DNA from: Beijerinckiaceae bacterium
GTDB taxonomy: Bacteria; Pseudomonadota; Alphaproteobacteria; Rhizobiales; Beijerinckiaceae
NCBI GenBank assembly: GCA_019753285.1
Contig: JAIELD010000025.1
Coordinates: 1-58,753, forward strand
Direction of reading: 5' to 3'
DNA: 58,753 bases
Shown piece by piece: positions 1-58,753 of the stretch. Position numbers and translations under genes: made by a program. Numbering within the stretch: the stretch's first letter is position 1; each line of letters begins with the position of its first letter. A model generated the notes under the pieces. That model was not told where the DNA came from, did no database searches, and saw only the letters and a program-made list of their open reading frames with translations.

Positions 1-1
1 G

Positions 2-172
2 GGCAATGACGGCATGGCAAGCCTTGCCTCCGCTCAAGGGTATTTCCAGGCCGGCCAGTTCGACGAGGCGGACCGCCTGGCGCGGCGCGCCAAGGCGGCC
101 TTTCCGGAAAATTCCGTTAACTGGAACAAGGCTGACGATATTTTGAACGCCAAACCGTTCAAAAAGGAGTAA
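2..172 (+). CDS. C-terminal end of a TPR-containing M48-type metalloprotease (5' end outside window)
   Basis: An open frame enters from the left edge and stops at 170-172. The 56 visible residues read as a helical TPR-like hairpin (GYFQAGQFDEADRLARRAKA) followed by a polar tail ending in KPFKKE. The assignment to the M48 peptidase family with C-terminal TPRs (BepA-like, periplasmic outer-membrane quality control) rests mainly on context: in Hyphomicrobiales such a gene commonly precedes a DsbA-family gene like the one at 242. The catalytic HEXXH part is not in the window, so another TPR protein cannot be excluded. Confidence 0.5.
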   Translation, partial: GNDGMASLASAQGYFQAGQFDEADRLARRAKAAFPENSVNWNKADDILNAKPFKKE

Positions 173-241
173 GGCTGAAACGATCAGCGTCCATGCACGT
201 AGCTCGATACGTGACGTTCTTTCATTTGCCGGAGGCAATCC

Positions 242-1021
242 ATGCAATCCCGTTTCACCCTTGCCCTGCTGGGCGGCTTGCTCGTCGCGCTGGTCGCGCT
301 GAGCGCATCCTCGCCCGCCCGCGCGCAGGACTTTTCGGCCGAGCAGAAGAAGCAGGTCGAAGCGCTCGTGCGCGACTACATATTGAAAAACCCTGAGATC
401 GTGCAGGAGGCGATGGTCGAGCTCGACCGCCGGCAGAAGGACGCCGAAAATCAGGCGCGCCTCAAGGTCACGGCCGACAAGAACAGCCCGCTCTACACGT
501 CGAACAACCATGTCGTGATCGGCAACCCCAATGGCGACGTCACGCTGGTCGAATTCTTCGATTACAACTGCGGCTACTGCAAGAAAGGCCTCGCCGACGT
601 GCAGAAGCTGGTCGGAGAAGACAAGAATCTCCGCGTCATTCTGAAAGACCTGCCGATCCTCGCGCCCGGCTCGGTGGAGGCTTCCAAGGTGGCGTTGGCC
701 CTGAAGAGCCAGACGACGCCGGCCAAGTTCTGGGACTTCCACGTGAAGCTCATGTCGACGCGCGGCGTCGTCGGTGAGGCTCAGGCGCTTGCGGCGGCGC
801 GCGATGTCGGCGCCGACATCGATCGCCTGTCGAAGGACATGCGCAAGCCCGAGATCGTCACCGCCATCGACGAATCGCGCGGGCTCGCCGAAACGCTCAA
901 CATCAACGGCACGCCGTCCTACGTGCTCGGCACGGAACTCGTCGTCGGCGCGGTCGGCTATGACGAGTTGAAAGGCCGGGTCGATTCGCTCCGCCGCTGC
1001 GGCAAGTCGAGCTGCGGCTGA
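242..1021 (+). CDS. DsbA-family periplasmic thiol:disulfide oxidoreductase
   Basis: 259 residues, secreted. Residues 1-29 form a signal peptide (hydrophobic run LALLGGLLVALVALSA, cleavage near ARAQD). Residues 30-80 are a charged helical segment of the kind seen before the thioredoxin fold in Com1/ScsC-like proteins. The thioredoxin fold carries the active-site pair C110-G-Y-C113 in FFDYNCGYCKK and a cis-proline loop (GTPSYVLG) near residue 225. It probably makes or shuffles disulfides in periplasmic proteins. The start is fixed by GGAGG seven bases upstream. An extra Cys pair sits at the extreme C terminus (CGKSSCG). The specific role (oxidase or isomerase) cannot be told from sequence. Confidence 0.85.
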   Translation: MQSRFTLALLGGLLVALVALSASSPARAQDFSAEQKKQVEALVRDYILKNPEIVQEAMVELDRRQKDAENQARLKVTADKNSPLYTSNNHVVIGNPNGDVTLVEFFDYNCGYCKKGLADVQKLVGEDKNLRVILKDLPILAPGSVEASKVALALKSQTTPAKFWDFHVKLMSTRGVVGEAQALAAARDVGADIDRLSKDMRKPEIVTAIDESRGLAETLNINGTPSYVLGTELVVGAVGYDELKGRVDSLRRCGKSSCG

Positions 1022-1192
1022 CGCTTGAAAAGTCGAGCTATGGACCTCGAAAGGCGGATGGAACGCTCGATAGCGGGCCATGTTGAGGCTGGACTTTCGT
1101 ATGGGTTCGGCCTAGCACGCACACCTTGTTTCGATGGCGGAGCGCTCATGGCCTCCGTCTTCCGCCGATGACTGCGTTACTGGATTGAATTG

Positions 1193-1654
1193 ATGGCTTC
1201 CCAGAAATCTCCCTTCGACACCGAAACGGTGCGCGAACTGGCCAAATTGTTGTCGGAGACCGACCTCACGGAAATCGAGGTTGAAAAGGCCGATCTCAGG
1301 ATCAGGGTGGCGAGGCAAATCCAGGCGTCCGTTCAGGTCGCCGCGCCTGTGGCGCCTGCGCCGGTTTCACCGGTGCCGATCACGGCCACAGTGGAGGCAA
1401 GCGCCAGGCCTGCCGACAATCCGAACGCGGTGCGCTCGCCCATGGTCGGCACGGCCTATCGCCGCGCAACCCCGGAATCGAAGCCCTTCGTCGAGATCGG
1501 CTCCAAGGTGAAGGAGGGTGACAAGGTCCTCCTCGTCGAGGCGATGAAGACCTTCAACGACATCGTGGCTCCCCGCTCCGGAACGGTGACCCAGATCCTG
1601 GTCGAGGACAAGCAACCCGTCGAATATGGCGAAGCTCTCATCGTCATCGAATGA
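1193..1654 (+). CDS. accB: Biotin carboxyl carrier protein of acetyl-CoA carboxylase
   Basis: 153 residues. It carries biotin for the acetyl-CoA carboxylase complex, the first committed step of fatty-acid synthesis in the cytoplasm. An N-terminal helical domain (1-45) is joined by an Ala/Pro-rich linker (about 48-75) to the biotinyl domain, whose acceptor is K119 in VEAMKTFN. The ATG at 1193 is preferred over TTG at 1190. The stop overlaps an in-frame ATG (1651) of accC, so the two are translationally coupled. In many alphaproteobacteria a type II dehydroquinase gene (aroQ) precedes accB. Here the 170 bp upstream of accB hold no such gene. Confidence 0.95.
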   Translation: MASQKSPFDTETVRELAKLLSETDLTEIEVEKADLRIRVARQIQASVQVAAPVAPAPVSPVPITATVEASARPADNPNAVRSPMVGTAYRRATPESKPFVEIGSKVKEGDKVLLVEAMKTFNDIVAPRSGTVTQILVEDKQPVEYGEALIVIE

Positions 1655-1671
1655 GCGAGGGCGCTCCCAAG

Positions 1672-3030
1672 ATGTTTGACAAGATCCTGATCGCCAACCG
1701 CGGTGAAATCGCGCTGAGGGTGCTGCGGGCCGCGAAGGAGCTTGGCATCGCGACCGTAGCTGTCCATTCGACGGCGGACGCCGACGCCATGCACGTCAAG
1801 CTTGCCGACGAGAGCGTCTGCATCGGGCCCCCGTCTTCGGCCGAGAGCTATCTCAACATCCCGTCGATCATCTCGGCATGCGAGATTACCGGGGCAGATG
1901 CGGTCCACCCCGGCTACGGCTTCCTTTCCGAAAACGCCCGCTTCGCCGAGGTGCTCGCCGACCACAACATCACCTTCATCGGACCCAAGGCGGAGCATAT
2001 CCGCATCATGGGCGACAAGATCGAGGCCAAGAAGACGGCGCGGCGTCTCGGAATCCCTTGCGTTCCCGGATCAGACGGCGGCATTACCGACGATGCCGAA
2101 GCGATGCGGGTCGGCGAAGAGATCGGCTATCCCCTGCTCGTCAAGGCGGCGGCGGGCGGCGGCGGGCGCGGCATGAAGGTCGCGCGTTCCAAGGAAGACC
2201 TTTCGACCGCCCTGTCCGATGCAAGGCGCGAGGCGAAGTCCGCCTTCGGAGATGATGCCGTCTACCTTGAGAAATATCTCGAGAAACCGCGTCATATCGA
2301 AATCCAGGTGCTCGGCGATGGACGCGGCAACGCAGTCCATCTCGGCGAGCGTGATTGCTCGCTGCAGCGGCGGCACCAGAAGATCTGGGAGGAAGGCCCC
2401 TCCCCCGCGCTCAACGCCGTGCAGCGCGAGACGATCGGCACAATCGTGGCAAAAGCCATGCAGGAACTGCAGTATCTCGGTGTCGGGACGGTCGAGTTCC
2501 TCTACGAGAACGGCGAGTTCTACTTCATCGAGATGAACACCCGCATCCAGGTCGAGCATCCCGTGACGGAGATGGTGACCGGCATTGATCTCGTGAACGA
2601 ACAGATCAAGGTCGCCGCCGGCGGGCTGCTGCCGTTCACGCAAGCGGACATCCATTCCAACGGCCACGCCATCGAATGCCGGATCAACGCCGAACATCCG
2701 GCGACGTTCAGGCCGTCACCCGGCATGATCACTTATTACCACCCGCCGGGCGGGCTCGGTGTGCGGGTCGATTCTTCCGTCTATCAGGGCTACGTCATCC
2801 CGCCCTATTACGACTCGCTCGTGGGCAAGCTCATCGTCCATGGGCGCACGCGCACCGAATGCCTGATGCGGCTGAGGCGAGCGCTCGACGAAATCGTCGT
2901 GGACGGCATCGACACGACTTTGCCGCTGTTTCGAACGCTGGTGCGGAACGCCGACATTCTGAACGGCGACTATGACATTCACTGGCTGGAGCAGTTCCTC
3001 GCCGCGGGCGGAATGGACGAACCCGTCTGA
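1672..3030 (+). CDS. accC: Biotin carboxylase subunit of acetyl-CoA carboxylase
   Basis: 452 residues from ATG 1672 (MFDKILIANRGEIALR, the usual family start). An in-frame ATG at 1651 overlapping the accB stop would add seven residues. It carboxylates the biotin on AccB using ATP and bicarbonate. Visible are the N-terminal carboxylase domain (IANRGEIA, HPGYGFLSEN), the ATP-grasp glycine-rich loop KAAAGGGGRGMK, the catalytic EMNTRIQVEHPVTE segment and the C-terminal biotin-carboxylase domain. Length is typical. It is the second gene of the accBC operon and is followed 15 bp later by aat. Confidence 0.97.
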   Translation: MFDKILIANRGEIALRVLRAAKELGIATVAVHSTADADAMHVKLADESVCIGPPSSAESYLNIPSIISACEITGADAVHPGYGFLSENARFAEVLADHNITFIGPKAEHIRIMGDKIEAKKTARRLGIPCVPGSDGGITDDAEAMRVGEEIGYPLLVKAAAGGGGRGMKVARSKEDLSTALSDARREAKSAFGDDAVYLEKYLEKPRHIEIQVLGDGRGNAVHLGERDCSLQRRHQKIWEEGPSPALNAVQRETIGTIVAKAMQELQYLGVGTVEFLYENGEFYFIEMNTRIQVEHPVTEMVTGIDLVNEQIKVAAGGLLPFTQADIHSNGHAIECRINAEHPATFRPSPGMITYYHPPGGLGVRVDSSVYQGYVIPPYYDSLVGKLIVHGRTRTECLMRLRRALDEIVVDGIDTTLPLFRTLVRNADILNGDYDIHWLEQFLAAGGMDEPV

Positions 3031-3045
3031 CGCAAGAGCGATGGC

Positions 3046-3741
3046 ATGGCGAAACGGACAGGCCTACTCCCGGACATCACGCCTGACATCCTGCTTCGCG
3101 CCTACGCTGCAGGCATCTTTCCGATGGCAGAGGATGCGGACGATCCCTCCATCCATTGGGTGGAGCCGCGCCTCAGGGGCATCATCCCGCTCGATGCGTT
3201 CCATATGTCGAGCAAGCTGCGGCGGCTCGTCAAAAGCGATCGTTTCCGCGTTACGGCCGACCGGGACTTTGCCGGCGTGATCGCTGCATGCGCCGCCTCG
3301 GCTCCCGACCGGCCGAGCACCTGGATCAATGGGCGCATTCGCGATCTCTATGTGGCGCTGCACCAACGCGGACCGCATGCTGCCGGATCAAGCCATTCGA
3401 TCGAGGTTTATGAGGGAGAGACCCTCGTCGGCGGCCTTTATGGCGTCAGGCTGGGAGCGGCCTTCTTCGGCGAGAGCATGTTCCACCGCGCCCGCGACGC
3501 CTCTAAAGTCGCCCTCGTGCATTTGGTGGCGCGTTTGAAGGCCGGCGGCTTCCACCTGCTCGATACGCAGTTCATCACCGACCACCTGCTGCAGTTCGGC
3601 GCTATCGAAATACCGGCGGCGCAATACCGCGCCTTGCTGGCGGCGGCGCTGCCACGAACGGCCAGCTTCGACGTCTGGCCGGATGACGGGGTTTGCGGCG
3701 CTCATGCGCTCGCGGCTCTAAGCAAGCCTGCCTTTGGCTGA
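3046..3741 (+). CDS. aat: Leucyl/phenylalanyl-tRNA--protein transferase
   Basis: 231 residues. It transfers Leu or Phe from aminoacyl-tRNA to N-terminal Arg/Lys of proteins, marking them for ClpS/ClpAP degradation (N-degron pathway). Family landmarks are the start [15 protein letters not shown], the [13 protein letters not shown] segment, the [18 protein letters not shown] core and [16 protein letters not shown]. It lies 15 bp after accC, probably in the same transcript, and converges on the DUF2155 gene with a gap of about 26 bp. Confidence 0.95.
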
Positions 3742-3767
3742 CTCTATCGGAATGCCCTGCCCGGCGC

Positions 3768-4427
3768 TCAATTCCGGGGCGTCGGATCGAGCGGGAGCGT
3801 CGGCAGGCTGCCCCCACCGCCGCGCGCCGGCGGCGGAACGTTGGTCGGGAAGAAGCGCTGGCTTGGCGTCTGGGCCGCGGCGCGCAAGGCCTGGCGCTCC
3901 CTTGCAGCCTTTTCATCGGCAGCGCGCTTCAAGGCCTCATCAGGCTTCACGCCCGGCGCAAGATCGGATTTCGGCGGCGGAAGGGCAGCCTCCACTTCTT
4001 CAGGCGCGGTCTTGATGATGGTCGTGCCGCCCTTGCACTCGGTCAGCCAGAGATCGTAGACCGGATGCTCGATCGCGGAGAGACCGGGGCTCGACGCGAA
4101 GACCCAGCCGGAAAAGACGCGCTTGTACTCGTTGCTCGCGTTGATCTCGTCGACTTCGATGAAAGAGTCCGTCTGCGGCGTCTCGGTGGTGGGGCGTGAG
4201 TAGCAGACCTTGGGCGTAAGCTGCAGCGAACCGAACTGCACGGTTTCGTCCACCCCGACCTCGAAGGAGATGATGCGGCCGGTGATCTTGTCGAGGCCAG
4301 CGAATACGGCGGTGGGGTTCTTGATCTTGTCGGCATGAGCGGGCGCGCCGACAGCAGCCAGCGCCGCCGCGAGGATCATGAGCCGCGTGGGACGCAACCG
4401 CCCTGACAGGAAAGTATTGAAATCCAT
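3768..4427 (-). CDS. DUF2155 family exported protein
   Basis: 219 residues. A signal peptide or N-terminal anchor (LMILAAALAAVGAPAHA, ending about residue 32) is followed by the DUF2155 core: repeated beta strands KITGRIISFEVGVDETVQFGSLQLTPKVCYSRP and the end motif VFSGWVFASSPGLSAIEHPVYDLWLTECK with two conserved Cys. The last ~80 residues are a low-complexity Pro/Ala-rich tail. Function is unknown. It begins 6 bp after the NDUFA12-like gene stops, so the pair is an operon. The secretion signal suggests a periplasmic or envelope role. Confidence 0.85.
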   Translation of the reverse strand: MDFNTFLSGRLRPTRLMILAAALAAVGAPAHADKIKNPTAVFAGLDKITGRIISFEVGVDETVQFGSLQLTPKVCYSRPTTETPQTDSFIEVDEINASNEYKRVFSGWVFASSPGLSAIEHPVYDLWLTECKGGTTIIKTAPEEVEAALPPPKSDLAPGVKPDEALKRAADEKAARERQALRAAAQTPSQRFFPTNVPPPARGGGGSLPTLPLDPTPRN

Positions 4428-4433
4428 CTGCGT

Positions 4434-4844
4434 TCAGCCGCCCGGGGTCCAGGCTTCATAATCGCCATCCGCCTTCGGGCGCGGCCGATTGGCAAGCAGT
4501 GAACCCGGTGGATGATACGCTCCCGGCGTGCCGGTCATGTTCGGCCTGTGCGGCTTCTGCCATTCACGCGCGACATAGCTCTGCGCGGATGGCGGCTCAT
4601 CGACACGGTGATGCATCCAGCCGTGCCAGCCCGGCGGGATGGTGGAGGCCTCCGAATTGCCGTTATAGATCACCCAGCGGCGATTGAAGCCGAGTGCGGG
4701 ATCGATCTTGCCGCCGCGAACGCGGTAATAGACATTGCCGAATTCATCCTCGCCGACGCGCTCGCCAAAGCGCCAGGTGTAAAAGCGCGTGCCGATCGTC
4801 GCGCCCTGCCACCAGGTGAGAAGTTCCAACAATAAGCGTTTCAT
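4434..4844 (-). CDS. NDUFA12-family (B17.2-like) complex I accessory subunit
   Basis: 136 residues from M at 4844 (MKRLLLELLTWWQGATIGTRFYTWRFGERVGEDEFGNVYY). The motif set FGERVGEDEFGN-YY, RRWVIYNG, PPGWHGWMHH is that of NDUFA12, a supernumerary subunit of NADH:ubiquinone oxidoreductase shared by mitochondria and alphaproteobacteria. It is expected on the matrix/cytoplasmic side near the quinone module. The C-terminal PHRPNMTGTPGAYHPPGS is also typical. ATG codons at 4844 and 4847 are tandem, so the start may be one residue longer. It is the first gene of a two-gene operon with DUF2155. Confidence 0.9.
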   Translation of the reverse strand: MKRLLLELLTWWQGATIGTRFYTWRFGERVGEDEFGNVYYRVRGGKIDPALGFNRRWVIYNGNSEASTIPPGWHGWMHHRVDEPPSAQSYVAREWQKPHRPNMTGTPGAYHPPGSLLANRPRPKADGDYEAWTPGG

Positions 4845-4990
4845 CATCGTCTCTTGCGCTGCCGGCGAGCGATCCATCAGGTTGTGCCACAAATGGGATG
4901 ATCGCTCGAAAATCGAGCCGGACTATGGCGATGGGTGCGCTCGATGTCCAGCGCCGCAACGCGTCCCGAGCCCAGAAACGGACGCCGGTG

Positions 4991-5701
4991 TCAGCCATGC
5001 GTCAGAAACAGCATCGCCGCCGCCATGGCGACCATGGCTGTGTCTTCGACGAGCGTCACCGTGGACATCGGCAGGTTGAGAACGGTTCCGAGGCAGGCGC
5101 AGCGAATCGCCTGCTTCTTCCTCAGCGCATCGATCACGCCGAGACTGCCGAAGCCCATGACGATGATGGTGAGCACATTGGCAAGGCGCGGCTGCCAGCC
5201 GAACAAGAATGCCGCGCCGAGCGCAAGCTCGATGAACGGATAGATGAAGCCATAGGCACGCCAGCGCGCGGCGAGAAGATCGTAGGACGCGAAGCTGTCT
5301 GCGAAGCCGCGGATGTCGAGCAGCTTGAAGAATGAAAACACGAGGAAGAACCCGGCCATGAAATGGTTCATCCACACCATGGGGTCGGTGCCGCCGCCCG
5401 CCAGCGACGCGACGGCGATGTAGGCGACGATCAGTAGCAAGGGTTGGTAGGTCTGGAGCCAGCTTCTGGTCTGCATTTCCGCGACTGAGCCGGCGAACGT
5501 CTCTTCGACCGGCGCTGCCGTGTATTTGCCGGTCTCCGCAAGGGCAGATCGCACGTCAGGGAGCGTCGGCGCGAGGCCGTCAAACGTCGCGCGTGGCGGA
5601 TCGAGCGTGACCCTCACATCCGGCGACAAGCGCTTCAACACCGACGTCACCTTGTTGAGGCAGCCATTGCAGGTCATGCCTTGAATTGCGTAGCTCACCA
5701 T
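4991..5701 (-). CDS. Heavy-metal-associated (HMA) domain fused to MauE/DoxX-type membrane protein
   Basis: 236 residues. The N-terminal ~65 residues form an HMA domain with the metal-binding motif G8-M-T-C11-N-G-C14. The remainder has about four to five hydrophobic segments (LLLIVAYIAVASLAG, FMAGFFLVFSFFKLLDI, PFIELALGAAFLFGW, ANVLTIIVMGFGSLG, MVAMAAAMLFLTHG) with the MauE/DoxX pattern, including a Cys-containing loop (KKQAIRCACLGTVLNLPMSTVTLVED) typical of MauE-like thiol proteins. It probably binds a soft metal and acts at the inner membrane. It sits beside DUF305 and CsoR genes, pointing to copper or a related metal. Transport itself is not shown. Confidence 0.8.
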   Translation of the reverse strand: MVSYAIQGMTCNGCLNKVTSVLKRLSPDVRVTLDPPRATFDGLAPTLPDVRSALAETGKYTAAPVEETFAGSVAEMQTRSWLQTYQPLLLIVAYIAVASLAGGGTDPMVWMNHFMAGFFLVFSFFKLLDIRGFADSFASYDLLAARWRAYGFIYPFIELALGAAFLFGWQPRLANVLTIIVMGFGSLGVIDALRKKQAIRCACLGTVLNLPMSTVTLVEDTAMVAMAAAMLFLTHG

Positions 5702-5734
5702 GTCGCGTGTCTCCTTGGCCGCCCTCTGGTCGGC

Positions 5735-6121
5735 CTACTGCCCTTTCGCCTTCAGCCAGGCCCGCATTTCGGCGATCTCCTTTTCCTGCGCGGCGATGAT
5801 CTGCTCCGCAAGCTTGCGGTTTTCAGGATCCTTGCCGAACTGCAGTTGGATCTTCGCCATGTCGATTGCGCCCTGATGATGCGGGATCATGCTTTTGACA
5901 AAATCGACATCGGCATCCCCCGAATATTTGATGCCCATATCCATGTGCATCTTCATATTCGCCGCCTCGAAAGCCTTGGTGGAAGGCGTCGCCGCGCTCG
6001 TCTGTGCGCCGTGGCCGGCGTGGCCGCCATGCGTCTGAGCCTGCGCCAGGCCGCCGCTTGCGAGGAGCGCCACGCCGAAAGCGAAGGCTCGCGAGGATCG
6101 AAGGGTTGCGTTGAACACCAT
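5735..6121 (-). CDS. DUF305 (CopM-like) exported metal-handling protein
   Basis: 128 residues from ATG 6121, preceded by AAGGAG about nine bases upstream. A signal peptide (FAFGVALLASGGLAQA) leads to a His/Gly-rich stretch (THGGHAGHGAQ) and the DUF305 core: MKMHMDMGIKYSGDADVDFVKSMIPHHQGAIDMAKI with the signature MIPHHQGAI. Met- and His-rich motifs suit copper binding in the periplasm, as known for CopM-type members. It lies 33 bp upstream of the HMA-MauE gene on the same strand and is divergent from csoR across a shared operator region. Confidence 0.88.
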   Translation of the reverse strand: MVFNATLRSSRAFAFGVALLASGGLAQAQTHGGHAGHGAQTSAATPSTKAFEAANMKMHMDMGIKYSGDADVDFVKSMIPHHQGAIDMAKIQLQFGKDPENRKLAEQIIAAQEKEIAEMRAWLKAKGQ

Positions 6122-6161
6122 ATCGTCAAGCTCCTTTTTATTTCGCTCTGAATGGAGCAGT

Positions 6162-6182
6162 ATATATCCCCCGGGGGAGGAT
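6162..6182. promoter_or_regulatory. Candidate CsoR-type operator in the DUF305/csoR intergenic region
   Basis: An AT-rich run leads into five C followed by five G (TATATCCCCCGGGGGAGGATA), a perfect palindrome TCCCCCGGGGGA at 6167-6178. CsoR/RcnR-family operators are G/C tracts flanked by AT-rich half sites, so the fit is good. The G tract also serves as the Shine-Dalgarno of csoR (start 6189), which would give autorepression of translation initiation as well as transcription. Inferred, not tested. Confidence 0.6.
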
Positions 6183-6188
6183 AAGTCC

Positions 6189-6455
6189 ATGCGTCAGATG
6201 CACCACGCCGAAATCGTAGCGCGGCTGAAACGCGCCGAGGGACATCTCAGATCGATCATCGCGATGTTCGAGACGCCCCGTGCCTGCGCCGATCTCGTCC
6301 AGCAACTCCACGCGGTCGAAAAGGCGATCGCCAGCGCCAAGACGCAGCTCATCCATGATCATATGGAGCATTGCCTTGCGGCCGACACAGAGGAAGGACT
6401 CGTCGATGCGCGCGAGGTTCTGACTCAACTCAAGACTCTGACGAAATATCTCTGA
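6189..6455 (+). CDS. csoR: CsoR/RcnR-family metal-sensing transcriptional repressor
   Basis: 88 residues from ATG 6189, a small all-helical repressor. The metal-ligand triad is C33, H58 and C62, with the spacing (25 and 4) of the Cu(I) sensor CsoR of Mycobacterium (C36, H61, C65). The Cys rather than His at the last position favours Cu(I) over Ni/Co RcnR. It is divergent from the DUF305 and HMA-MauE genes, with a C5G5 palindrome between them, so it likely represses both sides until copper binds. The N-terminal H5-H6 is a minor RcnR-like feature, so specificity should be treated as probable. Confidence 0.85.
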   Translation: MRQMHHAEIVARLKRAEGHLRSIIAMFETPRACADLVQQLHAVEKAIASAKTQLIHDHMEHCLAADTEEGLVDAREVLTQLKTLTKYL

Positions 6456-7036
6456 TCGGCGCGTGCCGCGCCCGCATGCGACCAGGCGATTCTGATGCCG
6501 GACACCCATCATCGGGTGCAATCCGCGCGCCAAGCCCCTATATGTAGTATGTGAAAAACCGTCACATAACGCCATCTCCGGCTATGGTTAACGGATCGTT
6601 TCACGCTGCCCGCTTAAAGCATTACGTGAGCGAATCGATTAAAATTGAAGGGAATCCGAGGCTTAGTGGATTGTCCACACCAATCCCCAGTTTTAACATG
6701 CCTGCACCAGATATGGTGGGAATTGCTGTCAAGCGCATACTACATCTTGACGATGGGCTGAAACCTGCAGCACTCTTCAAAGGCACGCGAATTTCAGCGG
6801 CACGGTTATCGGGCTTGCAGACACCCCTCGGTGTCGAACGGCCCGGCGGAATGGGAAGCGGCACTGGCCGCAGCCGCTCCTGACCCGCTCGACGGGAACC
6901 ACCGCAGCCAAAATAACAAGCGGCACTGTTATCGCGTCAAGGGGCATCATCCAGCGCTGGCAAGAGCCGAGCGTCAGGCTCGAAGGGAAGGTTTTGCCTT
7001 CTCCGGCATTTGGAAACTGAATTTAGGGAAGACACC
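6456..7036 (+). promoter_or_regulatory. Long leader/intergenic region upstream of nrdJ
   Basis: There are 581 bp without a convincing gene. The only open frame of size (GTG at 6551, 110 codons) has no recognisable protein character. Part of the region (about 6590-6790) is visibly more AT-rich than its surroundings. It contains candidate NrdR-like palindromes (listed separately) and a short inverted repeat GGATTG/CAATCC around 6668-6686. I looked for a cobalamin riboswitch, plausible for a B12-dependent enzyme, and did not find a canonical B12 box. Confidence 0.5.
6704..6752. promoter_or_regulatory. Candidate pair of NrdR-like boxes upstream of nrdJ
   Basis: Two imperfect palindromes resemble the NrdR consensus ACACWATATATWGTGT: 6704-6719 (11 of 16 matches by eye) and 6737-6752 (10 of 16, with core CTACATCTTG fitting CWANATNTWG). 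Their centres are 33 bp apart, close to the three-turn spacing NrdR usually needs. A third, isolated match lies at 6535-6550 (12 of 16). NrdR represses ribonucleotide reductase genes in many bacteria. The match is weak and the distance to the start codon (about 290 bp) is long. Confidence 0.3.
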
Positions 7037-10000
7037 ATGCGGATCGAACGTCGTTTCACCAAGCCCGGCCAGTCAGCTTACGAGGGCATGGAATTCCAGC
7101 TCACCAAATCGGAGATCCGCAACCCCGACGGATCGGTGGTGTTCAGCCTCGAGAATGTCGAGGTGCCCGCCGGCTGGAGCCAGGTCGCGGCCGATGTTCT
7201 GGCGCAGAAGTACTTCCGCAAGGCCGGCGTGCCCGCGCGGCTGAAGCGCGTCGAGGAGAACAGCGTTCCCTCCTTCCTCTGGCGCTCGGTGGCGGACGAA
7301 AAGGCGCTTGCCGCCCTGCCCGCCGAAGAGCGTTATGTCTCGGAAATCTCCTCGAAGCAGGTGTTCGATCGCCTCGCCGGCTGCTGGACCTATTGGGGCT
7401 GGAAGGGCGGCTATTTCACATCTGAAGAGGATGCGCAGGCCTTCTACGACGAGCACCGCTACATGCTCGCGAACCAGATGGTCGCTCCGAATTCGCCGCA
7501 ATGGTTCAATACCGGCCTCCACTGGGCCTATGGCATAGACGGGCCGAGCCAGGGCCATTTCTACGTCGATTTCCAGACCGGCAAGCTCGTCAAATCGAAG
7601 TCATCCTACGAGCACCCGCAGCCGCATGCCTGCTTCATCCAGGGCGTTGCCGACGATCTCGTCAACGAAGGTGGCATCATGGACCTCTGGGTGCGCGAGG
7701 CGCGCCTGTTCAAATACGGCTCCGGCACCGGCTCCAACTTCTCGCTACTGCGCGGCGAGGGCGAACGCCTCGCGGGCGGTGGCCGCTCCTCCGGCCTCAT
7801 GAGCTTCCTGAAAATCGGCGACCGTGCCGCTGGCGCCATCAAGTCGGGCGGCACCACCCGCCGCGCCGCCAAGATGGTGGTGGTCGACGCCGACCATCCG
7901 GACATCGAGGCCTATATCGACTGGAAGGTGAAGGAGGAGCAGAAGGTTGCGGCCCTCGTCACTGGCTCCAAGACGGTAGCCAAACACATGAAGGCGGTGC
8001 TGAAGGCCTGCATCAACTGCGAGGCCGAGGGCGACGCCTGCTTCGAGCCGGAGAAAAACCCGGCCCTGAAGCGCGAGATCAAGCTCGCTCGCCGCGCCAT
8101 GGTGCCGGACAACTACATCAAGCGCGTGATCCAGTTCGCGCGCCAGGGCTACAAGGACATCACCTTCGACATCTACGATACGGATTGGGATTCGGAGGCC
8201 TACCTCACGGTCGCCGGCCAGAACTCCAACAACTCGGTTTCGCTGAAGGATGATTTCCTGCGCGCCGTGGAGGCCGACGCAAACTGGGACCTCATCCGCC
8301 GCACGGACGGGAAGGTCCACAAGAGCCTGAAGGCCCGCGATCTCTGGGAAAAGATCGGCTACGCCGCCTGGGCCTCCGCCGATCCTGGCCTCCACTTCAA
8401 CACCACGATGAACGACTGGCACACCTGCAAGGCGGCCGGCCCGATTCGCGCATCCAATCCGTGCTCGGAATACATGTTCCTCGACGATACGGCCTGCAAC
8501 CTCGCCTCGGCAAACCTGCTGCAGTTCCATGACAAGACGTCGGCCAAGTTCGACGTCGAGGCCTACGAGCATGCCTGCCGGCTCTGGACCGTCGTGCTCG
8601 AAATCTCGGTGATGATGGCGCAGTTTCCTTCCAAGGAAATCGCCGAACTCTCCTACAAGTATCGCACGCTCGGCCTCGGCTTCGCCAATATTGGCGGCCT
8701 CTTGATGACGATGGGCCTCGGCTATGATTCCGATGAAGCCCGTGCCCTCTGCGGCGCTCTCACCGCCATCATGACCGGCACGAGCTACAAGACGTCTGCC
8801 GAGATGGCCGGCGAACTCGGCCCCTTCCCCGGCTACAAGGACAATGCGCAGCATATGCTGCGCGTCATCCGCAACCACACCCGCGCCGCGCGTGGCGAGG
8901 CCGCCGGATATGAGGGGCTGGCGGTGAACCCGCTGCCGCTCGACCACACGTCCTGCCCCGATCCGCTGCTCGTCAAGCGCGCGGTGCATGCTTGGGAGAG
9001 CGCGCTGGCGCTTGGTGAAAAGAACGGCTTCCGCAACGCGCAGGCGACCGTGATTGCGCCGACCGGCACGATCGGCCTCGTGATGGATTGTGACACCACC
9101 GGCATCGAGCCAGACTTTGCGCTGGTGAAGTTCAAGAAGCTCGCCGGCGGCGGCTATTTCAAGATCATCAACCGCGCTGTGCCGGATGCGCTGCGCTCGC
9201 TCGGCTACAGCGAGGCCGAGATCGCCGAAATGGAGGCTTTCGCCGTCGGCCACGCCTCGCTCGGCCAGGCACCCGGCATCAACCACTCGACGCTGAAGGC
9301 CAAGGGCTTTACGGACGCGGCGCTCGCCAAGCTGGAAAAGTCGCTCGCTTCCGCCTTCGACATCAAGTTCGTGTTCAACAAATGGACGCTCGGCGAGGAA
9401 CTGCTCACCGGCCAGCTCGGCGTGCCGGCAGAGAAGCTCAACGATCCGAGCTTCGAACTTCTGCCCCATCTCGGCTTCTCGAAGGCCGATATCGAGGCCG
9501 CAAACATCCATGTCTGCGGGGCGATGACGCTGGAGGGCGCGCCGCACCTCAAACGCGAGCACTACCACGTCTTTGATTGCGCAAACCCGTGCGGGCGCAC
9601 CGGCAAGCGCTATCTCTCGGTCGAGAGCCACATCCGCATGATGGCGGCGGCGCAGCCCTTCATCTCGGGCGCGATCTCGAAGACGATCAACATGCCGAAC
9701 GAGGCGACGGTCGAGGATTGCAAGAACGCCTATCTCCTCTCCTGGAAGCTGGCGCTGAAAGCCAACGCGCTCTATCGCGACGGCTCCAAGCTCTCGCAGC
9801 CCTTGAACTCCGCGCTCATCCAGGATGATGACGAGGAGGAGGATCAGGTCGAGGCGCTGATGGCGATGCCAGCGGCCGCAAAAGCCAGCGCCACGGCGGA
9901 GCGGATCGTCGAGCGCATCATCGAGCGGGTGGAGCGCCTGCGCGACCGCGAGAAGCTGCCCAACCGGCGCAAGGGCTACACACAAAAGGCCGTGGTCGGC

Positions 10001-10804
10001 GGACACAAGGTTTATCTGCGCACCGGCGAATATGATGATGGCCGCATCGGCGAAATCTTCATCGACATGCACAAGGAGGGCGCTGCCTTCCGCTCGCTGA
10101 TGAACAACTTCGCCATCGCGATCTCGCTCGGCCTGCAATATGGCGTGCCGCTGGAGGAGTATGTCGACGCCTTCACCTTCACGCGCTTCGAACCGGCCGG
10201 CTTCGTGCAGGGCAATGACGCGATCAAGAACGCAACCTCGATCCTCGACTACGTGTTCCGCGAACTCGCGATCTCGTATCTCGATCGCTACGACCTCGCC
10301 CATGTCTCGCCGAGCGACATCGGCAGCACGGTGCTGGGCGGCGGCGAGAACGAGGGCCGGGACGGCGGACGCGACGGCGGCAAGGATGGCGGCAAGGACC
10401 AGCCGCGCAGCACGCAGGGCGGCGCGAACCAGATCGTCTCCAAGGGCCTTGTACGCGGCAAGCCGACCGGGCTGATGGCGATACCGGGTGGCGGGCGTGC
10501 GATGGATACGAAGGCGCAAGGCGCGGTGCTGGCCTTTACGAGCCACGGCGCGACGGCCTTGAAGAGCCAGCCTGACGAAGCGTTCGAAGAGGACGAGGCG
10601 GACGCAGAAAAAGGTGCAGAAATAGAACTCGGATATTCCGGGTCAGATGCTTGGAAGCAAAGGAACTTGGCGTCACGTAGAGCTGAAGCTCAAATGAAGG
10701 GTTATGTTGGTGAGAGTTGCCCAGAATGTGCAAACTTCACATTGGTAAGAAATGGAACGTGCCTCAAATGTGATACGTGCGGCTCAACTACCGGATGTAG
10801 CTAA
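7037..10804 (+). CDS. nrdJ: Adenosylcobalamin-dependent (class II) ribonucleoside-diphosphate reductase
   Basis: 1255 residues from ATG 7037 ([12 protein letters not shown]). It reduces ribonucleotides to deoxyribonucleotides using a B12-derived radical. Landmarks include the Cys-containing [19 protein letters not shown] segment, the [19 protein letters not shown] loop and the C-terminal Cys-rich tail (residues 1225-1255, CPEC, CLKCDTC, TTGCS) that passes electrons to the active site. A Gly/Asp/Lys linker built of short repeats ([15 protein letters not shown]) sits near residues 1110-1122. From about 10606 the codon use switches abruptly to AT-rich, although the protein stays NrdJ-like, so the last ~65 codons appear to be of foreign origin (see findings). 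The stop is followed after 11 nt by the protease gene. Confidence 0.96.
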
Positions 10805-11382
10805 GGGAGGGGTGCATGATCCGCGATTATTATGCACCTCTTATAGCTGAAAGCCGCATCGCCGCGATTGCTGACAAATGGCGAGAGGAAGGTCGGATAC
10901 AAAGTTGTTTGACCTTCAACATCGTCGATTTTTTTGTCCATACATTGATGAGGCGATTTGATCCAAGGAAAGGTATAGTTCATTTGCGTTTGGCTGATGA
11001 TCTATATGAGAAGAATCCGGCATTTGTATCTTATAATCCACCTAAGCTTAGTATTCATAAGGAAATCTGGTCTGACGCTGCACTTGGCGATCCAAATGCC
11101 CGAGAAATTGTTGCTCATGAAATTGGTCATCTTATTTTGCATGATCAACACGTTTTCAGCTTTCAAAAAGCGTCAGATCCAAAACTCAAGTTTCGTCAGC
11201 ATGAGCTAGAATCGATCGAAGTACAGGCAATTACTTTTGCGGATAATTTTTTGGTCCCGTTAAAGTTCGTGTTTGCCTGTCGTTCTGCTGCTGACTTGAG
11301 CCGACAATGCGAGGTACCTCTCGAAATGGCGTTACGACGGCTTCGACACCTAAAAAATAGGTCCAGTTTCTTTGAGTACTGC
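10606..11382 (+). mobile_element. Putative tail-replacing element: recoded nrdJ 3' end plus ImmA/IrrE-type protease gene
   Basis: The segment is sharply AT-richer than its flanks: for 10921-11040 I count 44 G+C in 120, whereas neighbouring coding DNA is obviously GC-rich. It comprises the last ~200 nt of the present nrdJ reading frame and the protease gene up to the junction with a second, GC-rich nrdJ tail at about 11377-11383. The left edge is placed where codon use changes (about 10600-10611), the right edge where homology to the NrdJ tail begins. No terminal repeats, integrase, transposase or nuclease gene is seen. By analogy to prophages that restore the 3' end of the gene they enter, I infer horizontal acquisition with target-gene rescue. 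Confidence 0.7.
10709..10804 (+). repeat. NrdJ Cys-tail copy A (recoded, at the end of nrdJ)
   Basis: Codons for 31 residues from GESCPEC to TTGCS plus stop TAA. Compared by hand with copy B (11383-11478), 70 of 96 bases match. Nine sense codons are identical, 21 differ synonymously and one changes Asn to Ser. Copy A prefers A/T at third positions (GGT, AGT, CCA, GCA, ACA, GTA, AGA), unlike the rest of nrdJ. Such divergence rules out a recent tandem duplication. Confidence 0.93.
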
Positions 11383-11478
11383 GGCGAAAGCTGCCCGGAA
11401 TGTGCGAACTTCACGCTGGTCAGGAGCGGTACCTGCCTGAAGTGCGACACGTGCGGATCGACGACGGGGTGTTCGTGA
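10816..11478 (+). CDS. ImmA/IrrE-type zinc metallopeptidase fused in frame to the NrdJ C-terminal Cys tail
   Basis: 220 residues. The strong site GGGAGG at 10805-10810, just after the nrdJ stop, fixes the start and couples it to nrdJ. Residues 1-181 are an ImmA/IrrE (DUF955, gluzincin-like) domain: zinc motif H101-E-I-G-H105, third ligand E135 in the family pattern ExxAITFADNFLVP, and a C-terminal helix MALRRLRHL. Known relatives cleave repressors (ImmR, DdrO) to switch on element transfer or DNA-damage genes. There is no N-terminal HTH. Residues 190-220 are not part of that family: they repeat the NrdJ tail (CPEC, CLKCDTC, TTGCS) with 30 of 31 identities. Residues 1-187 are AT-rich in DNA, the tail GC-rich. 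Whether the fusion is functional or an accident of insertion is open. Confidence 0.85.
   Translation: MIRDYYAPLIAESRIAAIADKWREEGRIQSCLTFNIVDFFVHTLMRRFDPRKGIVHLRLADDLYEKNPAFVSYNPPKLSIHKEIWSDAALGDPNAREIVAHEIGHLILHDQHVFSFQKASDPKLKFRQHELESIEVQAITFADNFLVPLKFVFACRSAADLSRQCEVPLEMALRRLRHLKNRSSFFEYCGESCPECANFTLVRSGTCLKCDTCGSTTGCS
11383..11478 (+). repeat. NrdJ Cys-tail copy B (host-like codons, displaced to the end of the protease gene)
   Basis: Encodes the same 31-residue tail with GC-rich, host-like codons (CTG, GTC, AAG, TGC, GAC, TCG, ACG) and stop TGA. Homology with copy A may extend one or two codons further left (Tyr at 11377-11379). It is best read as the original 3' end of the resident nrdJ, now separated from its gene by the inserted segment. 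The frame is unbroken from the protease through the tail to the native stop. Confidence 0.88.
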
Positions 11479-11827
11479 TCTTTAAATAGAATTTGCTCGT
11501 CGTGAAAGGATTCGACCCATCAAAAGGCGAACAACCTCAAGCGGCTGAGCTAACCTCGCGGCGCAAATCCTAATCATATGGACAATTGCAAAACGAGGGT
11601 AGCACTCCACGGTCATGAACGTGACAGTGCGGGCCCATTGCTCCCAACGGCGGCCTATTATAGCCGTTGGACTAGATGCATAACTGCAACCCTTATGGGC
11701 TTTTAGCGCTACGGCCCGGAGGGCTTTCCCAGTGAGGAAATCCATTCGGTTCGAAATAAAGATAGAGCTTAAAGTGTCAAAATGCCTTTGGGCATTATGT
11801 GCACTTTTAAGTCTCCTTTGAGGATGG
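11479..11827 (+). other. Non-coding stretch with several hairpins, possible structured or small RNA
   Basis: About 350 bp between the protease/NrdJ-tail stop and a strong terminator, without a credible gene. Perfect or nested hairpins are visible on the plus strand: CCAACGGC (11644-11651) with GCCGTTGG (11663-11670). A two-layer stem has AAAGTG (11771-11776) pairing with CACTTT (11802-11807) outside AATGCC (11781-11786) with GGCATT (11791-11796). It could be the 3' untranslated region of the nrdJ transcript or a separate sRNA. It does not match the landmarks I know for RNase P, SRP RNA or tmRNA. Confidence 0.35.
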
Positions 11828-11857
11828 GCGAGGGTCAGCAATGACCCTCGCTTTTTT
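11828..11857 (+). terminator. Rho-independent terminator after nrdJ/protease unit
   Basis: Perfect 10-bp stem GCGAGGGTCA / TGACCCTCGC with loop GCAA, followed by six T. It would end the nrdJ-protease transcript, or an RNA from the hairpin-rich region before it. Confidence 0.92.
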
Positions 11858-11870
11858 GTTTCATAGCCAC

Positions 11871-11996
11871 TACCCGCCTCGTTTGTCTCGACACCCCCCT
11901 CTACGGGGAGGAAAGATCGAGTTTCTTCTCGCGAAGTTCGGGATCGGTCATCCCTCCCATTCAGGGGAGGGTGGCCCGCAGGGCCGGGTGGGGCGT
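11871..11996. repeat. Bipartite REP-like palindromic repeat, copy 1 (3' flank of DUF559 gene)
   Basis: Two blocks: ACCCGCCTCG followed by a CCCCCCTCTACGGGGAGG hairpin, then after a spacer CATCCCTCCCATTCAG-GGGAGGGTG and GGCCCGCAGGGCC. The same block order is found in direct orientation at 12401-12484. The second block encodes the last codons and stop of the DUF559 gene. Confidence 0.75.
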
Positions 11997-12349
11997 TGGG
12001 CGAACAGCTCTTGGCGGGTGAGGCAGTGATGCAGGATCGTCTCGACGACGCCGGCAAGATTGGTCCTGATGTCCTCGTTCCAGAAGCGCAGCGTCAGAAA
12101 TCCAAGATCGGCAAGTCGCGTGTCACGCGCGGCATCATGCCTGAGCCCGCGTTCAAAACCATGTTGGCTGCCATCCACCTCGATGACGAGCTTCGCCTTA
12201 AGGCACAGAAAATCGACGATGTAACGATCGAGCGGGGCTTGCCGTCGGATATGAAAGCCTTGCGCCTTGAGCGCGCGCAACTGCACCCATAGACGCACCT
12301 CATGCGGGGTCATCGTCTTGCGCAGGCGGCGGGCAACGGCGTTGGCCAT
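11948..12349 (-). CDS. DUF559 (Vsr-like PD-(D/E)XK) endonuclease-domain protein
   Basis: 133 residues from the M at 12349 (MANAVARRLRKTMTPHEVRLW). A start at 12400 would add 17 residues that fall in repeat DNA. The DUF559 core is clear: TPHEVRLWVQLR, GFHIRRQAPLDRYIVDFLCLKAKLVIEVDGSQH, RLADLGFLTLRFWNEDI, with putative catalytic D (in YIVDF), E-V-D and Q-H residues of the very-short-patch-repair-like nuclease fold. The role is unknown. The C-terminal RPCGPPSPEWEG is encoded by the flanking palindromic repeat. The gene body lies between two direct copies of that repeat, about 510 bp apart, which suggests a repeat-associated unit. Confidence 0.85.
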   Translation of the reverse strand: MANAVARRLRKTMTPHEVRLWVQLRALKAQGFHIRRQAPLDRYIVDFLCLKAKLVIEVDGSQHGFERGLRHDAARDTRLADLGFLTLRFWNEDIRTNLAGVVETILHHCLTRQELFAQRPTRPCGPPSPEWEG

Positions 12350-12400
12350 GCGAAAGGCTGGCATACCCTGCCGAGGCTGAAAAGCGCCAGCAAATGGCAT

Positions 12401-12484
12401 CGCCCCACCCGCCTCGCTTCGCTCGGCACCCTCCCCTCACGGGGAGGGAGTCGCCGTCATCTCTCCCATTCAGAGGAGCGTGCC
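12401..12484. repeat. Bipartite REP-like palindromic repeat, copy 2 (5' flank of DUF559 gene)
   Basis: Blocks ACCCGCCTCG, CCCTCCCCTCACGGGGAGGG (hairpin) and CATCTCTCCCATTCAG-AGGAGCGTG follow the same order and orientation as copy 1 at 11871-11996. The rest of 12485-12642 shows no gene and leads to the start of the PLP enzyme. Confidence 0.75.
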
Positions 12485-12642
12485 CAGCGCTGCGTTGGAT
12501 CCCGGTTCGTCGCTCACGCCACGTCCGGCACGACACCGGCGACAAACGTTCCCTGTCACGACATATCCTGACTAGACGCGCCCGCCCTCCCCTGCGCTAG
12601 ATTGCGCAAGCCGGCTTCGCCCGGCGCAACGGGAGGACACGC

Positions 12643-13917
12643 ATGCCGTCCAAGGATTTTCGCGAGACGCATATCGGCGCGCATCGCCTGCACGAAGAGA
12701 CGATGATGCTCGGCTACGGCTATGATCCCTCGCTCTCTGAAGGGTCGGTCAAGCCGCCGGTGTTCCTCACCTCCACCTTCTGCTTTCCGAGCGCCGATGC
12801 AGGCCGCGAGTTCTTCGACATCGTTTCGGGCCGCACCAGCGGCAAGAACGACGATGATGGCGGCCTCGTCTATTCGCGCTTCAACCATCCGAACGCGCAG
12901 ATCGTCGAGGAGCGGCTCGCGCTGTTCGAGCAGGCGGATGCAGGCGCGGTGTTCTCGAGCGGCATGGCGGCGATCTCGACCGTGCTGCTCGCCTTCTGCC
13001 GCCCGGGAGACGTGCTGCTGCACAGCACGCCGCTCTATGGCGGCACCGACACGCTGATCAACAAGACGCTCTCGAATTTCGGCATCACGGCGATCGCGCT
13101 TGACGACCCTAACGACCGAACGGCCATGCAGGCGGCAGTCAAGGCCGCCGAGGCGAAGGGCCGGCTTTCCATGATTCTGCTGGAGACGCCGTCGAATCCG
13201 CTGGCGACGCTGGCCGATATCGGCCTCGCGGCCGAAATGGCGGTCGACAGCGGGAAGCGGCAGAAACATCGGCCGATCGTGGCGGTCGACAATACGCTGC
13301 TCGGCCCCGTGTTCCAGAACGCGCTCGCTGCCGGGGCGGACCTCTCGCTCTACTCGCTCACCAAATATGTCGGCGGCCACTCGGATCTCATCGCGGGCGG
13401 GGTGCTCGGCCGGCGCGAGGCGATGACGCCGGTGCGCATGCTGCGCTCACTGCTCGGCGGCAATCTCGACCCTCATTCCTGCTGGATGCTGTCCCGCTCG
13501 CTGGAGACCGTCTCGCTGCGCATGCAGCGCTGTGCCGAGAACGCGACGAAGATCGCGACCTGGCTCGCTGCGCGGACGGACATCGAGGCCGTGCATTTCC
13601 CGAGCCTGTTGAAAGAGGGCAGCGTGCAGCACGCGATCTACAAGCGGCAATGCACGGGGCCGGGCTCGCTGATGGCCTTCGATGTCGGCACGCGGGAGCG
13701 TGCTTTCGAGGTGCTCGACAAGCTGCGCCTCGTAAAGCTCGCGGTCAGCCTCGGCGGCACGGAGTCGCTCGCCTGCCACCCTTCGACCACGGTCATCTCG
13801 GGCGTGGCGCGCGAGATCCGCGAGCGGATGGGTGTGACGGAGGGTCTGATCCGCATGTCGATCGGCATCGAGCATGTCGACGATCTCATGGCCGATCTCG
13901 GCCAGGCGCTCGGCTGA
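12643..13917 (+). CDS. Cys/Met-metabolism PLP-dependent enzyme (cystathionine gamma-synthase / methionine gamma-lyase family)
   Basis: 424 residues. Fold-type I PLP enzyme of trans-sulfuration. Visible are the N-terminal VKPPVFLTSTFCFPS and YSRFNHPNAQIVEERLA segments, the ring-stacking region SSGMAAISTVLLA, the VAVDNTLLGP strand with the PLP-binding Asp, and the Schiff-base Lys K241 in YSLTKYVGGHSD. The insertion GKNDDDGGLVYSRF is as in the subgroup annotated as cystathionine gamma-synthase family. Whether it makes cystathionine or degrades methionine cannot be decided. It is followed by a bidirectional terminator shared with the convergent propeller gene. Confidence 0.9.
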   Translation: MPSKDFRETHIGAHRLHEETMMLGYGYDPSLSEGSVKPPVFLTSTFCFPSADAGREFFDIVSGRTSGKNDDDGGLVYSRFNHPNAQIVEERLALFEQADAGAVFSSGMAAISTVLLAFCRPGDVLLHSTPLYGGTDTLINKTLSNFGITAIALDDPNDRTAMQAAVKAAEAKGRLSMILLETPSNPLATLADIGLAAEMAVDSGKRQKHRPIVAVDNTLLGPVFQNALAAGADLSLYSLTKYVGGHSDLIAGGVLGRREAMTPVRMLRSLLGGNLDPHSCWMLSRSLETVSLRMQRCAENATKIATWLAARTDIEAVHFPSLLKEGSVQHAIYKRQCTGPGSLMAFDVGTRERAFEVLDKLRLVKLAVSLGGTESLACHPSTTVISGVAREIRERMGVTEGLIRMSIGIEHVDDLMADLGQALG

Positions 13918-13936
13918 CGCAAAAACGACCCGCAAA

Positions 13937-13970
13937 AAAATGGCTGGACCTGGGTCCAGCCATTTTGTTT
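13937..13970. terminator. Bidirectional rho-independent terminator
   Basis: AAAATGGCTGGACC (13937-13950) pairs with GGTCCAGCCATTTT (13953-13966) and has T/A runs on both sides. It lies between two convergent genes and would serve both. Confidence 0.92.
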
Positions 13971-13989
13971 AGGCAGAGGCGGGCATGAG

Positions 13990-15174
13990 CTACTTGACGC
14001 TCATGCGCGCCGAAGCGGGATGTCCCGGCACGGCGAATTTCTTACCGGTGTCCGTGACGCTGGTCGATTGAACCTTGAGGATCGAGAAGTTCTTGTCGAG
14101 ATAGTTGCCGACCAGCACATATTTGCCGTCAGGCGTGAAAACCACCGCCTCAGGCAGGCCGCCGACCTCGATGCTCTTGATCTTGCGCAGTTTCTTGCCA
14201 TCGATGCGCAGAATGTCGACGCTGCCGTTCTTGTTGTAGAAATAGGCCTTCTTGGACGCGTTGCTGCCGCGCAGGATCGCCGCAATGGCGATGGTTCCCT
14301 TCGGACTGATCGCCAGCCCCTCCGGCCCGTCACCGACCACGACGCGATCGATGATGCGAGGCGGTTTCGCTTCGAGATCGACGACGCTCAGCGTATCGAC
14401 GCTGCCGTCTGACGCGCCGGACATGCCGTTATCGGCGGTGAGGGCGAACTTGCCGTCCGGGCTGATCGCGACATTGTAAGGCCAGAGGCCGGTCGGCAGG
14501 TCGAGCTTGTTGTAGGTCACCTTGCCGTTGGCGATCTCGAGCACTGCCACCTTGTGGGCGTTGAACTTGGTGGCGAGCGCCGTCTTTCCGTCTGGCGAGA
14601 ACGCAACATGCGAGACAATGTCGTTGACCGGAACAGTGTCGACGAGCTTCACCTCGGTGCCGTTGATCGACAGCACGCCAACCGAATTGTCGCCGCGGTT
14701 CGCGACCAGCGCCATCTTGCCGTCGGGGCTGATGTCGAGGCCGGACGGCATCTTGCCGATCGCCATCGTCGTCACGAGCTTTGGTGGATTGCTCGAAAGG
14801 TCGATCACATGGAGCTTGTTATCGGGCTGCTGTTTGAGGACCTCGCCATCCTTGAAGACCTCGATCGAATCGGCGACCAGCGCCAGCTTGCCATCCGGCG
14901 TGATCGCGAGATTGACCGGCGGTCCGACGACGGAATTCTTCAACGGGAGATTGGCGATGATCTTCGGTTCTTCGGGTTTCGCAAGGTCGACGATCAGCAC
15001 GGAGTCTTTGCCCGCCGGAGACAGGACGAGCTTGCCCTCGTCATCCCAGAGCGCCTTCTCGTCATTACCGACGATCATGAACGGGGCGGCCTGCGCAGGG
15101 GAGGAAAAGCCCGAGCCGAGACCAAGCGTGAAAAGCGACACGCAGGCGAGTTTATCAAGGCGAAGCGATCGCAT
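13990..15174 (-). CDS. Exported YVTN/YncE-like beta-propeller protein
   Basis: 394 residues with a signal peptide (LACVSLFTLGLGSGFSSPAQA). At least six repeats of the propeller pattern [LA]ISPDGK-A-L-A- are seen (AITPDGKLALVAD, DISPDGKMALVAN, AFSPDGKTALATK, AISPDGKFALTAD, AISPKGTIAIAA, VFTPDGKYVLVGN). Such proteins are periplasmic surface or scaffold propellers of mostly unknown function. Upstream (15175-15300) is intergenic space shared with a divergent FkbM methyltransferase gene. Confidence 0.85.
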   Translation of the reverse strand: MRSLRLDKLACVSLFTLGLGSGFSSPAQAAPFMIVGNDEKALWDDEGKLVLSPAGKDSVLIVDLAKPEEPKIIANLPLKNSVVGPPVNLAITPDGKLALVADSIEVFKDGEVLKQQPDNKLHVIDLSSNPPKLVTTMAIGKMPSGLDISPDGKMALVANRGDNSVGVLSINGTEVKLVDTVPVNDIVSHVAFSPDGKTALATKFNAHKVAVLEIANGKVTYNKLDLPTGLWPYNVAISPDGKFALTADNGMSGASDGSVDTLSVVDLEAKPPRIIDRVVVGDGPEGLAISPKGTIAIAAILRGSNASKKAYFYNKNGSVDILRIDGKKLRKIKSIEVGGLPEAVVFTPDGKYVLVGNYLDKNFSILKVQSTSVTDTGKKFAVPGHPASARMSVK

Positions 15175-15396
15175 CGTTCAAAAATCCTCCCAAAAACCGG
15201 GTCTGTCGGCGCCCGTTATCCTTGCATGTGACACTGCGCTGCCAAGTCTTGTCAATGCGCCTGTTTCAAGCGTGAGGCCGGTGCGCCGGCACCGTTCGGA
15301 ATGGGCTGCCGACGCGCGCGATTCACGATAATGTCCCAAAAATGTTGCGTTGCGCGATCGGTCGATTACTTAAGAGAGGTCGGGGGATATTGGCGA

Positions 15397-16281
15397 ATGC
15401 TTGCATCTAAAACGGCGCGTTTCTTCGGAAAGGTCCTATCGACCCGCCCGCTCGACATGCCGGACATGATCCGTCGGCGCGCGGTGGAAGCGATCTCGGA
15501 AACGCCGAGCGGCCTGGCGACAACGCATTTCGGTGACGTGCGGTTCGACATCGACATGGACCTGCACGCCATCGCCAGGAAATATTATTTCCACACGCAT
15601 GAGATGTTCCTGGAGACGATCTTTCGTCGCTACCTGCCCGCCGGCTCGACCTTCGTCGATATTGGCGCGAACATGGGATATTGGTCGGCTTTTGCGCTGT
15701 CGCTGGTCGGCACTGCCGGCAGCGTGCATGCATTCGAGCCCGTGCCGGCATTCTTCCAATCCGTGGACCGGCTGCGCGTCCTCAATCCCGCCTACAGGCT
15801 TTTTGCGAACATGGCGGCGTGCGGAAGCGGGCCGGGCACGCTGCCCATGGCAGTGGTGCGGCCATCTGCGGACAATTACAACAATTTCAATACAAATATC
15901 GGCTCGAGCTCGATTTTGCCGGGTTTCCTCGACCACGAGAAGACACTGACGGAAACGATCGATGTCGAGGTCACTACGTTCGATTCCTATGCTGCGGCGC
16001 GCGGTCTCGACCTCGACGCTATCGGTCTTATCAAGATCGACGTAGAGGGTTACGAATCCTACTGTTTCGAAGGCATGAACGCCCTGCTCACCAAGCCCGG
16101 CCGCAAGGTGCCGCTGCTCTGCGAGGTGCTGACCGACCCGGCCCGCCACCCGAAGCTGAATGGCCCGGCGATCGTCGGCTTGCTGCAAAGGTTTGGCTAT
16201 CGCTGCCTCGATGCGACCACGCTAAAGCCGATCGACGTCGGCTCCATGAAATTCGAGGAAAACATTCTCTGCGTCGAATAG
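15397..16281 (+). CDS. FkbM-family SAM-dependent methyltransferase
   Basis: 294 residues from ATG 15397 (MLASKTARFFGK). In-frame starts at 15331 or 15301 would lengthen it. The SAM site is visible as TFVDIGANMGYWSAFAL followed by the acidic strand end HAFEPVPAFFQ. The FkbM hallmark LDAIGLIKIDVEGYESYCFEGM is present. Family members O-methylate polyketides or sugars and many sit in surface-polysaccharide loci. No sugar genes flank it here, so the substrate is unknown. Confidence 0.85.
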   Translation: MLASKTARFFGKVLSTRPLDMPDMIRRRAVEAISETPSGLATTHFGDVRFDIDMDLHAIARKYYFHTHEMFLETIFRRYLPAGSTFVDIGANMGYWSAFALSLVGTAGSVHAFEPVPAFFQSVDRLRVLNPAYRLFANMAACGSGPGTLPMAVVRPSADNYNNFNTNIGSSSILPGFLDHEKTLTETIDVEVTTFDSYAAARGLDLDAIGLIKIDVEGYESYCFEGMNALLTKPGRKVPLLCEVLTDPARHPKLNGPAIVGLLQRFGYRCLDATTLKPIDVGSMKFEENILCVE

Positions 16282-16403
16282 ACAGCCCGAAATCTGCGCC
16301 GATAGCGGCCTTTGATCCGATCATGCGACAAGGCCGACCGAAAGCCTTGCGCACGGCATAGCGTACCCCATCTAGGGTCGGGGCAACAAAAGGAAGCCGC
16401 GCA

Positions 16404-16685
16404 ATGGTCAAAGCAGTTTGGAACGATGTGGTGATCGCCGAGTCGAACGATACGGTGGTTGTCGAAGGCAATCACTATTTTCCGAAATCGAGTGTCAGAA
16501 GCGATCTGCTGAAGCCGAGCAGCAAGACGACCGTGTGCGGCTGGAAAGGCACGGCCAACTACTATTCGGTCCTCGCGGACGGCAAGGAAAACACCGACGC
16601 CGCCTGGTATTATGCGGAGCCGAAGCAAGCGGCCGCGCAGATCAAGGACCAGATCGCTTTCTGGAAGGGTGTCACGGTCAGCTGA
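16404..16685 (+). CDS. DUF427 domain protein
   Basis: 93 residues. It is the complete small beta-rich DUF427 domain: VWNDVVIAESNDTVVVEGNHYFP, the conserved TVCGWKGTANYYSV core (Cys-x-Trp-Lys-Gly-x-Ala-x-Tyr) and AAWYYAEPKQAAAQIKDQIAFW. The function of the family is not established. ATG 16404 is the start. It stands alone between the methyltransferase and a small membrane protein. Confidence 0.9.
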   Translation: MVKAVWNDVVIAESNDTVVVEGNHYFPKSSVRSDLLKPSSKTTVCGWKGTANYYSVLADGKENTDAAWYYAEPKQAAAQIKDQIAFWKGVTVS

Positions 16686-16755
16686 ACGGATTGGTTACCG
16701 GACCTTAACCAAAATCGCTCACATTGGAACGAGCGTTTCAGGAAAGGTCGACACG

Positions 16756-17097
16756 ATGCCGTTCTTCAACATCTTCACAAGCGGCGAGCGCAGCTTTGCT
16801 CGTGACTTCGTGAAGGCCGGTTTCCTGATCGTCTTCATAGCGACGATTGGCGCCAATGTCCTGGCGCACGCGCTCGGTGCGATCGAGACGCCTGATGTAA
16901 ACATCGGCGTCGTCGCAGCGAACACGGCCGGCACGAGCCGGACCTATGTCGAAGTGCGGTCGGTCCTCAACGACGATGCAGCACCGACGAGGCTCGACAC
17001 CACGCAGCGCTCCGTTCTTGACGATGATAATCTGGTGACCGGCACGGCACGCTCGAAGCTCGGCCGCGTCCATCTCGATCCCTGCAAGGCGCAGTGA
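16756..17097 (+). CDS. Hypothetical single-pass membrane or secreted protein
   Basis: 113 residues from ATG 16756, preceded by GGAAAGG. One hydrophobic helix (AGFLIVFIATIGANVLAHALG, residues 22-42) follows an amphipathic start MPFFNIFTSGERSF. The rest is polar and Asp/Thr/Arg-rich with a single Cys near the end (LDPCKAQ). I do not recognise the family. Codon use matches the host. Confidence 0.55.
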   Translation: MPFFNIFTSGERSFARDFVKAGFLIVFIATIGANVLAHALGAIETPDVNIGVVAANTAGTSRTYVEVRSVLNDDAAPTRLDTTQRSVLDDDNLVTGTARSKLGRVHLDPCKAQ

Positions 17098-17159
17098 GCG
17101 CTCGCTCACCATCGATCGCTTAGGGCTTCGTTAGACCCTGCTCCTGCGAAGCGTTGTCC

Positions 17160-17687
17160 ATGTATGCGCAGCGAATTATGATCATAGGGCCGAGCGGTGC
17201 CGGCAAATCCACGCTTGCGCGCAAAATCGGCACGGAGCTCAGCCTGCCTGTCATCCACCTCGATGCGCTGAACTGGGGTCCAGACTGGACCCAGCGAGAG
17301 GCAGCCTCGTTTCGGCAAAGCGTCGCCGAGCAGGCCGCTGGTGAGGCCTGGGTCATGGATGGCAACTATGCAGAGACTTTGGACCTGAGGCTGCCACGGG
17401 TGCAGGCCGTGATCTGGCTCGATCTGCCGCGACGGGTCTATTTCCCACGAGCGCTCTGGCGATCCCTCACCGGCATAGGGCGCTTCCGACCGGATGTCGG
17501 CAACAAGGAGCGGTTCGAGCTTGCGTTCTTCAGAGATTGGGTCTGGACCTATCCGGAGCGGCGGCTTCGACATCGCCAACTGATGGAGAGGCTTCCGACC
17601 GGCGTGCAGCCGATCATATTGACCTCGACAAGCGAGGTGCGGCGCTTCATCGACGCGTTGCCGCAATCGTTGGGCTGCGCCGGTTGA
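17160..17687 (+). CDS. P-loop kinase, adenylate-kinase / topology-modulation (FlaR)-like
   Basis: 175 residues from ATG 17160. Walker A is GPSGAGKST (residues 10-18). The HLDALNWGPDW, WVMDGNYAETLDLRLPRVQAVIWLDLPR and ERFELAFFRDWVWTYPERR segments are those of the small P-loop proteins annotated as topology modulation protein or adenylate kinase-like. It probably phosphorylates a nucleotide or small molecule; the substrate is unknown. Confidence 0.8.
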   Translation: MYAQRIMIIGPSGAGKSTLARKIGTELSLPVIHLDALNWGPDWTQREAASFRQSVAEQAAGEAWVMDGNYAETLDLRLPRVQAVIWLDLPRRVYFPRALWRSLTGIGRFRPDVGNKERFELAFFRDWVWTYPERRLRHRQLMERLPTGVQPIILTSTSEVRRFIDALPQSLGCAG

Positions 17688-17833
17688 AAGGCGGAGTTTA
17701 TCGACGAGACAGAAATAAATTGCTTTTTTTGCTGATTTTTGCGACATGCTCGATCTCGACTTGATGCGGACGTTCCAGCGTCGTCGAAACCTTGCATGTA
17801 CGGCGGGCCAGCGGTCCGCGAAAACGGACCTGA

Positions 17834-19399
17834 ATGACCTTTGAAGAACTGGGCCTTGGCGCCCGAGTAACGGCTGCCGTGACGGCCGCCGGCTATACCA
17901 CACCGACACCCATCCAGGCTCAGGCCATTCCGGAGGTGTTGAAACGCCGGGACGTGCTCGGCATAGCCCAGACCGGAACGGGCAAGACGGCCGCCTTCAC
18001 GCTGCCGATGCTCTCGATCCTCGAACAAGGCCGCGCGCGGGCCCGCATGCCGCGCACGCTGATTCTCGAACCGACGCGCGAACTCGCGATGCAGGTCGAG
18101 GAGAAGTTCAAGGAATATGGCGCGAACCAGAAGCTGACTGTCGCGCTGCTGATCGGCGGCGTCTCCTTTGCCGAACAGGATCTCAAGATCACGCGCGGCG
18201 TCGACGTTCTCATCGCAACACCCGGTCGCCTGCTCGACCATGTCGAACGCGGCAAGCTGCTGCTCAGCGGCATCGACGTGCTGGTGATCGACGAAGCCGA
18301 CCGCATGCTCGACATGGGCTTCATTCCCGATATCGAGCGTATCGTGAAGCTGACGCCTTTCACGCGCCAGACGCTGTTCTTCACGGCGACCATGCCGCCG
18401 GAAATCCAGCGCATCACCGAGCAGTTCCTGACCAATCCCGTGGTGATCAAGGTCGATCGGACCTCGTCGACCGCCTCGACGATCACCCAGCGCCTCGTCG
18501 CCTCCGGCCGCAAGGATTTCGAAAAGCGCGAGGTTCTGCGCAAGCTGATCCGCGAGGCGACCGACCTCAAGAACGGCATCATCTTCTGCAACCGCAAGAT
18601 CGACGTCGCCAGCCTGCACCGCTCGCTGATGCGGCATGATTTCTCGGTCGCCTCCCTGCATGGCGACATGGACCAGAGCGCCCGCATGGCGGCGCTAGAT
18701 GCGTTCCGGAAGAACAAGATCACGCTGATGGTGGCGTCCGACGTCGCCGCTCGCGGACTCGATATTCCCGATGTCAGCCATGTCTTCAACTTCGACATCC
18801 CGATCCATGCGGAGGATTATGTCCACCGCATCGGCCGCACGGGTCGCGCCGGACGCGCCGGCACGGCCTACACGATCGTCGACAAGAGCGACCAGAAATA
18901 CCTCGATGCGATCGAAAAGCTGATCGACAACAAGATCGAATGGCTCGGCCCGAACCTCGACGACTTCGTTTCGCCGGAGAGCGACGATGACGGCCATGAG
19001 CGCTCCGGCGGTCGCGGCGGGAACCGGGGCCGCGAGCACAGCTCCTCATCGCGCGGCCGGGAAAGGCCTGAGCGTACCGCCCGCGAAGGCCGGCCGGCTC
19101 GCGAGGCAAAGCCATCGCGCGAAACGACGGCGGACGAGACACGACCAGCCCGCGTCGAGCGCCCGCGAGGCGGCCCGGAGGCCGATGCTGCGGCGCCGCG
19201 CGCGCCCAGAGCGCGTGATGAACTGCAGCGTCACGACCGCACTCGCCAGGAACGCCCGGCCGATGATCGCCCCGGCTACCCACGCACCGAGCGGCCTCGC
19301 CGGCCGGAGCGCGAGGATGACGGGCCTATGGTGGTCGGTTTTGGCGATCAGTTGCCGGGTTTTCTCTCTCGGCCGGTGCCTGTCAAGAAGCGGGCCTGA
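17834..19399 (+). CDS. DEAD-box ATP-dependent RNA helicase (RhlE type) with basic disordered tail
   Basis: 521 residues. All helicase motifs are present: Q motif TPIQAQAIPE, Walker A AQTGTGKTAAF, PTRELAMQVEE, VIDEADRMLDMGF (DEAD), FTATMP (SAT) and HRIGRTGRAGR (motif VI). Residues ~390-505 are a low-complexity Arg/Glu/Gly tail (RGGNRGREHSSSSRGRERPE) expected to bind RNA and possibly drive condensation. It unwinds short RNA duplexes in ribosome assembly or mRNA decay, typically under cold. Its 3' end overlaps the convergent ceramidase-like gene by 17 bp. A cold-shock protein gene is 840 bp downstream. Confidence 0.93.
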   Translation: MTFEELGLGARVTAAVTAAGYTTPTPIQAQAIPEVLKRRDVLGIAQTGTGKTAAFTLPMLSILEQGRARARMPRTLILEPTRELAMQVEEKFKEYGANQKLTVALLIGGVSFAEQDLKITRGVDVLIATPGRLLDHVERGKLLLSGIDVLVIDEADRMLDMGFIPDIERIVKLTPFTRQTLFFTATMPPEIQRITEQFLTNPVVIKVDRTSSTASTITQRLVASGRKDFEKREVLRKLIREATDLKNGIIFCNRKIDVASLHRSLMRHDFSVASLHGDMDQSARMAALDAFRKNKITLMVASDVAARGLDIPDVSHVFNFDIPIHAEDYVHRIGRTGRAGRAGTAYTIVDKSDQKYLDAIEKLIDNKIEWLGPNLDDFVSPESDDDGHERSGGRGGNRGREHSSSSRGRERPERTAREGRPAREAKPSRETTADETRPARVERPRGGPEADAAAPRAPRARDELQRHDRTRQERPADDRPGYPRTERPRRPEREDDGPMVVGFGDQLPGFLSRPVPVKKRA

Positions 19400-20039
19400 T
19401 CCGCACGCTGCGCTGACCCTGGCCGATCGCCGCCAACAGCAGCACCAGCAGCAATCCGCCATTGAGGCAGTGCCACACGAAATGAAGGCCGAGTGGCCAG
19501 CGCGGGCAGAGCGGCTGGTCGAGCGTGCGCATGGCAAGCGACACCGTGAACAGTGCAGCACCTGAAAGCAGCGAGCGCGCTGCGACGCGATCGCGCCGCA
19601 GCAGGAATAGACCAAGGCCGAGAAGCGCGAGGAGCGCCGGCACATAAGCGAGGCCACCGGCCAAGGCGCCGCGTGGCGCGAGCAACGGCACCCCCGCCCC
19701 GACAGCCAGAAAGCCGATCAGGCCCGCAATCGTCAGAGGCGCGGACAGGCCGACGAACCGGTGCAGGACGAGCGCGAAATAACCAATGATAAAAAGCTGG
19801 ATCGGCACGACATCGAGCAACACGGTTAGCGAGCCCGGCACCGTATGAAACAGAAAGCTGCCGAGACCGATCAAGGCAACGAGTGCGATCAGCGCAGCGA
19901 TTGCACCATCGTCCGGCGTCCGCCGCCGCCACACCAGAAATGCGACGAGGGCCGCGAGGAGAAACGCGACATTGGAGGCAGCATTCAGCGGCTCGCCCCA
20001 GAATGCATCACCCGACCGCTCGCAATAGGCGGAAGTCAT
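19383..20039 (-). CDS. Ceramidase-domain integral membrane hydrolase
   Basis: 218 residues from ATG 20039 (MTSAYCERSGDAFWGEPLNAASN). The CREST/alkaline-ceramidase pattern is visible: YCER..DAFWGEPLNAASNVAFL at the start, a Ser/His segment GLGSFLFHTVPGSLTVLLDVVPIQLF, and the final His pair LGLHFVWHCLNGG, with about seven hydrophobic segments. Related enzymes cleave ceramides or are membrane hydrolases of uncertain substrate. A TTG start at 20096 would add 19 residues. Upstream lies an unusual 15-bp tandem repeat (20086-20158). Confidence 0.82.
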   Translation of the reverse strand: MTSAYCERSGDAFWGEPLNAASNVAFLLAALVAFLVWRRRTPDDGAIAALIALVALIGLGSFLFHTVPGSLTVLLDVVPIQLFIIGYFALVLHRFVGLSAPLTIAGLIGFLAVGAGVPLLAPRGALAGGLAYVPALLALLGLGLFLLRRDRVAARSLLSGAALFTVSLAMRTLDQPLCPRWPLGLHFVWHCLNGGLLLVLLLAAIGQGQRSVRIRPAS

Positions 20040-20085
20040 CGTCGAATCCGGACAATCGCGACCATCAGAAACATCGAAATGACAA

Positions 20086-20158
20086 AGCCATTCCAAGCAT
20101 GGCCATTCGAGACACGGCCATTCAAGACGCGGCCATTCAAGACACGGCCATCAAAGCG
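20086..20158. repeat. 15-bp tandem repeat upstream of the ceramidase gene
   Basis: Units at 20101-20115, 20116-20130 and 20131-20145 (consensus GGCCATTCAAGACAC), with diverged partial units on either side. Read on the minus strand each unit is ATG GCC GTG TCT TGA or a variant, i.e. a minimal four-codon ORF ending where the next unit begins. It lies between the cold-shock terminator and the ceramidase start. Confidence 0.8.
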
Positions 20159-20165
20159 AAGCCAT

Positions 20166-20203
20166 AAAAAAAAAACCGCTCAGCCTTTCGGATGAGCGGT
20201 TTT
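20166..20203 (-). terminator. Rho-independent terminator of the cold-shock gene
   Basis: On the minus strand AAAACCGCTCA / TGAGCGGTTTT form an 11-bp stem around a 10-nt loop, followed by a run of about nine T (the A run at 20166-20175 on the plus strand). It lies about 36 bp after the cspA-like stop. Confidence 0.9.
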
Positions 20204-20238
20204 CTAAAACGATTGTCCTGATGGACGAATCGAAATTG

Positions 20239-20448
20239 TCAGGCGGCCTGGAGATTTCCAGCCGACTGCTTGCCCGAACGCTTATCGGTCTCGAGCTCGT
20301 AGGAGATCTTCTGGCCTTCGTTCAGGCCGCGCATTCCGGCGCGCTCGACGGCCGACACATGGACGAAAACGTCCTTGCCGCCATCATCAGGCTGAATGAA
20401 GCCGTAGCCTTTTTGATCGTTGTACCACTTTACGGTTCCGGTAGACAT
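20239..20448 (-). CDS. CspA-family cold-shock protein
   Basis: 69 residues, a single cold-shock domain. RNP1 (KGYGFIQP) and RNP2 (VFVHVSA) single-strand nucleic-acid binding motifs are intact, after the usual start MSTGTVKWYNDQ. It acts as an RNA chaperone. A strong terminator follows. The 170 bp upstream (20449-20618) carry no gene and probably include a long 5' untranslated leader, common for cold-shock mRNAs. Confidence 0.96.
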   Translation of the reverse strand: MSTGTVKWYNDQKGYGFIQPDDGGKDVFVHVSAVERAGMRGLNEGQKISYELETDKRSGKQSAGNLQAA

Positions 20449-20618
20449 GGGGGTTGTCCTTTCAAAGACAGAGGCAAATTACAGGATCGGTGGTTTGATA
20501 ACCTGTCAGTCCAGTCGATTTTTGGAGAGAGAAACTGGAACGTATGCCTGTCAGTGATAGCAAGCAGCCCAATGGTCCGGCCAAATGTCGAGCTTCTCTC
20601 TTAGATGAACGACCGCGA

Positions 20619-21713
20619 TTAGGCAAGTTGGATTGGCTCACGATCTAAATCCGAACGGCCTTCCGCATGCGTGGCCGTTTTCATCGGCCGCATCACCGGT
20701 TCTCCTCTCGTCTTGCGCCGGCGTAGAAGGCGCGTCACGAGTTCGGAGAACCCTGACATCTGCGCCTCGAACTCGATCATCGTCACGTGATCGCCATCGA
20801 GAAACCGCGGCAGCATCTGCAAATCCACGCCCTTGAAGGCAAGACCGGTCATCGTGGTTGTGGAGCTGCCGATGCCTATTGCATCGAGCACCTCCGCGAC
20901 GTCCGCAGAACTCACGCCGGAGGGATAGCAGAAATGATTGAATGATGCAGGATCAGCGTTGAGAAGCGCCGCCAGGTGTTGCCGGTTGAGGGCGATTTCC
21001 TCCGTGACGACGCCGGCGCTGAGATCGCCGAGATTGTGGTTATGAGTATGAAGTTCGATGCTGACGCCATAACGTTGCGCATCGCGGAGTTCGCTTGCAG
21101 ACATGTAATCGAATGCGCGTCGTTGGATATAGTCCTCGGGGTCGATGCCGACCGCACGGCAGAACGCTTTGGCCGATTCCAGCCTGTCCCTGATCGGACG
21201 CGAGACATCGGTCGCATCGCGGTAAAGCGCCTCTTCGCTCTCTCCGATTCGCTCCATCGGCGTGAGCTTGCGGCAATAGCTCGCCATGACATGCGCGATC
21301 GGACAGCCGACGAGGACATGCTTCGTATCGCAGTAGAGCGTCGCAGGCATGCTGCGTTCGAGCAGCGCCGGCATCATCTCGGCATAGGAGCCGAACCAGC
21401 CATCATCCATCGTGATGACGACCGATGCCGGCGCAATGGCGCGTCTGCCGCTCAGTGCATCGACCGCATCATCCAATGAAATGACCGGGTACCCGAGCGC
21501 GATGAGACAATCGAGTCTTGCCTTGAACGTGGCCGCGCGCATGAACATCGCATCGCCTGCAAAACCGTCATCGGCGAGCCAGATACCATGATAGGCGAGG
21601 ATCCGGATTCCCGACCCGGTCGCGAGGCGAACGAGGCTGAACAGGCCAAAGGTTTTCGCGACATAGAGGCAGGCGATCTTCAGCCTTTTCCGAGCGGAGC
21701 GCGGCTGATGCAT
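20619..21713 (-). CDS. Polysaccharide deacetylase (NodB homology) family protein
   Basis: 364 residues. NodB-type catalytic motifs: LAYHGIW early, VVITMDDGWFGSYAEMMPAL with the metal/catalytic Asp pair, a His motif ELHTHNHNLGD, and a later FCYPSG strand (R/Y-x-P-x-G type). Such enzymes remove N- or O-acetyl groups from surface sugars. No signal peptide is obvious. A hydrophobic stretch is weak, so a cytoplasmic or membrane-face location is possible. The last ~25 residues are basic and polar. Neighbours give no pathway. Confidence 0.85.
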   Translation of the reverse strand: MHQPRSARKRLKIACLYVAKTFGLFSLVRLATGSGIRILAYHGIWLADDGFAGDAMFMRAATFKARLDCLIALGYPVISLDDAVDALSGRRAIAPASVVITMDDGWFGSYAEMMPALLERSMPATLYCDTKHVLVGCPIAHVMASYCRKLTPMERIGESEEALYRDATDVSRPIRDRLESAKAFCRAVGIDPEDYIQRRAFDYMSASELRDAQRYGVSIELHTHNHNLGDLSAGVVTEEIALNRQHLAALLNADPASFNHFCYPSGVSSADVAEVLDAIGIGSSTTTMTGLAFKGVDLQMLPRFLDGDHVTMIEFEAQMSGFSELVTRLLRRRKTRGEPVMRPMKTATHAEGRSDLDREPIQLA

Positions 21714-21882
21714 CAGCGCGCGCTATCGACCGCTCGCGAGGCCGAACCCGTGTAGGCGGAGCGTCAAACAGACGGTACTCATGACGCTCCTCAGGCAAGT
21801 CAGACGCTGGCACAGTGAATAAACGCTGATTTTAAAGAAACGGTCTTAACGCTTTGCACCACGCCGCCGCCCTTGCGACGCG

Positions 21883-22494
21883 TCAGCTCGATTCGGCGAG
21901 CGCTTGTTCGATGGCTGCGGTCACCGAACGATCCATCGGCCCCGTGGTCGTGCCGAAGGTGGCGATGAGCGCGCCATCCTTGCCGATGAGATACTTGAAG
22001 AAGTTCCAGCGCGGGCCCTCAGAGGGGCGCTGTTTGGCAGCCCACTTGTAAAACGGGTGGGCGTTCTCGCCCTTCACCGCCAGTTTCGCAGTCATCGGGA
22101 AGGTCACGCCATACTCGCTCGAGCAGAACTGCGCAATCTCTTCACCACTGCCCGGCTCCTGATTGAAATCGTTCGACGGCACGCCGATGATGACGAAGCC
22201 GCGGGACTGGTATTTCGAATACAGCGCCTGAAGATCTTTGAACTGGTTGGTGAAGCCGCAGAACGAAGCGGTGTTCACGATCATCACGACCTTTCCGGCA
22301 TAGTCGTTGAGGGCGATCGTGCCGCCCTTCAACCCTGGAAACGAGAACAAATGCGCGCTGCCGGCGCTGGCGTTGACGGCGGGAATCTTGCGCGCCTGCA
22401 CCTGTGCCCGGCCAGGCAGCATGCTGCGCAGGACCGCGATCGTCGCGACGAGCGCGCCTGTGAATACGAAAACGATCTTCCTGCGGTTGAACAT
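21883..22494 (-). CDS. Glutathione peroxidase family protein, exported or membrane-anchored
   Basis: 203 residues from ATG 22494 (MFNRRKIVFVFTGALVATIAVL), giving an N-terminal signal anchor. The peroxidase core is intact: NTASFCGFTNQ with peroxidatic C79, then GVPSNDFNQEPGS (Asn/Gln of the catalytic tetrad region) and WNFFKYLIGKDG (Trp-Asn). It reduces hydroperoxides using thioredoxin or glutathione, here probably on the periplasmic side. It is divergent from the exonuclease III gene with about 135 bp between, so both could respond to oxidative stress. Confidence 0.9.
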   Translation of the reverse strand: MFNRRKIVFVFTGALVATIAVLRSMLPGRAQVQARKIPAVNASAGSAHLFSFPGLKGGTIALNDYAGKVVMIVNTASFCGFTNQFKDLQALYSKYQSRGFVIIGVPSNDFNQEPGSGEEIAQFCSSEYGVTFPMTAKLAVKGENAHPFYKWAAKQRPSEGPRWNFFKYLIGKDGALIATFGTTTGPMDRSVTAAIEQALAESS

Positions 22495-22630
22495 TGAACT
22501 TGTCCTGGGAAATGCTGAGGTTCGATATCGAAACATACTCATGAGAAGCAGTCGCGGATTACCGCCGTCGGCGGGTTTGCTCCTGCTCGGTTCTGTGGAA
22601 TATACGCGCTTCAACGAGAAAGTTTCAATT

Positions 22631-23431
22631 TTGATCCGCATCGCCACCTGGAACGTCAATTCGATCCGTCAGCGCGCCGGGCACATCGTCGACTGGCTGA
22701 GGGAAACACAGCCCGACATCGTTGCACTGCAGGAGTTGAAATGCGTCGATGAAGCGTTTCCGGGTGAGGAGATCGAGGCTCTCGGCTACAACATCGCGGT
22801 CCACGGTCAGAAAGGCTTCAACGGCGTCGCCCTGTTATCGAAATATCCGCTCGACGAGGTGAGGCGCGGGCTGCCTGAATCACCTGCGGACGGGGAGGAG
22901 CCGGACCTGCAGTCACGCTACATCGAGGCGGTCATTTCCCTCGAAAGCGGCGTCATCCGCGTCGCCTCGATCTATCTTCCCAACGGCAACCCGGTCGATA
23001 CGCCAAAATATCCCTACAAGATCGCCTGGATGGACCGACTCATTGCCCATGCGAGGAACCTGCTGGCGCTGGAGGAGCCACTGATCCTCGCAGGCGACTA
23101 CAACGTCATCCCCGAACCACGCGATTGCTACGACCCGAAGGTCTGGGCGAATGACGCGCTCTTTCTCCCGCAGACACGGGCAAAATTCCGCGAATTGTTG
23201 GCGCTCGGGCTGACTGAGGCGTTCCGCGCCACCAATGACGAGGATGGGCAGTATACGTTCTGGGACTATCAGGCCGGCGCGTGGTCGCGCAATCTAGGCC
23301 TGCGGATCGATCACCTGCTGCTGTCGCCGGAGGCCGCAGACCGGCTCGTCAGCGTGACGATCGACAAGATGGAGCGCGAGCGCGAAAAACCATCGGACCA
23401 TGTGCCGGTGAGGCTCGATCTCAGAGGTTGA
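22631..23431 (+). CDS. xth: Exodeoxyribonuclease III (AP endonuclease)
   Basis: 266 residues if translation starts at TTG 22631 (LIRIATWNVNSIRQRAGHI), with GAGAAAG a suitable distance upstream. An in-frame ATG at 22541 would add 30 residues with no family likeness. EEP-fold landmarks: IATWNVNS, LQELKCVDEAFP, GFNGVALLSK, ILAGDYNVIPEPRDCYDP, YTFWDYQAGAWSRNLGLRIDHLLLSP and SDHVPV. It repairs abasic sites and 3' blocks in DNA. It ends 3 bp before the convergent ExoR-like gene. Confidence 0.93.
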   Translation: MIRIATWNVNSIRQRAGHIVDWLRETQPDIVALQELKCVDEAFPGEEIEALGYNIAVHGQKGFNGVALLSKYPLDEVRRGLPESPADGEEPDLQSRYIEAVISLESGVIRVASIYLPNGNPVDTPKYPYKIAWMDRLIAHARNLLALEEPLILAGDYNVIPEPRDCYDPKVWANDALFLPQTRAKFRELLALGLTEAFRATNDEDGQYTFWDYQAGAWSRNLGLRIDHLLLSPEAADRLVSVTIDKMEREREKPSDHVPVRLDLRG

Positions 23432-23434
23432 GCG

Positions 23435-24385
23435 CTACTTCCGACCCGCAACCTGCTGGGCGAGGAACCGTTGCGCCATCGCCTTCTGCTCGTCGGTGGC
23501 CCGCTGGAAGGCAAGATCAGCCACATTGAACACCCAGACATCACGCTTCGCGTCAGCCTTGGAGCGCGCGAGATCGAGCCACATCAACCCCTTGGGAACC
23601 TGGCGCGGCACGCCGTCGCCGCCCTCAATGAGCAGGTTTCCGAGGGTCGCCATGGCGTAGATATGCCCTTTCTCGGCGGAAAGATTGAGCCACTGCGCGG
23701 CGCGGCGGGCATCCTTCTGGCCGAGCGGCCCATCGAGATAGAGCCGGCCGAGATTATACTGGCCATCCGGGTCCGCGAAATAGGCGGCCGCGTAATGAAA
23801 CAGCTCATGCGCGCGGTTGGGGTTGGCCTTGATCGGCGTGTCGGCAATGCCCGCAAGATAATAGGTGCCGAGCGCCACGAAGGCCTTGGCGACGGCCGGC
23901 GCGAACCGCGAATCAGGGCTGATGTCGGCGTTGGAGTCAGCCATTTTCGAGAAATACTGGAAGGCGCGATAGTCGTCATGATCGACGCCGTCACCGTCGG
24001 CATACATGCGGCCGAGCTTCCACTGCGCCGCAAGGCTGCCTTCGCTCGCCGCGTATTCGAGCGCATCGGCGGCTTTCAGCTTTTCACCAGCCTTATAGTC
24101 CCGCACGCCCTGCTGAATTGCGTCTCCGATGTCATGGTAGAGCGGCGCGCTCTGGCGGCCGGGCCGGTTCGCCGGAAGCGCCGACGAGCGCTGCGGAAAC
24201 AGCGGATTGGGCGCGACGGCCGGGCCGGTGGTGATCACCGAATTGCCGGGCAGCAGCGGAGCCACGTTCTCGAATCGATCGGGGGCGACCTGCGTGCCGT
24301 CGAAGGCCCAGGCAGATGCGCCGCCGAGGGAGGCGAGCGAAGCGCCGAACAAGCCGGCGAGGACAAGTCGATTAAATGTCAGCAT
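23435..24385 (-). CDS. Exported Sel1-repeat protein, ExoR-like
   Basis: 316 residues with an N-terminal signal ([21 protein letters not shown]). After a ~70-residue linker come several Sel1/TPR-like repeats ([66 protein letters not shown]). Repeat order and spacing resemble Sinorhizobium ExoR, the periplasmic inhibitor of the ExoS/ChvI sensor system that controls exopolysaccharide and motility. The two-component genes are not here, so the role is inferred. The start overlaps the ilvD stop by 14 bp, so the two may be co-transcribed. Confidence 0.75.
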
Positions 24386-26114
24386 AAACGTGTGTCTCGG
24401 CTTTGCCGCCCGGATGGGTCACGGCGCCATCGCGCGCCGATCCAACCGTCTGTGCAAATTTCCACAAAGCGCCGGATTGATAATCCGTCTGTCGCGGTTT
24501 CCACCCGCGATGACGCTCCTCCAATTCGGCGTCACTAAGGCGAACGTCGAGCGTTCCTGTGATCGCATTAAGCTCGATGACGTCACCGTCGCGAATGAGG
24601 CCTATGGGACCGCCGACCGCCGCCTCCGGTCCGACATGCCCGACGCAGAAGCCGCGCGTCGCGCCGGAAAACCGGCCATCGGTGATGAGCGCGACCTTGT
24701 CGCCCATGCCCTGCCCGTAGAGCGCGGCCGTCGTTGCCAGCATCTCGCGCATGCCAGGTCCGCCCTTCGGACCCTCATACCGGATGACGAGCACGTCACC
24801 CTCCTTGTAGTCACGCTTCTTCACCGCCTCGAACGCGTCTTCCTCGCAATCGAAGCAGCGGGCCGGCCCGCTGAAGACCTGATGTTCGCTCGCCATGCCC
24901 GCGACCTTCACGATCGCGCCCTCCGGGGCAAGATTGCCCTTGAGGCCGACCACGCCGCCGGTGATGGTAATGGGCTTGTCCGCAGGACGGACGACGTCCT
25001 GATCGTCGTTCCACTTCACGCTGGCGAGGTTTTCGGCGATCGTGCGGCCCGTCACCGTCATGCAGTCGCCATCCATGTAGCCATGATCGACGAGCGTCTT
25101 CATGAGAAGCGGAATGCCGCCGACCTCGAACATGTCTTTCGCGACGTATTTCCCGCCGGGTTTCAAATCCGCGATGTAGGGCGTCTTCTTGAAAATCTCG
25201 GCGACGTCAAAAAGATCGAACTTGATGCCGCATTCGTGGGCGATGGCCGGAAGGTGAAGCGCGGCGTTGGTCGAGCCCCCGGATGCGGCGACCGCGGCGG
25301 CGGCGTTTCGCAACGATTGGAGCGTGACGATGTCGCGCGGGCGGATGTTGCGCTTGATGAGATCCATGATCATCTCGCCCGCCGTGAAGCAGAACGTGTC
25401 ACGGATCTCGTAAGGCGCTGGCGCTCCGGCCGAATAGGGCAAGGCAAGGCCGATCGCCTCGGAGACCGTCGCCATGGTGTTGGCGGTGAACTGCGCGCCA
25501 CAGGCGCCGGCGCCGGGGCAGGCCACGGTCTCGAGTTCTTCCAGATCATCGTCCGACATGTCGCCGACCGAATGCTTGCCGACGGCCTCGAACACGTCCT
25601 GCACGGTGACGGGGTTGCCCTTGAAGGAGCCTGGCAGGATCGAGCCGCCATAGATGAAGATGGACGGGACGTTGAGACGAACCATCGCCATCATCATGCC
25701 GGGCAAGGACTTGTCGCAGCCTGCGATGCCGACGAGCGCGTCGTATGAATGCCCGCGCATGGTGAGCTCGACCGAGTCGGCGATCACCTCACGCGAGACA
25801 AGCGAAGACTTCATGCCTTGGTGGCCCATCGCGATGCCGTCCGTGACGGTGATGGTGCAGAACTCGCGCGGCGTGCCGCCGGCGGAGGCGACGCCCTTTT
25901 TCACCGCCTGAGCCTGACGCATCAGTGCGATGTTGCACGGGGCGGCTTCGTTCCAGCACGATGCCACGCCGATGAATGGCTGGTGGATCTGCCCCCTGTT
26001 GAGGCCCATTGCATAATAGTAGGAACGATGGGGAGCGCGTGACGGTCCTTCGGTAACGTGTCGCGACGGCAGTTTCGCCTTGTCGAATTTCACGTGCTCG
26101 TTCACCGCGACCAT
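24372..26114 (-). CDS. ilvD: Dihydroxy-acid dehydratase
   Basis: 580 residues. It dehydrates 2,3-dihydroxy acids in valine/isoleucine synthesis and needs an Fe-S cluster. Cluster and active-site segments are visible: [59 protein letters not shown] and [20 protein letters not shown]. Length and ends are typical of the family. The 366 bp upstream hold its promoter region. Confidence 0.97.
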
Positions 26115-26480
26115 TCCCCCCGGACCACTGTTTTATGGCCCACCACGCGATACACGCTCTTGGTCAGGCCTGCCCGACAGGCTAACAAGAAGCGATTTCC
26201 AAAATGATGCCACGAGCCAAAGGCGCGTCGCAATCGAATAACCCGGACTGTTGCTGAAACGTCAAACTGCGTTGCAGTCGGACAACACATCGCGTGTTCC
26301 GCATCGCCCATTGTGCATCAAACGCTGATCTGTGGCGAAATCGCGGCCAAATCCGGCACGTCATCAAGCCGTCAACGCGTGTTGCCCGGAAGCCACGAAT
26401 TCGGCGTCCGATTGCAAGACACGGTTAATTTTGGCTGATCTGAGCGACCGTCTGAAACGACGAGCCGGTCGACGGAAGCA
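26115..26480 (-). other. Intergenic region between valS and ilvD
   Basis: 366 bp without a credible gene. It should contain the ilvD promoter (minus strand). A short hairpin GCCTG/CAGGC lies near 26167-26181. I see no leader peptide rich in Ile/Val/Leu codons and no T-box. Confidence 0.4.
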
Positions 26481-29213
26481 TCAGGAGAGTTGGCGCAACG
26501 CCTCGCCAATGCGTGCGATGCGATACTCCGCCTCGATCTTGCGCTCGCGGTTCTCCTCGATGATCTCTTCGGGAGCGCGCGCGACGAAATCGGCGTTGGC
26601 AAGCTTGGCATCGACCTTGGCGATTTCGCCGACGAGACGCTCCTTCTCTTTCATCAGGCGGGCGCGCTCGGCATCGAGATCGATGATGCCGGCGAGCGGC
26701 AGAGCAAGCACGTCGCCGTGCACCACGAGCTGCACGGACTGCGCAGGCGCCGCATCGGCGATCGTCACCTCGGAAAGGCGCGCAAGACGCTTCAGCGCAT
26801 CGCCCCAGCGCACCGCATGCGCCTCCGCCGTCTTCGACGGCTTCACAAGCACCAGCGGAATTTGCGCACCGGCCGACACGTTCATCTCCGAGCGAGCCGA
26901 TCGGATATCGGAAATGGTATCGACCAGCCAGCCGATCTCCTCGGCCGCCGCATCATCCTCGAGCCCGTGATAGACTGGCCAGTCGGTGAGGCTCAAAATC
27001 TGCGCGCGCGGCGGGCCCTGCTCGCCCTTCAATGCCCACAGTTCTTCGGTGATGAAGGGCATAAACGGGTGCAGCAGCTTGGCGAGTTCATCGATGATGA
27101 AGGCGGTCGTCGCCTGCGCCTCGCTGCGCTGCGCCAGGTCGCCGCCCTGCAGCGCAGGCTTCGACAGTTCGACATACCAGTCGCAGAATGTGTTCCAGAC
27201 AAACCGGTAGATTGCGGCGGCCGCCTCGTTGAAGCGGTAGGCCTCCAGGCTCTCGGTGACGGCGGTGCCCGTCTTCGACAATTCGCTCAGCACCCAGCGG
27301 TTGAGCGAGGATTTCACCGAGCGCGGGTCGAAGTCGGCGACGCGCTCACAACCATTGATCTCGGCGAACCGCGCCGAATTCCAGAGCTTGGTCGCGAAAT
27401 TGCGATAGCTCTCGATGCGTTGCGTCGAAAGCTTGATATCCCGCCCGCCGCTCGCCAGGGCGGCCATGGCGAAGCGAAGCGCATCCGCGCCATAGGTGTC
27501 GATGACGTCGAGCGGATCGATCACGTTGCCCGTCGTCTTCGACATCTTCTTGTTGTTCTGGTCGCGCACGAGACCGTGAATATAGACGTCCTTGAAGGGC
27601 ACCTCGTCCTGCGTGAACAGGCCCGCCATCATCATGCGGGCAACCCAGAAAAACAGGATGTCGAAGCCGGTGACGAGCACCGAGGTCGGATAGTATCGCG
27701 CCAATTCCGGGGTGTTGTCGGGCCAGCCCATCGTCGAGAACGGCCAGAGCGCCGATGAGAACCAGGTATCGAGCACATCGGTGTCCCGGGTCAGCGATCC
27801 GCTCGCTTGCAGCGACCGCGCTTTTGAAGCGATATCTGCCGAAGCGCCGCTGCCCTCGCCGGCTGACACTCTTGCATAGGCAAGGTAAGCCTCATCCTCA
27901 TCGCGGGCGACCACATAGTGCCCGTCCGGCCCATACCAGACAGGAATCTGATGCCCCCACCAGAGCTGGCGGGAGATGCACCAGGGCTCGATGTTCTCGA
28001 GCCAGTTGAAGAACTCGGTCTCGCGGTTCGCCGGCATGATGCGGGTTTCCCCCGCCCGAACCGCAGCCATCGCCCGCTCTGCCAGCGGCTTCACGTCGAC
28101 ATACCATTGGTCGGTCAGCAGCGGCTCGATGACGACGCCCGAACGATCGCCATGCGGCACCATATGGGTATGCGGCTCGATCTTGTTGAGCAGGCCCAGC
28201 GCTTCGATATCGGCGACGACGCGCTTCCTCGCCTCGTAGCGATCGAGGCCGCGATAAGCCTCCGGCACGCTGTCGTTGAGCTTCGCCTCGGGCGTCATGA
28301 TGTTGAAGAGCGGCAGATTGTGGCGCTTGCCGACCTCGTAGTCGTTGAAGTCGTGCGCCGAGGTGATCTTGACCGCGCCCGTGCCTTTTTCAGGATCGGC
28401 GTATTCATCCGCAATGATCGGCAGCCGGCGGTTCATGAGCGGCAGGATCGCGATGCGACCGATCATGTGCTTGAGGCGCGGGTTTTCAGGATGGACCGCA
28501 ACCGCGCCGTCGCCGAGCATCGTTTCCGGCCGCGTCGTGGCGATCGTGATGAAGGTCTCGGGGTTCTCGCGGTCGTAGACCTCGCCCTCGATGGGATAGT
28601 TGAAGTACCAGAGATGACCCTTGATCTCTCGCTGCTCGACTTCGAGATCGGAGATCGCCGTCTGGAACTTGGGGTCCCAGTTGACGAGCCGCTTGTCACG
28701 ATAAATGAGCCCGGCCTCGTGGAGCCGCACGAAGAACTCAGCCACCGCGCGCGAGCCGCCCTCGTCCATGGTGAAGCGCTCGCGGCTCCAGTCGCAGGAC
28801 GCGCCGAGCCGCTTCAACTGATTGATGATCGTGCCGCCCGATTCATCCTTCCATTTCCAGACTTCGGCAAGAAACGCGTCGCGGCCAAGCTCCTTGCGGC
28901 CGGCCCTGCCCTCCGCCGCGAGCTTGCGCTCGACGACCATCTGCGTCGCGATGCCGGCATGATCGGTGCCGGGCTGCCAGAGCACGTCCTTGCCGCGCAT
29001 GCGCTCGAAGCGGCAGAGAATGTCCTGCAGCGTATTGTTGAGCGCATGGCCCATGTGCAGCGAGCCCGTGACGTTCGGCGGCGGTATGACGATGGAGTAC
29101 GGCACTGTGTTGCGACGCTCCGGCCGCCCGGCCTTGAAGGCGTCCTTCTCGACCCAGAGCTGCGCGATGCGCGCTTCGATCGCCTTGGGTTCGTAGGTCT
29201 TGTCCATCGTCAT
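26481..29213 (-). CDS. valS: Valyl-tRNA synthetase
   Basis: 910 residues. Class I synthetase with the HIGH-type motif PPPNVTGSLHMGHAL, the KMSKTTGN (KMSKS) loop, the editing domain between them (TTRPETMLGDGAVAVHPE), an anticodon-binding domain and a C-terminal coiled-coil arm (ERARLMKEKERLVGEIAKVDAKLAN) that binds tRNA. ATG codons at 29213 and 29207 are both possible starts. It is followed upstream by popZ, as in many Hyphomicrobiales. Confidence 0.97.
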   Translation of the reverse strand: MTMDKTYEPKAIEARIAQLWVEKDAFKAGRPERRNTVPYSIVIPPPNVTGSLHMGHALNNTLQDILCRFERMRGKDVLWQPGTDHAGIATQMVVERKLAAEGRAGRKELGRDAFLAEVWKWKDESGGTIINQLKRLGASCDWSRERFTMDEGGSRAVAEFFVRLHEAGLIYRDKRLVNWDPKFQTAISDLEVEQREIKGHLWYFNYPIEGEVYDRENPETFITIATTRPETMLGDGAVAVHPENPRLKHMIGRIAILPLMNRRLPIIADEYADPEKGTGAVKITSAHDFNDYEVGKRHNLPLFNIMTPEAKLNDSVPEAYRGLDRYEARKRVVADIEALGLLNKIEPHTHMVPHGDRSGVVIEPLLTDQWYVDVKPLAERAMAAVRAGETRIMPANRETEFFNWLENIEPWCISRQLWWGHQIPVWYGPDGHYVVARDEDEAYLAYARVSAGEGSGASADIASKARSLQASGSLTRDTDVLDTWFSSALWPFSTMGWPDNTPELARYYPTSVLVTGFDILFFWVARMMMAGLFTQDEVPFKDVYIHGLVRDQNNKKMSKTTGNVIDPLDVIDTYGADALRFAMAALASGGRDIKLSTQRIESYRNFATKLWNSARFAEINGCERVADFDPRSVKSSLNRWVLSELSKTGTAVTESLEAYRFNEAAAAIYRFVWNTFCDWYVELSKPALQGGDLAQRSEAQATTAFIIDELAKLLHPFMPFITEELWALKGEQGPPRAQILSLTDWPVYHGLEDDAAAEEIGWLVDTISDIRSARSEMNVSAGAQIPLVLVKPSKTAEAHAVRWGDALKRLARLSEVTIADAAPAQSVQLVVHGDVLALPLAGIIDLDAERARLMKEKERLVGEIAKVDAKLANADFVARAPEEIIEENRERKIEAEYRIARIGEALRQLS

Positions 29214-29496
29214 CGGTCGAACCGTCTTGTTTCGGGTTGACGCCTGTGCATTGAGCCTTCCGACGCGAAAAGCCGGAATCCCGTACAGGCGTCCATGGGT
29301 GAATGAAAAATGACGCCTGCGGCGTCGATATCAGGGCTGTCGGCTGCTTTGAATTACATGCGTCCGGCGATGTCAAATGGCATCACGACCCGCAAGCCGA
29401 TTTGTGCCCGGACGTCCCGGGCCACGGAACTGTGAGGCGCGCTGCAATCCTGAAGGCAGAGCTCCGCGCTCCGCCAGCGCGCACATCCAACGCGCG

Positions 29497-30036
29497 TTAC
29501 CGTCCGCCTCGCGCCACACGTTCGATCTCGGCACGGACAAGCCGTTCGACGATGGTCGGCAAGTTGTCGTCGAGCCAGGTCTTCAGCATCGGGCGAAGCA
29601 TCTCCTTCACCACATCGTCGATCGTGCGGGCGTTCTGGCTGAGGACGGTGTGCGCTAGGGAACCGAACGCGTTGGCCACCACGGCATCCGTGCGCTGCGA
29701 GATCAAAGCCTCCGGGCTTGCCGACTGTGGCGGAGACACAGCCATGACTGGCGGTGGTGGAGGCGGAATAACGGGTTCGGGCGCGGGCGGCGGAGCAGCC
29801 TGCTGGACGGGCGCGGCTTGCTGGACGGGCGTCGTCAGGTCGAGGACGTCTTCTTCTTCCGGCGAGGCCACGGGTTCGGGCTCGGGCATGACCGGCGCGG
29901 GCTGCACCACCGACATGGTCTTGGCGGCGGCGACGTCAGTTGCCGAAGGCTGATCGTCGGAAATGATCCGGCGGATCGACGCCAGGATCTCCTCCATCGA
30001 AGGTTCGGCGGTTTTCTGCTGCGCTGATGCCGACAT
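29497..30036 (-). CDS. popZ: DUF2497 / PopZ-type polar organizing protein
   Basis: 179 residues from ATG 30036 (MSASAQQKTAEPSMEEILASIRRIISDDQ). The layout is that of PopZ: an N-terminal interaction helix (EPSMEEILASIRRII), a Pro/Glu-rich disordered spacer (PVMPEPEPVASPEEED, PPPAPEPVIPPPPPP) and C-terminal oligomerising helices (IDDVVKEMLRPMLKTWLDDNLPTIVERLVRAEIERVA). PopZ forms a polar condensate that anchors the chromosome origin and cell-cycle factors. The 283 bp between it and valS show no gene. Confidence 0.92.
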   Translation of the reverse strand: MSASAQQKTAEPSMEEILASIRRIISDDQPSATDVAAAKTMSVVQPAPVMPEPEPVASPEEEDVLDLTTPVQQAAPVQQAAPPPAPEPVIPPPPPPVMAVSPPQSASPEALISQRTDAVVANAFGSLAHTVLSQNARTIDDVVKEMLRPMLKTWLDDNLPTIVERLVRAEIERVARGGR

Positions 30037-30209
30037 ATGAAACCCGATTACTAAAAGGACAGGCACTGGCGACCGCGACGACGACGCTGATCAATGCGCC
30101 TTGATTCGTCATTTCGGTCCTGTCGGTTAGTATTTCAGGTATCCGCTCCAACGCAACGGCGCTGCCGCAAATCGCCGTGGATGACCTTGGAAAAAACAAT
30201 CCGACGGCG

Positions 30210-31634
30210 TCAGCGCTCGTCGGGCGTCCGCAGGCCGATCCACTTGTCCTTGACCTGCTGGTAATGGACGACCGGCGTATAGGGCGAAACCTTCAATGCG
30301 AGGGTCGCGGAATCGAGCCGGCCGATCGATGACAGCACATTGTAGGAATTGACCACCCTGTCGCGCTGCGCGGTGATGAGCGAGACGCGGGCATTCAGCA
30401 ATTCCTGCTGCGCGTTGAGCACATCGGGCGTGGTGCGCTGGCCGACCTTCGCCTCTTCCCTGACGCCGTTGAGCGCGACTTCGGCCGCGCGCACCTGCGC
30501 CTGGCTGGCGATGATCTGCGCCTTCGACGCTTCGAGCTGGCCCCAGGACTGGATGACCGCGGCCCGCACGGCGTCCCGCTGGATGTCGACCGTGATCTGC
30601 GTCTGGCCGAGCGTTTCCTTGGCCTGCCGCACGCGCGAATAAGTGAGGCCACCCTCATAGATCGGCACCGTCAGGCGACCGACGACGGACGCCGAAAAGC
30701 CGATGCTGCCGACTGCGCTGGTATCAAAACGGTCCTGCACGTTTCCCTGCAGCGAGACGGTCGGATAAAGATCGCTCTCGATGACCTTGACCTGCAGAAG
30801 CTGGGCATCGACGCCGTGCAGCGCCCCGCGGATCGCCGGATGCTCCGTCTGCGAAATCGAGATCGCCTGGTCGCGGGTTTTCGGGAGCAGATATTCGACC
30901 GGCTTGGCCGGAACGAGCTGCTTCGGCTCGTCGCCGATCTGCTGACGATAGATACCGAGGCTCGTTTTCAGGTTCGATTCGGCGAGGATCGCGTCGGAGC
31001 GTGATGCGGCAAGGCGCGATTGCGCCTGCGCGACGTCGGTACGGGTCACCTCGCCGACCTTGAACCGGTCATTGGTCTGGCGAAGCTGCTCCTCCAGTAC
31101 CTCGACGTTGTTGCGGCGCAAATTGAGGATTGCCGTATCGCGCAGCACGTTCATATAGGCGGTCGCGCCGTTCAGCAGGGTGGACTGCTCGGTGTTGCGC
31201 AGCGTCTCGCGCGCGCCAAGCACCTGTGATTCCGCCTGTCGGGTCGAGTTCTGCGTCTTGTTGCCGTTGTAGATGTTCTGCGTGATCGTGGCACCCGCGC
31301 CGCGCGGGTAGGTGACGAGCGAGTATTTACCGGCACCGAAGCCTGTGAAGCTCTTCGTCTTGCCGTCATTTTCCTGCGGTCCGACATCCGCCGTCACGCT
31401 GACGGTCGGCCGTCCGAGCGATTTGGCCTGGGGAACGGCTTCGTCCGTCGCGCGGGCCGAGGCGCGTTGGGCGTTCAATGTCGGGTTGACGCCATAGGCC
31501 TTGGCCAGCGCGCCTTCGAGCGTCTCGGCAAAACCAGCCGCCGAACCAATGACGAGAGAAAAGGCAACAACGCCTGAACGGATCAGCATGTCGCTGGAGC
31601 CGCCGGTCGTCATGGCCTTAAAATACAACGTCAT
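30210..31634 (-). CDS. tolC: TolC-family outer-membrane efflux channel
   Basis: 474 residues from ATG 31634, with AAGAGG six bases upstream. After a signal region (LIRSGVVAFSLVIGSAAGFA) two OEP repeats follow with the long alpha-hairpin pattern (LEGALAKAYGVNPTLNAQRA; VTRTDVAQAQSRLAASRSDAILAESNL; VGQRTTPDVLNAQQELLNARVSLITAQRDRVVNSYNVLSSIGRL). It forms the outer-membrane exit duct for type I secretion or RND efflux. It is single here, without a partner pump. Confidence 0.93.
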   Translation of the reverse strand: MTLYFKAMTTGGSSDMLIRSGVVAFSLVIGSAAGFAETLEGALAKAYGVNPTLNAQRASARATDEAVPQAKSLGRPTVSVTADVGPQENDGKTKSFTGFGAGKYSLVTYPRGAGATITQNIYNGNKTQNSTRQAESQVLGARETLRNTEQSTLLNGATAYMNVLRDTAILNLRRNNVEVLEEQLRQTNDRFKVGEVTRTDVAQAQSRLAASRSDAILAESNLKTSLGIYRQQIGDEPKQLVPAKPVEYLLPKTRDQAISISQTEHPAIRGALHGVDAQLLQVKVIESDLYPTVSLQGNVQDRFDTSAVGSIGFSASVVGRLTVPIYEGGLTYSRVRQAKETLGQTQITVDIQRDAVRAAVIQSWGQLEASKAQIIASQAQVRAAEVALNGVREEAKVGQRTTPDVLNAQQELLNARVSLITAQRDRVVNSYNVLSSIGRLDSATLALKVSPYTPVVHYQQVKDKWIGLRTPDER

Positions 31635-31847
31635 GGCCAACCTCTTTAAAAGATAACATCAAGCAATCAAAACATGAGAGGCGAGTCGACAGCCCTCCTC
31701 AACACAACATGTATAGGCAACACAGCGACATTTTCGAACCCGTCCGCTGCTGCTCCGCTGTTATCTTTATCTACGTGGCACAAAAATGCGACAATTGGAC
31801 ATGTCAATTCGCTGACGAAATTCACAAGCCTGATTGGACGGCGTCGT

Positions 31848-32501
31848 TCAGAACTGAAACTCCACCGGCTTGCGGAAGCTCGGGAGTAGAACGGCCTCGG
31901 CATCGACGATCCGCGTCACCGTGATCTGGCCACCGTTCTTGCGATAGACGACAGCCCGGCCGGCGCTGCCGGTCGCCAGCACGACGCCGAGCCTTCCGCC
32001 GTCGCCGAGTTGGGCGAGCAACGCCTTCGGCTCGACTTCGACAGCGCCATTGATGAAAATGACGTCATAGGGCGCGTGCTTGGGACATCCCTCAGTGACA
32101 TTCGCCAGGGCGGCGACCACGTTGCCGAGCCCAAGCGCTTCGAAATTCCGCCTCGCGGTCTCCAGTTCGGCCTCATCCTCGTCGATCGCCATGACGCTGC
32201 CTGAAAGCATGCCGAATGCGGCAGCCGAATAGCCGGTGGCGCCGGCGACATCGAGCACCTTGTCTGCCTTGCCGACTTCCAGCGCCTGGAGCAGTCGTCC
32301 GAACACCAGCGGGCTCATCAGCGATCGGCCCCGGCCGAGCGGAATGGACTGATCGAGATAGGCCAGCATCTTGAGCGAGGGGGGAAGGAACATCTCGCGG
32401 GGCAAGGCACCCATCACGTCGAGCGTGTTGTAATCGAACACGTCGTATGTCCGAAGCTGGTTCTCGACCATCGTACGGCGGGCGGCGGGAAAATCCATCA
32501 T
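31848..32501 (-). CDS. Protein-L-isoaspartate O-methyltransferase-like protein
   Basis: 217 residues from tandem ATGs at 32501/32498 (MMDFPAARRTMVENQLRTYDV). It has the PCMT fold: MVENQLR..V..VMGALPREMFLP, the SAM loop VLDVAGATGYSAAAFGMLSG (an Ala-Gly-Ala variant of the usual G-x-G-x-G) and the acidic strand VMAIDEDEAELETA. Canonical Pcm repairs isoaspartate. In alphaproteobacteria this shorter branch lies next to tolC and lacks some substrate-site residues, so true repair activity is uncertain. Confidence 0.85.
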   Translation of the reverse strand: MMDFPAARRTMVENQLRTYDVFDYNTLDVMGALPREMFLPPSLKMLAYLDQSIPLGRGRSLMSPLVFGRLLQALEVGKADKVLDVAGATGYSAAAFGMLSGSVMAIDEDEAELETARRNFEALGLGNVVAALANVTEGCPKHAPYDVIFINGAVEVEPKALLAQLGDGGRLGVVLATGSAGRAVVYRKNGGQITVTRIVDAEAVLLPSFRKPVEFQF

Positions 32502-32735
32502 CGGCAAGCCTTGGCGATCCTGTCTTTTTAAGGAGCGTACCGCAAAGCCGATCACTGTTTTGCGATGCTGGCACGACCTGGGTCAGAAGCGCGGATCACG
32601 TCAGCAGACGTTTCGACAGGGTCTTCAAGGCAACGTAAGCCGCTGTCTTCGCTCTAAGGCGAACGCGAAGGGAAGGCAAGACGCGATTGACCGAACACGC
32701 GGGCGTCCGGCGCCATCAGCACGTCAAACGCCTCT

Positions 32736-32775
32736 TAAAAAAAAGAGCCGGTCAGCCCGGGGGAAGCTGACCGGC
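32736..32775 (-). terminator. Rho-independent terminator of the fasciclin gene
   Basis: GCCGGTCAGC (32747-32756) pairs with GCTGACCGGC (32766-32775). On the minus strand the stem is followed by CTC and a run of eight T. It lies 17 bp after the fasciclin stop. Confidence 0.92.
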
Positions 32776-32792
32776 CGGCATCATGACGTCGA

Positions 32793-33347
32793 TCAGTTCG
32801 GCAGGAGAACCGAATTGACCACGTGTATGACGCCGTTGGACTGATTGACGTCGGCGATCGTCACCACGGACATTCCGCCCTTTTCGTCAATCAATTCGAT
32901 TTTCTTGCCCATCATCTTGGCGGTCAGCGTGCCGCCAGCGACGGTTTTCAGGGTCGCCTGACCACCGCCAGCCTTGATGGCGTCCTTGAGATCGGCGGCC
33001 GACATCTTGCCGGCGACGACGTGGTAGGTCAGCACCTTGGTCAGCGTCGCCTTGTTCTCAGGCTGGAGCAGCGTCTCGACGGTGCCCTTGGGCAGCTTCT
33101 TGAAGGCGGCGTTGGTCGGCGCGAACACCGTGAACGGGCCCGGGCCCTGAAGCGTCTCGACGAGGCCAGCGGCCTTGACGGCGGCGACGAGCGTCGTGTG
33201 ATCCTTCGAGTTCACGGCGTTCGCGACGATCGTCTTGTCTTCGTACATCGGCGCGCCGCCGACCTTTGGATTATAGGCGAAGGCGACACTGCTGCTTGCG
33301 AGCGTCAGGACGGCGAAGCCGGTGGCGAGAACGGTTTTGTTCAGCAT
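32793..33347 (-). CDS. Secreted fasciclin (FAS1) domain protein
   Basis: 184 residues from ATG 33347 with a signal peptide (TVLATGFAVLTLASSSVAFA). One FAS1 domain has the conserved H1 and H2 boxes (GPFTVFAPTNAAFKKLP; NGVIHVVNSVLLP) and the YHVVAGK motif. FAS1 proteins mediate adhesion or stress protection outside the membrane. Just upstream on the same strand are an RskA-type anti-sigma and an ECF sigma gene. In mycobacteria SigK/RskA control FAS1 proteins (MPT70/MPT83), so the same logic is likely here. Confidence 0.93.
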   Translation of the reverse strand: MLNKTVLATGFAVLTLASSSVAFAYNPKVGGAPMYEDKTIVANAVNSKDHTTLVAAVKAAGLVETLQGPGPFTVFAPTNAAFKKLPKGTVETLLQPENKATLTKVLTYHVVAGKMSAADLKDAIKAGGGQATLKTVAGGTLTAKMMGKKIELIDEKGGMSVVTIADVNQSNGVIHVVNSVLLPN

Positions 33348-33475
33348 GTTCGATAGCTCCTGTCGATTTTCGTTGTTCGTTCGATCGAGCGTGCGGCAAG
33401 CGGGAGAACCGCGCTTTTCCGCCGACGCCAGTCGCGAGCAAGGATGTCCCTGCCGTTTCATGGCGATGACCGAGC

Positions 33476-33500
33476 TACGCGGCCTGCGCGGAAAAGTTTC
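33476..33500 (-). promoter_or_regulatory. Candidate ECF-sigma promoter of the fasciclin gene
   Basis: On the minus strand GAAAC (33500-33496) and CGTA (33479-33476) are separated by 16 bases, the general form of an ECF promoter (GAAC-N16/17-CGT). It lies about 130 bp before the fasciclin start. I found no clear second copy before the sigma gene, so this is tentative. Confidence 0.28.
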
Positions 33501-33539
33501 AAATGGATGAAGATGCGCCCATCGCGACGGGCGGCGCGC

Positions 33540-34262
33540 TCAGTCGACCTGAACGAGCTTGCCGCTGAACACCACAGGGCCGGTGGGCAGGCCGGTCGGT
33601 GACCCGCCGACGGGCTCGATCGTCACAGCGTAGGTGCTGTTGGTGACGATGTCGGGCGAATAGGTCGCGAGCGACGCCGCCGCCTTCTGGTCCTCTCTCA
33701 CCACGCCGAGCGATTTGGGCGCGGCGAAGCTGGCGTTGACGATCCAGAGCTCATAGGATTTCCCGGCCGGCTTTTCGGCCGCGACCGCGCGGATCGTCAT
33801 CATTCGGGTCGCGATGTCGACCGAAACCACGAAGGCGGGCGACGCCGCATCCTTTTGCAGCATGGCGACGAAACTCGTTGGCTGGGGCGGGCGCACGAAG
33901 CCTGGCAGCAGCGTTTCGCGCAGCACGAAGGTCAGCACCGTCGCGGCGGCAAGGCCGATCGCGCCGGCGGCGATTCTGCGCCAGCGCACCACCTGCCGCC
34001 TCAGGATCACGACGTCCGCAGCTCCATCTCGTCCTGTCGGGGCATCGAGCCGTGCTTCGATGGCAGGCAACAGCCCTTCTGGCGCGCCAACCCCGGGAAC
34101 GAATTCCGCAAGCGGCGACAGGCGCCGCTCCCAGGCGATGATGGCGGCATCGAGGGCCGGCTCGCGCTGACGGCGGGCGGCGAGCGCGATCCTTTCCTCG
34201 GCCGGCAGGCTGCCGATCACATATTCCGCCGCAAGGAGATCAAGATCATCCGGCTCGGTCAT
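33540..34262 (-). CDS. Anti-sigma-K (RskA) family membrane anti-sigma factor
   Basis: 240 residues. The start ATG overlaps the sigma stop (ATGA, 34262-34259). An N-terminal cytoplasmic anti-sigma domain (DDLDLLAAEYVIGSLPAEERIALAARR, then an AIIAWERRLSPLAEF helix), one membrane helix (AAGAIGLAAATVLTFVL, about residue 95) and an extracytoplasmic RskA C-terminal domain (KSYELWIVN, VTIEPVGGSPTGLPTGPVVFSGKLV) are visible. It should hold the ECF sigma factor at the membrane until a signal triggers proteolysis. Confidence 0.9.
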   Translation of the reverse strand: MTEPDDLDLLAAEYVIGSLPAEERIALAARRQREPALDAAIIAWERRLSPLAEFVPGVGAPEGLLPAIEARLDAPTGRDGAADVVILRRQVVRWRRIAAGAIGLAAATVLTFVLRETLLPGFVRPPQPTSFVAMLQKDAASPAFVVSVDIATRMMTIRAVAAEKPAGKSYELWIVNASFAAPKSLGVVREDQKAAASLATYSPDIVTNSTYAVTIEPVGGSPTGLPTGPVVFSGKLVQVD

Positions 34263-34774
34263 TGGGCGAGACACAATCTGAGCTGGGCAAGGCTGCGATG
34301 CAGCAACGTCTTGATCGTCGGAACAGGCCGATCAAAGCGCTTGGAAAGGGCCTCGCGCGACATTCCGCGATAGTAGGCCTGCAGCACGATCTGGCGCTTC
34401 TCCTCGTCAAGCGCGGACAGGCAGGCAAGAAGACGACGCAACTCCTCCGACCGCGCCTTATCCGCAAGAGGATCCAGCATAGGAGCCGCAAGCTCACCGA
34501 TTTCAGGGTGATCTTCGAGCGCGGCCGTCGGCTTGCGCCGCACTTCGTCAAGCGCGCGATTGCGTGCGATCGTCGCAAGCCAGGTGATCGGAGATGCGAT
34601 CGTCGGATCGAAATCGCCAGCGCGGTCCCAGATCTTGATGAAGCATTCCTGTATCACGTCGTTCGCAAGGTCCTTGTCGCCCAAGATACGGAGGACTGTG
34701 CCATAAAGTTTCGCGCTGGTGAGGCGATAGAGTTCGCGGAACGCGGCGCGATCCTTGTTGGCGACCTTGGCCAT
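34259..34774 (-). CDS. ECF-family RNA polymerase sigma factor (SigK-like)
   Basis: 171 residues from ATG 34774 (MAKVANKDRAAFRELYRL). The open frame continues upstream and a non-ATG start (near LSAEDIGRARL) could add about 14 residues. Region 2 (LYRLTSAKLYGTVLRILGDKDLANDVIQECFIKIWDRAGDFDP) and region 4 (LSALDEEKRQIVLQAYYRGMSREALSKRFDRPVPTIKTLLHRSLAQLR) are complete. It is translationally coupled to its anti-sigma gene. Divergent from aroE across 246 bp. Confidence 0.9.
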   Translation of the reverse strand: MAKVANKDRAAFRELYRLTSAKLYGTVLRILGDKDLANDVIQECFIKIWDRAGDFDPTIASPITWLATIARNRALDEVRRKPTAALEDHPEIGELAAPMLDPLADKARSEELRRLLACLSALDEEKRQIVLQAYYRGMSREALSKRFDRPVPTIKTLLHRSLAQLRLCLAQ

Positions 34775-35020
34775 CAGTTCGACCAGCCGCGCGCGACCTA
34801 TGTCTTCCGCTGAAAGCAAACAGCATGCCTCTCGATCGGGGCGATGGCGACGCCATGCGGGTTCGGGATAGCAAAGAAAAACAGGGGCCGCCAGCCCGTC
34901 GGGCACGCCTGCGGCGCTCTATCCTCGGCCTCGGCTTGAACTGCGTCGCGATCATTCGCTTGCCCGCGCCCGTGAATGCTTGCAAAACGGAGCGCCGGAT
35001 CCAGAGCCGTGAAGAGACGC

Positions 35021-35887
35021 ATGCCCTTATCTCCAAAGACGACGTCCCGAACGAAAGCCTGCCTGATCGGGCATCCCGTCGCCCATTCCCGCTCGCCGAT
35101 CATCCACAGGCACTGGCTGAAGACGCTCGGCATCGACGGCTCCTACGAGCTCGTCGATCTTCCGCCCGACGGCCTCAACGGCTTTCTCGATCAGTTGCGG
35201 CAAGGGGTTTACGCCGGCTGCAACGTCACGATCCCGCTCAAGGAGAGCATGTTCGACAGGGTCGATCGCACGGACGACACGGCGAAGGCCGTGGGCGCCG
35301 TGAACACCGTCTGGATCGAGGGCGGCAAAATCATCGGCGGCAATAGCGACGTCCACGGTTTCATGGCCAATCTCGACGAAAGCGTGCCTCGGTGGCAGGA
35401 GGCGACGCGGCAGGTCGTCATTCTGGGCGCTGGCGGCGCGGCGCGGGCCTGCACCTATGGACTCGTCGAGCGCGGCATGCGCGTGGCGCTCGTCAACCGA
35501 ACGAAGGCGCGGGCGGACGAACTTGCCATGCGTTTCGGCGCGGCCGTGACCGCTCATTCCGATGACGAGACGGATGCGCTGCTCGGCAAAGCCGATCTGC
35601 TCGTCAACACGACCTCGCTCGGCATGCAGGGCAAGGAGCCTCTCAGGCTCGACATTTCGAGGCTGAGGCCGGCTGCAATCGTCTATGACATCGTCTATGT
35701 GCCGTTGCGCACCAGGCTGCTGGACGAAGCCGCGGCGCGCGGCCATCCGACCGTCACCGGTCTCGGCATGCTGCTGCACCAGGCGGTCGCGGGCTTTGAA
35801 AAATGGTTCGGCGCGCGGCCCGCCGTCACGCCTGATCTCAGGTCGCTCATCGAAGCCGACATCATCGCCAAGACGCCATCCTCCTGA
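35021..35887 (+). CDS. aroE: Shikimate dehydrogenase
   Basis: 288 residues from ATG 35021, with GAAGAG about five bases upstream. It reduces 3-dehydroshikimate with NADPH in aromatic amino-acid synthesis. Visible are the substrate site ACLIGHPVAHSRSPIIHRHW, NVTIPLKESMF with catalytic Lys, AVGAVNTVWIEGGKIIGGNSDVHGF, the NADP loop VILGAGGAARA, NRTKARADEL, and GLGMLLHQAVAGFEKWFG near the end. Confidence 0.95.
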   Translation: MPLSPKTTSRTKACLIGHPVAHSRSPIIHRHWLKTLGIDGSYELVDLPPDGLNGFLDQLRQGVYAGCNVTIPLKESMFDRVDRTDDTAKAVGAVNTVWIEGGKIIGGNSDVHGFMANLDESVPRWQEATRQVVILGAGGAARACTYGLVERGMRVALVNRTKARADELAMRFGAAVTAHSDDETDALLGKADLLVNTTSLGMQGKEPLRLDISRLRPAAIVYDIVYVPLRTRLLDEAAARGHPTVTGLGMLLHQAVAGFEKWFGARPAVTPDLRSLIEADIIAKTPSS

Positions 35888-35957
35888 AAGACGGCGTCTT
35901 CCCAAATCTGGCAGGATTGATGCATCGTCGTTCTTCAACGTACCACAGGGCGGAAAC

Positions 35958-36788
35958 ATGGATCATCGAATGAACTGGGGATCGCTGAGCAAGGCCGAGC
36001 GCGACCTTTCCTACAACAACTCTGCCGCGGTAGCGGACAGCGCGGCGCAGGTCGAGAGCTGGAGATCGGCCTCGACCGCTTTCAGGCTCGCACATGGCGG
36101 CCATCTCGATATTGCCTACGGTCCAAAGCCGCGCAACCAACTCGATCTCTATCCGGCAAGCGACGCCTCCGCGCCATGCCTGATCTTCATTCACGGCGGC
36201 TACTGGATGCGCAACGGGCGCGAGAACTTTGCCTGTATGGCCGAGGGTGCGCTTGCGAAAGGCTGGTCAGCGGCGCTGCCGAGCTACACGCTCGCACCAG
36301 ATGCGACGCTGACCGAGATCGTCGCGGAAATCCGCCGCTCTCTGGACTGGTTCGCAGAAAACCGCGCGCTGCACGGCATCACCGGGCCCGTCATCCTCTC
36401 GGGCTGGTCGGCGGGCGGACACCTCACCGCCATGACGTTCGACCACCCCGTCGTCAAGGCGGCCTTGCCCATCTCGGGCGTGTTCGAGCTTGGTCCGATC
36501 CGCGACACCTACATCAACGACGCGGTGCGGCTGACAGATGAGGAGATTGTGACGCTCTCGCCGCTTCGCCTCCAGAGCGCGCCCAAACCGATGTCGATCG
36601 CCTACGGCACGCGCGAACTTTCGGCGCTCGTCGAGGACAGCCGCGCTCTCAACGCCATGCGCGCGATGCTGCATCAGCCAGGACATCTCATTCCGGTTGC
36701 CGGGGCCGACCATTTCAGCATCCTCGAGTCGTTACGCAAGGCGGACGGTCTTTTGATGCGGGCCGCGGAGGAACTGCTGCATCTTTGA
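35958..36788 (+). CDS. Alpha/beta hydrolase, arylformamidase-like
   Basis: 276 residues from ATG 35958 (MDHRMNWGSLSKAERDLSYNN). The oxyanion motif H79-G-G-Y-W83 and nucleophile S151 in GWSAGGH are those of the kynurenine-formamidase/esterase group. A His in AGADHFSIL completes the triad. It is the first gene of a run that leads into an HpxZ/AtzH-like protein and an ABC importer, so a role in opening or deacylating an N-formyl or carbamoyl substrate is plausible. Tryptophan catabolic partners are not present here. Confidence 0.85.
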   Translation: MDHRMNWGSLSKAERDLSYNNSAAVADSAAQVESWRSASTAFRLAHGGHLDIAYGPKPRNQLDLYPASDASAPCLIFIHGGYWMRNGRENFACMAEGALAKGWSAALPSYTLAPDATLTEIVAEIRRSLDWFAENRALHGITGPVILSGWSAGGHLTAMTFDHPVVKAALPISGVFELGPIRDTYINDAVRLTDEEIVTLSPLRLQSAPKPMSIAYGTRELSALVEDSRALNAMRAMLHQPGHLIPVAGADHFSILESLRKADGLLMRAAEELLHL

Positions 36789-36812
36789 GCAGGACAACAC
36801 AGGACAAGAACA

Positions 36813-37196
36813 ATGAACATCAACGACCCGGCCGTGGTTGAGGAAGTGACGGCGGCCTTCAGGCGGTACGAAGTCGCACTCTGCACCAACGATGTCGCTG
36901 CGCTCGACGAGCTGTTCTTCGTGAGCGATCACACGATCCGCTATGGCGCGACGGAAAATCTCTACGGCAGCGCCGAGATCGAGGCGTTTCGCGCATCGCG
37001 GCCCTCGAAAGGTCTCGAACGGCGGCTGGAGCGCACGGTCATCACGACCTATGGCAGCGACTTCGCGACCGCGAGCACGCTGTTTTTCCGCGACAGCGCG
37101 CCCGGCAAGGTCGGCCGCCAGATGCAAAGCTGGGTGCGCATGCCAGAAGGCTGGCGCGTCGTCGCGGCCCATGTGAGCCTGATCGACGCCGCCTGA
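36813..37196 (+). CDS. HpxZ/AtzH-like (DUF3225) protein
   Basis: 127 residues with an SnoaL/NTF2-like fold: [58 protein letters not shown] and [25 protein letters not shown]. The DUF3225 family includes HpxZ of oxalurate catabolism and AtzH, reported to act on a dicarboxyurea in cyanuric-acid breakdown. It sits 24 bp after the hydrolase gene, and an AtzE-like amidase lies 7.5 kb downstream. It marks the block as ureide- or carbamoyl-compound catabolism. Confidence 0.85.
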
Positions 37197-37365
37197 TCGC
37201 TGACAATACAAGGTTATTCGCGCCACGCCGAGCCCGCGACGGAATGGCTTGCGGAACCAACGCTGGCATAAGCCATGCATGCTTGACGGTATCTGGATTT
37301 CAGAGTCCACTTGCGCTGGGGGAGATAACCCTTGGCCAAACGGCATCCAAGAACTGGGGAGCAGC

Positions 37366-39018
37366 ATGAGTAGCAAGGACAAGATCGGGCCGAGCGCCGG
37401 ACACGACAAGATCGGCCTCGACCGTCGAACATTCTTGAAGACGGCGGCGGCGACCGGAGCGGCCGCGGCATCAACCGGCATCTACATGCCCGCCCTGGCG
37501 CAAAGCACCGCGGTCAAGACGCTCCGCTTCGTTCCGCAGTCGAACCTCGCCAATTTCGATCCGATCTGGGGCACGCAATATGTGGTCCGCAACGCGGCGG
37601 CGCTCGTCTGGGATACGCTCTACGGCGTCGACGACAAGCTGCAGCCGCAGCGCCAGATGGTCGAGAGCGAAGAGAACTCCTCCGACGGCCTGACCTGGAC
37701 CTTCCGGCTCCGCTCTGGCCTCAAATTCCATGACGGCTCTCCCGTCACCGCCAAGGACGTCGTCGCGTCGATGACACGCTGGTCCGCCCGCGACCCGATG
37801 GGCCTGATGATCAAGGCGATCCAGGCCGAGTTGACGGCTGTCGACGAGCGCACCTTCAAATGGGTCTTGAAGAAGCCCTACCCCAAGATGCTGCTGGCTC
37901 TCGCCAAGAACAACGCGCCCTGCTCGTTCATCATGCCAGAGCGGATCGCGATGACCGATCCGTTCAAGCAGATCACCGAATATATCGGCTCAGGCCCGAT
38001 GATGTTCGCCCGCAACGAATGGGTGCCGGGCGCGAAAGCCGTGTTCGAGAAATTCAAGGACTACGTGCCGCGCAAGGAGCCCGCCTCCTGGCTCGCGGGC
38101 GGCAAGAACATGCTGGTGGACCGTATCGAATGGGTGATCATGCCGGACGCTGCGACCGCGTCCGCCGCCCTGCAGAACGGCGAGGTCGACTGGTGGGAAA
38201 ACCCCATCACCGACCTCGTGCCGATCCTCAAGAAGAACAAGAACATCAATGTCGACATTGCCGATCCGCTCGGCAATATCGGCGCATTCCGCATGAACCA
38301 CCTCTATCCGCCCTTCAACAATGTGAAGATCAGGCGCGCGATCCTGGCGGCGATGAACCAGGAAGATTACATGCGCTCGCTCGTCGGCGACGACGACAAT
38401 CTCTGGAAGCCGCTGCCCGGGTTCTTCACGCCCGATACGCCGCTTTACAATGAGGAAGGCGGTGAGATCCTCAAAGGCCCGCGCAATCTGGATGCCGCCA
38501 AGCAGTTGCTGGCCGAAGGCGGCTACAAGGGCGAGCCGGTGACCTGCATCGTGGCGCAGGATCAGCCGATCACCAAGGCGCAGGGCGACGTCACGGCAGA
38601 CTTGCTGAAGAAGCTTGGCATGAACGTCGATTTCGTCGCGACCGACTGGGGCACGCTCGGCGCACGCCGCGCGCTGAAAACACCGCCCGGACAGGGCGGC
38701 TGGAACATGTTCCACACCTGGCATGCCGGCGCCGACTGCATCAATCCTGCCGCCTATCTCGCGGTCCGGGCAAGCGGCGACAAGGCGTTCTTCGGCTGGC
38801 CGGACATTCCTGCGGTCGAAACCGAGGTCACGAACTGGTTCGACGCCAAGAATCTGGACGAAGAAAAAGTTGCGATGAAAAAGCTCAACAAGGCGGCCCT
38901 CGACAATGTCGTCTATGCGCCGACCGGCTTCTTCAAAGGCTACCAGGCCTGGCGCAAGAACGTAACGGGCGTCGTCAAGGGTCCGCTGCCATTCTTCTGG
39001 AACGTGGCGAAGGCCTGA
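37366..39018 (+). CDS. Dpp-type ABC transporter substrate-binding protein (Tat-exported)
   Basis: 550 residues from ATG 37366, with CTGGGGAGC upstream. The Tat signal is DRRTFLKTAAATGAAAASTG, ending MPALAQ. The family 5 solute-binding fold follows: TLRFVPQSNLANFDPIW, LRSGLKFHDGSPVTAKDVVAS, FRMNHLYPPFNNVKIRRAILAAMN. It binds a peptide-like or other small ligand in the periplasm for the permease/ATPase genes downstream. The 169 bp upstream have no gene. Confidence 0.93.
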   Translation: MSSKDKIGPSAGHDKIGLDRRTFLKTAAATGAAAASTGIYMPALAQSTAVKTLRFVPQSNLANFDPIWGTQYVVRNAAALVWDTLYGVDDKLQPQRQMVESEENSSDGLTWTFRLRSGLKFHDGSPVTAKDVVASMTRWSARDPMGLMIKAIQAELTAVDERTFKWVLKKPYPKMLLALAKNNAPCSFIMPERIAMTDPFKQITEYIGSGPMMFARNEWVPGAKAVFEKFKDYVPRKEPASWLAGGKNMLVDRIEWVIMPDAATASAALQNGEVDWWENPITDLVPILKKNKNINVDIADPLGNIGAFRMNHLYPPFNNVKIRRAILAAMNQEDYMRSLVGDDDNLWKPLPGFFTPDTPLYNEEGGEILKGPRNLDAAKQLLAEGGYKGEPVTCIVAQDQPITKAQGDVTADLLKKLGMNVDFVATDWGTLGARRALKTPPGQGGWNMFHTWHAGADCINPAAYLAVRASGDKAFFGWPDIPAVETEVTNWFDAKNLDEEKVAMKKLNKAALDNVVYAPTGFFKGYQAWRKNVTGVVKGPLPFFWNVAKA

Positions 39019-39035
39019 TGTCGAGGAGCGCTGAA

Positions 39036-39215
39036 CTCAACGTCCCTCCCCCCGCTCGCGGCGGGGAGGGATCAAGGGTGGGGGGACGCCCCCACAGCTC
39101 AGCGTCTTGGTTTTTGTGCGCCGAAGCTCAGGCTGCGGATTGCCTTCTTTCGCGGCGCTCCGGCGGAGCACCCCCCACCCTGCCCTCCTCGCCATTGAAT
39201 GTTTGGAGGGACGCC
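39036..39215. repeat. REP-like palindromes between the binding-protein and permease genes
   Basis: Within 39019-39262 there is a strong hairpin CCCTCCCCC...GCGGGGAGGG (about 39043-39070), a second GTGGGGG/CCCCCAC just after, and a long-range match between AGGGTGGGGGG (about 39075) and CCCCCCACCCT (about 39171-39181). The composition is like the repeats around the DUF559 gene. It would form a stable RNA structure inside the transporter mRNA. Confidence 0.75.
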
Positions 39216-39262
39216 GTCGCTCCCAAGATAAGTGGTGTGGCGCCACAAACGGGACGCCGCTG

Positions 39263-40204
39263 ATGCCCATCTTCATTTTCAAGCGCATCCTGTCGACCAT
39301 ACCGGTCATGGCCATCGTGGCCCTGTTCGTGTTCAGCCTGCTTTACATTGCGCCGGGTGATCCGGCGGCCGTAATCGCTGGTGATCAGGCGTCGCCCGCA
39401 GACGTCGAGCGCATCCGTCAGAATCTCGGCCTAGACCGACCCTTCCTCATCCGCTTCGGCGAATGGGTCTGGCAGATCGTTCACGGCGATCTCGGCATTT
39501 CGATCTTCACCAGCCTGCCGGTCCGCGATCTCATCGCGCAGCGCGTCGAGCCGACCCTGTCGCTGATGGTCGTCACGCTTCTGTTCGCCATCTCCGTCGC
39601 GGTTCCGATGGGCGTCATCGCTGCATGGAAGGCCGGCACCTGGATCGACAACTCGATCATGGCCTTCGCCGTGCTCGGCTTCTCCGTGCCGGTGTTCATC
39701 GTCGGCTATCTGCTGGCCTACCTGTTCGCCCTGCAACTCGACTGGCTGCCCGTCCAGGGGTACACGCCGTTCCGGGAAGGGTTCTGGCCCTGGTTTGAGA
39801 ACCTGATCCTGCCTGCGATCACGCTCGGCTTCGTCTATATCGCCCTCATCGCGCGCATTACGCGTGCCACCATGCTGGACGTGCTGCAACAGGACTATGT
39901 GCGCACCGCGCGCTCCAAGGGCGTGGCGCAATCGTCGATCCTGTTCGTCCATGCGCTGAAAAACGCCGCCATCCCGATCGTCACGGTCATCGGCATCGGC
40001 CTCGCGCTGCTGATCGGCGGCGCGGTCGTCACGGAGAGCGTGTTCGCCATTCCCGGCCTCGGGCGTCTCACCGTCGATGCCATTCTCCGGCGCGACTATC
40101 CGGTAATTCAAGGTGTGGTACTGCTGTTCAGCTTCGTTTACGTCTTCGTCAACCTGGCGATCGATCTCATTTACACCCTCATCGATCCGAGGATCCGCTA
40201 TTGA
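39263..40204 (+). CDS. ABC transporter permease (DppB type)
   Basis: 313 residues from ATG 39263 (MPIFIFKRILSTIPVMAIVALFVFSLLYIAPGDPA). Six membrane segments and the EAA loop DYVRTARSKGVAQSSILFVHALKNAAIPIVT place it as the first inner-membrane subunit of a peptide/nickel-type importer. The stop overlaps the next permease gene. It is separated from the binding-protein gene by palindromic repeats. Confidence 0.94.
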   Translation: MPIFIFKRILSTIPVMAIVALFVFSLLYIAPGDPAAVIAGDQASPADVERIRQNLGLDRPFLIRFGEWVWQIVHGDLGISIFTSLPVRDLIAQRVEPTLSLMVVTLLFAISVAVPMGVIAAWKAGTWIDNSIMAFAVLGFSVPVFIVGYLLAYLFALQLDWLPVQGYTPFREGFWPWFENLILPAITLGFVYIALIARITRATMLDVLQQDYVRTARSKGVAQSSILFVHALKNAAIPIVTVIGIGLALLIGGAVVTESVFAIPGLGRLTVDAILRRDYPVIQGVVLLFSFVYVFVNLAIDLIYTLIDPRIRY

Positions 40205-41154
40205 GCGACGCGGCCTATCGAATTGAGCCCATGGACGCCGCCGCTTCACGCAGCACGCCGCCGACGGCCGACTTCGTCGCGGCCCCCGTCATGCCGGACA
40301 TTCTGCCTCCAGCCAAGATCCGCCGCGGGGTGGCGCGCTTCATCTACCGCTACCCGAACATGGCGGTCGGCGGGGCTCTGCTCTTCATCATGCTCTGCGC
40401 GGCCATCTTTGCGCCGTGGCTCGGCACAGTCGATCCGACCGAGATCGCGACCTCGCGTCGGACGCGGTTTCCCTCGGCGACGAACTGGCTCGGTACCGAC
40501 ATGCTGGGCCGGGACATCTATTCGCGCGTCCTTTACGGCGCGCGCGTTTCGCTCATCGTCGGCTTTTCGGTCGCGGTGCTCGCATCGATCGCCGGGCTCA
40601 CCATTGGCCTCGTCTCGGGTATGGTCCGCCGAGCGGATGGCGTCATCATGCGCGTGATGGACGGTATGATGTCGATCCCTCCGATCCTGCTCGCCATCGC
40701 GCTGATGGCGTTGACGCGCGGCAGCGTGCAGAACGTCGTGATCGCCATCACCATTGCCGAGATCCCGCGTGTCGCGCGCCTCGTGCGCGGCGTCGTGCTC
40801 TCGCTTCGTGAACAACCCTATGTGGACGCAGCCATCGCATCCGGCACGACGACGCCGATGATCATCCTGCGCCACATCCTGCCGAACACGCTGGCCCCGA
40901 TGAGCGTGCAGGCGACCTATATCTGCGCAAGCGCCATGATCGTCGAGGCCATCCTGTCCTTCATCGGCGCCGGCATTCCGCCGATCACCCCGTCCTGGGG
41001 CAACATCATGGCCGAGGGTCGCTCGCTCTGGCAGGTCAAGATCTACATCGTGCTGTTCCCGGCGGCCTTCCTCTCGGTGACCGTGCTGGCGGTCAACCTG
41101 CTCGGAGACGGGCTGCGCGATGCGCTCGATCCGCGTATGGCAAAAAGGCTCTGA
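40201..41154 (+). CDS. ABC transporter permease (DppC type)
   Basis: 317 residues if started at TTG 40201, which overlaps the stop of the previous gene. ATG 40231 is an alternative 10 codons in. A Pro/Ala-rich cytoplasmic start is followed by the DppC pattern: [33 protein letters not shown] and the EAA loop [30 protein letters not shown]. Second inner-membrane subunit of the importer. Confidence 0.93.
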
Positions 41155-41158
41155 CGCG

Positions 41159-42148
41159 ATGGCTCTGCTCGAAATCGAAAACCTGCAGACCCACTTCCGC
41201 ACGCCCGACGGCATAAACCGGGCGGTCGACGGCGTTTCGTTCAATATCGCCGCTGGCGAAACGCTCGCCATCGTCGGTGAAAGCGGCTGCGGCAAGTCCG
41301 TGACCGCCATGTCGATCCTGCGGCTCATCGCCGAACCACCGGGCAAGATCGCCGGTTCGATCCGCTTCCAGGGCAAGGAATTGCTGACGCTGAGCGACGC
41401 CGAGATGCGTTCGATCCGCGGCAACGATATCAGCGTCATCTTCCAGGAGCCGATGACGAGCCTCAACCCCGTCTTGACGGTGGGTTATCAGATCGCCGAG
41501 ACGCTGCGGCTGCATCAAGGACTGAACCAGTCGGCTGCTGAGGCGCGCGCGGTCGAGATGCTCACCCTCGTCGGCATCGCGGACCCGGCAAAACGTGTGC
41601 GCGAATATCCGCACCAGCTTTCAGGCGGCATGCGCCAGCGGGTGATGATCGCCATGGCGCTCGCCTGCAACCCCAAGCTTCTTATCGCCGACGAGCCGAC
41701 CACCGCGCTCGATGTCACGATCCAGGCGCAGATCCTCGATCTGATGCGCGACTTGAAGAGCCGCGTGGGCGCCGCGATCATGCTCATCACGCACGATCTC
41801 GGTGTGGTGGCTGAGGTCGCCGAGCACGTCGTCGTCATGTATGCCGGGCGCAAGGTCGAGGAGGCGAGCGTGCGTGACCTGTTCCGTGCGCCGCGGCACC
41901 CTTACACGCAAGGCCTGCTTGGCGCGGTTCCCAAGCTTGGATCGTCGTTGACAGGTGCCAGCACCCGCCTCGCCGAAATTCCCGGCATGGTGCCGAGCCT
42001 CAAGAAACGGATCGACGGCTGCGTCTTCGCCGGTCGCTGCCCCAAGGTGCAGCCGGTCTGCCGCGAAATCGCCCCGGGGCTCGACCTCAAGGCGCCGGGC
42101 CATATCGCCGCCTGCCATTTCGCGCAGAAGGACGTCGTCGCGGCATGA
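41159..42148 (+). CDS. ABC transporter ATP-binding protein (DppD type)
   Basis: 329 residues from ATG 41159. Walker [12 protein letters not shown], signature [15 protein letters not shown], Walker [14 protein letters not shown] and the switch His in LITHDLG are intact. The C-terminal oligopeptide extension has the expected Cys set ([21 protein letters not shown] ... AACHFA) for an Fe-S cluster. It overlaps the next gene by 4 bp. Confidence 0.95.
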
Positions 42149-43176
42149 ACGCCCATCCCGACCTGCGGCAGGCCGAGAGCGCCCGCCCGATCCTCGAAGT
42201 CAACGACCTCAAGAAGCATTACGCCTTGCCGGGCGGACTGTTCGGCAAGGCCCGCGGCTATGTCTATGCCGTCGATGGCGTATCCTTCGAGATCATGCGG
42301 GGCGAGACGCTGGCGCTTGTCGGGGAATCCGGCTGCGGCAAGTCGACCGTCGGCAAGGCGATCCTGCAGCTGTTCGACCTTACCTCAGGCCAGGTGGTGC
42401 TCGACGGCAAGCGGATCGACGACCTCTCGAAAGGTGCGTTGCGGCCGCTGCGCCAGCGGATGCAGGTGGTGTTCCAGGACCCGTTTTCGAGCCTCAATCC
42501 GCGCATGAAGGTGAAGGACATTCTGGCTGAGCCGATCCGCAATTTCGGCCTCGCCAAATCGAACGCCGAACTCGACAAGAAGCTCGGCGACCTGATGGAG
42601 CGGGTCGGCCTGCCGCGCGACGCCATCAACCGCTGGCCGCACGAGTTTTCCGGCGGGCAGCGCCAGCGCATCGGCATCGCGCGGGCGCTTGCGGCCGAGC
42701 CTGACCTCATCATCTGCGACGAGGCCGTTTCGGCGCTCGACGTTTCGGTGAAAGCCCAGATCGTCAACCTGCTGCAGGATCTGCAGGCCGAGCTCGGGCT
42801 GGCGCTTCTGTTCATCAGTCATGATCTTGCGATCGTCGAGCACATGACGCACCGCGTGGCGGTGATGTATCTCGGCAAGATCGTGGAGATGGCCGGCAAG
42901 ACGCAGCTCTTCAGCAGCCCGCAACATCCCTATACGCGGGCGCTGCTTTCAGCCGTGCCGGTGCCGGACCCTGAAACGAAGCGCCAGCGCATCCTGCTTA
43001 CGGGCGATGTGCCGAGCCCGGTGAACCCGCCGAAAGGCTGCCGCTTCAACACGCGCTGCCCTTATGTGTTCGACCGCTGCCGGACCGAGGAGCCGCTGCT
43101 TCAGAGCACGGCAAGCGGGCATTTTGCGGCCTGCCATCTGCATGACGGGCCGGCCTCCGAAAATCCGATGCGTTGA
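42145..43176 (+). CDS. ABC transporter ATP-binding protein (DppF type)
   Basis: 343 residues. Walker [13 protein letters not shown], signature [15 protein letters not shown], Walker [14 protein letters not shown], His switch FISHDLA, and the C-terminal Cys region ([15 protein letters not shown] ... AACHL). It pairs with the previous ATPase to power the importer and is the last gene of the five-gene transporter. REP-like repeats follow at once. Confidence 0.95.
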
Positions 43177-43181
43177 CGCAA

Positions 43182-43287
43182 CGTCGTCCCGGAAGCCGCC
43201 GTGGCGGCTAGCCAGGATCCGGTTGCGCTCGAGAACACTGAAAAACGAAGGCTGGATCCCGGGTCGCGCTCCGCTTGCCCGGGATGA
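43182..43287. repeat. REP-like palindromic element, family 2 copy 1
   Basis: Left block with GCCGCC-GTGGCGGC; right block GGCTGGATCCCGGGT...CCCGGGATGAC, whose arms ATCCCGGG and CCCGGGAT are inverted. A second copy with the same block order lies at 45876-45977. The two flank the carbamoylase/amidase gene pair. Confidence 0.78.
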
Positions 43288-43298
43288 CGCAGGAACCT

Positions 43299-44540
43299 TC
43301 ACCCCAGCCGCGAATCAAACTCCAGCACGGCGTTGAGCATGGTCTGCGTGCCCGCGGCGCATTCCTCCAGCGTGCTCGACTCAGCCTCGTTGTGGCTGAT
43401 GCCGTTGAGACACGGCGCGAAGATCATCGTTGTGGGAGCGATACGCGAGATGAACGCGGCGTCGTGACCGGCCCCTGAGACGAGGTCCTTGGTCGTATAG
43501 CCGGATTTCTTCGCGCCGATCCGCACGCATTCTATGAGTTCGGGCGAGAATTTGACCGCGGGAGACGACCAGATGCAGCGCTCCTCATAGCTCAGGCCAA
43601 GCGGCGTCAGAACCGAAGCGAGCTCTGCACGCATCCGGTCCTCCATCTGCTGCAATACCTCATCGTCGGGATGGCGCATGTCGATCGTGAAGAACACCTC
43701 GCCCGGCACCACGTTGCGGCTGTTGGGCATGTTCTCGATCATGCCGACGGTGGCGACGGCGGAAGGGGCCATCTCATGCGCCATGCGGTCGATCGCATCG
43801 ACCATGCGGGCCGAGCCGAGCAGCGCGTTCTTGCGCATTGTCATCGGCGTCGCGCCCGTATGTGCGCTTTCCCCCGTCACCGTCACCTCGTACCAGCGCA
43901 TGCCCTGCATGCCGGTGACGACGCCGACCTCGATCTTTTCCTTGTCGAGGATCGGGCCCTGCTCGATGTGCAGCTCGAACATCGCCGAGAACGCACGCCC
44001 GCCGGTTTGCGTATCGCCCTTGTAGCCAATGCGCTCGAGCTCCGCGCCGAAATTGGAGCCGTCGCGATCGATCAGCGACCAGGCGAACTCCGGCTTGTAA
44101 ACGCCAGCGACCACGGCCGAGCCGAGCATGCCGGGGGCGAAGCGGCTGCCCTCCTCGTTCGTCCAGTTGATGATCTCGATCGGCGCATTGGTTTCGTATC
44201 CGGTCTCGTGCAGCGTGCGCAGCGCTTCGAGGCCCGCGAGGACGCCCAGAATGCCGTCGAATTTGCCGCCGGTCGGCTGCGTATCGAGATGCGACCCCAT
44301 GGCGATCGGCGGAAGATCATTCCGTTTGCCAGACCGACGGGCATAGATGTTGCCGACCTGATCGACGGTGACGCTGCAGCCGAGCGCTTCGCAGGCCCGC
44401 TTGAACCAGTCGCGCGCCTGCTTGTCCTCGTCGCTCAGCGTCAAACGCTTCACACCGCCTTTGGCAGTGCCGCCGAATTCGGCCGTCTCCATCAGCGTGT
44501 CCCAGAGCCGTTGCGGATTGATCGAAAGATTGGGAATCAA
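43299..44540 (-). CDS. Zn-dependent M20-family N-carbamoyl amino acid hydrolase / allantoate amidohydrolase
   Basis: 413 residues. Dinuclear-metal M20 fold: MGSHLDTQPTGGKFDGILG (His, Asp ligands), INWTNEEGSRFAPGMLGS (Glu), FELHIEQGPILD (His) and VSGAGHDAAFISRIAPTTMIF (His). The lid-domain substrate residues VTVTGESAHTGATPM are typical of the hydantoinase/carbamoylase subgroup. It splits N-carbamoyl or ureido amides to ammonia/CO2 plus acid. It is divergent from the amidase gene across 132 bp. Confidence 0.92.
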   Translation of the reverse strand: MIPNLSINPQRLWDTLMETAEFGGTAKGGVKRLTLSDEDKQARDWFKRACEALGCSVTVDQVGNIYARRSGKRNDLPPIAMGSHLDTQPTGGKFDGILGVLAGLEALRTLHETGYETNAPIEIINWTNEEGSRFAPGMLGSAVVAGVYKPEFAWSLIDRDGSNFGAELERIGYKGDTQTGGRAFSAMFELHIEQGPILDKEKIEVGVVTGMQGMRWYEVTVTGESAHTGATPMTMRKNALLGSARMVDAIDRMAHEMAPSAVATVGMIENMPNSRNVVPGEVFFTIDMRHPDDEVLQQMEDRMRAELASVLTPLGLSYEERCIWSSPAVKFSPELIECVRIGAKKSGYTTKDLVSGAGHDAAFISRIAPTTMIFAPCLNGISHNEAESSTLEECAAGTQTMLNAVLEFDSRLG

Positions 44541-44672
44541 GGTCTGCTCTCCATTCGGGACGCTCGAGGCACGGCTCGACGTCAGGGCTGTTGCGTCGAC
44601 GTGATGTCTCGGCGTAAGGCATGGTCCGGGCCAATGCTATCCCCATTGATATATTTGATAAAGGCGGCGCAG

Positions 44673-45863
44673 ATGACAATCCGGGACACCCTCAACGCTT
44701 TCGTCGATCACGGCCATGTCGAGCGCAAAGGCGCAGCAGAAGGGCCGCTGGCAGGCCTGACATTCGGCCTCAAGGATCTCTTCCACCTCGCAGGCGTCCC
44801 GACCGCCGCCGGCAGCCCGGACTGGCTCGCGACGCACCCGGTGCCGACGCAGGATGCGCCGATCGTGACGCTGCTGCTCGACGCCGGCGCGACGCTTGTC
44901 GGCAAGACCCACACGGATGAGCTCGCCTGGAGCCTCAACGGCGAAAACGCACATTATGGCACGCCGATCAACGCAGCGGCGCCGGGCCGGATACCCGGCG
45001 GCTCGTCGAGCGGCTCGGCGGCGGCGGTAGGCGGTGGGCTCGTTGATTTCGCCATCGGCTCCGACACCGGCGGCTCGGTGCGGCTGCCAGCGAGCTACAA
45101 CGGCGTCTATGGGCTCCGGCCCACCCATGGCCGCGTCGACATCAGCGGCGCGGTCGCTCTGGCGGAGAGTTTCGACGTCGTCGGATGGTTCAGCCAGGAC
45201 CCGCAGGTCTTCGCCCGCGTCGGCGCGGTGCTGCTCGGCGCTAAAACGCCGAAGTTCCGACCGCAACGCCTGCTCGTCGCGGATGACATGTTTGCGAAGG
45301 CAGGGCCCGAGGTGAGCGCCGCACATGAGGCTGCACTCTCGGCATTGAAGACGCTCTTTCCGACGGTGGAGACCGTGACGATCGGCGGCGAATCGCTGCC
45401 GGAATGGCGGAATGCGTTCCGCATCCTTCAGGGCGCGGAAGCCTGGGCTTACCACAAGGATTGGGTACGCTCGGCGAAACCGAAGCTCGGACCTGGCGTC
45501 AAGGAGCGGATGGAGGCGGCCTCGCAATTCACCGAGGTCGAGATCGCAGCGGCTCGGAAGCTGCGCGACCATGTCCGCTCCCGCATCGAAGCCCTGCTCG
45601 ACGAAGATACGGTGATCGTCCTGCCGACGACGCCGGGCATCGCCCTGCCACGCGGCATGGCGGACAAGGATCTCGAAGCGTTCCGCGCCAAGGCCCTTGA
45701 ACTCCTGTGCACCGCGGGTCTTGCGGGCCTGCCACAGCTCTCCATGCCCTTGTCGATGCTGGACGGATGCCCGCTCGGGCTCTCCATCATGGCCGCTCGC
45801 GGCATGGACGAGCAGCTCATGGAAATAGCCTGCGATCCGGTGCTGAAGCGCCGGACGGCCTGA
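44673..45863 (+). CDS. Amidase-signature hydrolase (AtzE-like)
   Basis: 396 residues from ATG 44673 (MTIRDTLNAFVDHGHVERK). The Ser-cisSer-Lys triad is visible: Lys in LTFGLKDLFHLAG, cis-Ser in PGGSSSGSAAAV, and nucleophile Ser in GSDTGGSVRLPAS. It hydrolyses an amide, and 1-carboxybiuret hydrolase (AtzE) and oxalurate-type enzymes belong to this group. The frame stays open 1 kb upstream only because it runs antisense to the neighbouring hydrolase. An AtzG-like small subunit was not found next to it. Confidence 0.92.
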   Translation: MTIRDTLNAFVDHGHVERKGAAEGPLAGLTFGLKDLFHLAGVPTAAGSPDWLATHPVPTQDAPIVTLLLDAGATLVGKTHTDELAWSLNGENAHYGTPINAAAPGRIPGGSSSGSAAAVGGGLVDFAIGSDTGGSVRLPASYNGVYGLRPTHGRVDISGAVALAESFDVVGWFSQDPQVFARVGAVLLGAKTPKFRPQRLLVADDMFAKAGPEVSAAHEAALSALKTLFPTVETVTIGGESLPEWRNAFRILQGAEAWAYHKDWVRSAKPKLGPGVKERMEAASQFTEVEIAAARKLRDHVRSRIEALLDEDTVIVLPTTPGIALPRGMADKDLEAFRAKALELLCTAGLAGLPQLSMPLSMLDGCPLGLSIMAARGMDEQLMEIACDPVLKRRTA

Positions 45864-45875
45864 TTTCGCCAGCCG

Positions 45876-45977
45876 CCATCCCGGCAGCCGCGTTGCGGCT
45901 ATCCGGGACCCAGGCTTTTTGCGCGTTGCAAAGGTTTCGGCTGGATCCCGGATCTCGCTGCGCTTTTTCGGGATGAC
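45876..45977. repeat. REP-like palindromic element, family 2 copy 2
   Basis: Left block CATCCCGGCAGCCGCG-TTGCGGCTATCCGGG; right block GGCTGGATCCCGGAT...CGGGATGAC. Same order as 43182-43287. Placed between the convergent amidase and M20 peptidase genes. Confidence 0.78.
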
Positions 45978-45996
45978 AAACTATATCCGAAGGCGT

Positions 45997-47226
45997 TCAA
46001 CCGAGCAGCTCCGTTATGGAAGCCGCGATCACCTCGGTCGCGATTGCAATCGTCTCGACGGGCACGCGCTCATCGGCGCGGTGTCCGTTGGCGTCGAGTG
46101 GGTTCTCTGGCCCCGCGCCGTACATGATCGTCGGCACGCCGGCCTCCGAATAGTGGCGCGCGTCGGTGTAGAGCGGCGATGCGGTGGTCGCCACGGTCTT
46201 GCCGGTGAGCGCGCTCGCATGCCGCGCGACGATCTCGGCAAGACGATCTGCGCCGGGCAATTCGGCGAAGGGACGCGCGAGCAACACCTGCCTCACCTCG
46301 ACGGCGATGCCCGGAAGCCGCGCCGCCTCATCGGCGATGAGCGCCCGTAATTCGGCCTCGACGGCCTCCGGCGACTCATGCGGCAGGATGCGACGATCGA
46401 GCCTGAACTTGACCACATCCGGCACGACATTGGTGTTGATGCCGCCGCTGATGAGCCCGACGACGAGCGAGGGGTGAGAAATGCCGGCAACTGTCGATCG
46501 GATTGCTTTCAGCCCGTCCCGATAGCGATAGAGCGCGCCGAGCAGCGGCACGGTCGCCTCGAGCGCGTCGACGCCGGTATCCGCCCATGCGGCATGAGCG
46601 GAGCGGCCCTGCACGGTGACCTCAAGATGCAGACAGCCATTATGCGCTACGATCACGGCATAGGAAAACGCCGTGCAGATGGCGAAATCAGGCCTGGAGA
46701 TACCCTCGGAGAGCAGCCAACCAGGCCCGATATAGCCGCCGACCTCCTCGTCGAATGTGATGTGAAGCTCGACCGCGCCCTTCAGCGGCGAACCCGACGC
46801 GATGAGCGCCTTCAATGCGAAAGCGAACGAAACGATATCCGATTTGGATACCGCCGCGCCCCGCCCATAAAGCCAGCCGTCCCGCACCTCGCCGCCATAG
46901 GGGTCGCTCGTCCAGCCGGCGCCGGGCGGCACGACATCGCCATGGGCATTGAGCGCGATGGTTGGCCCCGGCCCGAAGCGATGCCTGATCACGAGATTTG
47001 TGGCGCTGATCATGCCATAGGCCGCTACCGTCGCCTGCGGCACCGGATGGCGCTCCACGGTAAGGCCCAACCCTTCGAACACCTCGGCCGTCGCCTCCGC
47101 GGCAGCCGCACAATCGCCCGGTGGGTTATCGGATGGTATGCGCACCAGCGCTTTCAGCAGTTCGACGGCGGCGGCTTTTTCGGCAGCAACCAATTTCGAT
47201 AGTGTTTCCAAAGGCCGCCACTCCAC
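45997..47226 (-). CDS. M20-family ArgE/DapE-like deacylase
   Basis: 409 residues. Metal-site segments: IALNAHGDVVPPGAGW (His-x-Asp), ELHITFDEEVGGYIGPGWLL (Glu pair), and a terminal ADERVPVETIAIATEVI region. The dimerisation domain is complete (VTVQGRSAHAAWADTGVDAL). It probably removes an acyl group from an amino-acid-like product, in keeping with its neighbours. Convergent to the amidase gene, and divergent from the AEC transporter gene with about 110 bp between. Confidence 0.9.
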   Translation of the reverse strand: MEWRPLETLSKLVAAEKAAAVELLKALVRIPSDNPPGDCAAAAEATAEVFEGLGLTVERHPVPQATVAAYGMISATNLVIRHRFGPGPTIALNAHGDVVPPGAGWTSDPYGGEVRDGWLYGRGAAVSKSDIVSFAFALKALIASGSPLKGAVELHITFDEEVGGYIGPGWLLSEGISRPDFAICTAFSYAVIVAHNGCLHLEVTVQGRSAHAAWADTGVDALEATVPLLGALYRYRDGLKAIRSTVAGISHPSLVVGLISGGINTNVVPDVVKFRLDRRILPHESPEAVEAELRALIADEAARLPGIAVEVRQVLLARPFAELPGADRLAEIVARHASALTGKTVATTASPLYTDARHYSEAGVPTIMYGAGPENPLDANGHRADERVPVETIAIATEVIAASITELLG

Positions 47227-47337
47227 ACACCTGTTCGCCGCAATCGCTTTCTCTCGATTTCAACTCTGGACGTGGTTGTCAATGCGTCGCACAAGGCTGC
47301 CACGGCTCAACCGGTCGTGCAGACAAGCAATTCTCAA

Positions 47338-48267
47338 ATGAGCGCCATCGTCACCATCACCTTTCCCATTTTTGCGCTGATCCTCGCCGGGTTCATCAGC
47401 GCGAAGGCGGGCATCCTCGATCTTGGCGCGACGGATGCGCTCAACCGCTTCGTCGTCTATCTCGCCTTGCCTTCGCTGCTGTTTCAGGCGACCGCCCACG
47501 TCACGCTCGGCGAGATCAACCAGCCGGGTTTCGCACTCGCTTTCGCGGTGGGCATCGCGATCACCTTCGCGCTCTCGGCGCTGGCGACGCGGCCCAAGGG
47601 GCTGGCCGACGCCAGCATCCTCGGCCTCAACGCATCCTATGCGAATGTCGGCTTCATGGGCATTCCGCTCTGCCTCAGCATATTCGGCGAGGCGAGCCTG
47701 CCAGCGCTCGTCATCGCCACCATAATGACTGCCGCCATCCTGTTTGCGATCGCCATCGCGATGATCGAAACCGAATTGAACCGCGACGGGAGCGTCGGGC
47801 GGACCGTCGTCAAGGTCGGCGGCGTTCTCATCCGCAATCCCCTGGTCATCGCGCCGTTCTGCGGGATGCTGGTCGTGCTCGCCGGCGCGCATCTGCCCGA
47901 AGCGATCGATCGCTTCGTCAAGCTCCTCGGCGCCGCCGCCAGCCCCTGCGCGCTGGTCACGATCGGCCTTTTCATCGGCCAGCAGAATGCGCGCTTCGAT
48001 CGCGCGCTCGTTTGGAAGCTCGTGCTGTTGAAGCTGATCGTCCAGCCCGCGATCACCTATGTGCTCGCCTTCCACGTCTTTTCCATGCCGGCGCTCTGGG
48101 CGGAGATGCTTGTCATCCTCAGCGCGCTGCCGACCGGCACGGGTCCGTTCATGCTCGCGAAGCTGCATGACCGGCAGAGTTCGCCGACATCCGGCGCCAT
48201 CCTCGTCTCCACCGTCCTGTCCGTCGTCACGATCTCGGGGTTGCTGGCCGTGTTTCGCGCGAGCTGA
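47338..48267 (+). CDS. AEC (auxin efflux carrier)-family transporter
   Basis: 309 residues from ATG 47338 (MSAIVTITFPIFALILAGFISAKAG). About ten membrane helices form two repeats, with the family's NASYANVGFMGIPLC and ALPTGTGPFMLA motifs. Members export malonate, malate or other small organic acids. It may handle an organic acid from the adjacent catabolic genes. Its stop abuts the stop of the convergent bchD. Confidence 0.9.
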   Translation: MSAIVTITFPIFALILAGFISAKAGILDLGATDALNRFVVYLALPSLLFQATAHVTLGEINQPGFALAFAVGIAITFALSALATRPKGLADASILGLNASYANVGFMGIPLCLSIFGEASLPALVIATIMTAAILFAIAIAMIETELNRDGSVGRTVVKVGGVLIRNPLVIAPFCGMLVVLAGAHLPEAIDRFVKLLGAAASPCALVTIGLFIGQQNARFDRALVWKLVLLKLIVQPAITYVLAFHVFSMPALWAEMLVILSALPTGTGPFMLAKLHDRQSSPTSGAILVSTVLSVVTISGLLAVFRAS

Positions 48268-50055
48268 TCAGGCAGCGGCCTGCACCATGGCCGAGATCAG
48301 TCCCGGATTGGCGGTCGGCATGGCGAGGTAGCGCAAGGTCATCGCCTCTGCGAGTTGCCGCGCTTTCGCCTGCGGTCGGGGCGAGGTATCGATGACGAGG
48401 CCCGGAAGCCGTGCGGCCGCGACGAGACGCGCCACCACCGCCACATCCTCCCCTGCCTGAGCGCGGCTGCCGCGGCCATCGAGCGCGACATTGGCCTGAC
48501 CGTCGGTCAGGAACACCAGCATCGCGCTGTCGCCTTTGCGGCGGATGGCCGTCGCGAGATCATAAGCCGCCTTCAGCCCCGCCGCGAGCGGTGTGCCTCC
48601 ACCGCCCGGCAATTGCGCGAGGCTGCGACGCGTGCGGGTAAGAGAGCGCGTCGGCGGCAGCAGGAGCTCCGCCGACTGGCCGCGAAAGGCGATCAGCGCC
48701 ACCTCATCGCGCCGTACATAGCAATCCGCCAGAAGCGTCTCGACCGCGCCTTTCGCCTCGGCGAGACGATGCAAGGCGGATGAACCGGACGCATCCACGA
48801 CGAAAATCGTCGTCGTGCGAATGCGCTGCTTGAAGCGCACGACGCGAAAATCATCCGCCCGCACCAGAATGGCTGGCCTCACGGCGCCGCTGTTACCAAG
48901 GGTCGCACGCCGCAGCCTCTGCCATGGCGCGGCCGCCCGCAGCGTGTCGAGCAGCGCAAGCCGCGCGCATGCCCGCAGTTCGCCCTTGCGGGAGCCTATG
49001 GGCCTGCCGCGCTCGGAGGATTTGCGCGTCTGGTCGCTACGGCCCTGTCCGGCACCGCCCCGACTGGGCGTCGACGCCGCGACGAGCCCAGCCAGAAGAC
49101 CGGACGGCAGGGCGGCGACCACCGCTTCGGTGACCGTTTCCGCAAGAGGCTTGTCTGCAGCGGCATCGTCATCACCAGCATCGGGGGCTTCGGCGCCGCT
49201 TTCCTCGCCCATGCTTTCCGGCGGCGGCTCGTCCGGCGCGGCAGGCGCTTCGCTGGCGGAAGGCATCTGCGTCGCGCGCGGCCCCAATACGAGCCGAGCC
49301 GCCAGCGCTGCGTCGTCATGCTCGATCTCGGTGCGGCCGTCGAGCGCGGCCGATGCGCGGGCGGCGCAGATGGCGAAGCGGACGGCCCGCATGGAATTGA
49401 TGCCGAAGTTTTGCGCCGCCGTCGCCAGCGCTTCGAACAGCGCATCGGTCACCGCGACCGATGGCAGGAGATCCCGCGCCTCCGCCACGGCACGCCGGTC
49501 ATGGATGGGCGGCAGATCGGCGGTAGGCGGCAGACGACCGAGATCGATGCGGAAGGCGAGCCGGTCGAGCAGCGCTTCGGGCGGGCGTTCGTCCGGCTCC
49601 AGCCCTTCGTCGAGCGCCACTATGCCGAACGCGGTCTGCTCCTCGCCGGAAAGGCCGTCTCGGGCGAGCGCGACGCTGCCGCGATCGATCACCGCCGCGA
49701 TCCGCGCAGCCGTCGTGACCGACATGCGCTCCGCCATCGCGACGACGATCGTCCCGCCATCCGCCTCCGCCAGAACTCCGCGCTGGGCAATGGGGCGGCC
49801 GAGCTTCAGGGTCGCCGTGAGATCGAGCCCGCCGAGCAGCCGCTCATCCGAGATGCCGAGCGGCAGCCGCCGCCAGGATCCTTCGGCGGGCAGCATCTCG
49901 CGGAGCGCCGTCAGCCAGTTTTCCCGCGTTGGACCCGCGTAGCCGCGAAGCGAGACGCCGCCGAGCCCGATCGGATCGACAGCATGAAGCGCGGCGATCA
50001 ACGCCGCGTCGACGAGCGGTTCGAAACGTGGCGTCGCGGTCGTTTCAGGCGGCAA
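48268..50055 (-). CDS. bchD: Magnesium chelatase subunit D
   Basis: 595 residues from TTG 50055, which overlaps the bchI stop by 11 bp. The frame is open to 50097. The N-terminal AAA-like part lacks a full Walker A, as expected for BchD. A central acidic/Pro-rich linker (APAAPDEPPPESMGEESGAEAPDAGDDDA) precedes the C-terminal VWA domain with MIDAS residues VVDASGSSALH and FLTDGQANVALDG. With BchI and BchH it inserts Mg2+ into protoporphyrin IX. Confidence 0.94.
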   Translation of the reverse strand: MPPETTATPRFEPLVDAALIAALHAVDPIGLGGVSLRGYAGPTRENWLTALREMLPAEGSWRRLPLGISDERLLGGLDLTATLKLGRPIAQRGVLAEADGGTIVVAMAERMSVTTAARIAAVIDRGSVALARDGLSGEEQTAFGIVALDEGLEPDERPPEALLDRLAFRIDLGRLPPTADLPPIHDRRAVAEARDLLPSVAVTDALFEALATAAQNFGINSMRAVRFAICAARASAALDGRTEIEHDDAALAARLVLGPRATQMPSASEAPAAPDEPPPESMGEESGAEAPDAGDDDAAADKPLAETVTEAVVAALPSGLLAGLVAASTPSRGGAGQGRSDQTRKSSERGRPIGSRKGELRACARLALLDTLRAAAPWQRLRRATLGNSGAVRPAILVRADDFRVVRFKQRIRTTTIFVVDASGSSALHRLAEAKGAVETLLADCYVRRDEVALIAFRGQSAELLLPPTRSLTRTRRSLAQLPGGGGTPLAAGLKAAYDLATAIRRKGDSAMLVFLTDGQANVALDGRGSRAQAGEDVAVVARLVAAARLPGLVIDTSPRPQAKARQLAEAMTLRYLAMPTANPGLISAMVQAAA

Positions 50056-51055
50056 AGACCTCCTCCAACGCGCGCTCGATCCGCAGTGACGATCCAACCT
50101 CGTCGAGAGGGTTGCGCCGCAGCCTGTGACGAAGCGCCAGCAAGGACACGCGCTGAATATGCTTGTCGCCGATCGTCTTCGCGCCTTCGAGCGCGGCGAG
50201 CGCCCGGGCGGCGCGCATCAGCGTCAGCTCGCCGCGAAGGCCGTCCGTGCCTAGAGCCATGCACAGCCGCGCGATGCGCTCGACGACGTGATCAGGCGTC
50301 TCGACATTCGGCAGCGCGGCACGCCCGGCGACGATCCTGCGCCTGATCTTCTGCTCTTCCTTCTGCCAATGCTCGATGAAGGCCGCGCGGTCCCGCTCGA
50401 ACGCGTCGCGCCGCTTCACAACCTCGATCCGGCTCTTGATGTCCGCTGTCGTCTTCACCTCGAGGCAGAGGCCGAAGCGATCGAGCAGTTGCGGGCGCAA
50501 TTCGCCTTCTTCCGGGTTTCCGCTGCCGATCAGCACGAAACGCGCCGGGTGGCGAATGCTCAGCCCCTCGCGCTCGACGACGTTCTCGCCGGACGCGGTC
50601 ACATCGAGCAGCAGATCGACGAGATGATCCTCGAGGAGATTGACCTCGTCGATGTAGAGAAACCCGCCATGGGCGCGGGCGAGCAGCCCCGGCTCGAACG
50701 CCTTCTCGCCGGATGTCAGCGCCTTTTCGATGTCGAGCGCGCCGACCAGCCGGTCTTCGGTCGCGCCGAGCGGCAGATCGACGACCGGGATCGGCTCCAT
50801 CTGCGGCTTTGCCGCTTTTTTGGCCGCGGTCGGTGCCTCCTGCGGTCCGCCGGATTGCTGCACGAGCTTCGTAATGTCGATTGCGGGACGCTTTGGCAGC
50901 AGCGCGGCCAGTGCCCGCACTGCGGTCGATTTGCCGGTGCCGCGATCGCCGAATACCAGGACGCCGCCGACGCTCTGATCGACGGCCGCGATCAGCAGGG
51001 CGAGCTTCATCTCGTCCTGCCCGACGATGGCGCTGAAAGGATACACTAGACTCAT
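50045..51055 (-). CDS. bchI: Magnesium chelatase ATPase subunit I
   Basis: 336 residues. AAA+ ATPase: start YPFSAIVGQDEMKLALLIAAV, Walker A FGDRGTGKSTAVRAL, Walker B FLYIDEVNLLEDHLVDLLLD, sensor region FVLIGSGNPEEGELRPQLLDRFG with arginine finger. It drives Mg insertion at the branch from haem to bacteriochlorophyll. It is 70 bp after hemA on the same strand and overlaps bchD. Confidence 0.97.
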   Translation of the reverse strand: MSLVYPFSAIVGQDEMKLALLIAAVDQSVGGVLVFGDRGTGKSTAVRALAALLPKRPAIDITKLVQQSGGPQEAPTAAKKAAKPQMEPIPVVDLPLGATEDRLVGALDIEKALTSGEKAFEPGLLARAHGGFLYIDEVNLLEDHLVDLLLDVTASGENVVEREGLSIRHPARFVLIGSGNPEEGELRPQLLDRFGLCLEVKTTADIKSRIEVVKRRDAFERDRAAFIEHWQKEEQKIRRRIVAGRAALPNVETPDHVVERIARLCMALGTDGLRGELTLMRAARALAALEGAKTIGDKHIQRVSLLALRHRLRRNPLDEVGSSLRIERALEEVFAA

Positions 51056-51125
51056 GCGGCGCAGTTCCTGAGGAGATCCATCACACTCCAGAGGAGCTTT
51101 TCAAGTCACGCGCAGCGGCGCGTGC

Positions 51126-52472
51126 TTATTTGGCCGGCACGAGGTCCGCGAAGTCCACATGGCCCATACGCTTGGCATGCGCCAGCGTTTCTGGATCGAC
51201 CGTGGCGGCGCTGCCGACGCCGAAGCCCATCGGGCAGCGGCTCTGCGGAATGAGATCCTGCGGCAGGGTGCGCTTCAGGCCATGCTTCGCCCAGATCGCC
51301 GAAAGCGAATTGACGAGATGACCGATATCCTCGTTGCTGTGCAGCGGCGACGGCGTGATGCGCAGGCGCTCCGTGCCGCGCGGCACGGTCGGATAATTGA
51401 TCGGCTGCGCGTAGATGCCGTAATCGTTCAGCAACTCATCGCTGACGCGCTTGCAGAGCGCAGCCTCGCCGATCATGACCGGCACGATGTGGCTTGGATT
51501 TTCGAGATGTGGAATGCCGGCGAGATCAAGCCGGTAGCGCAGGCTGGCGACCCGCTCCTGCTGCAATTCGCGCTCGCGGTTGCTCTCCTTCAGATGCCGG
51601 ATGCTGGCGAGAGCGCCCGCGGCAATCGCAGGCGGGATCGCGGTCGTGAAGATGAAGCCGGACGAGAAGCTGCGGACGAAATCGCACAGCGCCGTCGAGG
51701 CGGCGATGTAGCCGCCCATCACGCCGAAGGCCTTGCCGAGCGTACCCTCGATGACGGTAAGGCGATGGCTGAGGCCTTCGCGCTCAGCGATGCCGCCGCC
51801 GCGCGGACCGTAGAGGCCGACGGCATGGACCTCGTCGAGATACGTCATCGCGCCATGGCGCTCCGCGACATCACAGAGCTCATCGATGGGCGCGATGTCG
51901 CCATCCATCGAATAGACGGATTCGAACATGACCAGTTTCGGCCGCGACGGATCGAGATCGGACAGTCGGCGCTCGAGGTCGCGCGGATTGTTGTGGGCGA
52001 AGATATGCTTTTCGGCGCGGCTGTGGCGCACACCCTCGATCATCGAGGCGTGATTGCCGGCGTCCGACAGCACGATGCAGCCGGGCAGGCCCGAGGCAAG
52101 CGTGCCGAGCGCGGCCCAGTTGGAGACATAGCCCGAGGTGAACAGCAGCGCCGATTCCTTGGCATGCAGATCGGCGAGTTCATGCTCGAGCAGGACGTGA
52201 TAATGGTTGGTGCCGGAGATGTTGCGCGTACCGCCGGCCCCGGCGCCGCAGCTGTCGATCGCCTCATGCATGGCGGCCTGCACCTTCTTGTGCTGGCCCA
52301 TGCCGAGATAATCGTTGGAGCACCAGACGGTGACATCCTTCACGCCGTCAGCCGAATGGAAGGCGGCTTTCGGGAAGGCACCTGCGCGGCGTTCGAGATC
52401 TGCGAAGACGCGGTAACGGCCTTCAGAATGAAGATCGTCGAGCCGAGCTCTGAAAAAGGCTTCATAATCCAT
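51126..52472 (-). CDS. hemA: 5-Aminolevulinate synthase
   Basis: 448 residues. PLP enzyme condensing glycine and succinyl-CoA to ALA, the alphaproteobacterial entry to tetrapyrroles. Landmarks: [69 protein letters not shown] and PLP-Lys in [14 protein letters not shown]. It carries a C-terminal extension of about 45 residues past the usual end. Its place 9 bp after puhE suggests it is co-expressed with photosynthesis genes. A second hemA elsewhere is possible. Confidence 0.96.
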
Positions 52473-52481
52473 GACGATCTC

Positions 52482-53351
52482 CTATTTCTTCACATTCGCG
52501 AATGGACGAGCGATAGCGCGCACGAGCGGACCATCGCCATCCAAACGGTATTTTCGAGGCAGAGGGGCGGGTAAGATGTCGCGTGCGGCATCATGGGAGC
52601 CCCGTCCCCAGTTCCAGAGCGCTTCGCTCGGGAGAGGCAGGACGAAGAACCAGTGCTCCAGCACGGCAAGCGCGGTCAAGGTCGCAAGGATCGTGTAATG
52701 CGCCGCGTCGAACGCACTGGCTCCGTCGGCGACCGCGGACAGCACCAGCCAGCCCGTCAACAGCGTGCCCGCCGTGACCGAGACTGGAAACAGCAGGTTC
52801 ATCGACCGCTTGCGGAAGGCGCTCGCGAGATAGGAAAGATGCTCCGGCAAAAAGCTGGTCGGCGCATTCGGCACGCCGAGGAACAGGTTCAGCTTGGTGC
52901 TGAGTCGCATGATCCAGAGTATGAAGTAAGTCGCCGTCGCGACCTGATTGTCCGCGCCGATCGACAGGCCCCAGATCAGCAGCCCGCCCACTAGAATTGC
53001 GAATTCGTGATAGGCGATCATCTCCACGGCGAAGATGAAGCGCCGCCAGCCGGTGAGATGGTCAGGGCAGGCCGTGCGGCGCGAGCCGGTGACGAAACCC
53101 GTCAGGAACGCGGTCTCGTTCCAGGCCCAGACGCCGAGCGCGGCGAGGAACCCGAAATAGACGGCGGAGACCGAGGTGTCGTCCCGCAAAGCCGCGATAC
53201 CCGCAAGGGACACCGCCATGATGAGCGTCGCCGCCAGCATGGTCCACCGGTGGGTCGCGCGCGGCAACCCATCCAGATACAGGATCACGCCCGTGCTGAA
53301 CCACCAAAGGAACAACGCGAACACGACCGGGAGACCAAAGCTGATCATCAT
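52482..53351 (-). CDS. puhE: Photosynthetic complex assembly protein PuhE (DUF3623)
   Basis: 289 residues, an integral membrane protein with about seven hydrophobic segments (SFGLPVVFALFLWWFSTGVIL, LAALGVWAWNETAFLTGFVTG, FAILVGGLLIWGLSIGA). The conserved PuhE stretch STKLNLFLGVPNAPTSFLPEHLSYLASAFRKRSMN-type segment is present. It modulates reaction-centre/LH assembly or pigment supply. Starts 4 bp after acsF. Confidence 0.92.
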   Translation of the reverse strand: MMISFGLPVVFALFLWWFSTGVILYLDGLPRATHRWTMLAATLIMAVSLAGIAALRDDTSVSAVYFGFLAALGVWAWNETAFLTGFVTGSRRTACPDHLTGWRRFIFAVEMIAYHEFAILVGGLLIWGLSIGADNQVATATYFILWIMRLSTKLNLFLGVPNAPTSFLPEHLSYLASAFRKRSMNLLFPVSVTAGTLLTGWLVLSAVADGASAFDAAHYTILATLTALAVLEHWFFVLPLPSEALWNWGRGSHDAARDILPAPLPRKYRLDGDGPLVRAIARPFANVKK

Positions 53352-53355
53352 GTCC

Positions 53356-54420
53356 CTACCAGACCGGGGCGAGGCGAATGCTGCTCGGCAGCTCGTTCTT
53401 GACCACGGGGAGCGTGTACAGCCGGAGGAAGGTCGCCGCGCCTCGCACCGAGAGGACGAAGGATTTCAGCTTGCCACCGATGCCGCCTTCGGCGCGCGCC
53501 GCGACGCCGGCCTCGGAAATGAGGCGAAGCTTCTCGGCCGTCCGCCACCAGGCTTCGTTGTCGAGGTCGATCGTCATCGGGAACACCTGCTTGGTGATCT
53601 CCGAAGTGAGATGGAGCACCTTGCGGTCATACTCGGCGGGTCCGATGCCCATCGCGTTGAAGAGCTCCGGCCGCATGTGATCGCGCACATACATGGTCGC
53701 GTAGACCGCATTCAAGAAGAAGCGGATCCACAGCTTGTTGACGCCCTTCAGGAGCTTCGGGTCTGAGCGCATGATCAGCGCGAAGGCCTCGCCATGGCGA
53801 AACTCGTCATCGCACCACTTCTCGAACCATTTGAAGATCGGGTGGAAGCGCTTGTCGGGGTTGCGCTCCAACTGGCGGTAGATCGTGATGTAGCGCGCAT
53901 AGCCGATCTTCTCCGACAGGTAGGTCGCGTAGAAGATGAATTTCGGCTTGAAGTAGGTGTATTTCTTGGCGCGGGCGAGGAAGCCGAGATCGACGCCGAT
54001 CTTGAAGTCCTTCAGCACCTCGTTGATGAAGCCGGCATGCCGCGACTCATCCCGCGCCATGAAGGTGAAGAGGTCGCGAATTTCGGGATTGGTGATCTTC
54101 TTCTTGATTTCAGAATAAAGAACGCAGCCGGAGAATTCCGCCGTCAGCGAGCTCACGAGAAAGTCGATGAACTCGATGCGAAGCGATTCCGGCATCGCGT
54201 TGAAATCGATGTTGAACTCGTCCGTGTGGACGAAATGGCCCTTGTTGGGATCGCTGCGCATGTCGGCCATCAGATCATCCCACTCGGTCTTCACCGAGCT
54301 GATGTCGAGCTTGTCCATCGCCGCCGTGTCCGTCGTATAGAAACGCGGGCTGAGCATGGTGTCTTTTTGCGCTTCCAGCGTGGTTTCGCTGACCTGTGCG
54401 CCACCTTCCATCGGAATCAT
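53356..54420 (-). CDS. acsF: Aerobic Mg-protoporphyrin IX monomethyl ester (oxidative) cyclase
   Basis: 354 residues. Di-iron oxygenase forming the isocyclic ring of bacteriochlorophyll. Iron ligands lie in [26 protein letters not shown] and [13 protein letters not shown] (E-x-x-H motifs). The start [31 protein letters not shown] is usual. It depends on O2, so pigment is made under (micro)oxic conditions. Overlaps the small upstream ORF by 4 bp. Confidence 0.97.
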
Positions 54421-54707
54421 GATGCGCTCCCTGCAGAAAAGCCGATCTCGTAAAGTTCGGTGAGTTCAAGATAGGCGAGCGCCTTGGTCAGGCCCCGCCC
54501 GATCGGGCCGGCGGGATAGACCGTGGCGCGGCAATTGAACGTCGCCTGCTCGCCGAAGCCGATGCTGGTCGGCGGATTGTGGACGATCACCTTGTCCCCC
54601 GGCCCCACATCGAACCCATCCAACGTCACATGCGCCGCAAGACTGTCCGGCGTTTGCACGATCTCGACCGTGCACGGCACGTCGACCATTTTCCTCGACC
54701 CGATCAT
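54417..54707 (-). CDS. Small conserved-looking protein of the puh operon
   Basis: 96 residues from ATG 54707, overlapping puhC (54704) and acsF (54420) by 4 bp each, which strongly supports translation. Content is soluble and beta-rich: [57 protein letters not shown], ending in a helix [19 protein letters not shown] recall similar small ORFs between puhC and acsF in other purple bacteria, but no function. It could aid AcsF or reaction-centre assembly. Confidence 0.8.
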
Positions 54708-55180
54708 CCCCTTCTCCCCGCTGCCTGCATTATTGTCTCAAAGGCTCCAACGTTTGTAACACCAAAGCCATTGAGTTCAAGCACGCGGCCGGTGGCAGGG
54801 TCGCTGAGGGTGAGGTGCCCATTGTCGCGGCGGGCAAGGGTGAAGGGCGTCTCGGAGCCGAGGTTGCGCATGCGACGGTCGCGAACGAGACCGCGCATCG
54901 TGCCCCGGATGAAGCCGTTGGTGCCAGGCGCAAGCACGACGATGGTCTTGTCGCCCGGCCTTTCGCTCACGATCACGCTGCCATCCGGCGCATCGACAAA
55001 CGCGATGTCCACGCTCTGGCTCACCGGGCGCTGCGGCACGTGATAGGTACCGACATCGGTATAGCGGCCGAGCGCCGTGCAGGCGATTGTGAGCGCGATG
55101 ACCACCGCGCCCGCCTTGATCGCGACCTTGGGAACGGTGTCGTCGATTGCCTGTTCGCCTGCCATGAGCTTGTCTCCCAT
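54704..55180 (-). CDS. puhC: Photosynthetic complex assembly protein PuhC
   Basis: 158 residues from ATG 55180 (MGDKLMAGEQ). One N-terminal membrane helix (AIKAGAVVIALTIACTALG) is followed by a periplasmic beta domain (VSQSVDIAFVDAPDGSVIV, IVVLAPGTNGFIRGTMRGLVRDRR, FTLARRDNGHLTLSDPATGRVLELNGFGVTNVGAF). PuhC supports assembly of the LH1-reaction centre core. Starts 7 bp after puhB. Confidence 0.92.
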   Translation of the reverse strand: MGDKLMAGEQAIDDTVPKVAIKAGAVVIALTIACTALGRYTDVGTYHVPQRPVSQSVDIAFVDAPDGSVIVSERPGDKTIVVLAPGTNGFIRGTMRGLVRDRRMRNLGSETPFTLARRDNGHLTLSDPATGRVLELNGFGVTNVGAFETIMQAAGRRG

Positions 55181-55187
55181 CGTCGTT

Positions 55188-55871
55188 TCAGCCGGCCATC
55201 GCCGGGCGCTGGCCGCCAAGGCCCGGATTGGGCCGCTGCGCCGCCTTCTGCCCGCTCTCGATCACCGCCTTCGGAGCATCGCTTTCCGCGATCTGATGAT
55301 AGCGGCAAAGGTTTTCGTGCAGCAGGCCGGCGACATGCTTCGCATCCGGCAGGGCGCGCAGCATCGGCTCGGGGTTTGCGTAGCGCCAGGGCCGCACGTG
55401 AGGCCACAGAAGCAGGTAGCCAAGGCCCATGCGCTGGCCGAGCGTCAGGATGACGTCGCCTGTGCCGTCGCCGCGCATCCCGACCGCTGCGCCGTCGATG
55501 GCGGCGAACGGCACGTTGACGGTGAGCGGCAGCGCGGTGCCGAAGCGCATGACGACCCGCCGATCGGTGATGCTGTAGATCGTCGTCTTCGCGGCAAGGA
55601 ATGCCAGCAGCGAAAGAATGGCGAGCGCCAGGACCATCAGCGGCAGCACCCACAGCGCGGAGCGAAGCGCCACGCTGGCGCTCTCGCCGTGGAACAGGGC
55701 AGAGCCTGCCCGCCAGAGCATCAGCACTCCGAAATAGATGCTGATCTCCTTGATGCGGAAGGCAGTCTTGGCCAACGGCAGCCAGGCAGGGCTCCCCTGC
55801 CAGAGCAGGGTTTCGCCGGCCGGCAGGCTTTCGGGCAAGCCCGGTACGGGTTCGATCTCGGCAGCACTCAT
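55188..55871 (-). CDS. puhB: Photosynthetic complex assembly protein PuhB (PH domain)
   Basis: 227 residues from ATG 55871, overlapping the puhA stop (ATGA). Start EPVPGLPESLPAGETLLWQGSPAW, two to three membrane helices and a bPH2-like domain (TTIYSITDRRVVMRFGTALPLTVNVPFAAID). The C-terminal part includes LTLGQRMGLGYLLLWPHVRPWRYANPEPMLRALPD-type motif. It helps reaction-centre assembly at the inner membrane. Confidence 0.94.
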   Translation of the reverse strand: MSAAEIEPVPGLPESLPAGETLLWQGSPAWLPLAKTAFRIKEISIYFGVLMLWRAGSALFHGESASVALRSALWVLPLMVLALAILSLLAFLAAKTTIYSITDRRVVMRFGTALPLTVNVPFAAIDGAAVGMRGDGTGDVILTLGQRMGLGYLLLWPHVRPWRYANPEPMLRALPDAKHVAGLLHENLCRYHQIAESDAPKAVIESGQKAAQRPNPGLGGQRPAMAG

Positions 55872-56632
55872 AGCAGCGGCTCCGCCCTTTGCGGCGCGGC
55901 GTAGAAGAAGCCGCCGCCATAATAACCCATGATCTTGTCCTCTTCGAGCAAGGTGACCTGATCCGGTGATTTCGTCGCCGGAACGCCGGCGAACTGGCTG
56001 CCATAGATCGCCTTGACGGTGATCTCGCGGCGGGCCTTGTCGATGGCCGCGAAGTTGGACGGCATCAGAACGCGGCGTCCGCCCGTCAGCGCCACCTCGT
56101 AGTAGCGAACGATGTATTCGGAGCGATCGACCCAGACATCGCTGATCTCGCCGGCGATCTCGCCATCGCCGCCCTTGACGACCATGCCACGCGGATCGGG
56201 ATCGCGGCTGGCAAGAAAGAAGGAGCTGTCGGCCCGCAGCGGCACAATCTTCGGCGCGCCTTCGACCGTGTTGTCCGTGTGGTCGGCGCGTTCGGCGTAA
56301 GCGCCGGGGCCGATGCCGTCCACCATCCCGTTGCCGGTCGGTTCGAGCGGAGCGCCGGGCCACGGGCCGACGGGAGCCGCCAGCACTTCACGCGTATCCG
56401 GGCGACCGCCCTTCAGCGTCAGCGTGCTGCCATCGAGCAAACGGAAGGTCTTCGGACCAACCGGATCTTCCTGCGGCACGACGCGGCCGCGCGATGATGC
56501 GTCGGCGACCAGCGGATAGCCCTCGCGCTTACCCTCGCGGTGGAGGTAATAGACGAGCCCCGCGAAGAAAACCCAGAACGTATAGAGCAGGACCAGGGTG
56601 AGATCGATGTGACTGGTCAGTTGCAGATTCAT
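55868..56632 (-). CDS. puhA: Photosynthetic reaction centre subunit H
   Basis: 254 residues from ATG 56632 (MNLQLTSHIDLTLVLLYTFW). A single N-terminal membrane helix (LVLLYTFWVFFAGLVYYLHREG) and a large cytoplasmic PRC-barrel domain (GGDGEIAGEISDVWVDRSEYIVRYYEVAL) are present. It stabilises the L/M core and guides protons to QB. GAGGTCATC lies upstream. Gap to lhaA is 19 bp. Confidence 0.97.
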   Translation of the reverse strand: MNLQLTSHIDLTLVLLYTFWVFFAGLVYYLHREGKREGYPLVADASSRGRVVPQEDPVGPKTFRLLDGSTLTLKGGRPDTREVLAAPVGPWPGAPLEPTGNGMVDGIGPGAYAERADHTDNTVEGAPKIVPLRADSSFFLASRDPDPRGMVVKGGDGEIAGEISDVWVDRSEYIVRYYEVALTGGRRVLMPSNFAAIDKARREITVKAIYGSQFAGVPATKSPDQVTLLEEDKIMGYYGGGFFYAAPQRAEPLL

Positions 56633-56651
56633 GATGACCTCCTGTGCACGT

Positions 56652-58082
56652 TTAGCTCCGCAACCCGGCCAGGCCGAATTGCGGTTTCGTTGCCGTTTTG
56701 GTTGACCGTGCGTGCCGTGCAAGCGGACCGATCACAATCAAGGTTGCGAAAAGTAGAATGATTTCAATTTGATATACGGCATTGTAGCCAGACCATGGAT
56801 CAACGAGGGCGGGTCCGAGCCTGCCCTTGGCGGCAAGCCCGCCGATCACGTCGCTGAGAATGCCGCCAGCCGACATCGAAAGCCCGACCGCGAGCGCCTG
56901 CACGGCACCCCATGCGCCGAGCGCAAGGCCGTTGCCGCTGTTCTCGTCGAGCGCCATTGCGGCGATGAGCGTGCCGACGGCGAAGAGACCGCTTCCGAAC
57001 CCGATGAGCGCTGCGCCGAGCTGGAAGATCAGCGGCGAGCCCGCCGGACCTGAGAACATGACGAGCGCGAAGGCCGGAAGTCCGCAGGCGACGCCATAAC
57101 CCGCCAGCCGGTAGGGGTCGACGCCGCGGCCGAGCGCACGGGCGGCAAGCCCGTAGGCAACGAATGAGCCACCGGCGAGAATCGCGGTAAGCGATGTCGT
57201 CTGCGAGACGGAAAGATGCAGCACCTCGCCGCCATAAGGCTCGATGATGATGTCCTGCATGTTGAACGCCGCAGTGCCGAGGCCGATGGCGGCAAGAAAA
57301 CGGCGCGCGCGCGGCTGGCTCGCGAAGCTCATGAAGCTTGCCTTGAATTCCGGCCTCTCGGCGTTGCGGTTCCGCGAGGGATCGCGCGCTTCCTGCTTCC
57401 ACAATGCGATGACGTTGAGCACCATGGTCACCGCGGCCGCGCCCTGGATGACCTGGATGAGCCTGATCTGGCTGAAATCATGCAGAAGGATGCCGAAGAC
57501 GAGCCCGCTGCCGACCATGCCAACGAGCAGCATCACATACATCAGCGCAACCACGCGGGGCCGCGCGCTTTCCGGCGCGAGATCGGTCGCCAGAGCGAGG
57601 CCGGCGGTCTGCGTCGTCTGCAGGCCGGCTCCCACGAGCAGGAATGCAAGCGCTGCAGCGACATGGCCGACCCATTCCGGCCCCTGCGTATCGCCCGACA
57701 GAAGAATGAGCGCGAAGGGCATGATGGCGAGCCCGCCGAACTGCAGCATCGTCCCCATCCAGATATAGGGCACGCGCCGCCAGCCAAGCGCCGAAACATG
57801 ATGGTCCGAACGGAAGCCGATAATCGTGCGGAAGGGCGCAAACATCATGGGCAGCGCGACAGCAACGGCGACGAGCCAGGCGCCGACGCCAAGCTCGACG
57901 ATCATCACACGATTGAGCGTGCCGATCATCAGCACGGTCGCCATGCCGACCGAGACCTGAAACAGCGACAGGCGCAGCAGCCGCGACAGCGGCAGCCCTT
58001 CCGTGGCGGCATCGGCAAAGGGCAAAAACCGGGTGCCGATCCGGAGCCAGCCACGCGCCATCCTGTCGTTGATCGCTCTCAT
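56652..58082 (-). CDS. lhaA: LhaA/PucC-family light-harvesting assembly protein
   Basis: 476 residues, MFS-like with about 12 membrane helices. Family landmarks: LPLSRLLRLSLFQVSVGMATVLMIGTLNRVMIVELG, PFRTIIGFRSDHHVSALGWRRVPYIWMGT and LLVGAGLQTTQTAGLALATDL. It supports LH1 assembly and perhaps (bacterio)chlorophyll delivery. Its start overlaps the bchM stop by 4 bp. Confidence 0.95.
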   Translation of the reverse strand: MRAINDRMARGWLRIGTRFLPFADAATEGLPLSRLLRLSLFQVSVGMATVLMIGTLNRVMIVELGVGAWLVAVAVALPMMFAPFRTIIGFRSDHHVSALGWRRVPYIWMGTMLQFGGLAIMPFALILLSGDTQGPEWVGHVAAALAFLLVGAGLQTTQTAGLALATDLAPESARPRVVALMYVMLLVGMVGSGLVFGILLHDFSQIRLIQVIQGAAAVTMVLNVIALWKQEARDPSRNRNAERPEFKASFMSFASQPRARRFLAAIGLGTAAFNMQDIIIEPYGGEVLHLSVSQTTSLTAILAGGSFVAYGLAARALGRGVDPYRLAGYGVACGLPAFALVMFSGPAGSPLIFQLGAALIGFGSGLFAVGTLIAAMALDENSGNGLALGAWGAVQALAVGLSMSAGGILSDVIGGLAAKGRLGPALVDPWSGYNAVYQIEIILLFATLIVIGPLARHARSTKTATKPQFGLAGLRS

Positions 58083-58753
58083 CTGCGCAAAAGCTCCAGA
58101 GGTTGCGAAATGTAGAAGCCGCTCGAAATCCGCTGCGTGCGCCCGATCCGCCAGTCCTGCAGGCTCGGCTCGCGCTCGATGAGCCTCGTCAGCCGCGCAG
58201 CGGCGGTTGGCTGGATGGCCGGCGAGCGGTCTGCGCGCGGAAAGAGCCGACCCATGGCAAGCATGGCGCTGAGCGCGAGCGAGCCTGGCGCAAAGGTGAA
58301 GACAATCGAATGCCGTGTGCGGGCAGCAAGGCCACTCAGCGCCTGCACGACATCGTCAGCACGGTAGTGGATGAGCGAATCCATGCCGACGACATGATCG
58401 AAATCGCCAAGCCCTGCGTCGAGCATGTCACCGGACAGGAACTCGATCCTGCCTGAGCCGAGCGTGTGCGGCAACCGGTCCCCCGCGATCGAAACCAGCT
58501 TGGGCGAAAGGTCGATCGCGGTGACGTGAGCCCCGCGCCGCGCAGCTTCCACAGCCAGCGCGCCGGTGCCACACCCGGCATCGAGCAGGGTCTTGCCGGC
58601 AAGATCGGCGGGCAGCCAGTCGAGCAGCGTCGAGCGGGTGCGGTCGCGCCCTGCCCGCACCGTGGCGCGAATGCCGCTGACCGGTGCATCCGACGTCAGC
58701 TGCTCCCATGCCCTGACGGCGGTGCGATCGAAATAGGTCTCGAGCTGGCCGCG
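58079..58753 (-). CDS. bchM: Mg-protoporphyrin IX methyltransferase, 5' end outside window
   Basis: 224 residues visible; the frame is open to the right edge, beginning RGQLETYFDRTAVRAWEQL. The SAM-binding motif LLDAGCGTGALAVEAARRGAHVTAIDLS and the C-terminal SSGFYISQPLELLRR are typical. It methylates Mg-protoporphyrin before the AcsF step. Perhaps only a few N-terminal residues are missing. Confidence 0.95.
   Translation of the reverse strand, partial: RGQLETYFDRTAVRAWEQLTSDAPVSGIRATVRAGRDRTRSTLLDWLPADLAGKTLLDAGCGTGALAVEAARRGAHVTAIDLSPKLVSIAGDRLPHTLGSGRIEFLSGDMLDAGLGDFDHVVGMDSLIHYRADDVVQALSGLAARTRHSIVFTFAPGSLALSAMLAMGRLFPRADRSPAIQPTAAARLTRLIEREPSLQDWRIGRTQRISSGFYISQPLELLRR

Follow-up and report, generated by a model that had tools for sequence, protein, structure and literature searches.

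Why should the codon usage of a ribonucleotide reductase gene change shortly before its stop codon, and why should the protease gene behind it end like the reductase? Both features occur in the window, by which we mean the whole analysed stretch of 58 753 nucleotides from a Beijerinckiaceae bacterium. The nrdJ gene for the class II (B12-dependent) ribonucleotide reductase occupies positions 7010–10804 of the forward strand, as do all other window features unless stated otherwise, with ATG 7037 as the probable start. Its product is a full-length class II reductase (NCBIfam profile NF005736, 2317 bits). GC3 is 0.72–0.92 per 150-base step along nrdJ and drops to 0.34 in the last step. The flip in codon use that a preliminary description had noticed near the gene end was confirmed by a codon-usage change-point scan and placed at 10604, 66 codons ahead of the stop codon. 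These last 66 codons have a log-odds of +47.2, against −24.7 or less for any other 66-codon stretch of nrdJ and −27.3 at best in a downstream gene.

The resident nrdJ body (7010–10603), which shows resident codon use and underlies the profile match, includes the conserved GATALK codons, read from the sequence at 10547–10564. It is followed by an AT-rich, recoded 3' end including the stop codon (tail A, 10604–10804), which completes NrdJ. A spacer of 11 bases with a Shine–Dalgarno-like GGGAGGGG (10805–10812, noticed by eye and presumably functional) separates the stop codon from the gene for an M78 metalloprotease of 220 residues (10816–11478), whose HEIGH motif lies at 11116–11130. The last 34 protease codons (11374–11475) return to resident usage, and residues 178–220 are matched by the C-terminal end of the NrdJ profile NF005736 (E = 2e-14). 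This segment, copy B (11374–11478), is the displaced resident nrdJ tail. The order of an AT-rich protease followed by a GC-rich native tail had been recognized before, but the tail is not a separate piece: it is the in-frame end of the protease. The original size of about 0.78 kb for the foreign unit was close and is refined here to about 770 bases (10604–11373). Tail A and copy B are identical at 72 of 102 bases (30 differ), sharing short identical runs only, and their products differ at two of 33 residues (V/C, N/S). As described previously, neither an integrase nor a transposase or nuclease could be seen in the unit, whose single gene is that of the M78 protease. Rfam at gathering scores gave no match in positions 1–58 753 and hence no cobalamin riboswitch ahead of nrdJ. 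An ORF on the reverse strand (11948–12400), presumably for a DUF559-type protein, separates the cassette from the next metabolic gene.

The earlier proposal that a foreign 3' end restores NrdJ while the native end is displaced held up not only in the codon scan but also in comparison with relatives. In the genus of genome G112 (g18), 36 of 39 genomes gave a match. Besides G112 itself, 33 of 35 genomes align their own nrdJ tail to the copy behind the G112 protease; the two exceptions are G284, another occupied genome, and G187, which gave the weakest match and aligns its tail to tail A. Compared with the sister genome G270, the downstream copy of G112 is 95.7% identical over 116 bases and its tail A 77.3% over 119 bases. 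In this genus, the native tail is therefore the copy behind the protease, and the tail attached to nrdJ is foreign. Third-position identity to native tails was determined for eight occupied loci with a resident copy, using the genus (five loci) or the family (three loci) as native reference. All eight agree, with values of 0.30–0.47 for tail A and 0.53–0.76 for the downstream copy; those of the window, relative to family native tails, are 0.33 for tail A and 0.58 for copy B. The native sets comprised loci with exactly one matched tail each (23 of 30 in genus g9, 28 of 30 in g18, 27 of 29 in the family), with L069, L081 and L086 removed by hand and G284 retained in the g18 set. The downstream copies of G421 and G447 reach up to 98.8% identity with the tail of a sister, and, as in the window, the resident copy of G421 forms the in-frame protease end.

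Uninterrupted sites, which had been expected among close relatives, are present in relatives of other occupied genomes. The sole same-genus relative of the window, G001 (GC3 of 0.33–0.63), is equidistant, its tail matching one window copy at 72 of 99 bases and the other at 71 of 99. An arrangement common to all relatives, with concordant phylogeny, had been named beforehand as one result that would speak against a foreign unit; the arrangement is not universal.

A measure that needs no sister tails is the GC3 of the last 40 nrdJ codons minus that of the body. It averages −0.046 (SD 0.066) in 75 loci without an M78 gene; these are the loci that gave a value among the 77 remaining after nine, occupied or with another M78 gene, had been removed by name. 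Values below the mean minus 2 SD were obtained for 14 of 19 loci with an NrdJ-tailed protease, for one of the 75 empty loci (G343) and for none of six loci with other M78 types (Fisher's exact test for 14/19 versus 1/75, 9e-12, uncorrected for kinship). L200 was excluded from this comparison, and L048 and L212 gave no value. The five NrdJ-tailed loci without a clear drop are those of G072, G284, G197, G180 and G253.

The exceptional empty locus G343 (L069) is the best match to G009 in the g9 DNA search, with 89% identity over body and tail. Its nrdJ carries a G009-type foreign tail (at about 2700–2960), whereas both the protease and a second tail are absent, and the flank past nrdJ reads like that behind the native copy of G009. 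The simplest reading of this apparent scar is that the protease and the native tail were lost and the foreign end was kept. The claim that such an element would be hard to lose therefore does not stand as worded: with the protease missing from G343 and the foreign tail still in place, lock-in may apply to the tail but does not extend to the protease. G401 and G445 have comparable tail types and likewise no protease, but GC3 there does not fall below the limit.

Trees of the separate parts disagree. In the nrdJ body tree, G151 joins G197 of the same genus (98/96) and G009 joins G333 (100/98). In the protease tree, G151 groups with the two proteases of g18 (100/100), G151 plus G197 being rejected (p-AU 1.2e-5), and G333 groups with G447 (99/94), apart from G009. 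The two g33 proteases form one clade; a single clade was not rejected for the six g9 proteases (p 0.066) or for the two g18 proteases (p 0.18). The tail DNA tree, for which 28 of 38 rows were used, rejects G151 plus G197 (p 2.6e-4) and the G112 genus as one clade (p 0.0065), both of which are supported by the body of the same 28 genomes (97/87 and 92/91). The tail A sequences of G151, G112 and G284 form a group that crosses genera and stands apart from resident tails, and clustering of the recoded segment with resident tails, which had been considered as contrary evidence, was not found in the genera where a comparison was possible. The conflict with the body tree indicates that tail A and protease of these cassettes move as a pair, separately from the nrdJ body.

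The unit in the window is one member of a family of nrdJ–protease cassettes, and the same layout is found at nrdJ in other genera. When 397 genomes were searched at the family level with the window protease, 16 of the matches listed covered the protease body and 14 of these 16 lie within 0.5 kb behind nrdJ; G123 has no nrdJ in its flank, and G409 was left out. A DNA search in genus g9 (59 genomes, 30 loci inspected) added G421, G443 and G447. At the order level, the protease domain without its tail was used as query against 397 genomes: 28 gave an M78 match with an E of at most 1e-8. Twelve of them have nrdJ in the flank, to which G572, with nrdJ near the opposite end of its single contig, can be added as a thirteenth. 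By reading, the protease tail is NrdJ-like in five of the 12 loci, the other seven having other M78 types. A class sample of 337 genomes gave, beyond G000 and G009, weak M78 matches only (best 7e-14), and nrdJ was in the flank of none of the 14 new M78 loci. A contig search with the window protease alone found no relative; with three close proteases it returned two loci from Hyphomicrobiales, Methylosinus sp. Ce-a6 and Methylocystis sp. KS32, the same matches as G151 and G284 respectively. Among 90 nrdJ loci examined by motif, eight (from seven genomes) have a second NrdJ-like tail, every one of them with an M78 gene, and five more have an M78 gene but no second tail; in this set L018 and L110 gave no tail, and several loci have less than 500 bases downstream.

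A phage or plasmid origin was considered and rejected. None of 65 listed M78 loci on viral contigs has an NrdJ-like tail by motif, the sole find in the phage collection was the tail of a phage class II reductase, and the plasmid collection yielded one M78 protein of 27.8% identity.

M78 genes of other types, without an NrdJ-like tail, also occur behind nrdJ (L203, L208, L209, L211 and L222, as well as L020, L030, L085 and L119), and the nrdJ end of such loci is not recoded where it was measured. This suggests that the downstream side of nrdJ attracts M78 genes more widely than the cassette family alone. A leftover NrdJ tail follows different M78 genes in L204 (G787, 1459–2410) and L200 (G572, 346–1266); in G787 the GC3 drop at the nrdJ end is absent. 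L195 (G756) has two consecutive M78 genes behind nrdJ with one ORF between them, presumably for an XRE-type regulator. The G756 protease is the same as that of a record labelled 'Frankia sp. RB7' (P0016), a label which is doubtful because G756 is placed in the order of the window.

The window protease belongs to Pfam Peptidase_M78 (PF06114, 32.1 bits against a cut-off of 22), the ImmA/IrrE/PprI type. It has the HExxH motif and distal glutamate of M78 enzymes: H101, E102 and E135 are present in all 44 aligned sequences and H105 in 43. The four cysteines of the C-terminal ribbon are held in 44, 44, 43 and 43 of the 44, in an alignment drawn from searches with a tail-bearing query, which favours NrdJ-tailed proteins. 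Of nine proteases compared with NCBIfam, six reach an E of 5e-4 or lower against the C-terminal NrdJ model (window 2e-14, G284 1e-9, G118 3e-9, G112 3e-5, G197 2e-4, G393 4e-4); G072 reaches 0.02, and the ribbons of G009 and G333 have no match to this model. Among the proteins run, Pfam and NCBIfam returned M78 and the NrdJ tail, with no match to an endonuclease in the ORF. The predicted structure (mean pLDDT 87.6) has as its fold neighbours PprI with ssDNA, PprI and CapP, all at modest scores (E 1.4e-3 to 3.6e-3, TM 0.45–0.46), and the best PADLOC match is capP (E = 4e-8). According to one account, PprI and likewise CapP are activated by ssDNA; PprI cuts the repressor DdrO and CapP cuts CapH (PMC10904395).

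Sixteen of 17 genomes examined, including that of the window (82% complete), lack a class I small subunit; NrdJ is therefore likely to be the sole aerobic reductase in these 16. The exception is G118; G151 and G197 each show a further reductase-like match, at 30% identity. The tail of NrdJ is the reductant-facing end of the enzyme. Fold, position and the tail copy lead us to predict that the protease acts on NrdJ or close to it, the ribbon bringing an ssDNA-switched protease to NrdJ or to the reductant that serves the NrdJ tail. This function is the least certain step of our proposal, and we regard it as rather unlikely in this specific form. Perhaps a protein of 67 residues with a GLDxRHRD motif is a partner or substrate: its gene stands behind a protease in G112 and G151 (L045, 2049–2252, and L039, 2162–2365) and in G756 (L195, minus strand), and the proteins of G112 and G151 gave no Pfam hit over the cut-off and no NCBIfam match.

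The foreign NrdJ tail, the native tail behind or fused to the protease, the empty sister sites, the tree conflict and the scar are probably explained by a cassette of about 0.8–1.2 kb, consisting of recoded foreign nrdJ end, M78 gene and displaced resident tail, that moves by homologous recombination between nrdJ genes of Hyphomicrobiales. Movement would require no enzyme of its own, as NrdJ sequence on both flanks would serve instead: the nrdJ body as the left arm and the second copy of the NrdJ tail, in the protease ribbon or as a leftover, as the right arm. A crossover inside the ribbon would yield the in-frame fusion seen in the window, where the last 34 protease codons would be the tail of the recipient. 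With an NrdJ end supplied by the cassette itself, the enzyme should remain complete, and loss of this end alone would break what is likely the only aerobic ribonucleotide reductase. Several observations count against this explanation: the five of 19 NrdJ-tailed loci without a clear GC3 drop; the failure of G001 to tell the two copies apart, as regards the window; the protease tree, in which a single clade was not rejected for g9 or for g18; the M78 genes behind nrdJ that lack an NrdJ-like end; and the G009 and G333 ribbons without a match to the NrdJ model, together with the modest fold scores (TM 0.45, best E 1.4e-3).

The cassette ends bear on the means of transfer. Judged by 90-base windows and reading of the linker, resident sequence extends up to about GATALK in G151, G009 and G421, and the alignment of G112 to its sisters stops about 15 codons ahead of GATALK. 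Left junctions so close to GATALK in four genomes speak against free recombination over the conserved body, which should scatter them, and keep alive a preferred break or an enzyme provided in trans. Such an enzyme, a nuclease or recombinase encoded elsewhere, might act just past GATALK and carry the cassette as a non-autonomous passenger, as in the C-terminus replacements of fungal mitochondria, which are driven by an endonuclease (PMC3630166). The persistence of most of the native linker behind the protease in G009 and G118 would fit such an enzyme, but other cassettes retain about 31–46 codons of tail, right ends vary from genome to genome, and no direct or inverted 9-mer is common to both ends of the five cassettes analysed, all from relatives of the window; we consider this alternative doubtful. 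By the same 9-mers, these five cassettes have neither the terminal inverted repeats nor the target duplication of insertion sequences or transposons. Two similar tails side by side, in a genome assembled in 86 contigs, could also suggest that the nrdJ tail was duplicated locally in tandem or that the assembly is wrong. This is contradicted by the grouping of tail A from G151, G112 and G284 across genera, off the resident tails, and by recurrence of the layout in genomes of three (G009, G112) and seven contigs (G443), and is hardly credible.

A different view is that nrdJ and the protease form a useful operon that is not selfish, the swapped tail being a side effect of allelic replacement. The conserved catalytic and ribbon residues, the divergence of the protease bodies (dN 0.22–0.61 in five pairs, dS saturated in all) and the presence of other M78 types behind nrdJ agree with this. 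However, occurrence is patchy (among the matches listed for the 397 genomes, 14 of 16 body matches at nrdJ), and G343 kept the tail but not the protease; we regard an operon as possible, though not as the expected answer. Finally, the cassette could act as poison and antidote, if the protease cut NrdJ with a resident-type linker, spared the cassette linker and thus made loss of the cassette end harmful to the cell. Cassette and native NrdJ linkers do differ in residues and not in codons alone, and the scar retains the foreign end. The requirement for a complete NrdJ end predicts such a scar equally well, however, and five NrdJ-tailed loci lack a clear foreign end, which makes such a system very unlikely.

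Returning to a cassette that moves by homologous recombination, we tentatively suggest, as a possibility that is open to considerable doubt, a homing unit without nuclease, in which the NrdJ tail would serve twice, as the homology arm for entry into a further nrdJ gene and as a docking domain directing the protease to NrdJ or its reductant. ssDNA would switch the protease on, as for PprI and CapP, and DNA damage or phage attack would then alter the nucleotide supply via the ribbon-guided protease. If this is true, a protease gene spreads by owning the C-terminus of the only aerobic ribonucleotide reductase of the cell, and PprI/CapP-type proteases are linked to deoxynucleotide supply by a copied reductase tail, which could be tested in vitro. 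Movement of so small a unit without an enzyme would likewise be directly testable. Such units are easily overlooked, as NrdJ appears intact and the protease resembles a stray ImmA/IrrE gene.

Among target-restoring elements, e14 in icd displaces the 3' end of its host gene and replaces it by its own. Prophages and islands of this type carry an integrase gene and are bounded by an identical core on either side. The nrdJ unit resembles them in that the gene is completed by a foreign 3' end, with the native one displaced downstream. It differs in comprising one or two genes, with neither an integrase nor an identical core repeat seen. With PprI/IrrE and CapP the protease shares an M78-type domain with HEXXH and its best fold and PADLOC matches; unlike them, it follows nrdJ and ends in an NrdJ-like ribbon. 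Reading of the surrounding ORF list showed no obvious repressor-like gene next to it.

No description of a link between nrdJ and M78 proteases was seen in the open-access literature searched, and to this extent the earlier statement that no such element was known to its author holds, but the layout is shared, together with an endonuclease, by mobile ORFs of fungal mitochondria (PMC3630166). These are the closest precedent by analogy. Such ORFs replace the C-terminus of atp6 in Allomyces and of atp6, atp9, cox2 and nad3 in Glomus, and encode a site-specific endonuclease that drives insertion (PMC3630166). There, as at nrdJ, a foreign C-terminus completes the gene, the ORF comes next and the displaced native C-terminus stands behind it; the two ends differ mostly in DNA, and trees of core and end disagree. 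The hallmarks of the fungal type, conflicting C-terminus trees and relatives without the ORF, were found in relatives outside the genus of the window. Unlike the fungal ORFs, the nrdJ cassette encodes a metalloprotease with a copy of the target tail and no homing endonuclease match, and it resides in a ribonucleotide reductase gene of a bacterial chromosome with no visible enzyme for movement. It would thus bring mobile genes that replace a C-terminus, known from fungal mitochondria, onto bacterial chromosomes, the endonuclease being replaced by a protease.
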